From an uncultured Lachnospiraceae bacterium (lineage in GTDB: Bacteria; Bacillota; Clostridia; Lachnospirales; Lachnospiraceae), in the NCBI GenBank assembly GCA_947652925.1, contig CANTEW010000007.1:18079-82078 (forward strand): a DNA stretch of 64,000 nucleotides, in the 5' to 3' direction. Each line of letters starts with the position of its first letter. Position 1 is the stretch's first letter. The notes under the pieces are model-generated. The model was given only the letters and a program-made list of their open reading frames with translations, searched no databases and was not told where the DNA came from. Below are positions 1 to 64,000 of the stretch, piece by piece. A program made the translations under genes and the position numbers.

Positions 1-669
1 CCCATAAGCGGCGTCGCAGCCGACCCACTGCGCTTGGAACTGCCCACTCCCGAGCGCCTGGTTGAGCATCCTGAGCGCGATCTCGTTTTTTGTGCCAAAT
101 GCCAGATCCTCTGGCATCTGGCATCGCTCCCGGAGATCTGCGTAAGACTCACTGGACCATTCTTGCGGGATATAGAGCTGATAGTCCACGAGACCATATC
201 CTTTATCCCCAGCATAGGCCAGGAATACACCGCATTGGCAGTTCTCAGTCTTGCCCAGACGTCCACAATATTGGCGCTTCACGCCTACAGAATGCTTGCC
301 TTTCTTCACGAAGCTCGTATCATCTACTGACAACATGCCACGGGGAGAGCCTATCTGCTCGGAGAGCAGTTTCCGGTAAGTTTCCAAGATAGGCTGTTCC
401 TTGAAAGATGAGCGGGAGAAGAACTGCTGCAGGGGTCTGACGTACTCCTCACCTGAGAAGTATAGGGCTATCGGTTCGATAGATTTCCGTTCTAATGGGC
501 TCAATAGTCCACGGATGACTGTCTGGAACGCTTTTTTCTGAGGGTAAGAAAAACAGGGGGAGTAATGCTGCAGGTAGCTCTCCAATCCTGTCTGGAGCTG
601 GATATCATCTTCTTTATCGGAACACCAGGTTTCTAATGCGATAGGATCGAACATTGTAGGGTACATCAT
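1..669 (-). CDS. IS701-family transposase, 3' part cut by window edge
   Basis: The complement of this stretch is open from an ATG at 669 to the left edge, so the N-terminal ~223 residues are visible and the rest lies outside the window. The segment VDDTSFVKKGKHSVGVKRQY followed by CGRLGKTENCQ is the hallmark first-aspartate region of IS701-type DDE transposases, which cut and paste the element; the N-terminal block with SPLERKSIEPIA is also typical. An AGAGG ribosome-binding site lies 9 nt upstream of the chosen start. No stop or frameshift is seen in the visible part, so the gene may be intact. The terminal inverted repeat of this element was not identified. Confidence 0.85.
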   Translation of the reverse strand, partial: MMYPTMFDPIALETWCSDKEDDIQLQTGLESYLQHYSPCFSYPQKKAFQTVIRGLLSPLERKSIEPIALYFSGEEYVRPLQQFFSRSSFKEQPILETYRKLLSEQIGSPRGMLSVDDTSFVKKGKHSVGVKRQYCGRLGKTENCQCGVFLAYAGDKGYGLVDYQLYIPQEWSSESYADLRERCQMPEDLAFGTKNEIALRMLNQALGSGQFQAQWVGCDAAYG

Positions 670-691
670 GATCATCAACCTCTTTTTCTTT

Positions 692-720
692 ATTGTATCA
701 GAATATTACGCTATGATCAA
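692..720 (-). promoter_or_regulatory. Predicted promoter of the IS701 transposase
   Basis: Read on the minus strand, a -35 TTGATC and a -10 TACAAT are separated by 17 nt, 23 nt upstream of the transposase ATG. Predicted by eye from the sigma-A consensus. Confidence 0.5.
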
Positions 721-790
721 TAAATCAACAGAAAACATCCCTACATATTCGAAGGTATAAAGTGAAACTCAAATGTTCGCTGTAGTACTA

Positions 791-950
791 GAGCATGTTT
801 GAAAAATGCTTTATGTCAACCGTAAGTCACAATTTGTGGGAGATCTGTCCCGAATGAAGGCGGCGTAGCGGGCTACGGCAACTGAATAAGGGACAGATAT
901 ACCGCAAAGTGGGGCGTACGGATGGCGTGAATGATCTTTCAAACACGCTC
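791..950. mobile_element. 160-bp foldback MITE-like element, copy A
   Basis: A 160-bp unit bounded by TA on both sides, with near-perfect terminal inverted repeats: left GAGCATGTTTGAAA, and right end whose complement is GAGCGTGTTTGAAA. The whole unit is an imperfect palindrome centred on GTAGC-GG-GCTAC, with further arms such as ATCTGTCCC / GGGACAGAT, so it should fold into one long hairpin as RNA or single-stranded DNA. It contains no meaningful open reading frame. A second copy of identical length lies at 1544-1703 (about 149 of 160 positions match by hand alignment). The termini match those of the IS5-type element at 59010-59889, which suggests a non-autonomous relative of that family. Confidence 0.8.
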
Positions 951-976
951 TAACACATCTTTGGTATAGTTTAACA

Positions 977-1016
977 TAAAAAAAGCCTGAAAGTCAAAAA
1001 AGTTTGACCTTCAGGC
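977..1016 (-). terminator. Rho-independent terminator downstream of TIGR04076 gene
   Basis: A 14-bp stem (GCCTGAAAGTCAAA against its near-exact complement) is followed, in minus-strand direction, by a run of seven T. It sits downstream of the TIGR04076 gene and its trailing nitroreductase-like remnant, before foldback element A. Confidence 0.8.
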
Positions 1017-1025
1017 ATGATAAAT

Positions 1026-1130
1026 TTATCTGCACCCTTTATGGCATAAAGCCCCGTCCCGACCATCTGCTCCAAAGCCTGACTTACGGATACTCCTGCG
1101 TTCTTCCATCGCCTTCATGATCCCATCCAC
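1026..1130 (-). pseudogene. Possible remnant of a nitroreductase N-terminus
   Basis: Immediately after the stop codon of the TIGR04076 gene, and in the same frame, the minus strand reads about 34 residues including KAMEERRSIRK. This resembles the conserved N-terminal FMN-binding start of nitroreductase-family proteins (typically ...AIxxRRSIRxF). After this block the match disappears and a stop follows; a full nitroreductase would be 170-200 residues. The most economical reading is a gene almost completely deleted, with a terminator right behind it. The match is short, so chance cannot be excluded. Confidence 0.35.
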
Positions 1131-1133
1131 AGC

Positions 1134-1529
1134 CTATCCCTCATCATCCATTCTCTCGATCTTAAAGATGACCGGCCTCGTCCCATCGGAACAGCAGGCT
1201 ATCATTTCATTCTCATGTTTCATCCAGCCTTTCATAATGGAACCGCCCTGCAGCCCCGCATAAATATATCGTGAGATAGCATCCCATGCCTCCGAACAAT
1301 GGGGCATTTTCGGACCGCCCGCCACAGTATCCGGGTCGGCAGGAGTTTTCACAAGCGTATCCATCCCGCCGTGCCAGAAATGGTCCTTTTCCTCATCCCT
1401 TTCGAATATAAATACATCCCCGATATTGTAACAGGGGCATGCGCCGGCATTTGGCTCCGCACAATATCTCTCCTGTAATTCCGGGTACAGCTTTTTATCG
1501 ATCACCGTTACTTTTACTCTGTGTTTCAT
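1134..1529 (-). CDS. TIGR04076 family protein
   Basis: A 131-residue cytosolic protein of unknown function. The C-terminal CCSDGTRPVIFKIER and the N-terminal VKVTVIDKKLYPEL with clustered cysteines (CPC) are characteristic of the TIGR04076 family; length fits. The ATG at 1529 is preferred because GGAGG lies 6 nt upstream; the longer reading with GTG would start inside the spacer. The gene is bracketed by two copies of a 160-bp foldback element, and a nitroreductase-like remnant follows it directly. The cysteines suggest a metal or redox site, but that is inference; no reaction is established for the family. Confidence 0.8.
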   Translation of the reverse strand: MKHRVKVTVIDKKLYPELQERYCAEPNAGACPCYNIGDVFIFERDEEKDHFWHGGMDTLVKTPADPDTVAGGPKMPHCSEAWDAISRYIYAGLQGGSIMKGWMKHENEMIACCSDGTRPVIFKIERMDDEG

Positions 1530-1543
1530 AAGCACCTCCGCTA

Positions 1544-1703
1544 GAGCGTGTCTGAAAAATGCTTTATGTCAACCGTGCGTCACAATTTGTGGGAGATCTG
1601 ACCCGGATGAAGGCGGCGTAGCGGGCTACGGCAACTGGATAAGGGGCAGATATACCGCAAAGTGGGGCGTACGGATGGCGTGGATGATCTTTAAGACACG
1701 CTC
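1544..1703. mobile_element. 160-bp foldback MITE-like element, copy B
   Basis: Second copy of the foldback unit at 791-950, again exactly 160 bp, flanked by TA on each side. Termini are GAGCGTGTCTGAAA on the left and the complement of GAGCGTGTCTTAAA on the right. The central GTAGC-GG-GCTAC hairpin is unchanged between copies; differences are scattered. It occupies almost the entire spacer between the histidine kinase stop and the TIGR04076 gene, so it will be in the 3' untranslated part of the two-component transcript and could act as a hairpin there. Confidence 0.8.
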
Positions 1704-1717
1704 TATACTATACACAT

Positions 1718-3241
1718 TTACAATGATAGTTCAAACCAGAACATGACTCCATTGTCATGATTTTCCACGCCGCACCCCTGCTGGTGGGACGCCATGATCG
1801 CCCTCACGATGGACAACCCGATGCCGCTGCCCCCGTATTCCCTGGTATGGGCTTTATCCACTTTATAGAATTTATCCCACACATGTTCCAGCGCTTCCTC
1901 TGGGATAGGTTTTCCGGAATTGAATACGGTGACGCGCGCTGTCCTCTCCTGTCTGTGTACCTTCAATTCCACGATCTTTTTCTCATCCAGATGATTGAGT
2001 GCGTTGGTGAAAAAGTTCGTCACCACTTCCTCGATCTTAAATTCATCGGCCTGCACATACACCGGCTCCTGCTCTTCATCAAACAGGATCTTCGCCTCTT
2101 TTTGCTGGATCAAGATCTCAGAATTCTGCAGGACGCCTTTGATCAGGTCCACGATATCGAACCGCTCCATAAAAAGTCTGTCATGCCCGGATTCCAATTG
2201 ATTCAAAGTCAGGAGCTTTTTCACCATGATATTCATCTTCGAGGCTTCATCCATGATGACCTCACAGTAAAATTCCCGGCTCTCCATATCATCCATGATA
2301 TTGTCCTTTAATCCCTCCGCATAGCCCTGTATGAGCGCGATGGGTGTTTTCAGCTCGTGGGACACATTGTCCAGGAACTCCTTGCGCATCTCATCGATCT
2401 TCACCTTCTCGGCGATATCTTTTTCCAGCTGTTCATTGGCCGACTGGAGTTTCAGGATCGTACCTTCCAGCTGCTCAGACATTTTGTTGAAATTTTCTCC
2501 CAGAAGATCCACTTCGTTGCTGTGCCGGCTCTGGTATTTTGTGTGAAAATCCAATCCGGCCATACTCTGGGAGATTGCCGTGAGCTCCGAGATCGGCTTT
2601 GTCAGATGGCCAGTGATCACCCATAGGATGAAAGCACTGATCATGATGATGACGATCCCCACGTAGAGATAAAACATGTTGGAGATGGATGCGCTCTCCC
2701 GGATGCTCTCAAGGGGCGAGCGGATCATACAGGAATTCCCGTTGCTGAACTCCCCCCACAGTTCCAGATATTCCATGCCCGCAGAGCGGTCCTGGCTCTT
2801 CTGGATCGCATAAGTACTGGTCTTCTCCAGGATCTCTTTATGCTGTACATCCACCCCCGTCTGATAACCGAAGAGGCTGGCCTCCATCCTGTCCACATCC
2901 TTCTCCTGTACGTTATAGAGCAGCGCCTGGCCCTGGCGGTTGGTGATGATCCAGGTCAGATTGTTTTCCATCGACGACTTCTTCAGATCCACCGGCACCG
3001 ACACCTGGCCCATGTCCGCTGCCCCTGAACTCTCCAGCTCAATATCAAAAGTGCCCAGATCATCATATGCTCCTTTCAGCACATCCGCCTTCCGGGCAAT
3101 ATAATATTCTGCCAGGAAAAAACCATTGATCACGGCAATGGCGGCTACCGACAAAAGTGTCATGCCGATGAAGATCAGCGCGATCTGGTTCCGGAGAGAA
3201 TGTTTTATCTTTCCACTTCGAATTTGTATCCCATGCCCCAT
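1718..3241 (-). CDS. Two-component sensor histidine kinase
   Basis: A 507-residue membrane kinase that autophosphorylates on histidine and passes the phosphate to the response regulator encoded just upstream. Order seen: a transmembrane helix at about 20-47, an extracytoplasmic sensor of about 140 residues, a second helix at about 190-212, a HAMP linker, HisKA with the H-box NVSHELKTPIALIQGY (His295), and an ATPase domain with an N-box (TNFFTNALNH) and the G-box GGSGIGLSIVRAI. The chosen ATG overlaps the end of the response regulator gene by 37 nt; no later start has a good ribosome-binding site, so translational coupling is likely. The stimulus is unknown; the architecture resembles Gram-positive cell-envelope sensors. 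Confidence 0.93.
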   Translation of the reverse strand: MGHGIQIRSGKIKHSLRNQIALIFIGMTLLSVAAIAVINGFFLAEYYIARKADVLKGAYDDLGTFDIELESSGAADMGQVSVPVDLKKSSMENNLTWIITNRQGQALLYNVQEKDVDRMEASLFGYQTGVDVQHKEILEKTSTYAIQKSQDRSAGMEYLELWGEFSNGNSCMIRSPLESIRESASISNMFYLYVGIVIIMISAFILWVITGHLTKPISELTAISQSMAGLDFHTKYQSRHSNEVDLLGENFNKMSEQLEGTILKLQSANEQLEKDIAEKVKIDEMRKEFLDNVSHELKTPIALIQGYAEGLKDNIMDDMESREFYCEVIMDEASKMNIMVKKLLTLNQLESGHDRLFMERFDIVDLIKGVLQNSEILIQQKEAKILFDEEQEPVYVQADEFKIEEVVTNFFTNALNHLDEKKIVELKVHRQERTARVTVFNSGKPIPEEALEHVWDKFYKVDKAHTREYGGSGIGLSIVRAIMASHQQGCGVENHDNGVMFWFELSL

Positions 3242-3885
3242 ACTGTCTTAATGTACTCTCCTTTTTTTCCCATTTTGCTGCGCAGTTTCTTTACATGGGT
3301 ATCGATGGTCCGGGCATCCCCAAAGTAATCGTAATTCCATACGGAATTTAAGATCTTCTCCCTGGAGAGGGCGATGCCTTCATTTTCCACAAAATACGCC
3401 AAAAGTTCAAATTCCTTGTAACTGAGGTCCACCGGACTGCCGTCCAGGGTCACCTGATGGGCAGACTTGTTGACGCAGATCCCTCCTGCCTCCAGATTCT
3501 TCTCCTGGCCTGTGGGATTGCTCCGCCTTAGGATCGCCTCCACCCGTGCGACAAGGATCTTCGGACTGAACGGCTTGGAGATATATTCGTCCACCCCCAG
3601 CTCAAATCCCAAGAGTTCGTCCCGCTCGTCCCCCCGGGCTGTCAGCATGATGATCGGGACTTTGGAATACTGCCGGATCTCCCGGCACACTTCCCACCCG
3701 TCCATCTTGGGCATCATCACATCCAGGATGATCAGCGCGATATCCTTTTCCTCAAAAAAGATATCCACAGCCTCCGCACCATTCTCCGCTTCGACTACCT
3801 GAAAATTTTTCTTGACCAGAAAGTCTTTGACCAATTTCCTCATCCTGCTCTCATCATCTACCACCAGTATCTTCAACTGTTCCAT
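3205..3885 (-). CDS. OmpR-family response regulator
   Basis: A 226-residue DNA-binding regulator partnered with the overlapping histidine kinase. The receiver domain shows the acidic pair DD at 10-11, phospho-acceptor Asp55 (LIILDVMMPKMDG), a Thr in LTARGD and Lys104 in SKPFSP. The C-terminal winged-helix domain ends in HVKKLRSKMGKKGEYIKTVW and GMGYKFE, the usual OmpR signature. The start at 3885 has AGGAGG 9 nt upstream; the longer reading adds an unlikely 32-residue leader. The pair forms a two-gene operon; its target genes cannot be read from the sequence. Confidence 0.94.
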   Translation of the reverse strand: MEQLKILVVDDESRMRKLVKDFLVKKNFQVVEAENGAEAVDIFFEEKDIALIILDVMMPKMDGWEVCREIRQYSKVPIIMLTARGDERDELLGFELGVDEYISKPFSPKILVARVEAILRRSNPTGQEKNLEAGGICVNKSAHQVTLDGSPVDLSYKEFELLAYFVENEGIALSREKILNSVWNYDYFGDARTIDTHVKKLRSKMGKKGEYIKTVWGMGYKFEVER

Positions 3886-3990
3886 GACCCTTTCCTCCTG
3901 CAGACTGCTTTCTCTATCATCGCTAAATATAACAGATAAATATGTACTTTTTGTGATGAGTCCCCTTGTTTTTGTCTGCAAGACAGATCA

Positions 3991-4021
3991 GGCAGAAACA
4001 TGTCCCGTCCATGTTTCTGCC
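3991..4021. terminator. Strong hairpin between DUF819 gene and two-component operon
   Basis: A perfect 12-bp stem (GGCAGAAACATG ... CATGTTTCTGCC) with a 7-nt loop lies just downstream of the DUF819 stop. It lacks an adjacent T-run in either direction, so it may be a weak terminator or an mRNA 3'-end stabiliser. Confidence 0.5.
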
Positions 4022-4030
4022 CAACACCGA

Positions 4031-5206
4031 TCAACCAAAAAGACTCATCATCTGCGCCACTGCCAGGCCGCCGCCCGTACCGACCACATACCCCAAGAGC
4101 GCCATGATGATACCCACAGGGACAAGCGCGCTGCTGTATGTACCAGCCAACACTGGTGCAGTCGCCGTGCCGCCGATATTCGCCAGCGAAGCCACGCAGC
4201 AGGTGAAGATATCCATCTTCAGCACTTTTGCCAGGATCACCATGATGACAACGTGGAACACCAGGATAAACGCGCCGGAGAGCAGCCACACAGGTGCATT
4301 GCCCATACTCGCCAGATCTGCACGCGAAGCGATCAGGGCGATGACGATATATAAGAGTACATTCGAGATCTCCTCTGTACCTTTGATCTTACCGAAAGGC
4401 GTCATTGCCAGACCAACACCCAGCACAGTGACGATCAGTACGGTCCAGGTCGCTTTATCCAAGAACGGCAGCACTGCGGCGATACTGTCGCCTGCCTTCT
4501 GGGATAACGCCGACACCAGAAGGCCGCTGCCCAGAAGGATACTGATATTCTGCCAGGTCAGTGGTTTTGTATTCGCACGTGCTTCCGCCTCCAGCGCCTG
4601 CCCCACTTCGTCAATGACTCTGGTATCCGCCTTTGTCCATTTATTGAACCTCGCTGAAAATCCGATCGCCCACAATAAAAACATCACATATAAAGTCGCA
4701 CAGATGGAATCCATCACCAGCGCATAGGCCATCGTCCCCTCGTCAACATCCAGAGCCGCCTGGATAGCCAGCATATTGCCGCCTCCGCCCATCCAGCTCC
4801 CGCACAGGGCTCCCAGCGCTTTCCAGCTCCCTTCACCTAAAGCGCCGTGGAAGATGGCATAAGAAATGACAAAACCCAGGCCGATGGAGATCGTGGCACA
4901 GAAAAATCCGATCAGCATCTTCGGCCCCAGCTTGATGATCTTCTTCAGATCGCAGCGCAGCAGCATGATGAACAGCATCGCATAAAGAAGCGGATTTTTC
5001 AATGCGCTGTAAGTATCTGCAGTCGCCTCAAGGTCCCACAGACGGACTGTACACAAGATCATGAGCCCCAGATAGATCAGTACGATAGGCGGCGCAAAGT
5101 TGAAGATCTTCTGGGCGGTCTCCCCGGTAAACATCTTCGGCAAGTTGATCAGTATCGCAGCGATGAAGACCAGCGCTGCAATGTAGCAAAAACCATCTTG
5201 GATCAT
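4031..5206 (-). CDS. DUF819 family integral membrane protein
   Basis: A 391-residue polytopic membrane protein with roughly ten hydrophobic segments along its length, recognisable as DUF819 (the YjcL-like family). The glycine-rich segment LCGSWMGGGGNMLAIQAAL near residues 135-155 and the closing SLANIGGTATAPVLAGTYS are typical of this family. It is likely a transporter, but no substrate is established. It starts 25 nt after the PepD-type dipeptidase gene with AAGGAG upstream, so the two are probably one operon. The pairing with a dipeptidase suggests a peptide or amino-acid substrate; this is inference from context. Confidence 0.85.
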   Translation of the reverse strand: MIQDGFCYIAALVFIAAILINLPKMFTGETAQKIFNFAPPIVLIYLGLMILCTVRLWDLEATADTYSALKNPLLYAMLFIMLLRCDLKKIIKLGPKMLIGFFCATISIGLGFVISYAIFHGALGEGSWKALGALCGSWMGGGGNMLAIQAALDVDEGTMAYALVMDSICATLYVMFLLWAIGFSARFNKWTKADTRVIDEVGQALEAEARANTKPLTWQNISILLGSGLLVSALSQKAGDSIAAVLPFLDKATWTVLIVTVLGVGLAMTPFGKIKGTEEISNVLLYIVIALIASRADLASMGNAPVWLLSGAFILVFHVVIMVILAKVLKMDIFTCCVASLANIGGTATAPVLAGTYSSALVPVGIIMALLGYVVGTGGGLAVAQMMSLFG

Positions 5207-5231
5207 CTCTTTTTTCTCCTTTTTATCATGA

Positions 5232-6674
5232 TCATCTCAATAACTCCAGCACATGTACGAGGTATCTCCAGCAGCGCTCCACTGAGCGCACACTCATACG
5301 TTCCATGGGAGTATGGACATTCTCCATATCCGGCCCAAAGGATACCATCTCCACCCCCGGCAGCTTCTCTGACAAGATGCCACACTCCAATCCGGCGTGG
5401 ATCGAGCAGACTGCAGGCATGTCCCCGTATACATCCTGGTACGCCTGCACCATCCTGTCCCGCAGGACAGAATTCCGGCTGTATTCCCACGCAGGATAAT
5501 CATCCAACAGCCGTATGGTCCCTCTTAAACGCTCTGTCAGCCTGGTCAGCTGCCGTACCAGGATATGTTTGCCAAGATCCGTATTGGAACGTATCATAAA
5601 AGCCAGCTCCAGCATATCCGTCCCCAACTGTACACTGCCAAGGTTCAGGGAGGTCCTGACCATCCCCGGGATATCAGGATCCATGGCATACACACCGGAC
5701 GGGGCCTGGAGCAGCGAAAAGATCGCAGTCTCGGTCCCAGCCCCATCCAGGCAACATGCCGGAAGACATGTCTCTTCTATAGCCGCAAAAACATCCGGAT
5801 CCGCAGCAGCATATCCTTTCTGCATCCGCTCCGAAAAGGATCTGACACACTGGCGGATATCCGCCCCTTTTGCCGGATCAAAACAGACGACGGCTCCCGC
5901 CGCCTGCGGTATGACATTTGGTCTTCCCTCTGCACAGACAGAAGCCACACGGATCCCATACGCCTCATGGAGGGTATCCAGCAAAAGCCCCAGGATCTTT
6001 ATAGCATTTTGCCTGTTTTTATCAATGTCCACACCCGAATGACCGCCCCGCAGACCCCCGACCCTCACGATCGCCGCGCTGCCTTTGGCCGCGCAGGATG
6101 AGAGCGGGATCTGACAATACACCCGTACAGCCCCGGCACAGCCCACCGTCAATATCCCCTCTCCCTCGGAATCGATATTGATCAGATATCTGCCTTTCAG
6201 CCGGGAAGCATCCAGCATCCGCGCCCCGCGCAGGCCCACCTCCTCATCACATGTAAAGAGCGCCTCCAGCGGCGGATGGCTGATATCCTCAGACGCCAGG
6301 AGTGCTAAGATATAAGCGACCCCGATGCCGTCATCTCCGCCCAGGGTCGTTCCATCCGCCCACACATACGACCCGTCCGTCAGGAGTCTGACGCCTTCCT
6401 TTTCCATATCCAGAGGACAGCCCGGCTCTTTCTCGCACACCATATCCAAATGCCCCTGCAGGATGACCGGCGGACTTTCCTCATAACCGGGGGAACCGTC
6501 CTTGAACACCATCACATTTCCATAGTCATCCTGATAAGAGCGCAGCCCGCATGCCGTGGCAAGATCCATACAGTACTGTTCCAGCCGCCCGGTATTTCCC
6601 GAGCCATGGGGGATGGCAGCGATCTGTGCAAAATAGCGGAAGACTTCTTCTTGTCCTGATCCATCTATCCTTAT
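5232..6674 (-). CDS. pepD: PepD-type aminoacyl-histidine/Xaa dipeptidase (M20), start codon unclear
   Basis: A cytosolic zinc dipeptidase of the M20 family. Metal-site motifs are visible: GHLDMVCE, GGDDGIG, FTCDEEVGLRGAR and a late GLECG / SFGPDMENVH block. Homology clearly continues upstream of the first ATG (6569): the minus strand encodes EEVFRYFAQIAAIPHGSGNT, the standard PepD N-terminus, back to about 6657. In that frame there is no ATG, GTG or TTG before the upstream stop; only ATA (6674) or ATC (6677), with GAGG about 9 nt upstream of the ATA. Either a near-cognate start is used, or one base is missing near 6650 so that the ATG at 6664 would be the true start. The boundary given is the ATA. 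The gene leads an operon with DUF819. Confidence 0.85.
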   Translation of the reverse strand: MRIDGSGQEEVFRYFAQIAAIPHGSGNTGRLEQYCMDLATACGLRSYQDDYGNVMVFKDGSPGYEESPPVILQGHLDMVCEKEPGCPLDMEKEGVRLLTDGSYVWADGTTLGGDDGIGVAYILALLASEDISHPPLEALFTCDEEVGLRGARMLDASRLKGRYLINIDSEGEGILTVGCAGAVRVYCQIPLSSCAAKGSAAIVRVGGLRGGHSGVDIDKNRQNAIKILGLLLDTLHEAYGIRVASVCAEGRPNVIPQAAGAVVCFDPAKGADIRQCVRSFSERMQKGYAAADPDVFAAIEETCLPACCLDGAGTETAIFSLLQAPSGVYAMDPDIPGMVRTSLNLGSVQLGTDMLELAFMIRSNTDLGKHILVRQLTRLTERLRGTIRLLDDYPAWEYSRNSVLRDRMVQAYQDVYGDMPAVCSIHAGLECGILSEKLPGVEMVSFGPDMENVHTPMERMSVRSVERCWRYLVHVLELLR

Positions 6675-6788
6675 GATGTATCACCTCTTTTCTCCTGTCT
6701 GCATTGTAGTCAGAGTCCTATGATCTATATGATCTATACAATATCATCTCTTCAGATACACTCTTAATATCCAGATCATCCAAATAAT

Positions 6789-6816
6789 ATTCTACCATAA
6801 GATATCATTCTGTCAA
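6789..6816 (-). promoter_or_regulatory. Predicted promoter of pepD-DUF819
   Basis: Minus-strand -35 TTGACA (perfect) and -10 TAGAAT, spacer 16 nt, about 110 nt upstream of the pepD coding region. Confidence 0.65.
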
Positions 6817-6861
6817 TATTTTTACAGACTCCGCCAAGATCCATGAAATGCTCTGTATATC

Positions 6862-6890
6862 TTGCATCCATGACCCCCTCGTGATATAAT
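6862..6890 (+). promoter_or_regulatory. Predicted promoter of the ArsC/Spx-like gene
   Basis: -35 TTGCAT and a perfect -10 TATAAT separated by 17 nt, 29 nt before the ATG. Divergent from the pepD promoter. Confidence 0.7.
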
Positions 6891-6919
6891 GCCTGTGACC
6901 AAACTACGGAGGAGATCAT

Positions 6920-7276
6920 ATGTTATTTATAGGATACCCAAAATGCACCACCTGTAAAAAAGCCAAAAAATGGCTGGATGAACACCAGGCAGAGTACGCG
7001 GAACGCCATATCAAAGATGAAAACCCCACAGCCAAAGAGCTGAAAGAATGGCATCAGCGCAGCGGTCTGCCCTTAAAGAGATTTTTCAACACCAGCGGGA
7101 TGATCTATCGTGAAATGGGATTAAAAGATAAGCTGGCAGATATGAGCGAAGAAGAACAGTATGCTCTCCTCGCCACCGACGGGATGCTGGTGAAGCGCCC
7201 TCTCCTGATAGGAGAAGATCTTGTCCTGACAGGCTTTAAAGAAAAAGAATGGGCCGCCGCCCTCCATACAGATTAA
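6920..7276 (+). CDS. ArsC/Spx-like thioredoxin-fold protein (YffB type)
   Basis: A 118-residue protein of the arsenate reductase/Spx superfamily. The N-terminal YPKCTTCKKAKKWLD carries a CxxC pair at residues 9 and 12, and the conserved arginine region appears as VKRPLLIGEDLVLTGF near 96-110, where R is the anion-binding residue of ArsC-type folds. Members of this branch are usually annotated as arsenate reductase family or YffB-like and act as small redox proteins; true arsenate reduction is not shown. It is a single gene with its own TATAAT promoter, GGAGG 7 nt upstream of the ATG, and a terminator behind it. Confidence 0.88.
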   Translation: MLFIGYPKCTTCKKAKKWLDEHQAEYAERHIKDENPTAKELKEWHQRSGLPLKRFFNTSGMIYREMGLKDKLADMSEEEQYALLATDGMLVKRPLLIGEDLVLTGFKEKEWAAALHTD

Positions 7277-7280
7277 AAAA

Positions 7281-7325
7281 AACAGGCCCCCGGACAACTG
7301 ATCCGGAAGGGTCTGTTCCTTTTCT
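7281..7325 (+). terminator. Terminator after the ArsC/Spx-like gene, probably bidirectional
   Basis: Stem ACAGGCCC...CCGGA paired with TCCGG...GGGTCTGT, followed by CCTTTTCTT. A-run on the left side gives a T-run for minus-strand transcripts, so it may also end the converging cob operon. Confidence 0.75.
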
Positions 7326-7335
7326 TGAGACTATC

Positions 7336-7941
7336 TCACGAAGGGATATGAGGGATCCTGGCCATCAGACGGAATTCTTCCCTGTTGGACTTCCACAGAT
7401 CCTCCTCGATCTCCACCACATAGCCGCAGCCATTTTCCACATGCCACTGATAATATTCTTTTCTGACATAAGAATATTCTTCCATGATATTCATGATGTT
7501 CCCGCCATGGGTGACCACCGCGGCAGACCTCGCCCCATGATTCAGGCAGAAATACACTACCCTCTGGAATCCGCTCAGGCTGCGCCACTTAAACGCCTCA
7601 CGGCTCTCTCCATGGGGGAAGGGGAGCGTCCCGCCGCTGTCCACCCATCTCTGGTAATCCGGGTTATCGGATAATTCCTGGTAATTTTTATTTTCAAAAT
7701 CCCCGAAATCACATTCCGCCAGTTCTTCTATGATATGAAAGGACATATGCGGATAGAGCAGCCGGGCCGTCTCCACGCACCGGCGCATGGGACTGACAAA
7801 CACATGTTTCGCCTCCGGATAAAAATGTTCTCTGAGAAAACGGATCCCTTCCGGGCAAAGAGGCTCGTCTGTGGTCCCTATATAACGCTTCTTTAGATTC
7901 CCCTCCGTAAAAGAATGGCGCAAGAGTACAAGCCTAAGCAT
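7336..7941 (-). CDS. cobC: Histidine phosphatase, probable alpha-ribazole phosphatase
   Basis: A 201-residue histidine phosphatase superfamily member. The phosphate-accepting motif is LLRHSFTEGN with His9; the second catalytic histidine is in VTHGGNIM near 145, and SPMRRCVETA supplies the conserved arginine. Position at the end of a cobT-cobU-cobS operon points to removal of the 5'-phosphate from alpha-ribazole phosphate or adenosylcobalamin phosphate, the last step of the nucleotide loop. The ATG overlaps the stop of the preceding cobU-like gene by 8 nt, indicating translational coupling. The superfamily is broad, so the substrate rests on the neighbours. Confidence 0.85.
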   Translation of the reverse strand: MLRLVLLRHSFTEGNLKKRYIGTTDEPLCPEGIRFLREHFYPEAKHVFVSPMRRCVETARLLYPHMSFHIIEELAECDFGDFENKNYQELSDNPDYQRWVDSGGTLPFPHGESREAFKWRSLSGFQRVVYFCLNHGARSAAVVTHGGNIMNIMEEYSYVRKEYYQWHVENGCGYVVEIEEDLWKSNREEFRLMARIPHIPS

Positions 7942-8314
7942 CCCGGATCACCGTCCCTATCCCGCAGACCACCCGATGGACCCTGTCTGCACTCTGGGCC
8001 AGCTGACAGCAGACACGGCCCACGGCCTCGCGAAAAGCCCGCTCATGGGCATCTACAGGGACGACCCCGTAGCCTACTTCATCCGATACGATCACTAGAC
8101 CGGGATTTTGTTCCATGATGAGCCCCGGAAGATCTAGCACCTCCTCCCCCTGTCTCATCTGCCTGTCCAAAAAAATATGGAAACGATACACGCCCTCTGC
8201 CTGGAGCAGTCCCTCTAATGTACAAGTCTCACCATCTGCCCAGACGATATGGGGAAATCTCTCCTGTGCGTATCTCCATTTCCCCTGGTATGCACCGCCT
8301 ACGATCAATTCCAT
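7934..8314 (-). CDS. Short CobU-like protein with degenerate P-loop
   Basis: A protein of about 126 residues, resembling a shortened adenosylcobinamide kinase/guanylyltransferase. The C-terminal half (VSDEVGYGVVPVDAHERAFR ... QLAQSADRVHRVVCGIG) matches the end of CobU well. The P-loop, normally GGxxSGKS, is GGAYQGKWRY: the lysine remains but the following Ser/Thr is a tryptophan, and the middle of the protein is compressed. A full CobU with intact P-loop is encoded two genes earlier, so this copy may have lost kinase activity and kept or changed another role. Start chosen 6 nt after AGGAGG; ATG at 8317 overlapping the cobS stop is the alternative. Confidence 0.75.
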   Translation of the reverse strand: MELIVGGAYQGKWRYAQERFPHIVWADGETCTLEGLLQAEGVYRFHIFLDRQMRQGEEVLDLPGLIMEQNPGLVIVSDEVGYGVVPVDAHERAFREAVGRVCCQLAQSADRVHRVVCGIGTVIRDA

Positions 8315-9138
8315 CATCCACCTCCTGTATACAAAACAGCCACCGTCAGCGTGAGCGCCATGACCAGCTCCTCCACCTGCACAAACCATCCGGCCAAATC
8401 CCCTGTGATACCGCCGAACTTCTTCTGCGCCATGACACAGTAATAGCCATAGACCATGGATCCCGCCAACAGGCAGATGATCCCAGGTATAAGATCCAGC
8501 ATCAACATCGCCGCGCCCACGAAGATCAGATACAATACCATCGTGACGGCCACCGTCCTTTTCTGCGCTCCATCAGAAAAAGCCGCAGCCAGACCTGTAT
8601 CCTTCGCCATGGGCCGGGTCACGATCGCCAGGCCGCTCAGCGCCCTGGAGAACACGTAGATACAGGCCAGCTGGAATAAGATCCTCATATCTGTGAAACT
8701 GCCGTCCCGCCAGACCGCCAAAGCTGTATCCTGCAACGTAGTGTAGACGCCCAGGCTCAGAGAAAAATACACGCAGCCCATGATGACCGCAAAAGCCCCC
8801 GCCCGGGAATCCTTCAATATCTCCAGCCTTTTCTCCGGCTCCTGCCAGGACCCAAGGGCGTCAGAAGTGTCCAGAAAACCATCCAGATGGATCCCGCCGC
8901 TGACCGCCACCGGGATCAGCACAAACACAACAGCCCCCAGGCCAAAACCGCCTCCGTCCAGATGCAGGATCCTCAGCAGCGCCATCCATCCCACAGTCAG
9001 GCCGCCTGCCACCACGCCTATCAACGGGAAGAAGCACATGACATAACGCATATTCTCCTTATCCCAGGGTGCCGACGGCATGGGGACTTTCGAATACATG
9101 GAAAAAGCGATCTTAAAACTGTTCCATAACGCGCCCAT
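8314..9138 (-). CDS. cobS: Adenosylcobinamide-GDP ribazoletransferase (cobalamin synthase)
   Basis: A 274-residue membrane enzyme that joins adenosylcobinamide-GDP with alpha-ribazole (or its phosphate) to make adenosylcobalamin (phosphate). The metal-binding motif LDGFLDTSDALGSW near residue 83 corresponds to the family DGxxDxxD signature, and several hydrophobic helices follow. Length is close to the usual 250-270. It shares one base with the end of cobU (TGATG junction) and ends against the cobU-like gene start, so the genes are translationally coupled. Confidence 0.93.
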   Translation of the reverse strand: MGALWNSFKIAFSMYSKVPMPSAPWDKENMRYVMCFFPLIGVVAGGLTVGWMALLRILHLDGGGFGLGAVVFVLIPVAVSGGIHLDGFLDTSDALGSWQEPEKRLEILKDSRAGAFAVIMGCVYFSLSLGVYTTLQDTALAVWRDGSFTDMRILFQLACIYVFSRALSGLAIVTRPMAKDTGLAAAFSDGAQKRTVAVTMVLYLIFVGAAMLMLDLIPGIICLLAGSMVYGYYCVMAQKKFGGITGDLAGWFVQVEELVMALTLTVAVLYTGGG

Positions 9139-9668
9139 CAGACCTTCTCCCCCTTTCCTTTGATATAAAGAGGGATCCCATAGACCACCTCTACCGCAAC
9201 ATCCGCCATCTCTACGATCCGGCAGTTGATCGCTCCCAGGTTCTCCTGATACAGCCGTGTCTCTCCATCATAAGACTGGCTGCCGGAGAAGATCTCATTT
9301 GTCACCACACAGATCTGAGCAACCGACCTCTGCAGCGCCCGGATCCCATCTATGACAGCTCCTACCACCTGCCCGCCTGCGCCGCCCTCCTGGAACATCT
9401 CATTCGCCACCAGATTTGACATACATTCCAAGAGTACATGGGCGTCGGAGGGGATATCCAGTTTATCAAGACCTGTATAACATTCCACCGTCTTAAACCC
9501 TTTATCTCTGCGCATATCTCTATGCCGGGCGATACGTTTATGACTTTCTTCATCAAACGGGAACATCGTCGCGATATAAATGCGCTCTCCCGGCCCATAT
9601 GAAAGGAGCAGATCCTCCGCATAGGCAGATTTGCCGCTGCCGCTGCCTCCTGTGACCACTGTCAGCAT
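9138..9668 (-). CDS. cobU: Adenosylcobinamide kinase/guanylyltransferase
   Basis: A 176-residue bifunctional enzyme that phosphorylates adenosylcobinamide and then transfers GMP to give adenosylcobinamide-GDP. Walker A is intact at residues 7-14 (GGSGSGKS). The ARHRDMR segment carries the histidine that is guanylylated in the Salmonella enzyme, and VTNEIFSGSQSYDGETRLYQ is the conserved late motif. The length is typical. It lies 16 nt after cobT with a GGAGGG site and overlaps cobS by one base. Confidence 0.93.
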   Translation of the reverse strand: MLTVVTGGSGSGKSAYAEDLLLSYGPGERIYIATMFPFDEESHKRIARHRDMRRDKGFKTVECYTGLDKLDIPSDAHVLLECMSNLVANEMFQEGGAGGQVVGAVIDGIRALQRSVAQICVVTNEIFSGSQSYDGETRLYQENLGAINCRIVEMADVAVEVVYGIPLYIKGKGEKV

Positions 9669-9684
9669 GTCCTATGTGTCCCTC

Positions 9685-10737
9685 CTAATCCAAAAGCTTG
9701 TACTCTTCCATATTGATATCGCAGAACGTACTCATTTTCTGGTACACACCCACAGCCATATCCAGCAGCGGGAACAGAGCCACAGCTCCCGAACCTTCAC
9801 CCAGGCACATATGACCGTGCAAAAACGCTTCTTTCCCCAGAGCTTCCAAGATCATATGTGCCGCTGGTTCCTGGGAGACATGGGATGGGATCATATAGTC
9901 CCTGGCCTGGGGACAGATCCCCGCAGCCGCCAGCGCTGCCACCCCTGAGATGAATCCATCGATCACCACAGGGATGCCAAGGGCCGCGCCGCCCAGGAAT
10001 ACGCCCATCATCCCGCCGATATCGAAGCCGCCCACCTTTGCCAGCACATCCACCGGGTCGCTGGGGTCCGGCTTGTGCAGACCGATCGCCTGGCGGATCG
10101 CCCAGATCTTTTTCTCCAGACCCGCGCTGGACAGTCCAGCGCCCCTTCCGGTCACATCCTCCACCGGACGGTCCAGCAGGACCGTCGCCATGGCGCTGCT
10201 GGTAGTCGTATTGCCAATACCCATCTCCCCGGTAGCCAAGATCTGATAGCCCTTTTCTTTCAGCTCCTCCGCCATCTGGATGCCCACCTCGATGGACTGT
10301 ACGGCCTGCTCATAAGTCATAGCCGGCTCTTTTACCATATTTTTCGTCCCATAGGCCACCTTCTTCCTGGTGACCTGTGTATCCACCACCATACCGATGT
10401 CTACCGGGATGAGTTCTGCCCCTGCCTGTTTACAGAACAGACTGGATATGGCCTGCCCCTTCAGGAAATTCTCCGCCACCAGGGCAGTGATCTCCTGCCC
10501 TGTCTGCGTCACGCCTTCTTCCACCACTCCGTTGTCCGCACACATGGAGACTAACGCCTTCTTCCCAATATGTATATCCTGGCCGCGGCTGATCCCGGCT
10601 ATCTGCACCACCAGATCCTCCATCAGGCCTAAGCTGTGCAGCGGATGAGCGATATGATCCCAGCGTGTCCGGGCTGCTTCCATGGAAACGCTGTCCAGGG
10701 GTTTGATCTTCTCGATCGTCTCTTTAAATGTCAACAT
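9685..10737 (-). CDS. cobT: Nicotinate-nucleotide-dimethylbenzimidazole phosphoribosyltransferase
   Basis: A 350-residue enzyme that makes alpha-ribazole phosphate from a lower-ligand base and nicotinate mononucleotide. Recognised by SMCADNGVVEEGVTQTGQEI, ATGEMGIGNTTTSSA, GAGLSSAGLEKKI and the late LGEGSGA, which contains the catalytic glutamate. The ATG at 10737 has GGGAGG 8 nt upstream; the first in-frame ATG adds nine residues with no ribosome-binding site. It is the first gene of a five-gene operon for the nucleotide loop of B12; no corrin-ring genes are nearby, so salvage of cobinamide is the likely use. Confidence 0.95.
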   Translation of the reverse strand: MLTFKETIEKIKPLDSVSMEAARTRWDHIAHPLHSLGLMEDLVVQIAGISRGQDIHIGKKALVSMCADNGVVEEGVTQTGQEITALVAENFLKGQAISSLFCKQAGAELIPVDIGMVVDTQVTRKKVAYGTKNMVKEPAMTYEQAVQSIEVGIQMAEELKEKGYQILATGEMGIGNTTTSSAMATVLLDRPVEDVTGRGAGLSSAGLEKKIWAIRQAIGLHKPDPSDPVDVLAKVGGFDIGGMMGVFLGGAALGIPVVIDGFISGVAALAAAGICPQARDYMIPSHVSQEPAAHMILEALGKEAFLHGHMCLGEGSGAVALFPLLDMAVGVYQKMSTFCDINMEEYKLLD

Positions 10738-10772
10738 CTGATATGCCTCCCATTTTTTATTCATTTTGATAT

Positions 10773-10801
10773 ATTCTACTACATGATCCGCCAGATATCA
10801 A
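10773..10801 (-). promoter_or_regulatory. Predicted promoter of the cob operon
   Basis: Minus-strand -35 TTGATA and -10 TAGAAT with a 17-nt spacer, about 36 nt before the cobT ATG. The leader is too short to hold a cobalamin riboswitch, and none was seen. Confidence 0.6.
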
Positions 10802-10842
10802 AGTCGATTTTTTACCGATCATGGGATTTTTCAGGCTTTTTA

Positions 10843-11577
10843 TCAATCCCACCAGAAATACCATACCGTAGATCCTGCAAGTCCTGCCGCCAGCTCAGAT
10901 ATCTTATACGTCCGCGTCCCCTGCTCCACACGGTCTGTACAGAACGCATACTGTTCTTTCGCCGCCTCCAGGGCATCCACCCCGTTCAATCCCAAAGGTG
11001 CATAAAATTCCATCACATCGTGGGTAAACACCGCCGGGACTGCTCCATATCTCTCATACCAATATTTACATATGGCGATCATCTCCTCCGGCGCCGGACA
11101 TTCATTCCATCCGCCCATGGGCAGGTATCCGATCACTTCCCACGGATGCTCCACCGGGATCTCCAGGAGCAGTGCGTCCGCCTCCAGCATCCCGTCGCCA
11201 AATGAGATATATCCTATAAAATGATCCAGCTCATCTCCTTCTGTCTCATCTCCAATGAACGCATCCAGACTCTCTTCTCCCATATCCTCCAGAAGATCCT
11301 CCATATGATCCCTGAAACGTTCATCTAACAGGCTCTTTCCATCATCCCCGCACCCGGCGATGATCTGCTCTTTGTCATAGCCATCCCTGGCGACCTCCTG
11401 CAGCCATTCCACCGCGCACTCATCCAGCAAAAGGACCGCCGGATAAAAACCCCCTTCTTTCCCGGCCTCAAATGCCGCCCTGTAGGCCTGCTCTACCTCT
11501 TCCGGGTCTGTCCCTCTCTCAAATATGGTATAGTTACACTGAAAACTCTCTGCGATCTGTTTTGTTGACTTCTCCAT
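10843..11577 (-). CDS. DUF4253 domain-containing protein
   Basis: A 244-residue soluble protein of unknown function. The C-terminal ~100 residues are a clear DUF4253 domain: EVIGYLPMGGWNECPAPEEM, WYERYGAVPAVFTHDVMEFY, KEQYAFCTDRVEQG and the terminal STVWYFWWD. The N-terminal part is acidic and not recognised. The start at 11577 follows GGAGG; it lies 19 nt after the HxlR gene and could be co-transcribed with it. Many DUF4253 proteins are suspected immunity or stress-associated proteins, but nothing here tests that. Confidence 0.85.
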   Translation of the reverse strand: MEKSTKQIAESFQCNYTIFERGTDPEEVEQAYRAAFEAGKEGGFYPAVLLLDECAVEWLQEVARDGYDKEQIIAGCGDDGKSLLDERFRDHMEDLLEDMGEESLDAFIGDETEGDELDHFIGYISFGDGMLEADALLLEIPVEHPWEVIGYLPMGGWNECPAPEEMIAICKYWYERYGAVPAVFTHDVMEFYAPLGLNGVDALEAAKEQYAFCTDRVEQGTRTYKISELAAGLAGSTVWYFWWD

Positions 11578-11596
11578 CAATACATACCTCCAACTT

Positions 11597-11980
11597 TTAC
11601 TTTAGATATTTACTGCTCCAACGGGCGATCTCCACAAAAACACCTTTCAGCGCTTCTCCGCCTTCTGTCAACGAATATTCAACATGCGGCGGTACTTCAT
11701 TGAACTGCTCGCGGATCACCAGCCCGTGTTCTTCCAGCATTTTCAACGTAGAAGACAGCATCGTCTTAGAAATGCCGTCGATCCTTTTTTGCAGTCCACC
11801 AAACCGCATCCTGCCGAAAACAAACAATACATAGAGGACTTTTACATTCCATTTTCCTTCAAAGATAAACATAGCATCATCCACCGGACAAAACTCCGGA
11901 CAACGGCACAGCCTCTCTGGTATGATATCTGCGTCCCCTGACTGCAAAAGCGCCTGATACATCTTACAATCTCTGTGCAT
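11597..11980 (-). CDS. HxlR-family transcriptional regulator
   Basis: A 127-residue winged-helix regulator. The HxlR core is clear: EGKWNVKVLYVL, MRFGGLQKRIDGISKTMLSS (recognition helix) and LKMLEEHGLVIREQFNEVP. Several N-terminal cysteines (CRCPEFC) are close to the DNA-binding domain and are common in redox- or electrophile-sensing HxlR proteins. GGGGAGGGG stands just before the ATG. It is transcribed away from the PPOX-type gene at 12111, the usual arrangement for local control of that gene. Confidence 0.9.
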   Translation of the reverse strand: MHRDCKMYQALLQSGDADIIPERLCRCPEFCPVDDAMFIFEGKWNVKVLYVLFVFGRMRFGGLQKRIDGISKTMLSSTLKMLEEHGLVIREQFNEVPPHVEYSLTEGGEALKGVFVEIARWSSKYLK

Positions 11981-12042
11981 ATCCCCTCCCCTGCCACTCT
12001 CAATGGTCAGACTTTTCTTACCAGGTCAAGATATCCTGCCTA

Positions 12043-12070
12043 CTTGACTATCCTTTTTGACGTGATATAT
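12043..12070 (+). promoter_or_regulatory. Predicted promoter of the PPOX-type gene
   Basis: -35 TTGACT and -10 TATATT, spacer 16 nt, 41 nt upstream of the ATG. An imperfect inverted repeat GTGAT...ATCAC (12061-12090) overlaps the -10 region and is a candidate operator for the divergent HxlR regulator. Confidence 0.5.
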
Positions 12071-12110
12071 TTATTTTATCATATAAATCACCAAAGTGAA
12101 AGGATGGTAC

Positions 12111-12527
12111 ATGAACATGAGTAGTTTAAACGATTTTTTGACAGAAGCAGGTGTATTCTTTCTGGCGACTGTAGACGGCGACCAGCCAAAGCTGCGTCCC
12201 CTGGGCGCGCATCTTGAGATGGATGGCAAAGTCATCTTCAGCGTTGGGGACTTCAAAGACGTGTATGCGCAGCTCAAGGCCAACCCGCTCGTTGAGATCG
12301 CCGCCTGTAAGCCCAATGGAGAATGGCTGCGCTATACAGGAAGAGCCGTGTTTGAGACTGACCCCAAATATGCAGCAGCGTCTCTGGAAGCTATGCCAAA
12401 CCTGAAAGAAGTCTATAATGATGAAACAGGCCACAAACTGATGATGTTCCACCTGGAAGATTCGAAAGCCGTGGTCATCCAAGTGATGGGCGAAGGCACC
12501 CCCATCGATGAAGCCGCCAAAAAGTAA
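12111..12527 (+). CDS. Pyridoxamine 5'-phosphate oxidase-family (PPOX) flavoprotein
   Basis: A 138-residue split-barrel protein of the PPOX-type FMN-binding family. AGVFFLATVDGDQPKLRPLG at about 13-32 and KDVYAQLKANPLVEI are the characteristic FMN/substrate-barrel segments. Such small members are usually flavin reductases or F420/FMN-dependent oxidoreductases; the substrate is unknown. The start with AAAGGA about 7 nt upstream is preferred over the GTG five codons earlier. The divergent HxlR regulator probably controls it. Confidence 0.85.
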   Translation: MNMSSLNDFLTEAGVFFLATVDGDQPKLRPLGAHLEMDGKVIFSVGDFKDVYAQLKANPLVEIAACKPNGEWLRYTGRAVFETDPKYAAASLEAMPNLKEVYNDETGHKLMMFHLEDSKAVVIQVMGEGTPIDEAAKK

Positions 12528-12618
12528 AAAGCAACTGGCAGTTGCGGGATCTTCAAGCGCACTTGGTGGTTGTCAACCGGTCTTTATGCTAAAATACATA
12601 TATCGATATCGAGAAAAC

Positions 12619-12644
12619 GGATGTCCGGGCTTGCCCGGATATCC
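12619..12644. promoter_or_regulatory. Hairpin in the leader of the XRE-type regulator gene
   Basis: A 12-bp stem with one mismatch (GGATGTCCGGGC / GCCCGGATATCC, loop TT) lies 32 nt before the ATG and upstream of its ribosome-binding site. A GGTTGTCAACC palindrome at 12564-12574 lies near a TGCTAAAAT extended -10, and could be an operator for autoregulation. Confidence 0.45.
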
Positions 12645-12675
12645 ATGACAAAATGAAAGAAAGAAGGATAGGTAT

Positions 12676-13671
12676 ATGTTATTAGGAGAAAAGATCATCC
12701 GTTTGAGAAAGCAGAGAGCATGGTCCCAGGAAGAACTGGCCACCCAGCTGGGGATCTCCCGGCAGTCGGTGTCAAAATGGGAGAGCGGAGCCTCTATCCC
12801 AGACCTGGACAAGATCATACGTATGAGCAGTCTGTTCGGAGTGAGTACGGATTATCTATTAAAAGAAGAGATCGAAGAACTGGAGGAGGTCCCTCCCATT
12901 GTCAGGGAAAAAGAGGAGACAGACTCTCTGCGCAGCGTTACCCTGGAAGAGGCCACCGAGTTTCTGGATCTGACCCGGAAGACAGCGTCGAAGATCGCCT
13001 GCGGCGTATCCTGCTGCATCCTTTCGCCCATATGTCTGCTCCTGCTGGGAGGTCTGTCCGAGTACGGCAGGGGAAACAGGATATCTGACGATATGGCCGG
13101 CAGCCTGGGCACCACAGTCTTGCTGCTCATGGTCGCCGTGGGTATAGCAATATTGATCTCCAATGGGATGCGCCTGGAAAAATACGGATATATGGAAAAA
13201 GAACCTTTTACACTGTTGTACGGCGTGGCTGGGATCGTAGAAAAGCGCAAAGAAGGATTTGCCGCCACTTTCCGCAAATGCATCACCATCGGGGTGACGC
13301 TGTGCATCCTCGGCGTTGTGCCTCTGCTGCTCTTCGGATCCAGGGATGAACGCATCGCTGCCATCGTCTGTATACCTCTGCTCCTGTGCTTTGTCGCCGT
13401 GGGCGTATTCCTGTTCGTGTGGGCAGGATCGATCAACGGGAGCTTTGACAAAGTACTCCAGATCGGTGACCATACGCCCGAAAAAAAGGAAGTGGCCCGG
13501 CGGACCTCCTTTTTTGCCGGAGCGTATTGGTGCATCATCGTGGCCGTCTATATCGGCGTCAGCCTGTATATAGGCAACTGGCACAGATCGTGGATCATCT
13601 GGCCTGTAGCGGGTGTATCATTCGCGGCCTTTTACATGATCCTGGGTGCGGTCGTGGGCAGGAAAAAGTGA
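12676..13671 (+). CDS. XRE-family regulator with membrane domain
   Basis: A 331-residue protein joining an N-terminal Cro/CI-type helix-turn-helix (LRKQRAWSQEELATQLGISR then QSVSKWESGASIPDLDKI, residues 10-49) to a membrane part. Hydrophobic helices appear at about 108-128, 145-165, 200-220, 230-250 and twice near the C-terminus. The linker is acidic. Membrane-bound XRE regulators of this type are common in Clostridia and are thought to sense the envelope, but the signal here is unknown. GAAGGATAGGT precedes the ATG. It converges on the sigma factor gene with only 14 nt between stops. Confidence 0.85.
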   Translation: MLLGEKIIRLRKQRAWSQEELATQLGISRQSVSKWESGASIPDLDKIIRMSSLFGVSTDYLLKEEIEELEEVPPIVREKEETDSLRSVTLEEATEFLDLTRKTASKIACGVSCCILSPICLLLLGGLSEYGRGNRISDDMAGSLGTTVLLLMVAVGIAILISNGMRLEKYGYMEKEPFTLLYGVAGIVEKRKEGFAATFRKCITIGVTLCILGVVPLLLFGSRDERIAAIVCIPLLLCFVAVGVFLFVWAGSINGSFDKVLQIGDHTPEKKEVARRTSFFAGAYWCIIVAVYIGVSLYIGNWHRSWIIWPVAGVSFAAFYMILGAVVGRKK

Positions 13672-13685
13672 AAAGTCTCCTGCTG

Positions 13686-14528
13686 CTATGCATTCCCTAC
13701 AACTGAAAAAGATGGACCATCCAGGAAATCTTCAATAAATCTCTTCAGACTCCCCGGAGACTGATAAGTCTTGCAGAAAGAAAATTCATGGGATATCCCA
13801 TCGATCTCCTCCATGGCATCTTTGACCTCCTGCATCTCCTTCGGTACAGCTTTTGTAAAATAAAGCTGTGCCGGATGGATCCTGTGGTTCTTGATCGCAT
13901 AGTTGACCCTGTCTGCACAGCGGCACGTTCCGTTTCCGTACTCGCCGCAGTATTCCTTTAAGAAATCCGCCACCTTCTTGCGGATCCTGGATAGGCGCTG
14001 GCGGTATGCCTCCGGCGTCATCCCCAAGATATCTCCGGCGATCCTGCTGTCCACCCTGAACATGGTGCCCAGGATAAAGATACAGCGGCTCTCCGCGTCC
14101 AGACATTGCAGCATCACGTTGGTACAGGAGAGCTTGAGTTCCTCCGCTAAGATCGCCTGTTCCACATCCTGGGTCAGATCCGGGACATCACTGATATCCG
14201 CGTTTTTGATATCGTCCCCGTAAAACTCAAAGCTGAGAGGAAACTTCGCAAACATATGTTTTTTGTGATCTTTCAGATGATTGGACGCGATGCTGAACAC
14301 CCAGGTCGTGAAAGAACTCTCCCCCTTAAACGAGGAAAGGTTCGTGATGAGCTTCACCAGGATATCCTGTGTGGCGTCCTCCGCATCCGGGAAGGTCCCC
14401 AGCATACGCAGGGAAAGGTTGAAGATCAGATCCTGTACGCTGACAAGGACAGTCTCCAGCGCTTCCTTATCCCCGGCTGTGGCTTTTTTGATCAGATCCA
14501 ATGATCCTCCGTTTGTAACTTGATCCAT
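13686..14528 (-). CDS. Sigma-70 family (ECF-like) RNA polymerase sigma factor
   Basis: A 280-residue sigma factor. Region 2 is clear (LIFNLSLRMLGTFPDAEDAT then QDILVKLITNLSSFKGESSF and TTWVFSIASNHLKDH), and region 4 is seen as LGMTPEAYRQRLSRIRKKVA near 180. Classical ECF factors are about 180 residues; here about 85 more follow, with a cysteine cluster CRCADRVNYA just after region 4 that may bind metal. The ATG at 14528 has AGAGGGA upstream. No anti-sigma gene is adjacent. Confidence 0.88.
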   Translation of the reverse strand: MDQVTNGGSLDLIKKATAGDKEALETVLVSVQDLIFNLSLRMLGTFPDAEDATQDILVKLITNLSSFKGESSFTTWVFSIASNHLKDHKKHMFAKFPLSFEFYGDDIKNADISDVPDLTQDVEQAILAEELKLSCTNVMLQCLDAESRCIFILGTMFRVDSRIAGDILGMTPEAYRQRLSRIRKKVADFLKEYCGEYGNGTCRCADRVNYAIKNHRIHPAQLYFTKAVPKEMQEVKDAMEEIDGISHEFSFCKTYQSPGSLKRFIEDFLDGPSFSVVGNA

Positions 14529-14647
14529 GATCCCTCTTTTCTGGAGTGCAGATCGTATTTTATACGGAGATACAAAAGGAACCGGACTTCCGGCTGCCCA
14601 ACCTTGCAGCACTCCAAAACAAGGTTTTATCCGTATATATAATTAGA

Positions 14648-14831
14648 CAAGTTTTTTCCGTCCGTGTGACAGGAAGATCCGATCTTTTTAACATCTCATC
14701 TGAAAATTTAGAAAGACCAACATCACACTCTCCAACATAAAACCCGTCCGCAGCGACAGCCGCTCCAATGACCGCTCTTCTCTTCCGGCTCATCGCTCTG
14801 CCTCCCTCTGCCTGTCAAGTTTTTTCCGTCC
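14648..14831. repeat. 16-bp direct repeat pair between sigma and MATE genes
   Basis: CAAGTTTTTTCCGTCC occurs at 14648-14663 and again at 14816-14831, the second copy covering the last codons of the MATE gene. The 152 nt between them hold a 77-residue reading frame on the minus strand that is probably not real. The pattern looks like the scar of a small duplication or recombination. Confidence 0.6.
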
Positions 14832-16167
14832 CGGATACGGGCGGCAGAGCAGACCTGTAAAAATAGACAGACAATGCCATAGCGACGGACCAGCCTATGG
14901 GCCATGCGCACCAGATACCCAGATACCCCATACCCCTGGCGAGTATCCCCGCGAACACCACACGCAGGACCAGATCCGTAAAAGTCGCGGCCATAAACTT
15001 TTTCATCTCCCCCGCGCCCCGCAGCACCCCGTCAGCCACTAATTTTAACGACACCACAAAATAAAATGGAGACACGATATAGAGGAACTGCACTCCGGAG
15101 GACAGGGCCAGCTCCGAAGGCTCATTAATAAAAAAGGCCACCAGCCCCTCTGCGCAGGACAGGTACAAGGCCACGATCGGCAGACAGAGCAGCCAGATCA
15201 TCTTCACACCCGCCCGGAACCCAGCCCGCACCCTGGGCAGGATACCCGCCCCTATATTCTGCGCCGTGTAATTGGACATCCCATTCCCCAGCGTGGTAAA
15301 TGAAGTGATCACCAGGTTATTCAGTTTGACAGCCGCCGCATATCCGGCGGTCACACCCACGCCGCAGTCATTGATCACACCCTGGATGATGATATTCCCG
15401 ATAGAGATAAAACTCTGCTGGAAGATACTGGGGACTGCGATCCCCCCGATCTTCCTGAACATCCAGAAAGAAAATATATCCGCTCTCCCATCCGAAGGGA
15501 TGGCAGAGAGCCTCTTCAACACCACCCCCACAGCCAGCACACAGCTGACGCCCTGGCACAGAAAGGTCGCCCAGGCAACCCCCGCGATCCCCATCTGGAA
15601 CCCGGCCACAAACAAGATATCCGCCGCGATATTCGACGTGGACGAGACGGCCAGAAAGATAAAAGGAGTCCTGGAATCCCCCAGGGCAGAGAATATCCCT
15701 GTGGCGATATTATAAAAGAACAAAAACGGGAGTCCCAGGATATAGATATCCAGATACAGCCTGGAGTCCGCCCAGATCTCCTGCGGCGTGTGGATCAGCC
15801 CCAGGAGTCCCCCGCCGCAGATAAACCCAAACAACATCAGGACTGCGCACAGGACCCCGCTGGAGATGAGCGTCGTATATACAGCCGTTTTCATATGGCT
15901 GTATTTTTTCGCTCCAAACAACTGGGACACGATGACCGAACACCCGATGTTGCACCCAAAAGCAAATGCGATGAAGATCAATGTGACCTCATAACTGTTC
16001 CCCACAGCGGCCAGGGCATTTTCCCCGATAAATTTCCCCGCCACCAGGCTGTCGGCGATATTATATAACTGCTGAAAGATGATGCTCCCGAAAAGCGGCA
16101 GGCAGAACCTCCACAAGACCGTTTCCGGCTTTCCCACAGTCAAGTCTTTATTCAGATCTTTATCCAC
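14815..16167 (-). CDS. MATE-family efflux transporter
   Basis: A 450-residue inner-membrane exporter with about twelve hydrophobic segments, of the NorM/DinF-like MATE family that uses Na+ or H+ gradients. The N-terminal LPLFGSIIFQQLYNIADSLV with GENALAAVG and the symmetrical second-half LNNLVITSFTTLGNGMSNYT with AQNIGAG are typical MATE repeats. Translation starts with GTG at 16167, 9 nt after GGAGG. It is divergent from a LysR gene that is likely to regulate it. Substrate unknown. Confidence 0.92.
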   Translation of the reverse strand: MDKDLNKDLTVGKPETVLWRFCLPLFGSIIFQQLYNIADSLVAGKFIGENALAAVGNSYEVTLIFIAFAFGCNIGCSVIVSQLFGAKKYSHMKTAVYTTLISSGVLCAVLMLFGFICGGGLLGLIHTPQEIWADSRLYLDIYILGLPFLFFYNIATGIFSALGDSRTPFIFLAVSSTSNIAADILFVAGFQMGIAGVAWATFLCQGVSCVLAVGVVLKRLSAIPSDGRADIFSFWMFRKIGGIAVPSIFQQSFISIGNIIIQGVINDCGVGVTAGYAAAVKLNNLVITSFTTLGNGMSNYTAQNIGAGILPRVRAGFRAGVKMIWLLCLPIVALYLSCAEGLVAFFINEPSELALSSGVQFLYIVSPFYFVVSLKLVADGVLRGAGEMKKFMAATFTDLVLRVVFAGILARGMGYLGIWCAWPIGWSVAMALSVYFYRSALPPVSGTEKT

Positions 16168-16294
16168 TTTATCATCCCTCCAGATCTATATTGATTTTTC
16201 ATACTCCAAGTATTATACTCCTTTTTAAGAGATATGAAAAATATATATATGATATCTCATCCATATATATCTGATATGACAGGAGACGCGCCTT

Positions 16295-17218
16295 ATGGAC
16301 ATAAATTACGAATACTACCGGATCTTCTACTACGTCGCAAAATACAAAAACCTGACCCAGGCAGCCAGAGTACTGCACAGCAGCCAGCCCAATATCTCCC
16401 GGACGATCAAACTCCTGGAAGGCGCGCTGGGCTGCTGCCTGCTCATCCGTTCCAGCCGGGGGATCTCCCTGACCCCGGAGGGAGAGCGGCTCTATACCCA
16501 CGTGAAAGCCGCCGTGGAGCGGATCCAGGCCGCCGAAAATGAGATCGCCAGATCTGTTGATATGCAGGACGGATGTGTGACGATCGGAGCCAGTGAGACA
16601 GCCCTCCACATGCTCCTGCTCCCCGTCCTGCGCCGTTTTAAAAAAGACCACCCCCAGATCCGCATCCGTATCTTAAACCATCTGACCACCCAGGCGATCC
16701 AGTCGGCCAGACAGGGGGAAGTGGATCTGGCCGTAGTAGCTACCCCGCCGGATATAGAAAGACCCCTCCACTCTCACCCGCTCCTCACGTTCAGAGATAT
16801 CCTGATCGGAGGTCCTTCCTACAGCGCTCTTCAAGGAAAACCTGTAACATTGGCGGAACTTTCCACCCATCCGCTCATATGTCTGGGAGAGGATACGATG
16901 ACTTTCCGATCCTACGAAAACTTCTACCGCCGCCACGGCCTGCCGCTCTGCCCGGAACTCCAGGCAGCTACCACTGACCAGATCCTCCCTATGATAAAAA
17001 ACGATCTGGGAATCGGTTACATACCGGAAATATCCGCCAGGGACGCCCTGGAAAAAGGCGAAGTCTTCCAGCTCTCCCTGACTGAAGAGATCCCTCCCAG
17101 GGAGATATGCCTTATCGAAAATGAACAATATCCTCTGTCCGTCGCCGCCAGAGAGCTGCGGGCGCTCCTCACAGAACATCGGGACCTATCTTCAGAGTGT
17201 GATATATCCCCAAAATAA
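16295..17218 (+). CDS. LysR-family transcriptional regulator
   Basis: A 307-residue LysR-type regulator. The winged HTH is in residues 1-60 (YYVAKYKNLTQAARVLHSSQ then PNISRTIKLLEGALG), followed by a substrate-binding domain starting at about 90 (VTIGASETALHMLLLPVLRR) with typical LysR periplasmic-binding fold. AGGAGA lies 8 nt before the ATG. It is divergent from the MATE exporter, the classical arrangement for regulation of the neighbour; the ligand is unknown. Confidence 0.93.
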   Translation: MDINYEYYRIFYYVAKYKNLTQAARVLHSSQPNISRTIKLLEGALGCCLLIRSSRGISLTPEGERLYTHVKAAVERIQAAENEIARSVDMQDGCVTIGASETALHMLLLPVLRRFKKDHPQIRIRILNHLTTQAIQSARQGEVDLAVVATPPDIERPLHSHPLLTFRDILIGGPSYSALQGKPVTLAELSTHPLICLGEDTMTFRSYENFYRRHGLPLCPELQAATTDQILPMIKNDLGIGYIPEISARDALEKGEVFQLSLTEEIPPREICLIENEQYPLSVAARELRALLTEHRDLSSECDISPK

Positions 17219-17253
17219 GGGCAGGACTCTACCAAGCAGAGTCCTGCCCTTTC
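17218..17253. terminator. Bidirectional terminator between lysR and azlD
   Basis: A perfect 13-bp stem (AGGGCAGGACTCT / AGAGTCCTGCCCT, loop ACCAAGC) starts at the lysR stop. T-run on the right and an A-rich left side serve both converging genes. Confidence 0.85.
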
Positions 17254-17259
17254 GCAGCA

Positions 17260-17577
17260 TCATATAAGATCCAACACCCATTCTAAGATAAATACCACCG
17301 CACAGGCCGCCGTGGATACCTGGAACAGGCTTTTGCCCCGGTATGCCAGAAAAGCCGCCGCTGCCAGCGCCGCCGCACCGGACCAGACTGAGTCAGTCGC
17401 CATGAGTATGGCCGGGAAGATCATGACCGAGAGCGTCACATAAGGGACATAATAGAGAAACGACTTCACATATGTATTTCTGATCTCCTTTTTGATCAGG
17501 GTCAGCGGCAGCATGCGGATCAGATACGTCACACCCGCCATCACCAGGATATACAGATAGACTGGACGTCCCATCAT
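17260..17577 (-). CDS. azlD: AzlD-family branched-chain amino acid export subunit
   Basis: A 105-residue protein with about four membrane helices, recognised as AzlD by the LYILVMAGVTYLIRMLPLTL start and the central YYVPYVTLSVMIFPAIL. AzlD is the small partner of AzlC in export of branched-chain amino acids. Its ATG overlaps the azlC stop (ATGA), so the two are translationally coupled. Confidence 0.88.
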   Translation of the reverse strand: MMGRPVYLYILVMAGVTYLIRMLPLTLIKKEIRNTYVKSFLYYVPYVTLSVMIFPAILMATDSVWSGAAALAAAAFLAYRGKSLFQVSTAACAVVFILEWVLDLI

Positions 17578-18296
17578 CCTTTCCCTCCCTTCTGCTCTTC
17601 TCCCACCGGAAAAAAGAACGCCGCGGCTCCAGCGATCAGCACCGTCAGGAGGATGACCTTAAAACCAGAGGATATCCCACTCAGCACTGGCGCGATCGAA
17701 AACAGGAAACTGGCCGCCATAGAGACCGCCACCACGCCGGCCAGGATACGGCTGCCCCTGGCCGGCGGTATGACGATCGCCAGGAACATCCCGTACAGAG
17801 CCACACCCAGCGCACTCAAGAGCCGGGCCGGGAGCAGGTCGCCGGATACGGCCCCCAAGAGCGTCCCTAACGTCCAGCCCGGCACGGCCACACAGATCAG
17901 TCCATATGCATAAAACGGGCTCAAGACCCCCTCCCGGCAGGCCGACACGCCGAAGACTTCATCCGTCACACCATAGGAGATCAGAAACCGGTGAAAAAAT
18001 GGCATGGCCCTGTCCAGCTTCTGGGAAAGGGAACAGGACATCAGACAATACCGCAGGTTGATGATAAACTGCACAGCCGCCATCTCCACAAAAGGCGCGC
18101 CGCTCTGGATCACCCCCAATGCGGCAAACTGACCCGCACTCGTCAGGTTCGTCAGGGACATGACCACCGCCGCCAATGTGGAGATCCCCGCCTTTTTCGC
18201 CATGATCCCGAATGTAAAGGAGACAGCCAGGTACCCCAGCCCGATCGGTACTCCGTCTTTTAAGCCATATCGAAATTGCTGTATCTTATCGTCCAT
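17574..18296 (-). CDS. azlC: AzlC-family branched-chain amino acid permease
   Basis: A 240-residue membrane protein, the large subunit of an AzlCD-type exporter for branched-chain amino acids. Typical signatures are GVPIGLGYLAVSFTFGIMAK, SLTNLTSAGQFAALG, INLRYCLMSCSLSQKLD and YGVTDEVFGVS. The ATG at 18296 follows GGAGG by 4 nt; the 29-residue upstream extension lacks membrane character and has no ribosome-binding site. A perfect hairpin (CGTGTGTTT / AAACACACG, 18319-18338) sits directly upstream of the ribosome-binding region. Confidence 0.92.
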   Translation of the reverse strand: MDDKIQQFRYGLKDGVPIGLGYLAVSFTFGIMAKKAGISTLAAVVMSLTNLTSAGQFAALGVIQSGAPFVEMAAVQFIINLRYCLMSCSLSQKLDRAMPFFHRFLISYGVTDEVFGVSACREGVLSPFYAYGLICVAVPGWTLGTLLGAVSGDLLPARLLSALGVALYGMFLAIVIPPARGSRILAGVVAVSMAASFLFSIAPVLSGISSGFKVILLTVLIAGAAAFFFPVGEEQKGGKG

Positions 18297-18318
18297 AAAA
18301 CCTCCTGATCCTCCTTTG

Positions 18319-18338
18319 CGTGTGTTTTCAAACACACG
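18319..18338. promoter_or_regulatory. Perfect hairpin upstream of azlC
   Basis: 9-bp perfect stem CGTGTGTTT / AAACACACG with a 2-nt loop, between pdxT and azlC and just before the azlC ribosome-binding site. No T-run follows, so a leader structure or operator is more likely than a terminator. Confidence 0.5.
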
Positions 18339-18386
18339 AGGACCTGCAGATTTCATTTTACTACGACAAAAAGAAAATAACAAGCG

Positions 18387-18968
18387 TTAAAATATCTGCT
18401 GTTCCCGTCTGCATTCCTTTAAGAACATCTCATGGATCTTGCTGTCCTCATTTAACTCAGGATGAAAAGACATGGCATACTGCTTTCCATACCTCACTGC
18501 CACGATCCTCCCGTCAACCTCTGCCAGGACCTCCACATCTTTTCCCACCGTTTTGATATAAGGCGCACGTATGAAGACCATCGGCACCTGTCCCACATAC
18601 TCCATCTCCCGGACTGTGCGAAAGCTGCCCAGCTGCCTGCCGTAGGCATTGCGCTCCACCGTCACAGGCAGTGTCCCAAGATACACATGGTCATCATTGG
18701 ATATCTCCTTTGCCAGCAAGATCAGTCCGGCGCAGGTGGCCAGCACGGGCAGGCCGCCCTCGATCCTGGATCTCAGATCGCCGAGCATATCCAGTTCCCG
18801 GAGGAGTTTTCCCTGTACGGTACTCTCTCCTCCCGGCAGTACCAGGCCGTCAGATACCCGTTCCAGATCGCTCTTCTGGCGGATCTCCACACATTGCGCC
18901 CCAAGGCTCTCCAGCTTCTTTTGGTGTTCTATGAAAGCTCCCTGCACGGCCAGTATCCCGATCTTCAT
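18387..18968 (-). CDS. pdxT: Pyridoxal 5'-phosphate synthase glutaminase subunit
   Basis: A 193-residue class I glutamine amidotransferase that supplies ammonia to PdxS. The nucleophile is Cys79 in LATCAGL, and the His-Glu pair is in SFHPELNED near 172; GGEST near 47 is the conserved oxyanion region. The start lies one base after the pdxS stop, so the two are tightly coupled. Confidence 0.96.
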   Translation of the reverse strand: MKIGILAVQGAFIEHQKKLESLGAQCVEIRQKSDLERVSDGLVLPGGESTVQGKLLRELDMLGDLRSRIEGGLPVLATCAGLILLAKEISNDDHVYLGTLPVTVERNAYGRQLGSFRTVREMEYVGQVPMVFIRAPYIKTVGKDVEVLAEVDGRIVAVRYGKQYAMSFHPELNEDSKIHEMFLKECRREQQIF

Positions 18969-18969
18969 C

Positions 18970-19845
18970 TCATTTGCCCCTCTCCGCCATCAAGAGTTCT
19001 ATCTCCTGCTCATTGATGCCGACCATGGCTTCCCCAAGGTCCTCCGAGATCTCTGCCAGGACTTTACTGTCCTGGTAATTTGTCACCGCCTTCACGATCG
19101 CAGCCGCCCGTTTCTCCGGGTCGCCGGATCTGAAGATACCTGAGCCGACGAATACGCCCTCCGCGCCCAGCTGCATCATCATCGCCGCATCCGCAGGCGT
19201 GGCCACGCCCCCTGCTGCAAAATTTACCACCGGGAGCCGTCCGTTCACATGTACATATTCGATCAGATCATAGGGGACCCTCATGTCCTTAGCCTCCTCG
19301 AACAACTCATCACTGCGCATGGAGACAACTTTCCCGATCTCACTGTTCATCCTGCGCATATGCCGCACCGCCTGGACCACGTCACCCGTTCCCGGCTCCC
19401 CTTTCGTCCTGATCATAGAAGCGCCTTCACTGATCCGTCTGAGCGCTTCCCCCAGATCTTTCGCCCCGCATACAAAAGGTACCTTAAACCGCCTCTTATC
19501 AATATGATACACATCGTCTGCCGGAGACAACACTTCGCTCTCGTCAATATAGTCGATCTCGATCGCCTCCAGGATCTGTGCCTCTACAAAATGCCCGATT
19601 CGGCACTTGGCCATCACCGGGATCGAGACGGCTTCCTGGATCCCTTTAATCATTTTCGGATCGCTCATCCTGGACACGCCGCCCGCGGCCCGGATATCTG
19701 CCGGGATACGCTCCAGGGCCATGACCGCGCAGGCCCCGGCTCCTTCCGCGATCTTCGCCTGCTCCGGAGTCGTCACATCCATGATCACACCGCCTTTTAA
19801 CATCTGTGCGAGCTGCTTATTCAAGTCATATCTCTCTGCTGCCAT
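18970..19845 (-). CDS. pdxS: Pyridoxal 5'-phosphate synthase lyase subunit
   Basis: A 291-residue TIM-barrel enzyme that builds PLP from ribose 5-phosphate, glyceraldehyde 3-phosphate and ammonia. [61 protein letters not shown] and the late [20 protein letters not shown] are all near-invariant in PdxS. The ATG at 19845 has GGAGGGA 8 nt upstream. The gene starts 108 nt after gltD, so it may share that transcript or have its own promoter in the gap. Confidence 0.97.
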
Positions 19846-19953
19846 TTCTGATCCCTCCAAATTTTATATGTCTGTATCATCTTTCGCTCATCTCATCAAC
19901 ATATCTCACTCATCCCGCCGGCATTGTTTCAAGTCGACATGGGACGCATCCGG

Positions 19954-21447
19954 TCACTGTACGGATAAATTGGTATACCCCATCAGGCTTTCGTCCACAG
20001 CCCTGGCCGCTTCCCGGCCTTCCCGGATCGCCCAGACCACCAGGGACTGCCCCCGGTGCATATCCCCCGCCGTAAATACTTTCGGTACGGTCGTCTCATA
20101 CTTCCCCGGCTCCGTGGCCACATTGGTGCGCCCGTCAAGCTCCACCCGGAAGGCTTTTGCCACATAATCCTGACAGCCCAGGAAACCCGCCGCGATCAGT
20201 ACCACGTCCGCATCCATCACCTGTTCCGTCCCTTTGACCGGTACCATATCCACACGTCCCGTATCCGTGTTTGTCTTTGGCTCCAGTTTTACAGTCCTGA
20301 TCTGGCATAAGTCGCCATTTTTGTTTTTTACAAATTCTGTGACCGTTGTCTGGTAGACCCGCGGATCTTTGCCAAATACAGCGATGGCTTCCTCCTGGCC
20401 GTAATCTGTCTTGCATACCCGGGGCCACTGGGGCCAGGGATCATCCGCCGCCCTTGTATCCGGAGCCTTAGGCATCATCTCGATCTGTACCACGCTCTTT
20501 GCTCCCAGGCGTATAGCCGTCCCTGTGCAATCGTTCCCCGTGTCGCCGCCGCCGATGACCACCACATTCTTTCCTTTGACCGGGATAAATTTCTGATCCT
20601 TAAGCCCGGAGTCCAGCAGGCTCTTTGTGACGGACTTCAGGAAATCCACCGCAAAGCAGATCCCTTTGGCATCCCTTCCCGGCAGTTTCAGGTCCCGGGG
20701 GGTGGAGGCGCCGCAGGCCAGGATCACCCGGTCATATTCTTTTAACAGGGCGGCGGCTTTATGGGTCTTTCCCACATCCGCACCGGTGACGAACCGGACG
20801 CCCTCTTCCTCCATGACCTGTATCTTCCTGTCGACGACCTGTTTTTCCAGCTTCATATTCGGTATCCCGTAGCGGAGCAGTCCTCCGATCCGGTCGTCCC
20901 GCTCAAACACGGTCACTTCATGGCCCCGTTTGTTGAGCTGGTCTGCCGCCGCCAGCCCGGAAGGGCCGCTGCCCACAATAGCCACCTTCTTCCCGGTGCG
21001 CACTCTGGGCGGATGAGCCGCCGCATATCCCCGCTCATAGGCAGTCTCGATGACTGCATATTCATTCTCCTTTGTAGACACCGGATCCCCGTTCAGGTTG
21101 CAGACGCAGGCCGCCTCGCAGAGCGCCGGGCAGACCCGGGAAGTAAACTCTGGGAAATTATTCGTCTTCTTCAGACGCTGGTACGCCTGCTCCCAATTTC
21201 CATGGTAGACGGCATCGTTCCATTCCGGCACCAGATTGTGCAGGGGACAGCCGGAAGCCATGCCTCCGATCATCATCCCTGACTGGCAGAAAGGAACGCC
21301 GCAGGACATACACCTGGCGCCCTGGCGCTTTTGCTCTTCCAGAGGGAGATGTGTGTGGAACTCCTGAAAATGCCCGATCCTTGTCTTCGGCTCTTCTTCT
21401 GTGCTGACTTCCCGTCCATACTCTAAAAATCCCGTTGGCTTTCCCAC
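19954..21447 (-). CDS. gltD: Glutamate synthase, small subunit
   Basis: A 497-residue flavoprotein that passes electrons from NADPH to the large subunit. Cysteine motifs for the Fe-S clusters are in ARCMSCGVPFC (about 41-51) and CPALCEAACVCNLN (about 106-119). FAD binding is in GSGPSGLAAADQL, and the pyridine nucleotide site is in VVIGGGDTGNDC. Translation starts with GTG at 21447, three nt after the gltB stop, using the GAGGAGG at the end of gltB. Confidence 0.96.
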   Translation of the reverse strand: MGKPTGFLEYGREVSTEEEPKTRIGHFQEFHTHLPLEEQKRQGARCMSCGVPFCQSGMMIGGMASGCPLHNLVPEWNDAVYHGNWEQAYQRLKKTNNFPEFTSRVCPALCEAACVCNLNGDPVSTKENEYAVIETAYERGYAAAHPPRVRTGKKVAIVGSGPSGLAAADQLNKRGHEVTVFERDDRIGGLLRYGIPNMKLEKQVVDRKIQVMEEEGVRFVTGADVGKTHKAAALLKEYDRVILACGASTPRDLKLPGRDAKGICFAVDFLKSVTKSLLDSGLKDQKFIPVKGKNVVVIGGGDTGNDCTGTAIRLGAKSVVQIEMMPKAPDTRAADDPWPQWPRVCKTDYGQEEAIAVFGKDPRVYQTTVTEFVKNKNGDLCQIRTVKLEPKTNTDTGRVDMVPVKGTEQVMDADVVLIAAGFLGCQDYVAKAFRVELDGRTNVATEPGKYETTVPKVFTAGDMHRGQSLVVWAIREGREAARAVDESLMGYTNLSVQ

Positions 21448-21450
21448 TTT

Positions 21451-24400
21451 TTATCCCTCCTCATCCTGTTTATTTGCATAAAACGCTTCGATCTGTGCCT
21501 GCTGGGAACTCAGGCCCTTTTCTTCCATTTTCACGATGGCCGACAGCATCCGGTCATAATCATCCGGGATGATCTTCTTGAACTTAGGCAGATATCCCTC
21601 GAAACTGTCCAGCACCTGTTTTCCTTTTACAGAATCAGTACAGGCCACATGATCCTGGATCATAGTCTTTAACTCCTGCACATCGTATTTGGACGTTACT
21701 TTCTCGATGGAGACCATGGCTTTATTGGTCTTCGTATACAGGTCGTTATCCTCATCCAGCACATAAGCGATCCCGCCGCTCATGCCTGCGGCAAAGTTCT
21801 TACCCACATTTCCCAAGATCACCACACGTCCCCCGGTCATATATTCGCACCCGTGGTCGCCCACGCCTTCCACCACCGACACCGCGCCGGAATTGCGCAC
21901 GCAGAACCGCTCGCCAGCCACACCATTTATATAGGCTTTCCCACTGGTGGCTCCATAGAGGGCCACATTTCCCACGATGATATTCTCATCCTGGCGAAAG
22001 CGGCTCCCTTTGGGCGGATAGACCACCAGTTTGCCGCCGGACAGACCTTTTCCGAAATAGTCGTTGCTGTCGCCCTCCAGTTCCAGGGTGAGCCCCCTGG
22101 GGATGAACGCCCCGAAACTCTGCCCGCCTGCTCCACGGCATTTGACAGTGAATGTATCTTCCTCCAGGGTGTCCCCGTAACGCTTGGTGATCTCCGCGCC
22201 GAACATAGTACCAAATGTCCTGTCTGTGTTGCCCACGTCCAGCTCTGTGCTGCGCTTCTGGCCGTTTTCCAGAGCATCCTTGAATCTTTTCATCAGGACC
22301 GTACGGTCCGTTTTCTTATCCAGCTCAAGATCGTATACCTGTTTCGGGTCAAAGACCACTTTCTGTTTAGTGGCCGCATAAGGATTGGAAAGGATGTTGG
22401 AAAGATCCACTTTCTTCGCTTTTTGCGCCTGGATATCTGTCCTGGCGCCCAGAAGATCCGTCCGGCCCACCAGCTCATCCACCGTGCGCACACCCAATCT
22501 GGCCATATACTCCCGCAGTTCTTCTGCGATGAACCGCATGAAATTCACCACATACTCCGGTCTCCCCCGGAAACGTTTCCGCAGTTCAGGGTTCTGGGTG
22601 GCTACGCCCACCGGACATGTATCCAGGTTACAGACACGCATCATCACACATCCCATGGTGATCAGCGGCGCTGTAGCAAAACCAAATTCTTCCGCTCCCA
22701 GCATAGCGGCTATGGCCACATGCTTCCCGGTCATCAATTTCCCGTCTGTCTCAATGCGCACTTTATTGCGCAGGCCGTTCATGATCAGGGTCTGGTGCGT
22801 CTCGGAGAGCCCCAGTTCCCAGGGGAGCCCTGCATTATAGATGGAACTGCCCGGCGCGGCCCCGGTCCCGCCGTCATACCCTGAGATCAAGATCACCTGC
22901 GCCCCGGCCTTCGCCACACCTGCGGCCACAGTGCCCACACCAGCCTCCGCCACAAGCTTCACCGAGATCACCGCATCGGGATTGGCGTTCTTCAGGTCAT
23001 AGATCAGCTGCGCTAAGTCCTCGATGGAATAGATATCGTGATGGGGCGGCGGTGAGATCAGGCTGACGCCCGGGGTGGAATGCCTGGTGGTGGCGATCCA
23101 CGGGTATACTTTCCCCCCCGGCAGATGGCCGCCTTCCCCCGGTTTTGCCCCCTGGGCCATCTTGATCTGGATCTCCCGGGCGCTGACCAGATACCGGGAA
23201 GTGACGCCAAAACGTCCGGAAGCTACTTGTTTGATCGCGGAACAGCGGTTTTCTCCATCCGGTCCCGGTGAGAGCCTGTCCAGACTCTCGCCGCCCTCGC
23301 CTGTATTGGACTTTCCATGGATGCGGTTCATAGCGATCGCCAGAGTCTCATGGGCCTCCTGGGATATGGATCCATAGGACATGGCCCCTGTCTTAAATCT
23401 TTTCACGATCTGGTCCACACTCTCCACTTCCTCCAGCGGAACGCCCTTTTCAGGATATCGCAGCTCCATCAGATCACGCAGGAGGCACTGATCCTCCTCC
23501 GCCTCCAGAAGCTTTGTGTACTCTTTGAACATGGCATAATCACCCTGTTTTGTAGACTCCTGGAGGAGATGGATGGTCCGTGGGTCATACAGATGCCGTT
23601 CCCCGCCGCTGCGCATCTTATGACGGCCCCTGCTGTCCAGGGACAAGTCTGTCTCCAGACCCAGCGGGTCAAACGCCGCCGAGTGGAGCTGATCCGCTTC
23701 TCTCTCGATATCCTCCAGAGTGATGCCGCCTATCCTGCTGACCGTATTTGTAAAATATCTGTCCACCACTCCTTTGGCGATCCCTACCGCCTCGAAGATC
23801 TGGGAACCACTGTATGACTGGATCGTGGAGATGCCCATCTTGGACGCGATCTTCACGATACCATGGAGGATCGCATTGTTATAATCATCCACCGCCGCAT
23901 AAGGATCTTTGTCCAGGATACCCGTATCGATCAGCTCATGGATCGTATCCTGGGCCAGATATGGATTCACCGCGCAGGCACCGTAACCCAGCAGGGTGGC
24001 AAAATGATGCACTTCCCGGGGCTCTCCGGATTCCAGTATGATGGCAAGGGACGTCCTCTTCTTCGTCTTCACCAGATGCTGATGTACCGCCGACACGGCC
24101 AGCAGAGAGGGGATCGCCACATGGTTCTCATCCACACCCCTGTCGGACAGGATCAATACCTTCGCCCCGTTCCTGTGCGCCCGGTCCACCTCCACAAACA
24201 GACGGTCGATGGCTTTTTCTAGACTGGTGTTCTTATAAAATAGTATGGGGATCGTCTCCACCTTGAATTCTCTGCGTTTCATAGCCTTGATCTTCAGAAG
24301 GTCCGTGTTGGTGAGGATGGGATTTTCCACCTTCAGGACCGTACAGTTCTCTGGCCGTTCCTCCAGGAGGTTCCCGTCTTCTCCCACATAGACCGTCGTA

Positions 24401-25986
24401 GACGTGACGATCTCCTCCCGGATCGCATCCAGGGGCGGGTTCGTCACCTGGGCAAACTGTTGTTTAAAATAGTGGAACAGGGGTTCATGGCCCTCTGACA
24501 ATACCGGGATGGGCGTATCCGCTCCCATGGCTGAGATGCCTTCACCGCCTGTCTCCGCCATATGCAGGATAGACGTCCGGCATTCCTCATACGTATAACC
24601 AAAGGACTTCTGCAGCCTGGCCCGCTCTTCTGGCGTATAGGAAGGCACTCTCTTATTGGGGATCCTCAACTCTCTTAACGTTACGAGACGGCTGTCCAGC
24701 CATTCTCCGTAAGGCTGTTTCCCGGCATAATATTCTTTCACTTCATCATCAGAGATCATCTTGCCCCGGACTGTATCCACCAGGAGCATCTTCCCGGGAT
24801 GCAGCCGCTCTTTCTCCACGATCTTCGCCGGATCGATGTCCAGGACGCCCACCTCCGAGGACAAGATCACATAGCCGTCTGAAGTCACATAATACCGGGA
24901 TGGCCGAAGCCCGTTCCGGTCCAGTACAGCTCCCATGATATCTCCGTCGCTGAACAGGATGGAAGCCGGACCGTCCCACGGCTCCATCATAGTGGCATAA
25001 TACTGGTAAAAATCCCGTTTTTTCTGGCTCATGGTCTTATTATTGGCCCACGGCTCCGGTATGGTGATCATCACCGCCAGAGGGAGGGGCATACCGCTCA
25101 TGACCAAAAACTCCAGCGTATTATCCAGCATCGCAGAATCGGAACCCGTCGCGTTCACCACCGGGAGTACCTTATATAACTCATCCCCAAGCGCGCCATT
25201 GTCCATCGTCTCCTCCCGGGCCAGCATCTTATCCCCGTTGCCCCGGATCGTGTTGATCTCTCCGTTGTGTACAATGAACCGGTTGGGATGCGCCCGCTCC
25301 CAGCTGGGGTTTGTGTTCGTGCTGAAACGGGAATGGACCATGGCGATGGCAGACTCATAGTCCTCGCTCTGCAGATCCTTATAAAATGTCCTGAGCTGCC
25401 CCACCAGGAACATCCCCTTATAAGCGATCGTCCTGCTGGACAGAGAAGATACATATGTATCATCATTACTCTGCTCAAAGATACGGCGGACGATATACAG
25501 TCTCCTGTCAAAATCCAGTCCTCTCTCCAGTGTCCTGGGCCGTTTGATAAATCCCTGCATGATACAGGGCATACAGGCCACCGCCCTGTGTCCTAACACG
25601 CCGGGAGCCGTCGGCACTTCTCTCCATCCCAGGAATGTGAGACCTTCTTTTTCCACGATCACCTCGAACATCTTCTTCGCCTGGTTGCGCTTTAACTCAT
25701 CCTGGGGAAAGAAAAACATCCCCACGCCGTAATCCCTCTCTCCACCTAAAAAAATGCCGAGGGACTGACAGGTCTTCGAAAAAAACTTGTGTGAGATCTG
25801 CAGTAGGATCCCAACACCGTCTCCTGTCTTTCCTTCGGCATCTTTGCCCGCCCTATGTTCCAGATTTTCAACGATCTTCAATGCATTGACCACCGTCCCA
25901 TGGGTCTTTCTCCCTTTTATATCCACTACTGCCCCGATCCCACAGTTATCATGCTCAAACCGGGCGTCGTATAACGTTTTCTCCAT
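21451..25986 (-). CDS. gltB: Glutamate synthase, large subunit
   Basis: A 1511-residue enzyme making glutamate from glutamine and 2-oxoglutarate. A short leader precedes the class II glutaminase nucleophile Cys15 in HDNCGIGAVVDI. Then come the central domain, an FMN barrel with SGYDGGTGAAPGSSIYNAGL, a 3Fe-4S motif CVMMRVCNLDTCPVG near 1130 and a C-terminal beta-helix (GVGDHGCEYMTGGRVVILG). Full length for the bacterial enzyme, with no frame disruption. It leads a gltBD operon that may extend to pdxST. Confidence 0.97.
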   Translation of the reverse strand: MEKTLYDARFEHDNCGIGAVVDIKGRKTHGTVVNALKIVENLEHRAGKDAEGKTGDGVGILLQISHKFFSKTCQSLGIFLGGERDYGVGMFFFPQDELKRNQAKKMFEVIVEKEGLTFLGWREVPTAPGVLGHRAVACMPCIMQGFIKRPRTLERGLDFDRRLYIVRRIFEQSNDDTYVSSLSSRTIAYKGMFLVGQLRTFYKDLQSEDYESAIAMVHSRFSTNTNPSWERAHPNRFIVHNGEINTIRGNGDKMLAREETMDNGALGDELYKVLPVVNATGSDSAMLDNTLEFLVMSGMPLPLAVMITIPEPWANNKTMSQKKRDFYQYYATMMEPWDGPASILFSDGDIMGAVLDRNGLRPSRYYVTSDGYVILSSEVGVLDIDPAKIVEKERLHPGKMLLVDTVRGKMISDDEVKEYYAGKQPYGEWLDSRLVTLRELRIPNKRVPSYTPEERARLQKSFGYTYEECRTSILHMAETGGEGISAMGADTPIPVLSEGHEPLFHYFKQQFAQVTNPPLDAIREEIVTSTTVYVGEDGNLLEERPENCTVLKVENPILTNTDLLKIKAMKRREFKVETIPILFYKNTSLEKAIDRLFVEVDRAHRNGAKVLILSDRGVDENHVAIPSLLAVSAVHQHLVKTKKRTSLAIILESGEPREVHHFATLLGYGACAVNPYLAQDTIHELIDTGILDKDPYAAVDDYNNAILHGIVKIASKMGISTIQSYSGSQIFEAVGIAKGVVDRYFTNTVSRIGGITLEDIEREADQLHSAAFDPLGLETDLSLDSRGRHKMRSGGERHLYDPRTIHLLQESTKQGDYAMFKEYTKLLEAEEDQCLLRDLMELRYPEKGVPLEEVESVDQIVKRFKTGAMSYGSISQEAHETLAIAMNRIHGKSNTGEGGESLDRLSPGPDGENRCSAIKQVASGRFGVTSRYLVSAREIQIKMAQGAKPGEGGHLPGGKVYPWIATTRHSTPGVSLISPPPHHDIYSIEDLAQLIYDLKNANPDAVISVKLVAEAGVGTVAAGVAKAGAQVILISGYDGGTGAAPGSSIYNAGLPWELGLSETHQTLIMNGLRNKVRIETDGKLMTGKHVAIAAMLGAEEFGFATAPLITMGCVMMRVCNLDTCPVGVATQNPELRKRFRGRPEYVVNFMRFIAEELREYMARLGVRTVDELVGRTDLLGARTDIQAQKAKKVDLSNILSNPYAATKQKVVFDPKQVYDLELDKKTDRTVLMKRFKDALENGQKRSTELDVGNTDRTFGTMFGAEITKRYGDTLEEDTFTVKCRGAGGQSFGAFIPRGLTLELEGDSNDYFGKGLSGGKLVVYPPKGSRFRQDENIIVGNVALYGATSGKAYINGVAGERFCVRNSGAVSVVEGVGDHGCEYMTGGRVVILGNVGKNFAAGMSGGIAYVLDEDNDLYTKTNKAMVSIEKVTSKYDVQELKTMIQDHVACTDSVKGKQVLDSFEGYLPKFKKIIPDDYDRMLSAIVKMEEKGLSSQQAQIEAFYANKQDEEG

Positions 25987-26028
25987 CCAAAACCCATCCT
26001 TTCTCTCTTGCTCTCAAACATTATAGAT

Positions 26029-26057
26029 ACTATAAACCATTTTTCCTCTGTTGTAAA
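26029..26057 (-). promoter_or_regulatory. Predicted gltB promoter
   Basis: Minus-strand -35 TTTACA and -10 TATAGT with a 17-nt spacer, about 43 nt upstream of the gltB ATG. Three copies of GATCACGA (26085, 26133, 26142) lie upstream and are a candidate activator or repressor site. Confidence 0.65.
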
Positions 26058-26143
26058 CATCATTTTTTCAAAAGACCGTCAGATGATCACGAGACACACA
26101 GCCATGGATCCGGCCAATGGATATGTGCCTCTGATCACGATGA

Positions 26144-26911
26144 TCACGATCTTTTACAAAAAGCAACGATGGAAAATACCACGATCACCACCTCTACCCC
26201 CATGACCAGGAGCAGGACGTATCCCAGCTCCGGCGTCGCCCCGCCGGAGGCCAGCTGGGTGAGGGCCACGGACCAGCAATTCGCCCCTATATGGAGCAAG
26301 ACGGGCGCCCACAGACTCTCCAATCGGTAATAACAATAGGCAAAACAAGCCCCTAAGATCCCCGCATACAGAAACTGCAGCACATTTCCATGGTAGATCC
26401 CAAAGAAAAAAGCAGAAAGCCCGATCGCCCAGCCCACACGCATATCATCCAGAAGACGGCGGAAGACCAGCCCCCGGAAGATCAGTTCCTCGGCTATAGG
26501 CGCTACAAGTCCCACCCAGAACAACATGGACAGCACATCCTGATCCGAAAAGACCCTCTCAGATAATTCACCATATCCCGGAAACAGACGCGCGATCTGC
26601 AGGATGGACAACAGCATGTTCGCCAGATGGCAGACAGACATGCCTAAGAGCAGCATCCACACCACTTCTCCCGGACCCAGCCGCCTCCCGAACCTGCCGC
26701 GCCGGTAAAAGCCCCCCTGCTTTTCATCCGATCTCATCAGCCATACGGCTATGGGCACTGTCAAAAGTCCTGTGACACCTGTAGCCGCCAGGCTATACCT
26801 GCTCACCTGGCCCAGCCCTCTGCCTGTCAGCATCAGGAACAATATCAGCGCCTGGCTCACCACAGCCCCGATCACAAAATGGATCCCTACCGGGTAAAGC
26901 ACCCTCCACAC
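26144..26911 (-). CDS. CPBP-family intramembrane metalloprotease
   Basis: A 255-residue protein with about seven membrane helices of the CPBP (CAAX protease and bacteriocin-processing) family. The glutamate pair and arginine appear in VAPIAEELIFRGLVFRRLL near 138-156, and the first histidine motif in FFFGIYHGN; a further LHIGANCW carries the last histidine. Starts with GTG at 26911; the ribosome-binding site is not convincing, so the start may be wrong by a few codons. It is the last gene of a run beginning with a Ser/Thr kinase. In Gram-positives these proteases process peptides or confer self-immunity; the substrate here is unknown. Confidence 0.85.
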   Translation of the reverse strand: MWRVLYPVGIHFVIGAVVSQALILFLMLTGRGLGQVSRYSLAATGVTGLLTVPIAVWLMRSDEKQGGFYRRGRFGRRLGPGEVVWMLLLGMSVCHLANMLLSILQIARLFPGYGELSERVFSDQDVLSMLFWVGLVAPIAEELIFRGLVFRRLLDDMRVGWAIGLSAFFFGIYHGNVLQFLYAGILGACFAYCYYRLESLWAPVLLHIGANCWSVALTQLASGGATPELGYVLLLVMGVEVVIVVFSIVAFCKRS

Positions 26912-26943
26912 TTTGCGGAGCCAGCCCCGCCGCGGCAGAGGGT

Positions 26944-27591
26944 TTACAGAAAAAAACGCCGCAGCCCTTCGATCGTCGGCGCGATCATCACCGGACCTGC
27001 CTGCTCCAGTTCCTGGGTACTCCCATATCCGTAAGACACCGCCACACAGTCAATGCCAGCCTCCCTGGCTCCCAGGACATCATGCCTGCGGTCGCCCACC
27101 ATCACGACCTGCTCCCTCTGCTCCTCCATGCACAGCTTTCTCAGAGCCTCCTGGATCACCTCTCCTTTACTGGTCCGGGAACCGTCCATCTGGCTGCCTT
27201 CCACCACGGTAAAATAAGACAAGAGATGAAAATGCTCCAGTATCTGCCTTACATACACGATCGGTTTGGAAGAAGCCACACCCAGGATATAGCCCCGCTC
27301 CTTTAATTCCTTCAAAAGCTCCCCTATCCCCTGGTATGGATGATTCTCATAGATACCCTGCTGGGCATACCTGTCCCGATAATGCCCCACCGCCTGCCAG
27401 GCTGCCGCCTCATCCAGCCCATAAGCCTCTATGAACTGCTCCAGCAGGGGCGGACCGATAAAGGCCTCCAGTTTATACAGATCCGGTTCCTCTATCCCAA
27501 GCTTGTGCAGCGCATATTGGACACTCTTCGTGATCCCCTCTGCCGAAGCCGTCAGCGTCCCATCAAGATCAAACAAAATAGCACGGTACAT
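26944..27591 (-). CDS. HAD-family phosphatase (phosphoglycolate phosphatase-like)
   Basis: A 215-residue haloacid dehalogenase-type hydrolase. Motif I is ILFDLDGTLTAS at the start, motif II is VASSK, motif III is the lysine in SKGEV and motif IV is MVGDRRHDVLGAREAG. The alpha-helical cap (GIEEPDLYKLEAFIGPPLLE) places it with Gph/PgmB-like proteins. The ATG at 27591 has GAGAGGAG upstream. It lies 36 nt after the acidic secreted-protein gene. Substrate cannot be told from sequence. Confidence 0.88.
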   Translation of the reverse strand: MYRAILFDLDGTLTASAEGITKSVQYALHKLGIEEPDLYKLEAFIGPPLLEQFIEAYGLDEAAAWQAVGHYRDRYAQQGIYENHPYQGIGELLKELKERGYILGVASSKPIVYVRQILEHFHLLSYFTVVEGSQMDGSRTSKGEVIQEALRKLCMEEQREQVVMVGDRRHDVLGAREAGIDCVAVSYGYGSTQELEQAGPVMIAPTIEGLRRFFL

Positions 27592-27627
27592 TTTATGCTC
27601 CTCTCCTAAAAACATCGTTCCAAGAGA

Positions 27628-28533
27628 TTATAGCACAGCCAGCCCCACACCGCAAGAAAAGTACCATGGATCCATGGAAACGACCTGGCCGTCCGGGAGA
27701 AGGACCGTGATCTTAAGACAGTTCATGCCTTTTTGCAAAAATGTGTCCACAGGTATCATACAGCCATCCTCCCACCTGTAAGCTGATTCCCTATGGTTGA
27801 CTGCACAGGAGAGTACACAGACCTCCTGCTCCCCCTCCAGCCGGACAGCAAGGTCACCCCTGTCCGAAAGACGGGCGAGATCTTCATGGACAAAGCGGAT
27901 CGGTGGTCCTTTTTTATCTCCTGCCCTTTCATCTTCTGCCTTTCTGTCTCTCCTCTCCTGCTCCTGTGTCCTCTCCCCATCAGATCCCTGTCCTCCTTCC
28001 ATCTCCTGTCCCTCCTGCTGCACATCCCTGCTCATCTCCGGCTCTTCCTGTATGATCTGCGTGGCCTCCTGTCCGCTGTCCTCCTGTAAGATCACTCCCA
28101 TCCTGGACTCCTCCGGCATAAGATCTATCTCTCCTCCCACCGCCTCCTCCGGCTGTACGGACGGCCACACCCCCGTCTCCTGTGCCGCAGTCACAGTCTC
28201 CTCTTCTAAAAACGGCTCCCATTCCCCGAAAGAAGGCTCCGGCGTTTCCGTCTGCTGCGCACCTTCCCCCGTCTGTCCCTCCTCAACAGGGATCGTCTCT
28301 GTCTGCACAGGCGGGGCCTCTCCCTGTTCTTCATGATCTTCATGAACATCTTTTTCCGGGGAAGACTCTATCGCTGTCTCTGTCTCCGTTCCTGCCCCTG
28401 TCCTCTCCCCTGTACCTTCTTTCTGCTCCACCTGTATCTGGAACCCTCCCATATCTACAAAACTGGCCCTCACCTGCTGCGCACAGGCCAGGCTCACAAG
28501 TATGAGACTGATCCACATCCACGTTTTTTTCAT
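27628..28533 (-). CDS. Secreted acidic Glu/Gln-rich protein, unknown function
   Basis: A 301-residue protein I do not recognise. A signal peptide is evident at residues 1-24 (KKTWMWISLILVSLACAQQV). Residues about 35-205 are low in hydrophobic residues and very rich in Glu, Gln, Thr, Gly and Pro, so this part is probably disordered. The last ~95 residues (from IRFVHEDLARLSDR) look folded, end hydrophobically (YFSCGVGLAVL) and carry four cysteines. The gene begins one base after the stop of a Ser/Thr kinase gene. It may be an extracytoplasmic partner of that system; a direct role as substrate is unlikely if the kinase domain is cytosolic. Confidence 0.8.
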   Translation of the reverse strand: MKKTWMWISLILVSLACAQQVRASFVDMGGFQIQVEQKEGTGERTGAGTETETAIESSPEKDVHEDHEEQGEAPPVQTETIPVEEGQTGEGAQQTETPEPSFGEWEPFLEEETVTAAQETGVWPSVQPEEAVGGEIDLMPEESRMGVILQEDSGQEATQIIQEEPEMSRDVQQEGQEMEGGQGSDGERTQEQERRDRKAEDERAGDKKGPPIRFVHEDLARLSDRGDLAVRLEGEQEVCVLSCAVNHRESAYRWEDGCMIPVDTFLQKGMNCLKITVLLPDGQVVSMDPWYFSCGVGLAVL

Positions 28534-28534
28534 A

Positions 28535-29776
28535 TCATCCCCCCATTTCCTCTATACGTTTTACCCATATCTGATAATTATACCCTTCCTTATCCCAGAC
28601 CATCCGCTCGCCCCTCTCATACAGCTGTTTGAGCTTTCCCCCGTCTGCGCCTGTCTCCAGGAGCAGACAGCCATAACTACCATAGCACTCTCCCGAATGG
28701 GGATATGATCCCAACAGTTCCTGATACACGCCTTTTGCCCCCGCCGTATCTCCCATCTTCCAGTACCCCCAGGCCAGCAGCAGGCCGCTGCGCAGCTCCC
28801 ACTCCCGCTGGTGGGCTTTTCTGTAAAGCTCTTCCAATCCCCCGACGATCTCACTGAGCTGCCGCTGTCGGAGTGTCTCCTCCTGTATCCCGGCAGCCCG
28901 TCCCAGATCTTCCGCCAAACTCGTCAAGCGTCCCCCACTGTCCTCATCCTGGCCAGATAGCTCCTTTTGCACTCCTGCCTTCGCATGCGACCCTGACCCA
29001 TAGTCCTCCATCCGCCCTTTCCCGGCTGAATATCCCGCCACAACACAGACGGCCAGGGCACCGGACAAGAGAAACACTATCCGGCGGCTCTCTTTCCTTC
29101 TTTTCATGCTTTCCAGACATCGCTCTAACTCCTGCACGTTTTGATAACGCTTCCCCGGACACGGCTGGCAGCATTTATCCAAAACCCTCCTCCACCCCCT
29201 CCCGGCCTGGCTGCCCAGGAGAAGGCTCCACGTTTTTCCAAAAGAATAGATATCAGAACAGCAGGTCACTCTGCCCTCCCTCAGTTCCGGCGCCGCGTAC
29301 CTGGGCGTGCCTTCGCAGGCCCCTCTGTATCTGCCTGCCCCGGCACCAAAATCCACCAAAAACAATCGTCCCTGCGGGGTCACTATGAGATTTTCCGGTT
29401 TCAGGTCCCCATGGATATAAGGCGGCTTTGATCCATGCAGATAAGCGAGGACCTGGCACAGATCGAGAGCAAGATCCAACATCCTGCCCGCAGACACATC
29501 CCCAGATCCATACAGTTCCCGCAGGTTTTTGCCGGATATATGATCCATGACCAGCCACATCTTCCCCTGTTCTTCCAGAAAATCCACCACCCGGGGGATC
29601 ATTGGATGTTCCAAAGACTTTAATACAGCCCCCTCCTGCCTGGCCCCTGCATCCAGCACCTTTACCGCCCACTGCTTCCCAAGCTTCAAGTCCCTGGCAA
29701 GATAGACACTGCCCCTCCCGCCCTGGCCTATCTTCTCCAGAAGGACATATTTTTTCCCTACCACTCTTCCGATCAA
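28535..29776 (-). CDS. Membrane-anchored Ser/Thr protein kinase with C-terminal TPR-like region
   Basis: A 413-residue Hanks-type kinase. The glycine loop is GQGGRGSVY (17-25), the lysine is in WAVKVL, the catalytic loop is HGDLKPEN (a glycine replaces the common arginine before Asp, so it is a non-RD type), and the metal site is DFGAGAG. A single membrane helix follows at about 233-252 (RIVFLLSGALAVCVVAGYSA). The extracytoplasmic C-terminus is helical and includes a stretch resembling tetratricopeptide repeats (LLLAWGYWKMGDTAGAKGVY). PASTA repeats, usual in PrkC-type kinases, are absent. The start is probably TTG at 29776 after GAGGTG. It heads an operon with a secreted acidic protein, HAD and CPBP protease. 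Confidence 0.88.
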   Translation of the reverse strand: MIGRVVGKKYVLLEKIGQGGRGSVYLARDLKLGKQWAVKVLDAGARQEGAVLKSLEHPMIPRVVDFLEEQGKMWLVMDHISGKNLRELYGSGDVSAGRMLDLALDLCQVLAYLHGSKPPYIHGDLKPENLIVTPQGRLFLVDFGAGAGRYRGACEGTPRYAAPELREGRVTCCSDIYSFGKTWSLLLGSQAGRGWRRVLDKCCQPCPGKRYQNVQELERCLESMKRRKESRRIVFLLSGALAVCVVAGYSAGKGRMEDYGSGSHAKAGVQKELSGQDEDSGGRLTSLAEDLGRAAGIQEETLRQRQLSEIVGGLEELYRKAHQREWELRSGLLLAWGYWKMGDTAGAKGVYQELLGSYPHSGECYGSYGCLLLETGADGGKLKQLYERGERMVWDKEGYNYQIWVKRIEEMGG

Positions 29777-29920
29777 ACTGCACCTCAGACATATCTTTCA
29801 TCAACATTTGTTCCGATCCATCCATGGGGATATCCGTCTGAACAGACGGCTCGCGACCTTTAGATATAGTATATCTCCTCCCAGACGGATCTGCAAATAA
29901 ATTATTTATTAAAAACAACT

Positions 29921-29965
29921 AAAATAAGGCCGTGGGAAACTGGTGATACCCGGCCTCCCACAGCC
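29921..29965 (-). terminator. Terminator after the sorbitol-type dehydrogenase gene
   Basis: Stem GGCTGTGGGA paired with TCCCACGGCC (one mismatch), followed on the minus strand by TTATTTT. It lies 30-75 nt past the dehydrogenase stop and separates it from the kinase operon. Confidence 0.65.
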
Positions 29966-29995
29966 TGTAAGATAAATATGATATTTCTAAAAAGA

Positions 29996-31057
29996 TCATC
30001 CTTTTGCGTCTTTAGAGATCCGTATCACGCCTTTGACGATATCTGCTTTATGATGGATGCTGTGATCCATCCCTTTTTGTACATCATCCAGGTCAAAGAT
30101 ATCTGTGACGATGCCTTTCAAGTTGACTTTCCCCGCAGCCACCGCTTCGATCGCCATGGGATAGATATGGCGGTAACGGAATACGGTCTTGAACGTCAGC
30201 TCTTTATCAAGAGCCAGGCTCATGGGCAATGTCATCTCCCCGCTGGCGCTGTAACCCACCAGGACGATCGTCGCACCTTTCTTGGTCATGTGTATGGTCT
30301 GCGCGGCTGTCACCTGGGAGCCAGCTGTCTCAATGGCCAGGTCACATCCTTTTCCGCCTGTGTACTTTAAGACTTCTTCCACAGCATCCTTATCTTTGCC
30401 ATTGATCACACCGTCCGCGCCCAATTCCAGAGCTTTTTCCAGACGCTTGTCCATCACGTCCACCACATAGACGCTTGACACGCCCATGGCTTTCAGAGCC
30501 ATCATGCTCACCAGGCCGATGCATCCCGCGCCCATGACGACTGCTGTCTGCCCCGCCTGTGCGCCGCCCTGCATCGCCGCATGGAACCCAACGGCCAAAG
30601 GCTCGATCAGAGCGCCCTCCAACGTACTCACATTATCCGGGAGCTTGAAGCACAGGTCCGCCTCATGAGCCACATATTCCTGGAACACCCCGTCGATCGG
30701 AGGCGTGGCAAAAAAGACCACATCCGGGCACAGATTGTATCTGCCTGTCTTGCAGAACTCGCAATGCCCACAGGTCTTCCCCGGCTCCAGCGCCACCCGA
30801 TCGCCCACTTTCAGATGCTGCACATCTTCTCCCACTTCCACTACAACACCGCCGGGTTCATGGCCCAGTACAAAGGGAGGTTCTACCACATTCGCACCGA
30901 TGGCACCCGCCTCATAATAATGAAGATCCGAACCGCAGATGCCCACGTATTCCAGTTTTACCAATACTTCATCAGCAGCAGGCGTTGGGATATCCCGCTC
31001 TTCAAAACCCATCTTTCCCACACCCTGCATCACTGCGACTTTCATCTTACCTTCCAT
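29996..31057 (-). CDS. Zinc-dependent sorbitol/polyol dehydrogenase (MDR family)
   Basis: A 353-residue NAD-dependent polyol dehydrogenase. The catalytic zinc site is in GICGSDLHYYEAGAIG and GHEPGGVVVEVG, structural zinc in CGHCEFCKTGRYNLC, and the Rossmann motif in VMGAGCIGLVSM. LHYYEAG and EPLAVGFHA favour the sorbitol/xylitol group over ethanol dehydrogenases. The ATG at 31057 has GGAGG 8 nt upstream. It is a single gene with a good promoter and terminator. The exact polyol is not determinable here. Confidence 0.88.
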   Translation of the reverse strand: MEGKMKVAVMQGVGKMGFEERDIPTPAADEVLVKLEYVGICGSDLHYYEAGAIGANVVEPPFVLGHEPGGVVVEVGEDVQHLKVGDRVALEPGKTCGHCEFCKTGRYNLCPDVVFFATPPIDGVFQEYVAHEADLCFKLPDNVSTLEGALIEPLAVGFHAAMQGGAQAGQTAVVMGAGCIGLVSMMALKAMGVSSVYVVDVMDKRLEKALELGADGVINGKDKDAVEEVLKYTGGKGCDLAIETAGSQVTAAQTIHMTKKGATIVLVGYSASGEMTLPMSLALDKELTFKTVFRYRHIYPMAIEAVAAGKVNLKGIVTDIFDLDDVQKGMDHSIHHKADIVKGVIRISKDAKG

Positions 31058-31113
31058 CAACAGATCCTCCTTCAGAGCAAAAACTTTTTTAAACATTTTA
31101 TTTAAGTAGCACC

Positions 31114-31142
31114 ATTATCCCTCTAAACAGACAGAAAGTCAA
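31114..31142 (-). promoter_or_regulatory. Predicted promoter of the polyol dehydrogenase
   Basis: Minus-strand -35 TTGACT and -10 GATAAT with a 17-nt spacer, about 57 nt before the ATG. Confidence 0.65.
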
Positions 31143-31145
31143 CGT

Positions 31146-33149
31146 CTACTCCTTTTTTCCACAACATTTTTTATATTTTTTTCCGCTCCCGCAGGGACAG
31201 GGATCGTTGCGCCCGATCTTGGGGATCCCTCTCCTGTATGTGGCGCCCAGGCTCTTTTGCTCCCGCTCCCGGATCATCTCTGACAGGGCAGACAGACTGG
31301 GATCCCCAGCTGCTGCAGCATATGCCTCCTGGACCTTTCTGACTGTATCCTGCGCCTGTCTGTAACTGCCGCCGGCCATCTGGCAGAGCGCCAGCATATA
31401 GGAGAGCTCCAGGTTCCCTTCCGGCAGGGCGTTCAAGATATCCTCCATCTGCACCTGCGCCCTCTGTATAAAAGATATCCGATAAGTCTCGTAAAGCCTG
31501 TACTGTATCTCTTCCGGCATCTGATAGATATGGGTATCCCAACTGATCTGATCCTTTGACAGCCTTTTTCGAAAGACCGGGAGGGATGCGGGCCGTTTCC
31601 CTGTCAGTTCCTTATATCCATTGCGCGAATATCCTTTTAACACGAAAAGCCCCGCATCCATACAGATATCCATCACCGCCAGCCAAAGCTCCACCCAGGA
31701 TGCCGATACTTCCGGCGGGAAGACATCGCAGACATTTTCTATCAGATCTGTGGCTGTCGCCCCGCACAGGGCATCCAGACGTTGTTCTTCCATCCACAGG
31801 CTCAGTTCCTCATCCTCCAGCCCCACAACGTTTTTCATATATTCTATATAGAGCGCCCAGCACTCTTCGGCCCAGATCATGCCTTCTTGCCGCCTTGCCA
31901 GCTCTTTCCCTAGAATCTTCCTGTATCCGATCTCCTCATCGATCTGGAAAAAATGCGCCATCGACTTCTCCACGTTGATCTCGCTCAGCATCGCATACCG
32001 CGGCCCGCCTTCTCTCTCCAACGTCCGGATATACCCGTTAAACCTGCCGTACCAGTACAACAGACGGAAAAAATCTTCCCTCTCAAGATCCAGGCCCCAG
32101 ATATCCCTGCACATATCATGACACGCGTCTATTTCCATGATCCCATAGGCCTGCAGGCAGTCCAGGATCTTCCCTCCATCCTGACGTATCTTCCGGCAGA
32201 TCATCCCCCAATCCCTGTCCCTTAGCAGATCGATGACTGTCCCAGCGCCCTGGGCGAGGGCGTAGGAGGCTGTCTTTCCCTTCGGATCCTCCGCTATATG
32301 CACCTCCATGAGTCCCAGCACCATGTACTTATCGACTGCAAGCTCTTCTGTACCCGATGCCAGACTGCCCTCGGGCCTCTCACAAAATCTCAGTAATCCC
32401 TGGAATTCCTCTGCGTCCAGGACATACAGCAGATATTCCGGATGGCGCACGAACTCATTATAGACAGTCTCTGCGGACCTCTTCTTATCCCAGCTGGACT
32501 TTGTGGGTATCTGCAGATATCTACAATAATCCTTTATCTCCCGCAGGCTGAGATCCTGCAGCACTTCCACACAGCTCCTGCCTGCCGCCGCCTTTTCCTC
32601 ATGCCGGTCCTTCCCATAGCTAAAATATCCCCATTCACGGATCCTGCCCGCCATCTTAGACGGCCTTGAATGCCTGCTCTTTACCTGGACCGGCGCCGGT
32701 CCCTCCGCAGGCAGGACAAATTCCATCTTCGCCAGCAGACGGTCCGCGCCCTCCAGCGAAAACTCCCCGCCCCCGGGATCCTCCCCTTTTGCCCTCACGA
32801 TGGTGGCAGAACGCAGATCATAATCTTCCTGTACTTTTTCCAGTATTATCTTATATTTCCGATCCATCCCCAGATCATACGTGTAACGTATCCATTTGTT
32901 TATGTAGATAAAATCGTCCACCTGAGATCCATCTTCCGGCAGATCACCCCTCTCCAACGCCCTCTCATCTGTCACACGCACCGTATCCTGAGAAAATGTA
33001 AAAGCGTGCGGCCGCTGACCCTCCCAGCCGAAAGCGACCTGGAGGATCCTGTGCAGATCCCCGAAACTGATCTTCTCCGGGATCGTGATCCGCCTCCAGA
33101 CCGGAGGGGATGTATCTTCAGCCGTTACTTTGATAACGTATCCGCTCAT
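31146..33149 (-). CDS. pRiA4b ORF-3-like protein with C-terminal SEC-C motif
   Basis: A 667-residue cytosolic protein. The N-terminal ~170 residues match the plasmid pRiA4b ORF-3 family ([48 protein letters not shown]-like segment). The last 20 residues form a SEC-C zinc-binding motif ([20 protein letters not shown]). The ~480 residues between are helical and not recognised. The pairing of these two ends is seen in large Firmicutes proteins without assigned role. The ATG at 33149 is preferred; the TTG four codons earlier sits too close to the GGAGAGG. It is a single gene. Confidence 0.8.
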
Positions 33150-33267
33150 GTTTATTACCAAGCCTCTCCTTCATTTACGCATTGACTGCTTACCTACATT
33201 GTACCATACTCCCGCGAGATAAACAAACCTGACCGGCTGACAGATCTTACCTGCCCGCCGGTCATTT

Positions 33268-33879
33268 TCAGATGCTCTCCATATGGATCTTCCTGTCTTT
33301 AAAATAATACTCCCTGTCATGCTCATCGATCTTCCGGAGTACCCTGCAGGGATCCCCCACTGCCACCACACCGCCCGGGATATCTTTCGTCACCACACTC
33401 CCAGCCCCTATGACTGTATCATCCCCTATGGTGACCCTCGGCACGATCACGGCACCTGCCCCGATCCAGCAGTTCCTCCCAATGCGTACAGGAAAATTGT
33501 ACTGATACCCTTTTTCCCGCAATCCCGGCAAGATCGGATGCCCCGCTGTAGCCACTGTGACGTTCGGCCCAAACATGGTATAGTCACCCACATAGATATA
33601 GGTATCATCCACTAACGTCAGATTAAAATTCGCGTAGACATGTTTTCCAAAATAGACATGGCGTCCGCCAAAATTTGCATGAAAAGGAGGCTCTATATAA
33701 CATCCCTCCCCGATCTGGGCAAACATCTCCTTGAGCAGCTGTTCCCTCTTCTCTTTTTCCGACGGCCGGGTCCTATTGTAATCGTAAAGTTTTTCCAGAC
33801 AGCGTGTCTGCAGATCCACCAGTCCCCCCTGCATAGGGTCATAGAGTTCCCCGCTGTGCATCTTTTCGTAGATATCCAT
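33268..33879 (-). CDS. Maltose/galactoside O-acetyltransferase family protein
   Basis: A 203-residue left-handed beta-helix acetyltransferase of the LacA/Maa group. The N-terminal MDIYEKMHSGELYDP is the Mac domain; hexapeptide repeats follow, and the catalytic histidine is in TVATAGHPILPG. IGAGAVIVPRVTIGDDTVIGAGSVVTK is standard for the family. It overlaps the end of the MFS gene by 41 nt, so both are on one transcript. Sugar substrate unknown. Confidence 0.9.
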   Translation of the reverse strand: MDIYEKMHSGELYDPMQGGLVDLQTRCLEKLYDYNRTRPSEKEKREQLLKEMFAQIGEGCYIEPPFHANFGGRHVYFGKHVYANFNLTLVDDTYIYVGDYTMFGPNVTVATAGHPILPGLREKGYQYNFPVRIGRNCWIGAGAVIVPRVTIGDDTVIGAGSVVTKDIPGGVVAVGDPCRVLRKIDEHDREYYFKDRKIHMESI

Positions 33880-35047
33880 CTTTCTCGTCCCCCTTTTCTC
33901 TCATTTTGATCAGCAGCGCAGCCATGACTATCACGCAAAACACAAGGTTGACGGCCATGCCCGCCCGCAGGCCAAACACATCATCCACGATCCCTATCAG
34001 ATAAGGGCCGACCATCCCTCCCAGACCCCCCATGGCAAAAAAACACCCGAGCAGCGTACCGGGGTTTTTGGAGGGTATCCCGGAGACCACCGTTGTGGAT
34101 GTGGGAAAAATGATCGAAAACCCAAAACCTGTAAAGACCAATAAGAATGCCATGGATGGAGGGCCGAAGATCCCCCCGGCCAAAGACAGGGCCGCGATCA
34201 TCGTAAAGAGCAGCAAGCTCTCCATATGCCCCACCCGATCCACAAACAGACTGCCCGCCAGACGTCCCACGGTCATCCCCACAAAATAGACCGAGAAACA
34301 GATCGAGCTGCCCGCCGCCGACATCATCTTGTCCTCCTGCAGAAACCCCATGAACCATGTAGCCACCCCGATCTCCGCCGCCACATATGCAAAGATCACC
34401 ACATACATCAGTAAGACTTTCCTGTGGGCGATGACCGGGAGCAGCCCTTTCAGACCGATCTTCTCCGACCGTCCATCCTTTTTCTCTCCTCTTGGATACT
34501 TCATTATAATAAAATACAGCGTGATCGGCAATATGATAAATAAACTATACTGGTAAACTCTCCGCCAGGAGATCCCCATTCCCAACAGATACCCCACTGC
34601 CGCCGGGGTGAGGATGGCTCCCAGGCCGTAACACGCATTCAAGAGATTCAGGTACCGGCCGCTGCGCGCGCCCCACAGTCCCGAGAGGATATCGCTCCCG
34701 CCCAGTTCCAACGCCCCAAGCCCCAGTCCTATGAGAAAGATCGACCCAAGGGATAACAGAAGGCTGGAAGACCTTGCATAACCAGTCACACCCAGGAGCA
34801 GAGAAAGCCCCGCTGCTATGAGCGTGACCTTCTTCCCGCACAGATCGGAGAGCAGACCCGCCAAAAACGTCGCCAGGAAAAAACCGGTGTATTCACTGCA
34901 TATGAGCATGCCTGCCGTCGAATGGGCAAATCCCATATCTCGGGATAAGGCCGGGAGCGTGGCTCCTTTCATATTGTCGATAGCCCCAAATAAAAAATAA
35001 CCCAGAAAACACCCTGCCGTGATCATCCATTTCGCCTTTTTTCCCAT
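33839..35047 (-). CDS. MFS transporter
   Basis: About 402 residues with twelve predicted membrane helices. The helix 2-3 loop contains GLLSDLCGKKVTLIAAG, the MFS signature, with a related FVDRVGHMESLLL in the second half. The LNACYGLGAILTPAAVGYLL segment resembles the fucose/sugar-type MFS (FucP-like, FHS) group, so a sugar is a reasonable guess. The start at 35047 is placed after AGGAGG; longer in-frame starts up to 35173 lack a site. It is divergent from an AraC regulator with a cupin sensor and co-transcribed with a sugar O-acetyltransferase. Confidence 0.85.
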   Translation of the reverse strand: MGKKAKWMITAGCFLGYFLFGAIDNMKGATLPALSRDMGFAHSTAGMLICSEYTGFFLATFLAGLLSDLCGKKVTLIAAGLSLLLGVTGYARSSSLLLSLGSIFLIGLGLGALELGGSDILSGLWGARSGRYLNLLNACYGLGAILTPAAVGYLLGMGISWRRVYQYSLFIILPITLYFIIMKYPRGEKKDGRSEKIGLKGLLPVIAHRKVLLMYVVIFAYVAAEIGVATWFMGFLQEDKMMSAAGSSICFSVYFVGMTVGRLAGSLFVDRVGHMESLLLFTMIAALSLAGGIFGPPSMAFLLVFTGFGFSIIFPTSTTVVSGIPSKNPGTLLGCFFAMGGLGGMVGPYLIGIVDDVFGLRAGMAVNLVFCVIVMAALLIKMREKGDEKDGYLRKDAQRGTL

Positions 35048-35185
35048 CTTCTCCATATCCTCCTGTGATAAAAACCAACCTTTAAGATCCATATCAAAGG
35101 GTATACAATACAGGAGCATCCAAAAAAGGGAGAAACAGGATGCCCTGGAGAGATACCCTCTATATATGATCATATTATAAAAAAG

Positions 35186-35214
35186 TTGTGATCTCTTTCA
35201 GTATGTTGTATATT
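35186..35214 (+). promoter_or_regulatory. Predicted promoter of the AraC-type gene
   Basis: -35 TTGTGA and -10 TATATT with a 17-nt spacer in the AT-rich divergent region between the MFS and AraC genes. Confidence 0.45.
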
Positions 35215-35270
35215 TATATAACAATATTTTTTTGTCTAAAATACATATGGAGAAATGGAGAGACCAAGAG

Positions 35271-36203
35271 ATGATCCTTGACCTGAATGAAGACCATTCT
35301 GAAAACGTCCCTTACAGCTATCCTGGGCATTTTCTGTTTATCGAAGAAGACCGTCTGTCCCAGTACCCACAGTACACAGCGCTGAGCCACTGGCATGACG
35401 ATGTAGAGTTCATCGCCGTCCTCTCCGGTGAGATGAGCTATAATATCAACGGCAGGGTCACCGCCCTGCACCCGGGGGAAGGCATGTTTGTCAATTCCCG
35501 CCAGTTCCACTATGGTTTCTCAAGAGAACAAAAAGAATGCGTATTCTTATGTATCCTGTTCCATCCCATGCTCCTCTGCTGCACATCAGCCATGGAACAG
35601 GCCTATGTCGCCCCGGTCTTATCCAACACTGCTTTTCCCTGCTGGCCGCTGCACGCCGCCATCCCCTGGGAAAATAAGATCCTCCAGGCGCTCGCGCAGA
35701 TGTATGGCCTCTTAGGGCAGCCGGCTTTCCCACTGCTGATACAGAGCCTGTCCTTCCAGATATGGCATGAGCTGTACACCCACGCGCCAAAAGCACCTCC
35801 AGCCGCCGCCAGATCCACCCTCCAGCTGTCTTCTCTGCGGGAGATGGTCAGCTACATCCATGAACACCATGCGGAAAAGATCTCCCTGGAGGATATCGCC
35901 GCCGTGGGGAACGTATGTAAGAGCAAATGCTGCTCCCTCTTCCGCACCTGCCTGGGCCAGACCCCTGTCAGCTACCTGATCCGATACCGCCTGGAAAAAA
36001 GCATTGAACTGATGGCCGCTACAGATATGAACATCACCCAGATCAGCTATGAAGTGGGGTTTTCCGGGACAAGCTATTTTTCTGAGACATTCCATAAACA
36101 TTTTGGATGCAGCCCCATGAGATACCGGGAAAGACATCTCCATCCCAGGGCAAAGGATGAGACTGTGCGTCCCCGCTCTCCTGAACATCCAGAGTGTGTT
36201 TAA
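35271..36203 (+). CDS. AraC-family regulator with N-terminal cupin
   Basis: A 310-residue regulator. The N-terminal half is a cupin-like ligand-binding barrel (HWHDDVEFIAVLSGEMSYNI then HPGEGMFVNSRQFHY), and the C-terminal ~100 residues hold two HTH motifs (KISLEDIAAVGNVCKSKCCS and NITQISYEVGFSGTSYFSET). The second ends with the classic FGCSPMRYR. The ATG at 35271 has GGAGAG upstream; an earlier ATG at 35247 is possible. It is divergent from the MFS-acetyltransferase operon and likely controls it in response to a sugar. Confidence 0.92.
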   Translation: MILDLNEDHSENVPYSYPGHFLFIEEDRLSQYPQYTALSHWHDDVEFIAVLSGEMSYNINGRVTALHPGEGMFVNSRQFHYGFSREQKECVFLCILFHPMLLCCTSAMEQAYVAPVLSNTAFPCWPLHAAIPWENKILQALAQMYGLLGQPAFPLLIQSLSFQIWHELYTHAPKAPPAAARSTLQLSSLREMVSYIHEHHAEKISLEDIAAVGNVCKSKCCSLFRTCLGQTPVSYLIRYRLEKSIELMAATDMNITQISYEVGFSGTSYFSETFHKHFGCSPMRYRERHLHPRAKDETVRPRSPEHPECV

Positions 36204-36428
36204 AAACCTCAAATATCCTTAGATCATAGAAAATCTACAGATGATAGATGGATACATCCCAAAAACAGCGTCTTAAGGGGTCTGGGTGAGATCCGTGATC
36301 CCCCGGCGCTTTTGGTACTTTTCTCGCAGAAAAGTACATAGAAAAATTTGACAGCGATATGGTGGCATCGGTCAGAAATTTTAACGACGCAATGGTGCGG
36401 AGCAGGCAGAGCAGGACTTTGATCTCAT
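36204..36428. other. Intergenic region with a perfect hairpin
   Basis: A gene-free 225 bp between the converging AraC and L,D-transpeptidase genes. It contains a perfect 10-bp stem GTACTTTTCT-CGC-AGAAAAGTAC (36315-36337). No clear T-run follows on either side, and no coding potential was found. The stem with its flanking CGGCGCTTTTG looks like a dispersed repeat unit, but only one copy is present in the window. Confidence 0.6.
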
Positions 36429-37739
36429 CTACTTATGATAGATACAGATCTTTGCCCCCTTTTCCACAGTCTGCAAGATCTTGATCATATCCGGCTCACT
36501 GACCGCGATACATCCTCCTGTATACGTATATCCGCCGCTGCAATGGAGGAATATGGCAGAACCCTTGGGATAGATACACTTCTTATTATGATCCAGGAAC
36601 ATGCCATAGTTATAACTGGGCGCATAGTCGATCAGATGCTCTCCTCTGCAATCATGGGGGTTCTGGGTGATATCGATCAGCTTATTATAATAAAGTTCAT
36701 CCCCGCACCAGTAATGGCTGCTGTCCACCTGCAGATACGGCATCTTCGCTCCCGGATCGGGCAGGATGCCAAAACCGCTGGTAAGGTTGAACGTTCCCGT
36801 AGGCGTGGTCGCGTCCCCTTCCCGTGTCTTCCCGATGCCATTGCTCCCCACATATCCGGGGCAGGCCAGGACCTTTTTCCATTTCTTTCCTATTTTATCA
36901 TAGAGCAGCACCTTCGCCCGGGTGCCTCCTGTATACTGTACAAACAAGAGCTGCCTGACCCTGGGTTTATTTTTATACTGATCCCTCAGTTTGTTCCATA
37001 TGGGATACGTGACCGTCACTTCACAGGATAGGGAGATCGGACCGATCATTGCCGTGATGACCGCTGTCCCTTCCTTTTTTGCCGTCACTTTCCCCTTTTT
37101 ACCCACCGACGCCACCGAAGGATCGCTGCTCTTCCATACCGGTCTCTGTGAGATCCCCACCACGTCCAGTTTCCTGCTCCCGCCTTTGACAAGGGATAGA
37201 TCTGACACGCTCAGCCGGATGTCCACGACTTTTATCTTGCAGACGGCTCTACAGCCGTCCGCTCTGGCGGTGACGGTCACTGTCCCGCATTTTTTTGCCC
37301 TGACTCTCCCTTTGCTGTTGACTGCTGCGATCTTTTTATCACTGCTGCGCCAGAGGATCCTGCCCGTGATATTTTTTTGTTCAAGCTTTAAGATAATAGT
37401 ACTCTTTCTCTGCATGACCTTTGGGGCGGCTTTCAGCTGTATGCTCCGTACCCTGACCCGGCACTCCAGCTCCCTGCCATCCACGCCGGCCGTGATCACG
37501 GCGTCCCCGCCATGGATCCCAGTGACCTTCCCTTCAGGCGTTACGACCGCTATCTCCTCATCAGAACTTTTCCACATGATCAGACTGTCATCTACGCCTT
37601 CCACCGTGAGGATCTCGCTCTCTCCCACCGGGATGGACAGTTCCGACGCACTGAGGACAGGCGCGGGCTCCGCCTGGGCCGCCGCTGGAAAAAGGAGGAT
37701 CCCCATACAAAATAACAAGATCTTGATCCACTGTCCCAT
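36429..37739 (-). CDS. L,D-transpeptidase with tandem Ig-like (Big_2) domains
   Basis: A 436-residue exported protein. A signal peptide is at 1-23 (WIKILLFCMGILLFPAAAQA). Three Ig-like Big_2 repeats follow (WKSSDEEIAVVTPEGKVTG, WRSSDKKIAAVNSKGRVRA, WKSSDPSVASVGKKGKVTA), then a YkuD catalytic domain. Its active-site region is IFLHCSGGYTYTGGCIAVSE, with the nucleophile cysteine in GGC. Such enzymes form 3-3 crosslinks in peptidoglycan or attach proteins to it. The ATG at 37739 is 1-2 nt beyond the stop of the PPK2 gene, so translation is probably coupled. Confidence 0.92.
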   Translation of the reverse strand: MGQWIKILLFCMGILLFPAAAQAEPAPVLSASELSIPVGESEILTVEGVDDSLIMWKSSDEEIAVVTPEGKVTGIHGGDAVITAGVDGRELECRVRVRSIQLKAAPKVMQRKSTIILKLEQKNITGRILWRSSDKKIAAVNSKGRVRAKKCGTVTVTARADGCRAVCKIKVVDIRLSVSDLSLVKGGSRKLDVVGISQRPVWKSSDPSVASVGKKGKVTAKKEGTAVITAMIGPISLSCEVTVTYPIWNKLRDQYKNKPRVRQLLFVQYTGGTRAKVLLYDKIGKKWKKVLACPGYVGSNGIGKTREGDATTPTGTFNLTSGFGILPDPGAKMPYLQVDSSHYWCGDELYYNKLIDITQNPHDCRGEHLIDYAPSYNYGMFLDHNKKCIYPKGSAIFLHCSGGYTYTGGCIAVSEPDMIKILQTVEKGAKICIYHK

Positions 37740-37743
37740 CCCT

Positions 37744-39204
37744 TTATCCCAGCCTTTCTTCAAGCGCCCTGACCACTGTCTCCAAGACTTTGATCCTGGC
37801 ATGATATTTGTCGTTGCCCTCTACCACGATCCACGGCGCGTACGGGGTGGAGGTCCGTATGAGCATCTCATTGACAGCTTCCTCATACTGATCCCACTTT
37901 TCCCGGTTCCGCCAGTCTTCGTCTGTGATCTTCCACTGTTTCTCCGGGTTCTCCTGCCGGGCCTTGAAACGCCGTTCCTGCTCATCTTTATCGATCTGCA
38001 TCCAGAACTTCATCACAATCGCGCCCGCATCGTACAGATCGCGCTCCATGTCATTGATCTCCTTATAGGCCCGCTGCCATTCCTCCGTGGTGCAGAAACC
38101 CTCGATCCTCTCCACCATCACCCGTCCATACCAGGTCCTGTCAAAGATAGAAAAATGCCCGGCTTTCGGCATGGCACGCCAGAACCTCCACAGATAGTGA
38201 TGGGCTCTTTCCTGGTCGTTGGGGGACGCTGTGGGGATCACCGTATACCCTCTGGGATCCATCTTCTCCGTGAGCCTTTTGATCGCCCCGCCTTTTCCCC
38301 CTGCGTCCCAGCCCTCAAATCCCAACACCACAGGGATCCGTTTCCTATAGAGTTCCCCGTGCAGGAGCTGGATCTTGGACTGGAGTTTTTTCAATCTTTT
38401 TTTGTATTCTTTTTTCTGGTAAGACAAGCTCAGATCCACTTTGCTCAAGATGGACTCTTTCAGATCCCGGTCGTCAATGTACACGGAATGCTCTCTCTTC
38501 GCAGGTACAGGGGCAGTCGCCCGCTCGATCCCTTTTGCCAGCGCATTGATCACGATGGTATAGATCTTCACCGTGGCAAACCGCCTGTCCGTAGACTCGA
38601 TGATATGCCAGGGGGCATGGTCTGTATCTGTTTTACGGAGCATCTCCTCATAGATCTTCTCATATTCTGCAAAATGTTTGTTGTGCCGTCTGTCCGCGTC
38701 TGTCACACGCCAGGCTGTCCCTTTCTTTTTCTCCAGTCTCTCAAAACGTTTCTTCTGCTCTTTCTGGTCGATGGCCAGGAACAGTTTGACCAGGACAACG
38801 CCCCCGTCTGTGATCTGCTGCTCAAAGGACAGGATCGAGTCAAAAGCCCTCTCGTCGGGCTTTTGCGCCAGCACTTTCCGATACCAGCTGGTATCATAGA
38901 GAGCGATCCTGCCCTGGGCGGGCATTTTCGTCCAGAAACGCCAGAGGAAGGGATGCATCTTCTCTTCTTCTGTCTCTTTTTTCACAGCGTGGACTTCGAA
39001 CCCCCGGGGATCCAGGGCGTGGATCAGCGCCCCTATCTGCACGCCTTTTCCTGCCGCCGGATATCCCTCAAAGGCGATCATCACAGGGATCCCCAACTCT
39101 TTACACTTGCGCTGCAGCGCCCCAAGCTCCCTCTCCAGCCGTTCCATCTTGGTACGGTATTCCTCTTTTGACATCTTTTTCGTCAGATCGATCTTCTCCA
39201 ACAA
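37744..39204 (-). CDS. Two-domain PPK2 (polyphosphate:AMP phosphotransferase type)
   Basis: A 486-residue protein with two fused PPK2 domains. Each has a Walker A (GYPAAGKG about 47, GWDAGGKG about 302), a lid region and a Walker B (YDTSWY, FDRTWYGR). Two-domain proteins of this length are class II PPK2s (PAP) that phosphorylate AMP to ADP with polyphosphate; in this arrangement the C-terminal domain is usually the active one. Translation starts at TTG, 7 nt after AGGAGG. It is followed closely by an L,D-transpeptidase gene, with no obvious functional link. Confidence 0.9.
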   Translation of the reverse strand: MLEKIDLTKKMSKEEYRTKMERLERELGALQRKCKELGIPVMIAFEGYPAAGKGVQIGALIHALDPRGFEVHAVKKETEEEKMHPFLWRFWTKMPAQGRIALYDTSWYRKVLAQKPDERAFDSILSFEQQITDGGVVLVKLFLAIDQKEQKKRFERLEKKKGTAWRVTDADRRHNKHFAEYEKIYEEMLRKTDTDHAPWHIIESTDRRFATVKIYTIVINALAKGIERATAPVPAKREHSVYIDDRDLKESILSKVDLSLSYQKKEYKKRLKKLQSKIQLLHGELYRKRIPVVLGFEGWDAGGKGGAIKRLTEKMDPRGYTVIPTASPNDQERAHHYLWRFWRAMPKAGHFSIFDRTWYGRVMVERIEGFCTTEEWQRAYKEINDMERDLYDAGAIVMKFWMQIDKDEQERRFKARQENPEKQWKITDEDWRNREKWDQYEEAVNEMLIRTSTPYAPWIVVEGNDKYHARIKVLETVVRALEERLG

Positions 39205-39231
39205 CGCCCTGCCTCCTCTCTGCTCTTAAAC

Positions 39232-39252
39232 GGGCATGTCCGCGCCATGCCC
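39232..39252. terminator. Hairpin between ACT gene and PPK2 gene
   Basis: Stem GGGCATG / CATGCCC with a 7-nt loop, located between the ACT-domain stop and the PPK2 start. Only a weak T-rich tail, so it may be a partial terminator or a processing site. Confidence 0.4.
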
Positions 39253-39297
39253 TTGATACATCCACAGCCATCTGCCGGGATCTTCACACTGATCTTA

Positions 39298-39735
39298 TCA
39301 TCCACCTACATGTTTTAGATATACATCTTTCTCCTGATAGACCTGGAAACCGCCTTTCTGCAGGACTTCTATGGCTCTTGCCGGATCGCTGCACTTCATG
39401 ACGGCCGCCGCCTGATCCCCGTTTGCGAACGCATACATATATTCCACATCCACGCTCTCTGCCGCCAGCATGCCCATGGCTTTGGAAAGGGAGCCCACCG
39501 CATGGTCCACGCCGATGCAGACCACTTCCGTCAGCTTGGCCGCGAACTCATTTTCCCTCAGTTTCTCCCGACCTTTCTCCGGATCTGAGACCATCATGCG
39601 CAGCATCCCGTAATCAGAGGAATCCGCCAGTGAAAGGGCCACGATATTCACATCATTTTTTGAAAGGATATCCAGCACTTCATGGAGCCTGCCCAATTTA
39701 TTTTCCAAAAAAACTGATAATTGTTTTACGATCAT
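39298..39735 (-). CDS. ACT-domain protein, paired with phenylacetate-CoA ligase
   Basis: A 145-residue protein with two ACT domains (VKQLSVFLENKLGRLHEVLD; then the second from VGSLSKAMGMLAAESVDVEY). ACT domains bind amino acids and regulate metabolism. It lies 14 nt behind a phenylacetate-CoA ligase gene, and the same two-gene unit is repeated upstream. The tight pairing suggests that it senses an aromatic amino acid or keto acid for the ligase pathway. AGGAGG precedes the ATG. Confidence 0.88.
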   Translation of the reverse strand: MIVKQLSVFLENKLGRLHEVLDILSKNDVNIVALSLADSSDYGMLRMMVSDPEKGREKLRENEFAAKLTEVVCIGVDHAVGSLSKAMGMLAAESVDVEYMYAFANGDQAAAVMKCSDPARAIEVLQKGGFQVYQEKDVYLKHVGG

Positions 39736-39748
39736 AAATCCCTACCTC

Positions 39749-41047
39749 CTACTTTAACTTCCTATTGTCAATGACACGTTTTGCCTTGCCTTCGCTGCGC
39801 TCGATCGTCTTCGGCTCTACCAATCTGACGGTGGCCGCGATGCCCAGCGCCTGTTTGATCACGTGTTCGATCTTCTTGGTCAGCCTCTGGAGCTGATTGA
39901 TCTGGTCTGAGAAATACCTCTCTTCCACTTCCACTTTGATCTCCAGAGTATCCAGATTCCCTTCCCGGTCAACGGTCATCAGATAGTTGGGCAGCACTTC
40001 ATCCACTTCCAGTAAGGCCGCCTCCACCTGGGACGGGAATACGTTCACGCCGCGGATGATCAGCATATCGTCCGTCCGTCCTGTAAACCGCGCGATCCTG
40101 GCTGTTGTCCTGCCGCACTCACAAGTGGTGTAGTCGATGCTGGTCAGATCTTTCGTGCGGTAGCGGAACAGGGGCAGCGCTTCCTTGGTGATCGTGGTGA
40201 TCGCCAGCTCACCCCGTACACCCGGCCCCACAGGTTCCAGTGTATCCGGGTCTAAGATCTCCGGTACAAAATGGTCTTCCCAGATATGCAGCCCCTTATG
40301 ATACGGACAATCCTGCGCAACACCCGGCCCCATGATCTCAGACAATCCGTAGATATCATAGGCTTTGATATGCAACATCTCTTCCAGAGTGTCGCGCATG
40401 GCATCTGTCCAGGGTTCCGCACCACAGATCGCCGCCTTTAACTTGATGTGGGGTACCCGACCCGCCTCTACCAAAGCCTCTGCCAGATGCATGGCGTAAG
40501 AAGGCGTACAGGCCAGAGCCGTAGCCCCGAAGTCTTCCATCAGCGTGATCTGCTTCTTGGTATTGCCGGAAGACATGGGGATCACCGTGGCGCCCAGATA
40601 AGCCGCTCCATCATGGAGACCCAATCCCCCGGTGAACAATCCATAACCGTAAGCTACATGCACCCTGTCTTCCCTTCCAAGTCCCGCCATGACCAGACCC
40701 CTGGCCACACACTCACTCCAGATCTCCAGGTCCCGGCGCGTATAGGCCACGACCGTAGGTTTCCCTGTAGTACCGGAGCTTGCATGGATCCGGTTCACCT
40801 GCTGCTCCGGAACAGCCACCAGCCCCATGGGATAATTGTCCCGCAGGTCGTCTTTTGTGGTAAAAGGCAATCTCACAAGATCCTCAAGCCCTGTGATATC
40901 ACCGGGTTCCAGCCCCATTTCCTGCATCTTTTTCCGGTAAAAGGGCACGTTGTGGTAAACCCGGTCTACCATCTTTACCAAACGCCTTCCCTGTAAATGG
41001 GTCATCTCATCCCGGCTCATACATTCTTTTGTCTCATTCCATATCAT
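39749..41047 (-). CDS. paaK: Phenylacetate-CoA ligase family protein (copy 2)
   Basis: A 432-residue adenylate-forming enzyme that activates an aryl acid to its CoA thioester. The P-loop is [20 protein letters not shown] (about 87-106). The other motifs are [24 protein letters not shown] and the hinge [25 protein letters not shown] lies 7 nt before the ATG. It is the second of two paralogous ligase/ACT pairs in this operon, and differs from the first enough that they may activate different arylacetates. These acids arise in amino acid fermentation. Confidence 0.93.
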
Positions 41048-41081
41048 GATCTATCCTCCACCCTTCTATAATGATCCTATC

Positions 41082-41504
41082 TTATTCTCCACTAAAACTG
41101 TCCATACAGGCAAAACCCTTGGACCTGAGTACATTTTCCGTCTCATAGACCTCATCGGAATGGATGACGACAGCCGGGATCTGGCTCATCCTCCCAAATG
41201 ACGAATACGTGTAGTTGATGCTGATATTACTCTCATGGAGTGCCGCCAGGAGGGAATCCATCCCGCCCTGCTCGTCCGGCAGCTCCACCGCGATCACATC
41301 ACAGACCCTGGTCACAAAGCCCTGGCTGGTGAGGGCATCTTTGGCTTTCTCCGGCTGATCCACCAGCATGCGCAAGATCCCGAACTCCGGCGTGTCAAAA
41401 GAGGCAAAAGCGTAGATATTGATATCCAGTCCATGGAGTACCATGGTCACTTTCCGCAGGCTCCCTGACTGATTTTCCACAAATACTGCTAATTGTTTTA
41501 ACAT
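41082..41504 (-). CDS. ACT-domain protein, paired with first phenylacetate-CoA ligase
   Basis: A 140-residue double ACT-domain protein (LKQLAVFVENQSGSLRKVTM; QGGMDSLLAALHESNISINY), similar in layout to the one at 39298 but divergent in sequence. It sits 30 nt after one ligase gene and 34 nt before the next, fully within the operon. Confidence 0.88.
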   Translation of the reverse strand: MLKQLAVFVENQSGSLRKVTMVLHGLDINIYAFASFDTPEFGILRMLVDQPEKAKDALTSQGFVTRVCDVIAVELPDEQGGMDSLLAALHESNISINYTYSSFGRMSQIPAVVIHSDEVYETENVLRSKGFACMDSFSGE

Positions 41505-41533
41505 TCCTGTACCCTGCCTTTCTATGAACTCTC

Positions 41534-42844
41534 TTACAATCCTTCGCCGCGCAGATCCGTCACCCGTTTTGCCTTGCCCTCGAACCGCTGCAGGCTCATA
41601 GGCGCCACGATCTGGATCACCGCATCCAGACCCAAGATCGCTTTCAGGTCTTTCCTTATCTTCACATCCAGTTCCTCCAGCTTCTTGTAAGAATCCAGCA
41701 GGCGGTCGTCGATCAGCTCTACCGTGATGGTCATCACATCCAGACGGTTCTTCCGCTCCACCCTGATCTCATAATGAGGCCCGATCTCCGCTATCTGGAG
41801 CAGCACCTCCTCGATCTGGGTGGGGAATACATTCACGCCGCGGATGACCAGCATATCATCTGAACGGCCGGACAGATTTTCCATGCGCACGGTCGTCCTC
41901 CCGCAGGGACAAGGCTCATACATCAGCCTGGACATATCTTTCGTGCGATAACGCATCAGCGGCAGTGCTTCTTTGCCCAGACAGGTGACGACCAGTTCCC
42001 CTTTCTCACCAGGCGGCAGTACTTCTCCGGTCTCTGGATCGATGATCTCCGGTATGAACCAGTCCTCATTCACATGCATCCCCTGGAGATACTCACACTC
42101 CCCGGAAACGCCAGGACCACACAGCTCGCTCATACCGTAATTCTGTGTACACAGGAAACTCTTCCCCCAGATACGGTGCATCTCATCCCGCATGGGTTCT
42201 GTCATCCCCTCCCCGCCGAACAGTCCGATATGTACATGCAGATCCTCTTCCGGGTCGATCCCCATGGCGCGGGCCGACTCTCCCAGATACAGAGCATACG
42301 AAGGCGTAGCCACCAGAAGGGTCGTCCCCATATCCTGCATGAACATGATCTGCTTTTTCGTATTCCCCGAGGACATGGGCATGACCGAAGCGCCGATATT
42401 CTCAAGCCCCGCATGGAGTCCCAACGCCCCTGTGAACATCCCGTAGCCAAATGCGATCTGGGCGATATCATCAGGCGTCGCGCCTCCCATACAGGCAATC
42501 CTGGATACATTGTTCGTCCAGACTTTCATGTCATTTCTGGTATAACCTACGATCGTGGGCTTTCCGGTCGTCCCGGAGCTGGCGTGTACACGGACCAGTT
42601 CTTTCCTGGGACGCGCAAACAGCCCCCTGGGATAATTCTCCCGAAAATCAGACTTATTGGTAAAAGGGAGCTTCTCCAGATCCTTCAGCGTCTGGATATC
42701 TCCAGGCTTTACGCCGGCTTTGTCCATTTTCTCCCGGTAAGCCGGCACCTTCTCATATATATATGCTACAGACTGTTTCAACTTGCGCAACTGGATCGCC
42801 TGTATCTCCTCACGGGAATATGTCTCTTCTGGTGCCCAGATCAT
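41534..42844 (-). CDS. paaK: Phenylacetate-CoA ligase family protein (copy 1)
   Basis: A 436-residue aryl-CoA ligase. Motifs match the paralogue: [44 protein letters not shown] and [20 protein letters not shown]. The ATG at 42844 follows AAGGAGG by 9 nt. The reading frame stays open upstream to 42928 only because the residue of a collapsed IS1182-type transposase happens to be in the same frame; those codons are not part of this protein. This is the first gene of the four-gene ligase/ACT operon, and its promoter may therefore be partly IS-derived. Confidence 0.93.
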   Translation of the reverse strand: MIWAPEETYSREEIQAIQLRKLKQSVAYIYEKVPAYREKMDKAGVKPGDIQTLKDLEKLPFTNKSDFRENYPRGLFARPRKELVRVHASSGTTGKPTIVGYTRNDMKVWTNNVSRIACMGGATPDDIAQIAFGYGMFTGALGLHAGLENIGASVMPMSSGNTKKQIMFMQDMGTTLLVATPSYALYLGESARAMGIDPEEDLHVHIGLFGGEGMTEPMRDEMHRIWGKSFLCTQNYGMSELCGPGVSGECEYLQGMHVNEDWFIPEIIDPETGEVLPPGEKGELVVTCLGKEALPLMRYRTKDMSRLMYEPCPCGRTTVRMENLSGRSDDMLVIRGVNVFPTQIEEVLLQIAEIGPHYEIRVERKNRLDVMTITVELIDDRLLDSYKKLEELDVKIRKDLKAILGLDAVIQIVAPMSLQRFEGKAKRVTDLRGEGL

Positions 42845-43263
42845 CTTCGTTTTCCTCCTTAAACTGATATATGGATGCTTTTTTTCATTATTATACAACA
42901 GGATCCACGCAAAATCCATAAGGATCATGAGATGATCTCAGACTCTGGACGATTTCTTTATACCCATGCACACAATGGTAAACCTGTGTTTCATTTCCAT
43001 CTGCGCCTTCCCTATGTACTGTGTGTATCGAAACCCGTGCTGTTCTTTCGCAGTCCCGAAGATCTTCTCAATGGTCTGACACATGCTCTAGATCCCAAAA
43101 AGGTATTGCATGAACGGGATCTTGATCAGCTTGACCGGATCCATGCCCGGCTATCCATTGTCTTGGCAGTATCTCCCTTCCACAAGGCCATTGATAAAAC
43201 TCCAGCCGATGGCCCTGTCGGTCAACTTGGGAAAATGATCCTGGGGGATCATCCCTTTTGTCA
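42845..43263 (-). pseudogene. Collapsed IS1182-family transposase
   Basis: Read on the minus strand from an ATG at 43263, the segment gives MTKGMIPQDHFPKLTDRAIG, then WSFINGLVEGRYCQDNG, a stop, then DPVKLIKIPFMQYLFGI: the N-terminus of IS1182-type transposases. After a second stop, it jumps directly to the family C-terminus (TIEKIFGTAKEQHGFRYTQY, then IGKAQMEMKHRFTIVC). About 300 central residues, including most catalytic positions, are gone, and three stops lie in frame. The remnant ends just before the ribosome-binding site of the ligase gene. It marks the border between the GC-richer left part and the polysaccharide locus. Confidence 0.8.
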
Positions 43264-43397
43264 TTCTTGAGGGAGAGGAGGCTGTGACTTAAGTTGAAAA
43301 TATTTTGGATAGGGAGGTGTGTATGCTTAATTTTTAGTTTTTTGGAATATCTGCTCTTGTCATTTAGATGTGGCATTGGCAGGGGAGGGGATGTGCC

Positions 43398-44408
43398 ATG
43401 GTGATAACAAAGACGCCTTTCCGCATGTCTTTCTTTGGCGGTGGGACGGATATCGAAAGCTATTTCCGCGAGAATGGGGGAGCAGTATTATCAGCTACTT
43501 TTGATAAATATTGTTACGTAAATGTGCGTCATCTCCCCCGTTTTTTTGAATATTCAACAGAACTCTCCTATTCTCGTATAGAACGGGTGACATCAACTCT
43601 TGATATCGAGCACCCAGCGATACGGAAGGCGATGGAGATGTTGGATATGCATGAGATAAGATTGACATATGAGGCAGATCTTCCAGCCCGTTCAGGACTT
43701 GGGACCAGTAGTTCATTTGCAGTCGGTATGCTGAATGCATTTTATGCATTAAAAGGAAGATATGCCGACAAGAAGAGATTGGCCGATGAAGCTATCTATC
43801 TGGAACGTGTACTATGTAAAGAAAAAGGCGGCTGGCAGGATCAGATCGCCGCTTCTTATGGTGGTTTTAATCGCATTGAGTTCGGACCTGATGGTTATGA
43901 CATCTTTCCGATCATCATCTCTCCAGAGCGAAAAAAACAGCTAGAACAGAACCTGATGATGTTCTTCACAGGATTTTCAAGATTTTCTTCTGAGATACAG
44001 AAGATCAATTGTCTAGATAGAACAGATAAAGTCCCTCAATTAAAAGAGATGCGTTCTCTTGTGGATGAAGCTGAGAAAGTGATGACAGATCAAGATAGGG
44101 ATATCGACGATTTTGGTAGATTGCTGGACCATACATGGAGATTAAAACGACAGACTGGAAAGGCTATCTCAACAAGGGATATCGATCGGTTGTATTCCAG
44201 AGGGATTGATGCAGGAGCACTGGGAGGAAAATTGCTCGGAGCTGGCGGTGGTGGTTTTCTGATCTTTTATGTCCGGCCAGGACAACAAGAAAACGTTCGG
44301 GATGCAATGGATGGTCTGATGCATATCCCATTTAGATTTGAGACAGGGGGGACAAGGGTGATCTATTATAGTCCTGAGGTCTATGAACCAAGAGTATCAT
44401 TTTATTGA
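43398..44408 (+). CDS. hddA: D-glycero-alpha-D-manno-heptose 7-phosphate kinase (HddA)
   Basis: A 336-residue GHMP kinase making heptose 1,7-bisphosphate with alpha configuration. N-terminal ITKTPFRMSFFGGGTDIESY and the ATP loop PARSGLGTSSSFAVG are diagnostic for HddA-type kinases, as is the late GAGGGGFLIFYV. GGGGAGGGG lies upstream of the ATG at 43398. It opens the surface-polysaccharide locus; with the following nucleotidyltransferase-phosphatase fusion and the isomerase at 46573, it completes the GDP-heptose pathway. It overlaps no neighbour after correction of the next start. Confidence 0.92.
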   Translation: MVITKTPFRMSFFGGGTDIESYFRENGGAVLSATFDKYCYVNVRHLPRFFEYSTELSYSRIERVTSTLDIEHPAIRKAMEMLDMHEIRLTYEADLPARSGLGTSSSFAVGMLNAFYALKGRYADKKRLADEAIYLERVLCKEKGGWQDQIAASYGGFNRIEFGPDGYDIFPIIISPERKKQLEQNLMMFFTGFSRFSSEIQKINCLDRTDKVPQLKEMRSLVDEAEKVMTDQDRDIDDFGRLLDHTWRLKRQTGKAISTRDIDRLYSRGIDAGALGGKLLGAGGGGFLIFYVRPGQQENVRDAMDGLMHIPFRFETGGTRVIYYSPEVYEPRVSFY

Positions 44409-44424
44409 GAGGATAAATCGATCT

Positions 44425-45723
44425 ATGAAGACTGTTCTCATGGCCGGTGGGCGTGGAACACGTATAGCGTCCATAGCGGATGATGTGCCAAAACCCATGA
44501 TAAGGATAGAGGGTAAGCCTGTGTTGGAGCATGGGATCGAATGCCTGCATCGTCAAGGATATGACGATCTGATCATCACGATCAATCATATGGGAGACGT
44601 CATCATGGACTATTTTGGTGACGGCAACAAAGTCTCCCCGGCTACAGGAAAACCTTTTGGGGTGCATATCGAGTACTATCACGAAAAAGAACCATTGGGA
44701 AATGCAGGTGCATTGTTCAGGATCAAGAAAAAATTAGATGGGGATTTTTTGTTATTGAATGCGGATATGATATTTGACGTGGATCTTGACCGTTTTGTGA
44801 GATACCATAAGAGACATGGAGGATTGGTGACACTCTTTACCCATCCGAATGATCATCCGTATGATAGTAGCCTCATTGTTGCGGACGAGAAAGGTGTCGT
44901 ACAGAGATGGATACTGAAGGAGGAGCAACATCCGCTTTATTACCGTAATAGAGTGAATGCGGGATTGCATGTCATATCTCCCAGATTACTGGATAAGGAT
45001 ATATCCACGGCAAAGGTCGATCTGGACAGACAGTTGTTGAGACATCTGGAAGGGACGGGTGAGATGTATGCTTATGACAGTCCGGAATATGTAAAAGATA
45101 TGGGCACACCAGAACGTTACAAGAATGTCAGTAGGGATCTTCGTGCCGGAAAGGTAAGTGCAAAGAATCTAAAAAAACAGCAGAGGGCAGTTTTTTTGGA
45201 TAGGGATGGGACACTCAATGAACATGTAGGCTTTTTAAAGGATAGGGAAAGACTCGTATTGATCGCAGACGTGGCAGAAGCTGTCAAGAAGATCAATAAG
45301 TCTGGATATCTGGCTGTCGTAGTCACTAATCAACCCGTGATCGCTAGGGGCGAAGTCACTTTTAGCCAGATGCGAGGGATACATGATAGATTGGAGACTC
45401 TGTTAGGGCAGAAAGGAGCATATCTGGATGCAGTCTATCTATGTCCGCATCATCCCCATAAAGGTTTTAAGGGCGAGATTCCGGGACTCAAGATAGATTG
45501 CGGATGCAGAAAGCCTAAGCCTGGCTTATTGACCCGAGCAGCTACTGAATTCAATATAAATCTTGGTGATTCATGGATGATCGGAGACAGTAAGACAGAT
45601 GTCGATGCTGGTTGTGCAGCTGGCTGTAAAACTGCATTGATAGGTAGAATGGATATCAGTTATGGACAGGATGTTACTGTTCGATCCCTATCAGACTTTG
45701 TGGATAGGTATCTGGGAGTCTAG
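44425..45723 (+). CDS. hddC-gmhB: Heptose-1-P nucleotidyltransferase (HddC) fused to heptose-bisphosphatase (GmhB)
   Basis: A 432-residue two-domain enzyme. Residues 1-235 are a nucleotidyltransferase (MAGGRGTR, KPMIRIEGKPVLEH, LLNADMIFDVD, KDMGTPERY), by context the HddC guanylyltransferase. Residues 250-432 are a HAD-IIIA phosphatase (AVFLDRDGTLNE, VTNQPVIARG, MIGDSKTDVDAG) with the zinc loop CPHHPHK...CGC typical of GmhB. One chain thus performs dephosphorylation of heptose bisphosphate and GDP activation. The ATG at 44425 is inferred from the alignment of the domain start; an upstream ATG at 44383 overlaps hddA. Separate genes are the norm in the well-known S-layer pathway of Aneurinibacillus. 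Confidence 0.9.
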   Translation: MKTVLMAGGRGTRIASIADDVPKPMIRIEGKPVLEHGIECLHRQGYDDLIITINHMGDVIMDYFGDGNKVSPATGKPFGVHIEYYHEKEPLGNAGALFRIKKKLDGDFLLLNADMIFDVDLDRFVRYHKRHGGLVTLFTHPNDHPYDSSLIVADEKGVVQRWILKEEQHPLYYRNRVNAGLHVISPRLLDKDISTAKVDLDRQLLRHLEGTGEMYAYDSPEYVKDMGTPERYKNVSRDLRAGKVSAKNLKKQQRAVFLDRDGTLNEHVGFLKDRERLVLIADVAEAVKKINKSGYLAVVVTNQPVIARGEVTFSQMRGIHDRLETLLGQKGAYLDAVYLCPHHPHKGFKGEIPGLKIDCGCRKPKPGLLTRAATEFNINLGDSWMIGDSKTDVDAGCAAGCKTALIGRMDISYGQDVTVRSLSDFVDRYLGV

Positions 45724-45749
45724 CAGGACTGGAAAGGATACGGCTACGG

Positions 45750-46572
45750 ATGTCTAAAGACTGTATATGCATAACCGCTTATAAGAGTGTAGAAGGATTG
45801 AGAATTTTATTGGAAGCTCTCTATACTGATTTTGATTGTTATGTACATGTGGATAAGAGAGTATGGGATAGATCCAGCTGCTTAAGATTGAAGTTTGGTA
45901 AGACAGCTTTTTTTTCAGAATATGCAACAAAATGGGGAAGTGTAGAACATCTAAAAGCGATACTGCTCCTCTTTGAGGAAAGCTATAGACAAGGGTATAG
46001 ATATATACATGTGATATCTGGGGAAGATTATCCAATCCTCCCAAATAAAGCGCTTTACGACAGTTTTAAGGATGACGGCAAGATATATTTGAGTTTTGAA
46101 CTTACGACAAATAGAAAGAACCATGCGAACAGAAGGTGGCGCTGTTATTGGCCATATACAAAGTTTTCTTGGGATTACAAAAAAACATCCATAAGGATTT
46201 TAAATCTCTTATTTGTAGGAATGCAAATATTGTTCCCATTTTGTAATAGGAAAAAGATTGGAGATTTAGAAGAGATATATGGGGGAGGGGTATATGGAAG
46301 CTATCCCAGAGGAGCAGCCGCTTATATCTTAGATCATCTAAAAGAAAACCCACATTTCATGAAAGATTTATGTTGGTGTAAGATTCTGGAGGGACTCTGT
46401 TTCCAGACGATATTGATGCGGTCACATCTAAGAGAGTTCAATGCTAGATGATAATAAACGTTTTTGGAATATGGAGAGCGGCAATGGTTCAGGACCTGGG
46501 TGTCTGGAAGGAGTCACAGCTCATCAGTTGATAATTTATCTGCGTAAAAAAGGATGGATAAGAAATAGGACA
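45750..46572 (+). pseudogene. Core-2/I-branching-type glycosyltransferase, frameshifted near 46440
   Basis: The first 233 codons (to 46451) encode a GT14-like beta-1,6-N-acetylglucosaminyltransferase domain (AYKSVEGLRILLEALYTDFD, WGSVEHLKAILLLFEESYRQ, HVISGEDYPI, SYPRGAAAYIL). The expected C-terminus, LDDNKRFWNMESGNGSGPGC with LEGVTAHQLI, is found in a different frame starting at 46441. A one-base change around 46430-46445 therefore splits the gene. The second frame has no stop and continues into the gmhA frame. The enzyme would lack its last ~40 residues; it may be inactive or have been repaired by frameshifting. No homopolymer explains the shift. Confidence 0.75.
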
Positions 46573-47244
46573 ATGGGATTTTTAGAAAATAAGCTCATTA
46601 AACATATAGATCTTCTGCTTAGTCGTTATCCAGTGTTATGGCATATCAAGAAGGATATCATAGATGCTTACGCAGTCATGGAATGTTCCTATAAAAATGG
46701 AGGAAAGCTGCTGATAGCAGGTAATGGGGGATCTGCAGCAGATTCAGAGCATATCGCCGGGGAACTCATGAAACGGTTCAGGATCCCGCGTCCTGTCACT
46801 CCAGAATTTGCAGAGCAGTTAAAGGCGGTCGACCGTGAACGTGGTGCGGCATTGGCAAAAGGACTGGAGTGTTCTTTGATGGCGATACCACTCGTAGCCC
46901 ATGAAGCATTGACAACAGCTTATATCAATGACGTGGATGGTCTTGGTGTCTTTGCGCAGCAACTCTTCGGCTATGGACGGGCCGGTGATGTGTTCTTAGG
47001 TATTTCTACATCTGGGAACAGTGAGAATATCATGAACGCCGCAGTTGTGGCAAAGGCATCCGGTATCCAAGTCATTGGACTGACTGGGTACAGCGGAGGG
47101 GAATTGGCGGGGATTGCAGACGTGACGGTTAAAGTGCCTGAGGCAGAGACATATCGGGTCCAGGAACTGCACCTCCCCATTTATCATTGCTGGTGTCTGA
47201 TGTTGGAGGATGCCTTTTTTGGGGGGCGACAGATAGAAAGTTGA
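46573..47244 (+). CDS. gmhA: Sedoheptulose-7-phosphate isomerase (GmhA)
   Basis: A SIS-domain isomerase converting sedoheptulose 7-phosphate into D-glycero-D-manno-heptose 7-phosphate, the first step of the heptose pathway. LLIAGNGGSAADSEHIAGEL and GDVFLGISTSGNSENIMNAA are the phosphosugar-binding motifs; VQELHLPIYHCWC carries the late catalytic residues. The reading frame is open back to 46441, but its first 44 residues belong to the preceding glycosyltransferase, so I place the start at 46573 (MGFLENKLIK). The ribosome-binding site there is weak. It ends with a T6G6 run affecting only the last residues. Confidence 0.88.
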   Translation: MGFLENKLIKHIDLLLSRYPVLWHIKKDIIDAYAVMECSYKNGGKLLIAGNGGSAADSEHIAGELMKRFRIPRPVTPEFAEQLKAVDRERGAALAKGLECSLMAIPLVAHEALTTAYINDVDGLGVFAQQLFGYGRAGDVFLGISTSGNSENIMNAAVVAKASGIQVIGLTGYSGGELAGIADVTVKVPEAETYRVQELHLPIYHCWCLMLEDAFFGGRQIES

Positions 47245-47257
47245 TCAAGCGGTGCAT

Positions 47258-48004
47258 ATGGAAAAACAAGTATTATTAAATACATATGTCAATAATGTGG
47301 ATATGGATGAAACGGTAGATATGATAGAGCGGTTCATCACACAAAAGAAGAAGGCATATGTTGTCCCAGTTAATGTTGATGTTGTCATGAGGATTGAGCA
47401 GGATCGTTATCTGAAAAAAATTGTTGATGACGCGGATATCACCCTTGTGGACGGAAAACCATTGATCTGGATCTCAAATCTTTACAAAAGGCCGATAAAA
47501 GCAAAAGTTTCCGGGTCAGACTTAGTACCTTCTCTTTGTAAGTTGTCTATGCAGAAAGGGTATAGTCTTTTTATCATAGGCGGCAAACAAGGCGTTGCGG
47601 AAAAGGCAAAGATAAACTTAGAAAAAGGATTGCCAGGCATACGCATAAATGGTACATACGCACCTCCCCTAGGATTTGAGGAAGATCCGGATGAGATAAA
47701 AAAGATCAATGATATGATATCAGAGTCTCATCCGGATCTGTTGATCGTTTGTTTTGGATGTCCTAAACAAGAAAAATGGATATATGAAAATCACCAAAAA
47801 TACGATGCATATGTTTCAATCTGTGCAGGGGCAACAGTAGATTTCTTGGCAGGAGATATAAAGCGTGCCCCAAGCTGGGTGAGTATGTATGGCTTGGAAT
47901 GGCTATATAGGTTCTTACAAGAACCAAGACGATTGTTCAAAAGGTATTTTATAGATGATATAAAAATCCTAAGATTAATATGGAAATATAAAGACAGATG
48001 CTAA
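47258..48004 (+). CDS. WecG/TagA/CpsF-family glycosyltransferase
   Basis: A 248-residue membrane-associated glycosyltransferase of the WecG/TagA group (GT26), which adds N-acetylmannosamine or ManNAcA to a lipid-linked sugar. NVDVVMRIEQDRYLKKIVDD, DADITLVDGKPLIW, LFIIGGKQGVAEKA, CFGCPKQEKWI and CAGATVDFLAGDIKRAPSWV are characteristic. Since the locus makes a mannosaminuronic acid derivative, that donor is a reasonable guess. It starts shortly after gmhA; the GTG two codons earlier is an alternative. Confidence 0.9.
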   Translation: MEKQVLLNTYVNNVDMDETVDMIERFITQKKKAYVVPVNVDVVMRIEQDRYLKKIVDDADITLVDGKPLIWISNLYKRPIKAKVSGSDLVPSLCKLSMQKGYSLFIIGGKQGVAEKAKINLEKGLPGIRINGTYAPPLGFEEDPDEIKKINDMISESHPDLLIVCFGCPKQEKWIYENHQKYDAYVSICAGATVDFLAGDIKRAPSWVSMYGLEWLYRFLQEPRRLFKRYFIDDIKILRLIWKYKDRC

Positions 48005-48025
48005 AAAGGAGAATGGGTCAATGAT

Positions 48026-49111
48026 ATGAGGATCTTACATATTACACGAGTGGTCAGTATTGGCGGGACCGAGAAAGTGATCCGGCAGATATGCGAGGTA
48101 TCCCGAGGACAATTTGAACGGATGATATTATGTGCTGCCGACGGAGGTGGGATCTCTACATTTAATGGATGTATCGATAAATATTATGAGATTGATGATA
48201 TGCAGAAAAAGGATCCTTTTATTTTTTTTAAGATCCTTTTTACTTTGAGCGATGTCATCAGGAAAGAACATATAGATGTCATCCATGTACATCACAGGAT
48301 GGCAGCGATGTATATAAAGATATTAAATATTTTTTTTCATAAAACATTGATCTACAATGGACATTGTATCCATGAGGATAAAAGATTCTTAACAAAGATA
48401 GCATTGAATGGCTACCATATCATTGCTGTTGGAAATAAGGTGAAGAAAAACCTGGTCGATTTCCATAAGATAGATAGCCGGCATATCAAAGTGATCCCTA
48501 ACACGGTGGATAAATCTGATGGGATCGCTTCTGAGGATCAGAGGCTTTCTCAATTAAAGAAAAACGGGAATATACTCGTCGGGAATGTAGGAAGACTTTC
48601 GAAACAAAAGGGTCAAAGATATTTTCTCCAAGCGGCATCATCAGTCATTAAAAAGTTTCCAAATGTTTTTTTTATACTCGTAGGTGATGGAGAGTGCAGG
48701 GAAGAACTTGAACGATCTGTTGATGAGATGTCTATAAATGATAGAGTTATTTTTTTAGGTTTTAGGGACGATGTGAGGGACCTGATGCACCAATTCGATA
48801 TATTAGTCTTGAGTTCCCTGTGGGAGGGGCTTCCATTAGTACCGATCGAAGCTTTTTCAGTTGGAAAAGCAGTGATCGCCTCAAATATAGATGGTACGGA
48901 TGAGATAGTCGAAGATGGGATAAATGGGATATTGTATGATCCTTATGGGGCAGATCTATTAGCCGAAAAGATCTGTCATGTGATCTCTGACCCAAAAGAA
49001 TGGGCGCGGTTATCCCAAAACGCTCTGGAGAGTTATGAAAAAAAATATAGCTATCAGATTTTTAGTGATCGTTATAAAGAATATTATCATGATGTTTGCA
49101 GTATAGATTGA
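48026..49111 (+). CDS. GT4-family glycosyltransferase
   Basis: A 361-residue GT-B glycosyltransferase. N-terminal HITRVVSIGGTEKVIRQI is the acceptor-side glycine loop; the C-terminal domain has VGRLSKQKGQRYFLQAA, LGFRDDVRDLMHQFDILVLS and the EGLPLVPIEAFSVGKAVIAS donor motif of GT4 enzymes. It is likely to act in assembly of the repeat unit on the cytosolic side of the membrane. Donor and acceptor cannot be told. Confidence 0.9.
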   Translation: MRILHITRVVSIGGTEKVIRQICEVSRGQFERMILCAADGGGISTFNGCIDKYYEIDDMQKKDPFIFFKILFTLSDVIRKEHIDVIHVHHRMAAMYIKILNIFFHKTLIYNGHCIHEDKRFLTKIALNGYHIIAVGNKVKKNLVDFHKIDSRHIKVIPNTVDKSDGIASEDQRLSQLKKNGNILVGNVGRLSKQKGQRYFLQAASSVIKKFPNVFFILVGDGECREELERSVDEMSINDRVIFLGFRDDVRDLMHQFDILVLSSLWEGLPLVPIEAFSVGKAVIASNIDGTDEIVEDGINGILYDPYGADLLAEKICHVISDPKEWARLSQNALESYEKKYSYQIFSDRYKEYYHDVCSID

Positions 49112-49146
49112 TTTCGATATCTAGCATATACAGAGGGGAGAGTCTG

Positions 49147-50283
49147 ATGCATCCTAATGTCAGTGTAGTCGTACCAATATATAAAGTAGAAAGATATATA
49201 AGAAAATGTTTGGATTCCATCATAGGTCAATCTTATCAAGATTTCGAGATAATCCTTGTAGATGATGGATCGCCAGATGACTGTCCTAAAATCTGTGACC
49301 GATATGCTGATAAAGATACACGGATAAAAGTTATCCATAAAGAAAATGGGGGCCTAGTCTCAGCCTGGATGTGTGGTATTGATAATTCCAGCAGGGATTC
49401 AGAATTTGTTACTTTTATAGATCCTGATGATTGGGTAGCTGAAAGATATATAGAGGCTATGGTTGAAATACAAAAGAAAACAGATGCTGATATCGTCCTA
49501 GTGGAAACAAAGAAGGAAAATCAAGAACATGAATATAAGGGCAGTTTTAAGATACCAGTATCTTTTTATGATGAAAGATCATTGATAAATGATATATATC
49601 CGATCATGCTCAATTCAGGTGATTTCGAAAGTAGGTCTGTCCCTATATCAAGATGTGGTAAACTTATTAGGAAACAGTTTGTTTATCCTAATCTAAAATA
49701 TTGTTCCGCATCTGTGACTTATGCGGAAGATCTGAACATCATCTTTCCGATCCTTCTTGATATAAGGTCTATGGCACTCATTGATGACGCAGATTCTGTT
49801 TATTTTTACAGGATGAATCTTTCCTCGATGCTAAATTCATATGACAGGAATATGCTCAAGAGTATAGAACATGTATATCCTTCATTGTTGCAGATATGCA
49901 AAGATAAAGCAAAGGCTGAGTTTATCCCTCAAGTATATGCAGATTACTTGGCTGCATCTGTGCAATACTTTAAAAATGAATTACAAAACCCAGGAGGGCT
50001 TAAAGAAGCGCGGAAAAATATCAGAAATTTTATAACCAGCAATGATCTGTTAAAAAAATCTCTCCAAATGACTGATTGGAAAAGATACAGCAGAAGATTG
50101 AATAAAATGATAATCTGGGCAATGTCTGATTATGGTCATTTTAATAGATATATCTTAACAGGTTTACTGTGTATTTTGAAAAAATATAAAGTATGGAAAT
50201 TTCAAATGACGCAGAAAAGCACTGATATTCCAGAAAAAGAACAGGGAGAATCTTGTCATGAAAAAATTTTTGATCATCAGTGA
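49147..50283 (+). CDS. GT2-family glycosyltransferase
   Basis: A 378-residue GT-A glycosyltransferase. VSVVVPIYKVERYIRKCLDS, LVDDGSPDDCPKICDRYA and FIDPDDWVAERYIEAMVE (the DxD-like segment) are typical of GT2. The ATG at 49147 has GGGGAGAG upstream; the longer reading overlaps the previous gene. It is followed with a 26-nt overlap by another glycosyltransferase gene. Product specificity is unknown. Confidence 0.9.
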   Translation: MHPNVSVVVPIYKVERYIRKCLDSIIGQSYQDFEIILVDDGSPDDCPKICDRYADKDTRIKVIHKENGGLVSAWMCGIDNSSRDSEFVTFIDPDDWVAERYIEAMVEIQKKTDADIVLVETKKENQEHEYKGSFKIPVSFYDERSLINDIYPIMLNSGDFESRSVPISRCGKLIRKQFVYPNLKYCSASVTYAEDLNIIFPILLDIRSMALIDDADSVYFYRMNLSSMLNSYDRNMLKSIEHVYPSLLQICKDKAKAEFIPQVYADYLAASVQYFKNELQNPGGLKEARKNIRNFITSNDLLKKSLQMTDWKRYSRRLNKMIIWAMSDYGHFNRYILTGLLCILKKYKVWKFQMTQKSTDIPEKEQGESCHEKIFDHQ

Positions 50284-51601
50284 ATACATCGCTCCTTTCC
50301 AGGCCATCGCATCCATACGATGGACAAAGATCTCTAAATATCTGAAAAAGGATCATGATGCGGATATTTCTGTGTTGACGATCAACAAGAGGTATAGAGG
50401 GATAGATCCGGATCTGACATCGACAAGGATCGATGATCTGCTAAAAAAAGATCTAGTGTATTTCCATGATCATCAAATGGTGCCTAGTGGAAGACAAGTG
50501 GGGACATATTATAAAATAAGGAATTTTATCCGCATGAAAAAAAGGAGGATGCTCCAGAGTGATCGTAATGAAGAGAAAGATGCATGTGTTTCACATAGGG
50601 CAATGTGTAAAGAAAAGATCCGTAGAGGTATGATAAAAGCAGATGTGATACTCAATAAATGGCTACAATACTCGATCACAAGTCAGGTGTTGAAATATGC
50701 AAAGAATATGGGACTCGAGCGGTATGACGTGGTCATATCGTCATATGGACCGATCTGGACGCATTTAGTAGCGGAACAGATTAAAAAATTGTATCCGGAA
50801 ATATGCTGGATTGCTGATTTCCGCGATCAATATGCTGCTGATCAGGATAGCAAGATGGAGTTCAAAAAACATAAACAATTCACTAAAAAACATTGTATGC
50901 AAGCAGATTATCTTTTAAGAGTCAATGACAGGCTTAATCTATATGAAGCAAAGACACAAAAAGTCATAACTATCAATAACGGGTACGATCCTGATGAAGC
51001 AGTGGATCCGTTGCCTCCTTCAAAATTTAATGTCGTCTATACAGGAACGGTCTATGAACTGGATGATTTAAGTGAAATGTTCCACGCTTTTAGAGAATTG
51101 ATCGACAGTGGGATGATCGATGAGGAAGATATTGTATTTCAATATGCTGGATTTACAGGAGATTTATATTCAGGATTTGTTGATAAATGGGATTTAGGGC
51201 ATTTATTCAATGATCTGGGAGTTGTGGAACGTAAAAAAGCTTTATCTTTGCAGCAAAACGCGGCCATCTTGGTCATGGCGAGATGGAATACTAAGATCAC
51301 ACATTGTGAGTGGAGCGGAAAAATGTATGAATATATGATGGCTCAAAAACCGATCATTTATATGATGGCTGGTGATGAACCGGATAGCCTTCCGAGCAGG
51401 GATATGGAAAAATTAGGAGGGATCTGTTATGAACAATGCCGTCATGAAGAGACCTATGTCCTGCTAAAAAATTATATCATACAAAAATATTCGGAGTGGA
51501 AAGATACAGGGAATGTAACAATAGAAGGGGATATCGATTATAGGAATAAATACGCATATCCAGTGATAGCAGAACAAGTATGGACTCTGGTACAGGGATA
51601 A
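50258..51601 (+). CDS. Glycosyltransferase (GT4-like, GT-B fold)
   Basis: A 447-residue protein. The N-terminal LIISEYIAPFQAIASIRWTK (acceptor-domain loop), ISSYGPIWTHLVAEQIKKLY and WIADFRDQYA are seen in WbuB-like glycosyltransferases. The second domain contains FNVVYTGTVYELDDLSEMF and KMYEYMMAQKPIIYMMAG. AGGGAG precedes the ATG, which lies inside the end of the GT2 gene. Substrates unknown. Confidence 0.82.
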   Translation: MKKFLIISEYIAPFQAIASIRWTKISKYLKKDHDADISVLTINKRYRGIDPDLTSTRIDDLLKKDLVYFHDHQMVPSGRQVGTYYKIRNFIRMKKRRMLQSDRNEEKDACVSHRAMCKEKIRRGMIKADVILNKWLQYSITSQVLKYAKNMGLERYDVVISSYGPIWTHLVAEQIKKLYPEICWIADFRDQYAADQDSKMEFKKHKQFTKKHCMQADYLLRVNDRLNLYEAKTQKVITINNGYDPDEAVDPLPPSKFNVVYTGTVYELDDLSEMFHAFRELIDSGMIDEEDIVFQYAGFTGDLYSGFVDKWDLGHLFNDLGVVERKKALSLQQNAAILVMARWNTKITHCEWSGKMYEYMMAQKPIIYMMAGDEPDSLPSRDMEKLGGICYEQCRHEETYVLLKNYIIQKYSEWKDTGNVTIEGDIDYRNKYAYPVIAEQVWTLVQG

Positions 51602-51619
51602 GAACAAGGATGGACAAAA

Positions 51620-52936
51620 ATGAAAGATAGATTGCTTGATAAGATTGCAGACCGCACCATTGTAGCAGGTGTTGTAGGCCTTGGATATGTGGGACTCCCT
51701 CTTGCGGTAGAAAAAGCAAGAGCGGGTTTTAAAACAATTGGATTTGATATCCAAACCTCAAAAGTTGAGATGGTAAATGCTGGCCACAATTATATTGGGG
51801 ATGTGGTTGATACAGATCTTGCAGACCTTGTCAAAAGTGGGAGATTGAGTGCTACATCAGATTTTAGCTTTGTCAAAGATGTGGATTTTATCGCTATATG
51901 TGTTCCTACTCCGTTGGACAAACATCAAGAACCAGATATCCGATATGTCCGTGATTCGGCTATTGCCATTTCTAAATACCTACGTGCAGGGACAATGGTC
52001 GTCCTTGAATCTACTACATATCCTGGCACAACAGAAGAACTGCTCAGACCAATCCTTGAAGAAGGCAGCGGGTTGATCTGTGGAAAAGATTTTTATCTTG
52101 GCTTTAGTCCTGAACGGGTGGATCCTGGAAATCTGATCTACAAGACCCAAAATACTCCGAAAGTTGTAGGGGCGATAGGCAGTGAGGCAGCTGAAGTCAT
52201 AGCTGCTATGTATCGTTCTGTTTTAGAGGGCGAAGTATTCACCGTTTCCAGCCCATCTGTCGCGGAAATGGAAAAAATATTAGAGAATACATACCGTAAC
52301 ATCAATATTGGACTCGTAAATGAACTAGGAAGGCTATGTCACGAGATGGGTATCTCAGTATGGGAAGTTATCGACGCGGCCAAAACAAAACCTTACGGTT
52401 TTCAGGCATTTTATCCAGGGCCGGGTCTAGGCGGGCATTGTATCCCTCTCGATCCATATTATCTCACATGGAAAGCACGTGAATATGGTTTCCATACTAC
52501 TTTGATCGAAAACAGCATGATCATCAATGACAGCCAGCCTAGATATTGTGTAGAACGGGCTATGCATATTTTGAATAGGCATAAAAAAGCTATCAATGGG
52601 GCCAAGATATTGCTCTTAGGGGTTTCTTACAAAAATGACATCGATGACTATCGTGAAAGCCCAGCTATCCGTGTATATAAAGAGTTAAGGAAAGTTGGTG
52701 CGTTTGTTGATTATTTTGATCCTTGGGTACCTGAATTCAGAAATATGTATGGTGAGAGTGGACAGAGTATCCCTAAGCTCACATCAAGAGTCATTGCGGC
52801 GTATGACCTTGTCATGGTCACTGCCGCACACCAAAACATTGATTATGCAATGGTACAAGCTAGTGCAAAGATTATTTTTGATACTAAAAATGTGATGAAA
52901 AATATCATACCTAGAGAAAATATCGAGGTGTTGTAG
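51620..52936 (+). CDS. wbpA: UDP-N-acetyl-D-glucosamine 6-dehydrogenase (WbpA type)
   Basis: A 438-residue NAD-dependent dehydrogenase making UDP-GlcNAcA. The Rossmann motif is GVVGLGYVGLPLAVEKARAG, and the catalytic cysteine is in GPGLGGHCIPLDPYYL near 273. The late GVSYKNDIDDYRESPAIRV belongs to the UDP-binding domain. Context with wbpI-, wbpB-, wbpD- and wbpE-type genes favours this over a UDP-glucose or UDP-ManNAc dehydrogenase. The next gene begins immediately at its stop. Confidence 0.92.
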   Translation: MKDRLLDKIADRTIVAGVVGLGYVGLPLAVEKARAGFKTIGFDIQTSKVEMVNAGHNYIGDVVDTDLADLVKSGRLSATSDFSFVKDVDFIAICVPTPLDKHQEPDIRYVRDSAIAISKYLRAGTMVVLESTTYPGTTEELLRPILEEGSGLICGKDFYLGFSPERVDPGNLIYKTQNTPKVVGAIGSEAAEVIAAMYRSVLEGEVFTVSSPSVAEMEKILENTYRNINIGLVNELGRLCHEMGISVWEVIDAAKTKPYGFQAFYPGPGLGGHCIPLDPYYLTWKAREYGFHTTLIENSMIINDSQPRYCVERAMHILNRHKKAINGAKILLLGVSYKNDIDDYRESPAIRVYKELRKVGAFVDYFDPWVPEFRNMYGESGQSIPKLTSRVIAAYDLVMVTAAHQNIDYAMVQASAKIIFDTKNVMKNIIPRENIEVL

Positions 52937-54028
52937 ATGAAAGTTGTGACTGTCGTAGGTGCAAGACCGCAATTTATCAAAGCTGCTGTAGTTTCACATG
53001 TGTTGAGGAAAAAACATGAAGAGGTCTTGGTACATACAGGCCAGCATTATGATCATAATATGTCAGGGAGATTCTTTGAAGAATTGGATATACCACAACC
53101 AGATCATAACCTTGGGATCTCAGGGGGGAGTCATGCCTCGATGACTGGTCATATGATGATCTCCATTGAAAGAGTTCTGGTCAAAGAACAGCCTGACTGG
53201 TTACTTGTATATGGTGACACGAATTCTACACTTGCAGCAGCACTTGCAGCAGCTAAATTACATATTCCAGTCTGTCATGTGGAAGCAGGAGTGCGTGTCC
53301 ATAGTCAAACGAATCCAGAAGAGATCAACCGTATTTGTACCGATCATGTTTCTACTCTTTTACTGGCAAGTACAGAAAAAAGTTATCAAGAGATGAAAAA
53401 AGAGGGTTTATATCAGAAGGGCCGGTTAGTTGGTGATCCCATGTATGATGCATTCTTGGAATATTGTGAGAAAGTTCCCCTAGAGGATGTTAAGCTCCAA
53501 CTTTTATGTGATGGGATGATATATGTGCCAAATGAATTTTATTATTTAACTTGCCATAGAGAAGAAAATACGAGTGATGATAAAAACTTATTTAAGATAT
53601 TCAGTGCAATGGAATGTTTAGATGCACCTACGATCTATCCAGTACATCCACGAAATAAAGAAAGAGCTTTAAGACTAAAAAAAAGATTTGATTTTAACAA
53701 TATATTATTGACTGAACCGATAGGATATCTGGAGAGCATTTGTCTTGTAAAACACGCAAAAAAAATAGTGACAGATTCAGGCGGCTTGCAAAGAGAAGCA
53801 TTCTTTGCAAGAAAACAATGCTTGACGATCTTGGATTTTGTCTGCTGGCCTGAGACAATGGTAGGTAATCGGAATCAACTATCAAAACCAGATCCAAAGG
53901 AGATATTAAAAAAATTATCTTGTGTCCAAAAGATAGATACACAATATACTCCATTTGGCGATGGACATTCTAGTGAAAAGATTGTAGCGGCAATGGAAGA
54001 TGTCTTTGTAGATCTTACGAAAATATGA
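52937..54028 (+). CDS. wbpI: UDP-sugar 2-epimerase, non-hydrolysing (WbpI type)
   Basis: A 363-residue epimerase of the WecB/WbpI group. VVGARPQFIKAAVVSHVL, HTGQHYDHNMSGRFFEELDI, YGDTNSTLAAALAA, HVEAGVR, NPEEINRICTDHVS, TCHREENT and SGGLQREAFF are conserved. The loop usually RSFNRRMPEEINR is RVHSQTNPEEINR here. In this setting the expected substrate is UDP-GlcNAc(3NAc)A, giving UDP-ManNAc(3NAc)A; a plain UDP-GlcNAc epimerase is the alternative. GAGGTG lies 6 nt before the ATG. Confidence 0.88.
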   Translation: MKVVTVVGARPQFIKAAVVSHVLRKKHEEVLVHTGQHYDHNMSGRFFEELDIPQPDHNLGISGGSHASMTGHMMISIERVLVKEQPDWLLVYGDTNSTLAAALAAAKLHIPVCHVEAGVRVHSQTNPEEINRICTDHVSTLLLASTEKSYQEMKKEGLYQKGRLVGDPMYDAFLEYCEKVPLEDVKLQLLCDGMIYVPNEFYYLTCHREENTSDDKNLFKIFSAMECLDAPTIYPVHPRNKERALRLKKRFDFNNILLTEPIGYLESICLVKHAKKIVTDSGGLQREAFFARKQCLTILDFVCWPETMVGNRNQLSKPDPKEILKKLSCVQKIDTQYTPFGDGHSSEKIVAAMEDVFVDLTKI

Positions 54029-54513
54029 TGGATACAAAAAAGATTTTGTATTTCCATGTGGTAAAGAAAAACTACAGGGGTTCATTTCTTCATTGCCCCA
54101 TGATCCAGTCAGTATCCATAATCTGGTGAGGGGATCATTTAAATGATCCACATATCTATGGTGATATCTGTACATTAAGAGATTATCGCAATGCGATCAC
54201 ATATATCAGCAATATAATAAAGCCATGTTATATCGCATTGAGTGATGTTATCCGGTGGGCAGAACATAAGCTACATCTGCCTGATGCGATATATATTGAA
54301 AAAAGTATGTTCGATGAATATGACGACTGGTATGATATGTGTATCATGAGTAAATGCCATCATAATATCATCGCGAATAGTTCCTTCAGTTGGTGGGGAG
54401 GATGGTTGAATGGGCATCCAGATAAAATAGTGATAGCCCCGCCATATTTTGTTAATCGTTATAAGCATAGGCGTTTAGCTTGTGATGATTGGGTCACGAT
54501 AAAAGGATATTAG
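54029..54513 (+). pseudogene. Decayed GT11 (alpha-1,2-fucosyltransferase type) gene
   Basis: From 54238 the frame reads a good GT11 C-terminus: CHHNIIANSSFSWWGGWLNG, HPDKIVIAPPYFVN and CDDWVTIKG. Upstream, the same frame from about 54135 gives NDPHIYGDICTLRDYRNAIT without a start. Before that, other frames give KEKLQGFISSLPHDPVSIHN, the region preceding the conserved GDP-binding HIRRGDY, which is missing. At least two frameshifts and loss of the N-terminal ~100 residues make this a pseudogene of about 150 of the usual ~290 residues. It sits between the wbpI and wbpB genes. Confidence 0.82.
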
Positions 54514-54532
54514 AAAAACGGGAGGCGATGGG

Positions 54533-55618
54533 ATGAGATATGCGTTGATCGGCTGTGGGCGTATTGCGGTGAACCACATAAAGGCAGCCATGGATAATCA
54601 TCTGGAAATTGTTGCAGTATGCGACCTGTCCCTTGAAAAAGCCAGATGCTTATTGGATGGACATAGCCTTGGCACAGATAAGGGCATCACATATTATAAA
54701 GACTATAAAGAGATGATATCGGAAGATCCAAACATAGAATTGATCGCGATCGCAACGCCCAGTGGGACGCATGGAGAGATTGCGTTATATTGCATCAATA
54801 AGGGGATCAATGTCATCATAGAAAAACCGATGGCGATGGATATGGCTGATGCAGAAAAGATCATCCGATGCAGCGAGGAAAAAGGAGTTGCTGTATGTGC
54901 CTGCCATCAGAACAGGTTTAATGAAGCGGTTAGGGAGACGAGGAGAGCTTTAGCATCCGGAAGGTTTGGTAAACTCTCACACGGGAGCGTCCATGTACGT
55001 TGGAACCGTGATGAGGATTATTATAAACAAGCGTCCTGGCGTGGTACATGGGCAGAAGACGGTGGATGCCTGATGAACCAATGTATCCACGGGATTGACT
55101 TGCTCCGCTGGATGATGGGAGATGAAGTGGATACAGTTTACGGCGTTACCCGGCAGCAGAGGCATCCATATATAGAGACAGAAGACATTGGCATGGCTAT
55201 TGTCACATTTAAAAATGGAACGGTCGCAACGATCGAGGGGACTACCAATGTCTATCCCAAAAACTTAGAAGAAACACTTTATCTATTTGGAGAAAAAGGG
55301 ACCGTAAAGATCGGTGGGAAGTCAGCAAATGACTTGGACATATGGGAATTTGCTGACGAGACAGCGAAAGATCAGGAAAATAAAGGGCTAAAGGAACAGA
55401 CAAGCAATGTTTACGGCAATGGGCACACAAGTTTGTATGCTGATATGATCGACGCGGTCCAAAATCGACGAAAACCGTATGTGGATGCAGTCGCGGGATG
55501 TAATGCTCTAGAGATCATCCTTGCGATCTATAAGAGCATGAAGACTGGACAGCCAGTCAACCTGCCGTTGAGGGATTTTTCAAGCATTGATATGAAGGGG
55601 ATATTCGATAATGTCTGA
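54533..55618 (+). CDS. wbpB: Gfo/Idh/MocA oxidoreductase (WbpB type)
   Basis: A 361-residue NAD-dependent oxidoreductase that oxidises the 3-hydroxyl of UDP-GlcNAcA. The Rossmann start is YALIGCGRIAVNHIKAAMDN, the conserved EKPMAM carries the catalytic lysine, and HVRWNRDEDYYKQASWRGTW with GGCLMNQCIHGIDLLRWMMG is specific to the WbpB/WlbA branch. GGGAGG lies 7 nt upstream. It overlaps the acetyltransferase gene by 8 nt and works with the WbpE aminotransferase. Confidence 0.92.
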   Translation: MRYALIGCGRIAVNHIKAAMDNHLEIVAVCDLSLEKARCLLDGHSLGTDKGITYYKDYKEMISEDPNIELIAIATPSGTHGEIALYCINKGINVIIEKPMAMDMADAEKIIRCSEEKGVAVCACHQNRFNEAVRETRRALASGRFGKLSHGSVHVRWNRDEDYYKQASWRGTWAEDGGCLMNQCIHGIDLLRWMMGDEVDTVYGVTRQQRHPYIETEDIGMAIVTFKNGTVATIEGTTNVYPKNLEETLYLFGEKGTVKIGGKSANDLDIWEFADETAKDQENKGLKEQTSNVYGNGHTSLYADMIDAVQNRRKPYVDAVAGCNALEIILAIYKSMKTGQPVNLPLRDFSSIDMKGIFDNV

Positions 55619-56249
55619 ATATTTTATCCATGAGAGCAGTTATGTGGATGATGATGTAAGGATCGGGGAACGGACTAGGATATGGCATTTCTGTCATATC
55701 CAGAAGGGTGCATCCATAGGGAAGGATTGTACTTTTGGACAAAATGTAAATGTTTCGGATAATGTCAAGATCGGGAACGGGGTAAAGGTGCAGAATAATG
55801 TGTCGATCTATGAAGGTGTTGAACTGCAAGATCACGTATTCTGTGGGCCATCCATGGTCTTTACCAATGACTTGACGCCGCGTGCCAGATATCCGAAAGG
55901 ACATGATGTTTACAAAAAAACATTGGTCAAGACTGGAGCAACGATCGGTGCAAATGCAACGATCGTTTGCGGCCATGTACTCGGTGAATGGTGCATGATC
56001 GCAGCTGGCGCTGTTGTCACAAGAGATGTCCCGCCACATGCGTTGATGGCGGGCATACCGGCACGTCAGACTGGATGGGTATGTGAATGTGGACATCTCT
56101 TGGACAGTGGCCTAGAGTGTCTGGGTTGTGGTAGAAAATACATCATGGAAGAACGGTCAGCATCCAATATGGAGAGTCACTACCTAAAGATCAAAGGGGG
56201 GGGTAAAAAGCTGAGTCTTGGGATACCCTCCGTTGGGTTTGCGGCATGA
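55611..56249 (+). CDS. wbpD: N-acetyltransferase, left-handed beta-helix (WbpD type)
   Basis: A 212-residue hexapeptide-repeat acetyltransferase that N-acetylates the 3-amino group of the UDP-sugar acid. RTRIWHFCHIQKGASIGKDC with QNVNVSDNVKIGNGVKVQNN and the SIYEGVELQDHVFCGPSMVF segment are typical of WbpD/WlbB. The C-terminal CECGHLLDSGLECLGCGRKY forms a zinc-ribbon-like tail also found there. The final ~20 residues are encoded across a G8 run at 56196-56203, and gain of one G would stop translation right after it. The stop overlaps the ATP-grasp start. Confidence 0.93.
   Translation: MSEYFIHESSYVDDDVRIGERTRIWHFCHIQKGASIGKDCTFGQNVNVSDNVKIGNGVKVQNNVSIYEGVELQDHVFCGPSMVFTNDLTPRARYPKGHDVYKKTLVKTGATIGANATIVCGHVLGEWCMIAAGAVVTRDVPPHALMAGIPARQTGWVCECGHLLDSGLECLGCGRKYIMEERSASNMESHYLKIKGGGKKLSLGIPSVGFAA
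56196..56203 (+). repeat. G8 homopolymer near the wbpD 3' end
   Basis: Eight G in a row in an AT-rich gene. In the present length the tail IKGGGKKLSLGIPSVGFAA is read. With nine G the frame stops at TAA directly after the run; with seven it stops two codons later. Only the last residues and coupling to the next gene would change. Confidence 0.7.
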
Positions 56250-57208
56250 TGGGGCGGGACGGTATCCATAAAAAGACCAAGATATTGATAGGGAGCAATG
56301 GTGGGCTTACCGGCATATATCTGGCCAAAGAACTGAGGAGGATGGAGGATGTCATATTATGTGGGGCAGACAGTTCGGACATCTGTACAGGCAGATTTTT
56401 TGTGGATGAGCAAGTCTGTCTGCCAAATGCGTGGGACCCGAGATTTATCGACAGCCTTATCGGTGTATTAGATGCAGGAGAGGTCGATATCTATCTGCCA
56501 ACGCATTCCAGGGAGATAAAGGCCGTTTCCATGAACGGGTCGAGGATACGCAGGCAAGTCGGGACAAAGTTTATCGTTTCCCCTTATGGGACATTTGAAG
56601 CTCTAGACGATAAAGCAGCAGCGAACCGGAACCTGCGCCGGATCGGGATACCTGTGCCTGATCTGATAGAAGGCCTGAGCGAGCGATACCCTATCTTTAT
56701 GAAGCACCGGGTGGGGAGTGGCAGCACTGGGGTGATGGTGATCGAAAATCCAGTCATCCATAAGGCATATCTGGATACGTGTAAAGACGTATCATTTTTC
56801 CAGTTGGTACAAGGCAGGGAATATACTGTAGACTGCCTGTTTGATGGGGAGGGGGAGCTATTGGGATATAACCAAAGGCGGCGTATCAAGACGATAGGCG
56901 GTGCTGCTGCCATCACACAGAATGACCATCGTTTTGATATCGATCCATGGATCAGGCGGATAGCTAGTTCCTGGAGATTCCGGGGCTGTGTCAATTTTCA
57001 ATATATAGTCAGGGATGGGGTGCCATATTTTATCGATGTGAACCTGAGGTATCCATCAGGCGGCCTGCCATTGACCGTCCAGGCAGGTCTGGACATACCC
57101 AGGTTGGTAGTGGAGATGCTGCTGGGCAGGAAAGTGGGTCCTGGGGACCTAAAGTTAACGGGGACACCTGATACCATGTACCGTTACTTTGAGGAGATCT
57201 TTGAATGA
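56246..57208 (+). CDS. ATP-grasp domain protein
   Basis: A 320-residue ATP-grasp family protein resembling the carbamoyl-phosphate synthase large chain/biotin carboxylase fold. A Rossmann-like N-terminal part (LIGSNGGLTGIYLAKELRRM) precedes the grasp: FMKHRVGSGSTGVMVIENP, VQGREYTVDCLF and the metal-binding VNFQYIVRDGVPYFIDVNLR with YPSGGLPLTVQAG. These enzymes form amide-type bonds with ATP. Its position inside the wbpA-E gene run, ATG overlapping the wbpD stop, suggests it modifies the same sugar, perhaps by adding an amino acid; no direct evidence. Confidence 0.85.
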   Translation: MMGRDGIHKKTKILIGSNGGLTGIYLAKELRRMEDVILCGADSSDICTGRFFVDEQVCLPNAWDPRFIDSLIGVLDAGEVDIYLPTHSREIKAVSMNGSRIRRQVGTKFIVSPYGTFEALDDKAAANRNLRRIGIPVPDLIEGLSERYPIFMKHRVGSGSTGVMVIENPVIHKAYLDTCKDVSFFQLVQGREYTVDCLFDGEGELLGYNQRRRIKTIGGAAAITQNDHRFDIDPWIRRIASSWRFRGCVNFQYIVRDGVPYFIDVNLRYPSGGLPLTVQAGLDIPRLVVEMLLGRKVGPGDLKLTGTPDTMYRYFEEIFE

Positions 57209-57804
57209 GGGCGTTCATCGATCTGGACGGGACACTCCTGGACTTATGGCCGAGATACTATCGTGTATTTTGCGGACTGCTCCACACAGATGGCATCACT
57301 TTGGGAAGATATAAAGAAAAAAAACGGGAGCTTGTCCAGGACAGTGCAGTAGCCGAGGCTTTTGGACATGCATTATCTCCGGGCCATTTCACAAAAAAAG
57401 CGGAGTTGTTGGAAGACAAGAGATATCTTTTACTCGACAGGTTATGTCTACCACAAGAACAGATTGAGACAATATTTGCAAAAGGGAATGCCATGATCCT
57501 CACAAAGCGGAGACAACCTGATAATCTAGAGTGGCAATTGGATAGATTGGGGATCAGGGTACCTGTCGCTATCGTGAGGGATCAGACAAAACTGCAGTGG
57601 ATCAAAGAAAACCATCCAGATGAGGAAGCTGTGATGGTCGGCGATTCCATGATAGATATGGAGACAGGGCAGATGCCAAATATCTCGGTCATCATGGTCG
57701 GATATGGATTAGGGACGAAGGGACAGTTTGACAGCGTCGGTATCCCATATACATATGCAGACACAGCAGCTTCAATGGCCAGGCACCTCAGGACATATCT
57801 TTAA
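57205..57804 (+). CDS. HAD-family hydrolase
   Basis: A 199-residue haloacid dehalogenase-like protein. Motif I is FIDLDGTLLDLW, motif II appears as LTKRRQ, and motif IV is MVGDSMIDMETG. The cap between is short. It overlaps the ATP-grasp gene by 4 nt (ATGA), so the two are strictly coupled and probably act together. GAGGAG precedes the ATG. A phosphate intermediate of the sugar side-chain is an attractive but unproven substrate. Confidence 0.83.
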   Translation: MRAFIDLDGTLLDLWPRYYRVFCGLLHTDGITLGRYKEKKRELVQDSAVAEAFGHALSPGHFTKKAELLEDKRYLLLDRLCLPQEQIETIFAKGNAMILTKRRQPDNLEWQLDRLGIRVPVAIVRDQTKLQWIKENHPDEEAVMVGDSMIDMETGQMPNISVIMVGYGLGTKGQFDSVGIPYTYADTAASMARHLRTYL

Positions 57805-57836
57805 TATAGATCTATAGACAAGGCAGGGGAGAGAAG

Positions 57837-58970
57837 ATGGAATTCCGGGATTTAAAGAAACAATATGAGGTCTTAAAGCCACAGATCGATACAGCTGTCC
57901 TTGATACCATGAGAGGAGCGCATTTTATAGGTGGCCCACAAGTCGAGAGATTAGAAAAACGGCTGGCAGAATATGTAGGGGTACGACATTGCATCACTTG
58001 TGGCAATGGCACAGATGCACTAGTACTGTCATTGATGGCATGGGGGATAGGTCCAGGGGATGCTGTCTTTGTGCCAGACTTCACATTTTTTTCTAGTGGT
58101 GAGAGCCCGGCTTTTTTGGGAGCGACACCTATATATGTGGATGTAGAGAAAGATACCTATAATATCGATCCAGCCAAGTTGGAGATGGAGATCCTGAGGA
58201 TAAAGTCAGAGGGTAGATGCATCCCCAAGGCCGTAGTGGCAGTCGATCTGTTTGGGCAACCTGCGGATCATCCAAGGATCAAGCCTATCTGTGAAAGATA
58301 TGGTCTGTGGCTTTTAGAGGATGGGGCGCAGGGATTTGGCGGGGATATAGATGGACAGAAGGTGTGCAGTTTTGGTGATATCTCAACAACAAGTTTTTTT
58401 CCTGCAAAACCGCTCGGATGTTATGGCGATGGCGGGGCAGTCTTTACAGATGATGATGACCAGGCGGCACTGATACGGAGTTTGAGTGTGCATGGAAAAA
58501 ATGGGGAAGATAAATACAACAATGACCGTATCGGTATGAACAGCCGTCTGGATACGATACAAGCATCCATATTGTTGCCAAAATTCAGAGCATTTGAGCG
58601 GTATGAATTGGAGGCTGTGAACAGAGTCGCTGCCTGGTATACAGAAAACCTGGAAGGCAGCGGCCTCACGCTGCCGGTCATTCGGGAAGGTTTTTTTAGT
58701 AGTTGGGCACAATATACTGTCCAGATCCCAGATGGGAGTGACAGGGGGCTTCTCCAGTCAAGATTAAAAGAGGCAGGCATCCCGACAATGGTATATTATA
58801 AAAGGCCTATGCATCTGCAGGGAGCGTTCCATGACACATACAGTGCCATCGCGGACTGTCCGGTGACAGAACAACTTTGCGGGCAAGTCCTGAGTCTCCC
58901 GATGGGACCTTATATGACGGAAGATGAGGTGGGATATGTCGCTAGGGTTTTAAAAAAATTTTTAACATGA
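57837..58970 (+). CDS. wbpE: DegT/DnrJ/EryC1-family aminotransferase (WbpE type)
   Basis: A 377-residue PLP-dependent sugar aminotransferase that installs the 3-amino group on the UDP-3-keto-GlcNAcA made by WbpB. The N-terminal MEFRDLKKQYEVLKPQI and GNGTDALVLSLMAWGIGPGD are typical, as is the PLP-lysine motif TSFFPAKPLGCYGDGGA with Lys191. EDGAQGFGGDIDG carries the aspartate that contacts the PLP nitrogen. It completes a five-enzyme route to UDP-ManNAc(3NAc)A. The IS5-type element lies 39 nt behind its stop. Confidence 0.93.
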   Translation: MEFRDLKKQYEVLKPQIDTAVLDTMRGAHFIGGPQVERLEKRLAEYVGVRHCITCGNGTDALVLSLMAWGIGPGDAVFVPDFTFFSSGESPAFLGATPIYVDVEKDTYNIDPAKLEMEILRIKSEGRCIPKAVVAVDLFGQPADHPRIKPICERYGLWLLEDGAQGFGGDIDGQKVCSFGDISTTSFFPAKPLGCYGDGGAVFTDDDDQAALIRSLSVHGKNGEDKYNNDRIGMNSRLDTIQASILLPKFRAFERYELEAVNRVAAWYTENLEGSGLTLPVIREGFFSSWAQYTVQIPDGSDRGLLQSRLKEAGIPTMVYYKRPMHLQGAFHDTYSAIADCPVTEQLCGQVLSLPMGPYMTEDEVGYVARVLKKFLT

Positions 58971-59009
58971 ACTATAGAAGAGACGATCATCAACCGTTGG
59001 GTCAGCCTA

Positions 59010-59889
59010 GAGCGTGTTTGAAAAATACAATGTTTTAGTCAATTTAACCAAATGAGTATGGAGGCGATGTAGATAAAACCAAGATAAGTTGAGGCAAGTT
59101 TATCATATCTGGTAGCGATCCTACGATATGCTTTGAGTTTAAGGAAAAGTTTTTCGACCAAATGCCGTTCTTTATAGAGCCACCAGTCACAGTGACGCTG
59201 GAATTTAGCATTCTTTCTTGAAGGGATGGTGGGTCCACCACCGCGGTCATAGATATGATCGATGAGTTTATTACTGTCATATCCACGGTCCGCAAGCACG
59301 CTGCTCCCTTCAATGTTTATATGTTCCAATACAGGGGATCGCATAATCAATATCATTACGCTGTCCTTCGCTGAGCATGATATAAAGAGGACAGCCATAT
59401 GCATCTACGGCAGCATGGATCTTAGTGCTTGGTCCACCGCGGCTGTGCCCGATCTCGTTAGGGGATCCATCTTTTTTGGCGCCAGCACTGTGCCGATGGG
59501 CCTGGACAATGGAAGTATCCAGTGAGACCTCACTTAACTCAGCATCCATAGCCAGAAAACGGAATATCCTGTTTAACAGGCCGCTGCTGGTCCATTTCCG
59601 GAAACGGCTGTAAACACTCTCCCATGGGGCATAATATTCAGGCAGATCCCGCCATGGGGAACCACTCCGGGCAATCTATATCATTGCGTTTAACATGATA
59701 CGATTGTCTTTTAACGGTCTTCCACGTTTTCCAGTCTTTTCAGGCGGGAGAAAAGGAGCTGTCTGTTCCCATTGCTGATCTGTTGATCCATAACGCCTCA
59801 ACATACTGATTACCCCTTTTTTATTTTACCATAAAAAAGGGGAGGGGCAACCATATATTTTGTGCAATTTTTATTTTTCAAACACGCTC
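59010..59889 (-). mobile_element. IS5-family (IS427-like) insertion sequence, degenerate
   Basis: An 880-bp element flanked by TA (within CTAG on both sides). The terminal inverted repeats are perfect for 18 bp (GAGCGTGTTTGAAAAATA). A single minus-strand transposase gene fills it, with two defects. Its ends match those of the 160-bp foldback elements at 791 and 1544 in 14-16 of the first 17 positions. Size and the TA/CTAG target fit the IS427 group of IS5. Confidence 0.88.
59039..59805 (-). pseudogene. IS5-family transposase, one stop and one frameshift
   Basis: Translation from ATG 59805 gives LRRYGSTDQQWEQTAPFLPP, GRPLKDNRIMLNAMI, an in-frame TAG where tryptophan (TGG) is expected, then IARSGSPWRDLPEYYAPWES, the DTSIVQAHRHSAGAKK and SRGGPSTKIHAAVDAYGCPL segments. 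A one-base shift near 59345 moves to the frame with SSVLADRGYDSNKLIDHIYD and RHLVEKLFLKLKAYRRIATR. DDE residues are present in both pieces. The IS427 group may use frameshifting, but the TAG makes this copy probably inactive. Confidence 0.85.
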
Positions 59890-59977
59890 TAGTCTCTTTT
59901 TTTTGAAATAAAAATACCATATCGGTTTAATGAATAGGTATAAAAAATACAGAACATTTAAATATCAGGAGATCAGG

Positions 59978-60598
59978 ATGAAAAAGAAAATGCTTTTAGT
60001 GACTCATGGTTTCCCATTCGGTGAGAGCGAGAGAGGATTTATCAGTACAGAATTTGAAAGATTGGCGGATCATTTTGATATAGATATCCTGGCATGTGAG
60101 ACACATGAAGAGATAAAATACCCAATACCAAGTAGCAAGAACATCAATATGGAGAGATTTGTTTATAGCAAAAAAAAGCCATCTAAGATTATCCTGCAGA
60201 TATTCAGAAAAGATGTGAGAGAAGATATCAAAAGGGCGAGTAAAAGTTCTCTGACCAAATTGTCTTTATATCGGGCGAAAAAAATATTATCTTACAGTTT
60301 TAGAGTTGGCCTCATCCAAAAAGAGGTTGAAAAGATCATCCAAAAAGATAAGATCGATCTGATATATACTTATTGGGGGACTGAAGAACTTGTTGCTGCA
60401 TTACGTCTAAAAGAAAAGTATAAAAATATTAAAGTGATCACAAGATTCCATGGTTATGATCTATATACTGAAAGGAGTGAGGTAGGATGGCAGCCTTTTC
60501 AACAATATAAGGCTGATCATTGTGATCGTATTTTTTTTGTTTCTAATGCTGGAAAAAAGTATTTTACTGAAAAATGGGGGGGGACAAGAATCATGTAG
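59978..60598 (+). CDS. Glycosyltransferase, N-terminal half, cut at a G8 run
   Basis: 206 residues of a GT4-like glycosyltransferase acceptor domain: LLVTHGFPFGESERGFISTE at the start and YTYWGTEELVAALRLKEKYK with VITRFHGYDLYTERSEVGWQ further on. The frame runs through eight consecutive G (60576-60583) and stops at TAG shortly after. The C-terminal half follows in another frame; with nine (or six) G, both halves would join as W-G(-G)-D-K-N-H-V-A-Y-L-G. Start chosen after CAGGAGATCAGG. Either a pseudogene in this isolate or a phase-variable gene in the off state. Confidence 0.8.
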   Translation: MKKKMLLVTHGFPFGESERGFISTEFERLADHFDIDILACETHEEIKYPIPSSKNINMERFVYSKKKPSKIILQIFRKDVREDIKRASKSSLTKLSLYRAKKILSYSFRVGLIQKEVEKIIQKDKIDLIYTYWGTEELVAALRLKEKYKNIKVITRFHGYDLYTERSEVGWQPFQQYKADHCDRIFFVSNAGKKYFTEKWGGTRIM

Positions 60599-61203
60599 CA
60601 TATCTGGGAACTCCATCTATGCATAAAAATGTCCGATTTGGATCAGAAGAGATTGTTTTAGTTAGTTGTTCAAATCTTATTAAGTTGAAAAGAGTAGGAT
60701 TGATCATCCAGGCGATAGCCTCTCTCCCAGAAAATATCCGGATCACTTGGAATCATATAGGTGATGGACCAGAAAAAGATAAACTATATAAACTTGCAGA
60801 AAATATATTGTCACCAAAAGAAAATATCAAGTGGAAATTTTGGGGTTACATACCAAATAAAGATATAGAAAAGATTTATCAGAAAATAGGGCCGCAACTT
60901 TTCATAACTGTTTCATCAAGCGAGGGTCTACCAGTATCTGTCCAAGAAGCTTTTGCAATGGGCATACCCGCTATCGGGACAGACGTAGGCGGCATGAGAG
61001 AATTGATCATAGATAATAAAACCGGTTTTTTACTACAGTCGGATCCAACTGTTGAAGAGATTGTAAAAGCTATAAATAAATTTTATCATATGTTAGAGTG
61101 GGAGAAGGAAGAAATGTCAGATATGGCATTTCAGATATGGGATGAAAGTTTTGATGCTAAGAAAAAGGCAAAAGATTTTGTGAAGACAATAGAAAATTTA
61201 TGA
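60574..61203 (+). CDS. Glycosyltransferase, C-terminal half, behind the G8 run
   Basis: 209 residues forming the donor-binding domain of the same GT4 enzyme: LVSCSNLIKLKRVGLIIQAI, GDGPEKDKLYKLAENIL, WGYIPNKDIEKIYQKIG and the signature SSSEGLPVSVQEAFAMGIPA with IGTDVGGMRELI. It has no credible ribosome-binding site of its own, so the first ATG at 60574 is only the open-frame limit. It should be made only as part of the fused protein. Confidence 0.8.
   Translation: MGGDKNHVAYLGTPSMHKNVRFGSEEIVLVSCSNLIKLKRVGLIIQAIASLPENIRITWNHIGDGPEKDKLYKLAENILSPKENIKWKFWGYIPNKDIEKIYQKIGPQLFITVSSSEGLPVSVQEAFAMGIPAIGTDVGGMRELIIDNKTGFLLQSDPTVEEIVKAINKFYHMLEWEKEEMSDMAFQIWDESFDAKKKAKDFVKTIENL
60576..60583 (+). repeat. 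G8 homopolymer inside a glycosyltransferase gene
   Basis: Eight consecutive G in a clearly AT-rich gene, exactly where the reading frame breaks. Nine or six G would restore the full-length enzyme of about 408 residues. Confidence 0.85.
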
Positions 61204-61302
61204 TAAATATATATTATAATTGTGTCTTTTTATTAATATAGATTCTTTTATTCCATATCGAAAAATAAGTAAAGATAATCAAATAGTTTAATGGTGTATA
61301 AA

Positions 61303-62202
61303 ATGAAAAAAATCACATTAATTGGCTCTTTACAAGGAGAACATATCTCTGATTTATTAAATAGAAATGGATTAAAAGCTGTCTATATTAAACAAAAAAA
61401 TAATAATTTGCTCTATAAATTAAAAGTGGCATATCACTGTTTGGTTACGGATTATGTTTATTTGATCTATATCGGATATGCGCCTAATAGAAAATTTCTT
61501 AAATATCTGCGATTACTTAGAAAAAAAATTGTTTTTCATTGGATAGGGACAGATGTCTACAATTGTATACATAATTCAGAAACAAACGTTCAGTATCCAT
61601 TAGATATTACTCATCTTGCAGGAAGTCAATTACTTCATGATGAATTAAAAAATATTGGGATAAAATCAATCATAGTGCCTATCATTCCTTTTTCAATGGA
61701 TTTATCAATTATGGATATGCCAGATACACATCGTGTATTAAATTATGTCCCTAATGGAAGAGAGCGTTTTTATTCTGCTGACGTTGTCGTCAATCTAGCA
61801 AAGAGAAATCAAGACATAATATTTGATGTCGTAGGGACTGATAAATTTGAAGGGATTAATGAAATCCCTGAAAATATATGTTTTCACGGCAAGGTATCTA
61901 AAGATGGAATACAAAAAATATATAAAAATATAACAATTCTTTTAAGGATACCTTTACATGATGGATTATCTATGATGGTGATTGAAGCATTAGCAAAAGG
62001 AAAGTATGTTTTATATAAATATAGGCATCCATATGTTTACACACCAGATTCCAATGATATTGAAGACATAGACAAAACACTAAAAAAGATACTTAAATCC
62101 AAGCCTAAAATAAATTTTCGAGGACATGACTATGTAAAAAAATATTATAATGAGGATGAAATGATGAAATTGTATAAGATAAATAAAATATTTGGGGAAT
62201 AA
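61303..62202 (+). CDS. Glycosyltransferase (GT4-like)
   Basis: A 299-residue protein with a GT-B-like C-terminal half: ENICFHGKVSKDGIQKIYKN, LRIPLHDGLSMMVIEALAKG (the E-x7-G/E-type donor motif) and a helical tail. The N-terminal half (LIGSLQGEHISDLLNRNG, IVFHWIGTDVYNC) fits short GT4-like enzymes. The start is uncertain (61291 or 61303), with no strong ribosome-binding site. Codon use is very AT-rich, more than in the genes before the IS element. Confidence 0.75.
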   Translation: MKKITLIGSLQGEHISDLLNRNGLKAVYIKQKNNNLLYKLKVAYHCLVTDYVYLIYIGYAPNRKFLKYLRLLRKKIVFHWIGTDVYNCIHNSETNVQYPLDITHLAGSQLLHDELKNIGIKSIIVPIIPFSMDLSIMDMPDTHRVLNYVPNGRERFYSADVVVNLAKRNQDIIFDVVGTDKFEGINEIPENICFHGKVSKDGIQKIYKNITILLRIPLHDGLSMMVIEALAKGKYVLYKYRHPYVYTPDSNDIEDIDKTLKKILKSKPKINFRGHDYVKKYYNEDEMMKLYKINKIFGE

Positions 62203-62205
62203 GAT

Positions 62206-63465
62206 ATGGATAACTTCAAAGTTAAATTTTGTATTATAGGTGCCGGTGTATCAGGACTTGCTTTTGCTGGAAAAATCCCAAGTAACGAATACATGATCAT
62301 TGAAAAAGAAAATGAAATTGGTGGATATTGCAGGACAATCAAACAAGATGGATTTATTTGGGATTATGCAGGGCATTTTTTTCATTTTATGAATCCAGAT
62401 ATCAAACGTCAATTTACAAGTTTATTAAATGCAGATACGACTATTTATCAAAAAAAGAAAACAAAAATTTATTATAAAGATACTTTGATAGATTATCCTT
62501 TTCAGTTTAATATTCATCAATTAGAAAAGAAAGAGTTTATCGATTGTCTTTGTGATTTATTTCAAACTTATGATCAAACAGATATAAATTCATTTAAAGA
62601 AATGTTGTATGCTAAATTTGGTGTAGGGATTGCAGAAAAGTTTTTAATCCCTTACAATGAAAAATTGTATTCCTGCGATTTAGACATGCTTGATATAAAT
62701 GCAATGGGCAGATTTTTTCCAAAAGCTGAACCAATTGAAATAATAAATGGATTTCGAGGGAATAAGATACAAACGTACAATGAAGAATTCTTTTACTCTT
62801 CTGAGGGAGCAGAAGCATTTATAAGAGTTTTAATGAATGATCTAGATTCTTCAAGGTTCATATTATCAGAAACGGTAAAAGCGATCGATCTTGAACAGAA
62901 AAAAGTTTATACAGATAATATGTTTATAGAATATGACTACCTTATCAATACGATTCCATTTGACCTTTTTTTAAAGATAGCTCAAATACCACATAAAGAA
63001 TCTTATACAGCAAATAAAGTACTTGTTTATAATATAGGGTTTGATTCAGGAGCAGAAGCCAATGATATACATTGGATTTATTATCCAGAGAAGAAATACA
63101 TTTTTTATCGCGTAGGATTTTATAATAACATTCTTCATACAGATAAAATGAGCATTTATGTGGAGATTGGACAAAAAGGGATAGAAAAAGTTGATAAAAA
63201 AAAATATCTAAAAAGAGTGTTGGAGGATTTAAGAAAAGTAGGGATTATAAAAACTCAAAAAGTTATTTCATATGCTGTACTTGAAATGTTGCCAGCATAT
63301 GTCCATATTTCAGAGAAAACACAAAAAGAAAAAGAAACTATAGTAGAATTTTTAAAAGAAAAAGATGTTTATACTATAGGTCGTTATGGAAGTTGGACTT
63401 ACTGCTCATTAGAAGATTGTATTTATCAGGCACAAAATCTTCGAAGAAAAATAATGGATACTTGA
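62206..63465 (+). CDS. FAD-dependent oxidoreductase, UDP-galactopyranose mutase/amine-oxidase-like
   Basis: A 419-residue flavoprotein. FAD is bound by CIIGAGVSGLAFAGKI and IEKENEIGGYCRTIKQDGFI; the WDYAGHFFHFMNPDIKRQF segment and the C-terminal GRYGSWTYCSLEDCIYQAQN are like UDP-galactopyranose mutase and related NAD(P)-binding amino-oxidase-like proteins of polysaccharide loci. True mutases are about 370-390 residues, so it may be a mutase-like enzyme of another substrate. It starts 4 nt after the preceding gene, with GGGGAATAAG upstream. Confidence 0.82.
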   Translation: MDNFKVKFCIIGAGVSGLAFAGKIPSNEYMIIEKENEIGGYCRTIKQDGFIWDYAGHFFHFMNPDIKRQFTSLLNADTTIYQKKKTKIYYKDTLIDYPFQFNIHQLEKKEFIDCLCDLFQTYDQTDINSFKEMLYAKFGVGIAEKFLIPYNEKLYSCDLDMLDINAMGRFFPKAEPIEIINGFRGNKIQTYNEEFFYSSEGAEAFIRVLMNDLDSSRFILSETVKAIDLEQKKVYTDNMFIEYDYLINTIPFDLFLKIAQIPHKESYTANKVLVYNIGFDSGAEANDIHWIYYPEKKYIFYRVGFYNNILHTDKMSIYVEIGQKGIEKVDKKKYLKRVLEDLRKVGIIKTQKVISYAVLEMLPAYVHISEKTQKEKETIVEFLKEKDVYTIGRYGSWTYCSLEDCIYQAQNLRRKIMDT

Positions 63466-63506
63466 ACGGTATTAATTTTTATGTATTTTGAAAGGTAAAA
63501 CATACA

Positions 63507-64000
63507 ATGCATCAAAACTCAGATAATGATTTTGTATCAATATTGTTACCTTGTTATAATCATGAGAAATATCTAGATTATTGCATCATGAGTATATTAG
63601 CACAAACATATGAAAATATCGAAGTGATCATAGCAGATGATCATTCTTCAGACAATAGTTACAAAAAATTGTTGTCGTGGGAAAATAAATTAAATGAAAG
63701 ATTTTCAAGAGTTCTGATATATCAAAATGGAACAAATCTCGGTTTACCCGCAAATATTAATAGGATGCTGCAAAAAGCTAATGGTAGATATATTAAATTA
63801 TTAGCCACGGATGATATGTTGACCGAAGATGCTATCGAAATGTTTGTTGATTTTGCGAAAGTCAACTCATCTGATGTTATATGCAGCAATGTCGGTATCA
63901 TCAAAGAAACGCAGACATTTCCGTTACATAACAAGGACTCAATACAAATCTGTTATACAGAAGCTCCTCCAGTAGAAGGAGCGATAACAGCCAGGTTATG
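63507..64000 (+). CDS. GT2-family glycosyltransferase, truncated by window end
   Basis: 164 codons of a GT-A glycosyltransferase are visible before the window ends: VSILLPCYNHEKYLDYCIMS, QTYENIEVIIADDHSSDNSY and LLATDDMLTEDAIEMFV (DxD segment). GAAAGG lies 11 nt upstream of the ATG. It belongs to the polysaccharide locus, which therefore continues to the right; a polymerase and flippase have not yet been seen. Confidence 0.85.
   Translation, partial: MHQNSDNDFVSILLPCYNHEKYLDYCIMSILAQTYENIEVIIADDHSSDNSYKKLLSWENKLNERFSRVLIYQNGTNLGLPANINRMLQKANGRYIKLLATDDMLTEDAIEMFVDFAKVNSSDVICSNVGIIKETQTFPLHNKDSIQICYTEAPPVEGAITARL

Follow-up and report, generated by a model that had tools for sequence, protein, structure and literature searches.

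Does a run of eight G at a reading-frame break in a GT4 glycosyltransferase gene mark a phase-variation switch, or simply a broken gene? The run lies in a polysaccharide cluster of an uncultured Lachnospiraceae bacterium, on a stretch of 64,000 nucleotides that was analyzed as a whole and is called the window here. A sequence-only reading had proposed that the run is a probable phase-variation switch, which would make the surface polymer variable. From the evidence presented below, we consider it likely that the run belongs to a Campylobacter- or Neisseria-style set of phase-variable poly-G tracts, and that the GT4 gene was assembled in an OFF-like state. The features of the window that are discussed are listed in Table 1.

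Table 1. Coordinates of the split GT4 gene and of neighboring features in the window.
Feature	Position	Strand	Evidence
Upstream polysaccharide genes	47252..58970	+	Pfam; some ORFs by eye
Hexapeptide acyltransferase with second window G8	55611..56249	+	ORF, Pfam
Second G8 run, in frame near the 3' end of the hexapeptide acyltransferase	56196..56203	+	Sequence
IS element, DDE transposase piece, matching ends GAGCGTGTTTGAAAAAT	59010..59889	-	Sequence, Pfam
GT4 N-terminal half, acceptor domain PF13439 (E 1.6e-06)	59930..60598	+	ORF, Pfam
GT4 C-terminal half, donor domain PF00534 (E 2.5e-27), also PF13692	60574..61203	+	ORF, Pfam
G8 run at the GT4 frame break, candidate slippage tract	60576..60583	+	Sequence, frames on both sides
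Downstream gene, weak glycosyltransferase match PF13692	61291..62202	+	24 bits, under the Pfam cut-off of 27
NAD-binding/amine-oxidoreductase-fold gene	62206..63465	+	Pfam
GT2 glycosyltransferase, cut by the window end, which is the contig end	63507..64000	+	Pfam

The sequence and the layout of the two open reading frames (ORFs) confirmed that the eight Gs stand exactly at the frame break. The ORF of the N-terminal half stops 15 bases past the run, and that of the C-terminal half begins at the run in a different frame, with the two frames overlapping there; judged by eye, the ATG at 59979 is the likely true start of the N-terminal half. With the break located exactly at the run, a change in its length alters the reading frame of the gene, and the arithmetic behind the proposal that nine or six Gs would fuse the halves is correct. 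The run is also longer than the poly-G/C cut-off of at least 7 given for PhasomeIt in the available part of PMC6321876.

That the two halves represent one GT4 enzyme, as had been suggested, was supported by their domains and by intact relatives. PF13439 and PF00534 flank the run, one on each side and in different frames, and in three relatives from Oscillospiraceae and Clostridia assemblies (L043, L044, and L045, with 456, 429, and 430 codons from stop to stop, respectively) both halves match inside a single ORF, giving the GT4 (GT-B) domain pair. When the halves were aligned separately to these three proteins, the N-terminal half showed 36–40% and the C-terminal half 42–48% identity, in both cases collinear and over nearly the full length. 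A check for additional inactivating changes revealed no further lesion in either half relative to the three intact relatives at this 36–48% identity. At the break site, L043–L045 carry other residues and have no poly-G. In a search of 60 other genomes for relatives, the top match by E-value was 41% identical (E 1.1e-15).

The gene lies in a region as AT-rich as had been stated (GC 0.321 in 60001–62000). The upstream genes include, by Pfam, a WecG/TagA-type glycosyltransferase, a UDP-sugar dehydrogenase, a UDP-GlcNAc 2-epimerase, an oxidoreductase, a hexapeptide acyltransferase, an ATP-grasp protein, and a DegT aminotransferase, and additional GT4- and GT2-like ORFs are interspersed among them by eye. 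Downstream, we take the product of the NAD-binding gene to be UDP-galactopyranose mutase-like. Among the possible surface polymers, capsule would be a reasonable name for the product of the cluster. Pfam recognizes no more of the IS element than a transposase piece of 121 aa. The element immediately precedes the GT4 gene, at a distance of 40–90 bases, and could itself influence GT4 expression. At 54238–54513, a family 11 glycosyltransferase is represented by a C-terminal remnant of 91 aa that covers profile positions 213–283 of 298. Rfam gave no match at the gathering score across the 64-kb window. As for the second G8 run, in the present frame the stop codon of the hexapeptide acyltransferase gene and the start codon of the gene after it overlap as ATGA, and by eye the other two frames reach a stop within four codons after the run. 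Its length could therefore change translational coupling, but not enzyme activity.

To place the window run in its genome (2.9 Mb, 100 contigs), runs of G or C were counted, and 68 overlapping G8 matches were merged into 29 runs of at least 8. The numbers of runs of 7, 8, 9, 10, 11, and 12 were 29, 7, 12, 5, 3, and 2, respectively. Expected numbers were derived from the G7 count with an extension probability of 0.19, as measured on the window, or of 0.25 or 0.30. Seven runs of exactly 8 were found against 5.5–8.7 expected from the 29 G7 runs; taken alone, the window G8 is thus of chance length in its own genome. On the other hand, 22 runs of at least 9 were found against only 1.3–3.7 expected (Poisson P at most 1e-10), indicating that runs of 9 or more form a separate enriched class, with G8 at its lower edge. 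It is this genome-wide set that makes the otherwise chance-length window run interesting. In coherence, the base following the run was T in 18 of the 29 runs of at least 8 but in only one of the 29 G7 runs (P 2e-6), and the long runs therefore look like a different population from the G7 runs. Two long runs begin less than 100 bases from the first base of their contig (G000:C41:13-23 and G000:C45:72-81, two of the 22 runs of at least 9), and another genome, G088, has three long runs at most 20 bases from a contig start, as if assemblies broke at tracts of this kind.

The surroundings of all 29 long runs (at least 8) and of the 29 G7 control runs were examined, and the genes were scanned with Pfam. 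Runs in, just before, or at the promoter of a glycan or surface gene made up 16 of the 29 long runs and four of the 29 G7 runs (one-sided Fisher P 0.001), in a sorting that was our own, made post hoc, and looser for the long runs, for which neighboring genes were included, than for the G7 control, for which only the longest covering ORF was used. The 16 runs are associated with Acyl_transf_3 (three), FkbM (two), TylF-type (two, one of them 171 bases before the TylF ORF), and GT4 genes (two, the window gene included), with a YfhO gene carrying two runs, with NKWYS, DUF6056, and hexapeptide acyltransferase genes, with an Ig-domain surface protein, and with an LRR_5 protein that has the run in its promoter. 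Two further long runs are less clear, one inside a glycan cluster on contig C29 and one on C45, at a distance of 342 bases ahead of an Ig-domain protein. The other 11 are located in or near genes for aconitase, MTTB, DUF1538, a GHKL sensor, and an unknown protein of 437 codons, a phage XkdX gene, a group II intron, an IS end, two intergenic places, and a contig end. Among the G7 runs, the four glycan cases were GT2, a DUF268/methyltransferase gene, FdtA, and one domainless ORF on contig C29; the others lie in genes such as those for DXS, TrpA, Hsp33, a Mur ligase, a penicillin-binding protein, TrmK, homoserine dehydrogenase, glutamate synthase, MoeA, and a class II tRNA synthetase, or in ORFs without a domain.

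Three of the places outside glycan and surface genes can be described further. A G12 inside the phage XkdX-type gene (L081, 3031–3042) could possibly mark a phase-variable prophage gene; a search of viral contigs for relatives in which the tract lengths could be compared gave none. A G10 (L082, 3052–3061) lies 34 bases before an Rfam group II intron match with a reverse-transcriptase gene, and a G9 (L092, 3043–3051) lies beside the terminal sequence of an IS that is a relative of the one in the window.

The long runs were found both in broken and in intact frames. Family profiles lie on both sides of a frame-breaking run in the window GT4 gene, in the Acyl_transf_3 gene on C82 (profile 2–197 before and 223–324 after the run), and in the DUF6056 gene on C88 (4–158 before and 172–440 after). 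Two FkbM genes on C49 and the TylF gene on C40 probably change frame at the run as well, with Pfam domains wholly after the run and an upstream piece that was assigned to the gene by eye, and the second TylF case, on C82, is less clear still. The Acyl_transf_3 genes on C40 and C49, the GT4 gene on C49, and the NKWYS gene on C6 are in frame across the run. On-like and off-like states are thus present side by side in one genome, which is the pattern expected of a phase-variable set.

These frame states bear on the most serious alternative, in which a chance G8 took a one-off indel and the GT4 gene is decaying as a plain pseudogene. Such decay would be in line with the chance frequency of G8 runs, with the IS beside the GT4 gene, and with the broken family 11 glycosyltransferase remnant in the same locus, a broken glycan gene that has no G run of at least 8. 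However, both GT4 halves align with intact relatives and show no other lesion, a G run splits two other glycan-type genes with profile matches before and after it and probably three more genes, and other tract genes are in frame across their runs. On this evidence, we regard an ordinary pseudogene as unlikely.

Tract lengths were compared on assemblies rather than reads, within one genome per species. Homopolymers are error-prone, two of the 22 runs of at least 9 are less than 100 bases away from a contig end, and, in the portion of PMC9187656 that was available, one tract annotated as G11 had this length in only a minority of the culture (37%, against 60% for G12). The run length could thus be an assembly or sequencing error in a GT4 gene that is really intact. 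Miscalls alone, however, would not yield an excess of long runs with many of them in glycan genes, and a population of mixed lengths would give the same picture, which is what phase variation itself predicts. We find an error of this kind quite improbable. As to the proposal that the G8 is a phase-variation switch, it is supported in part, by the break at the run, the lack of another lesion, the genome-wide excess of long runs, the mixed frame states, and the tracts in related genomes described below; the length of eight, being at chance frequency, is by itself insufficient.

A further group of tracts was found in putative promoters, where the context reads TTGACA, about ten bases, the G run, and then TAGAAT or TATAAT. 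Family genomes were searched with the pattern TTGACA-N5..14-G7-TANAAT, with spacers of 12–21 allowed, and the pattern read backwards served as the control. Altogether 42 sites (40 distinct strings, G7–11) were detected in 31 of 397 family genomes from 334 genera, and the reversed pattern gave no site in the same 397 genomes. In a class-wide draw of 391 genomes, ten had the pattern, two of these within the family, and none had the reversed one. The pattern was thus less common outside the family (8 of 375 genomes) than inside it (31 of 397; P 4e-4). The genome of the window has one such site, on contig C32, with a spacer of 19; it precedes an LRR_5 protein whose start is signal-like.

Among the 42 sites, spacers of 14, 15, 16, 17, 18, 19, and 20 bp occurred 3, 2, 6, 3, 11, 13, and 4 times, respectively. 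There is a dip at 17 bp (3 of 42), between 16 bp (6) and 18–19 bp (24 of 42), as if the assembled promoters avoided the 17-bp optimum. Thirty of the sites were fetched, and an ORF start was present within 500 bases in 29. By a crude rule, 18 of these 29 ORFs begin with a signal or membrane segment, and 11 do not, including some with ABC-transporter-like starts. Ten proteins of this promoter class were scanned; three were LRR_5 proteins and six had no Pfam family.

Programmed recoding, in which the ribosome or RNA polymerase slips at the G8 and some full-length enzyme is made, appears most improbable: the overlap of the two frames at the run is indeed the layout required by slippage during expression, but the tracts of the genome span 8–12 G, in frame and out of frame, and similar tracts stand in promoter spacers, where recoding has no role.

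Related genomes have comparable tracts, a point in favor of phase-variable tracts, the reading that we prefer. In four other genomes of the genus, 12, 9, 6, and 1 runs of at least 9 were found (28 in all). Ten tract-bearing ORFs that we chose from these 28 runs were scanned and contained Acyl_transf_3, hexapeptide (two), PglD with hexapeptide, TylF, LicD, and MBOAT; three others (radical SAM, glyoxalase-like, and one without a family) could not be clearly counted as glycan genes. Across the family, at least one run of at least 9 was present in 96 of 150 genomes (150 genera). The load was patchy and did not track the G7 count, as illustrated by extreme genomes that we picked, with 28 of the 150 tabulated. 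Many runs of at least 9 accompanied few G7 runs in G088 (33 and 2, respectively), G033 (26 and 5), and G104 (15 and 4), runs of at least 9 were also the more numerous in G020 (13 and 5) and G016 (8 and 2), and the reverse pattern was seen in G078 (0 and 44), G125 (0 and 40), and G161 (1 and 115). Thirty loci were fetched from four such genomes. Nine loci of our choice from G016, G033, and G104 were scanned and contained GT2, Acyl_transf_3 (three), a tandem GT, and a GINT1-type domain, as well as AraC, AMP-binding, and GDSL genes; in further fetched family loci the run lies between genes.

Two sets of candidates from these genomes were rejected. L032 (= L167) and L039 (= L117) had been considered as carriers of a tract at the same site as in the window GT4 gene, and were ruled out, as their G9 follows a complete glycosyltransferase and precedes an additional donor domain, and so does not separate acceptor from donor. 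The two come from different genera (L167 from G016 and L117 from G002) and are 36% identical, with the G9 common to both at an R-G-G-V junction and a TAA following the run in another frame. A change in the length of this tract could toggle between a single and a fused enzyme. Among the 29 loci fetched in this follow-up, a G run of at least 7 was found only in the query's own locus. Surface proteins of G000, G002, and G004 with the run after the signal peptide were likewise rejected as orthologues differing in tract length; BLASTP among these run-bearing proteins gave no match.

How could such tracts act? The G8 would gain or lose Gs by strand slippage during replication. In the assembled state, the GT4 frame is broken and a truncated acceptor domain would be made, leaving the enzyme off, and a length change of the right residue class would rejoin the frames and turn GT4 on, in a manner that slippage would make reversible. 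The active enzyme would then add or extend a sugar on the surface polymer. Other tracts may act likewise on O-acyltransferases, O-methyltransferases, another GT4, and the DUF6056 membrane protein, and at least one tract, the one on contig C32 between the -35 and -10 elements, would set transcription of the LRR surface protein. The tract set therefore suggests that the bacterium, presumably a gut commensal, may vary its surface by slippage at G runs.

More broadly, and with somewhat less assurance, we lean towards a two-tier poly-G contingency system distributed patchily across a family of (probably) gut Clostridia, in which coding switches are combined with promoter-spacer tuning. Coding tracts would turn single glycan-modifying enzymes on or off, and promoter-spacer tracts would determine how much is made of LRR and other secreted proteins. 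With most spacers at 18–19 bp and few at 17 bp, the promoters would fit a mostly-off default.

Mismatch repair could affect how fast such tracts change. In Campylobacter, slippage takes place in a mismatch-repair-deficient background in which mutS is absent. Here, mutS1 was found above the cut-off in the genome of the window and in 19 of 20 genomes checked, and in the twentieth it was split between two contigs. Slippage may therefore proceed at a lower rate than in bacteria that lack mismatch repair, and the tract set does not depend on loss of mutS1.

The mechanism of poly-G phase variation itself is already known. The statement in the sequence-only reading that homopolymer slippage acts as a switch elsewhere agrees with papers on Campylobacter, Bifidobacterium, and Neisseria, which report such tracts in the parts of their text available to us; the comparisons that follow are limited to those parts. 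Both kinds of tract, coding ones that change the frame and promoter ones that change promoter strength, have been described, and in C. jejuni tracts of at least 8 were shown to switch (PMC6321876). The present tracts resemble the Campylobacter poly-G phasome (PMC6321876) in that G9 and G10 account for 12 and 5 of the 22 runs of at least 9, and differ from it in the phylum, which we infer to be unrelated, in the presence of mutS1, in the 11 of 29 long runs outside surface genes, and in being known from sequence only. In C. jejuni cgtB, as in the window, a poly-G lies inside a glycosyltransferase gene, and the reported population contained tracts of both 8 and 9 G, with the frame changed and the product truncated (PMC6437147). 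That gene, however, encodes an LOS galactosyltransferase, whereas the GT4 described here is an uncharacterised enzyme of a polysaccharide cluster.

A further comparison is with a pilus G-tract of Bifidobacterium breve, a gut bacterium, where the poly-G splits a gene into two ORFs and replication slippage was measured by deep sequencing (PMC9187656). There, one or two pilus clusters are concerned; here, there are 29 long tracts, many of them in glycan or surface genes, at which slippage is deduced. In Neisseria, fetA and porA have a homopolymer between -35 and -10 whose length alters expression (PMC5320596), and the spacer tracts of the present Clostridia-class family share this position but were found by sequence pattern alone. 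Among the full-text matches listed, in a search that left subscription journals mostly outside its scope, no report of poly-G phase variation in Lachnospiraceae was found; an earlier simple-repeat survey (Mrazek 2007, cited in the available part of PMC11868660) could include such genomes.

If the proposal is true, the genomes with such tracts would extend phase variation at multiple loci beyond the classic pathogens, to a family of probable gut commensals that have poly-G tracts by the tens, often in glycan or surface genes. Surface differences between strains, resistance to phages, and escape from antibodies could then be explained in part with no gene being gained or lost, and a glycan gene that is annotated as broken in such a genome may be switched off and not dead. 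As a minor observation, one genome of the family, G174 (1.6 Mb, 68% complete), contained 126 runs of at least 9 and 50 G7 runs.
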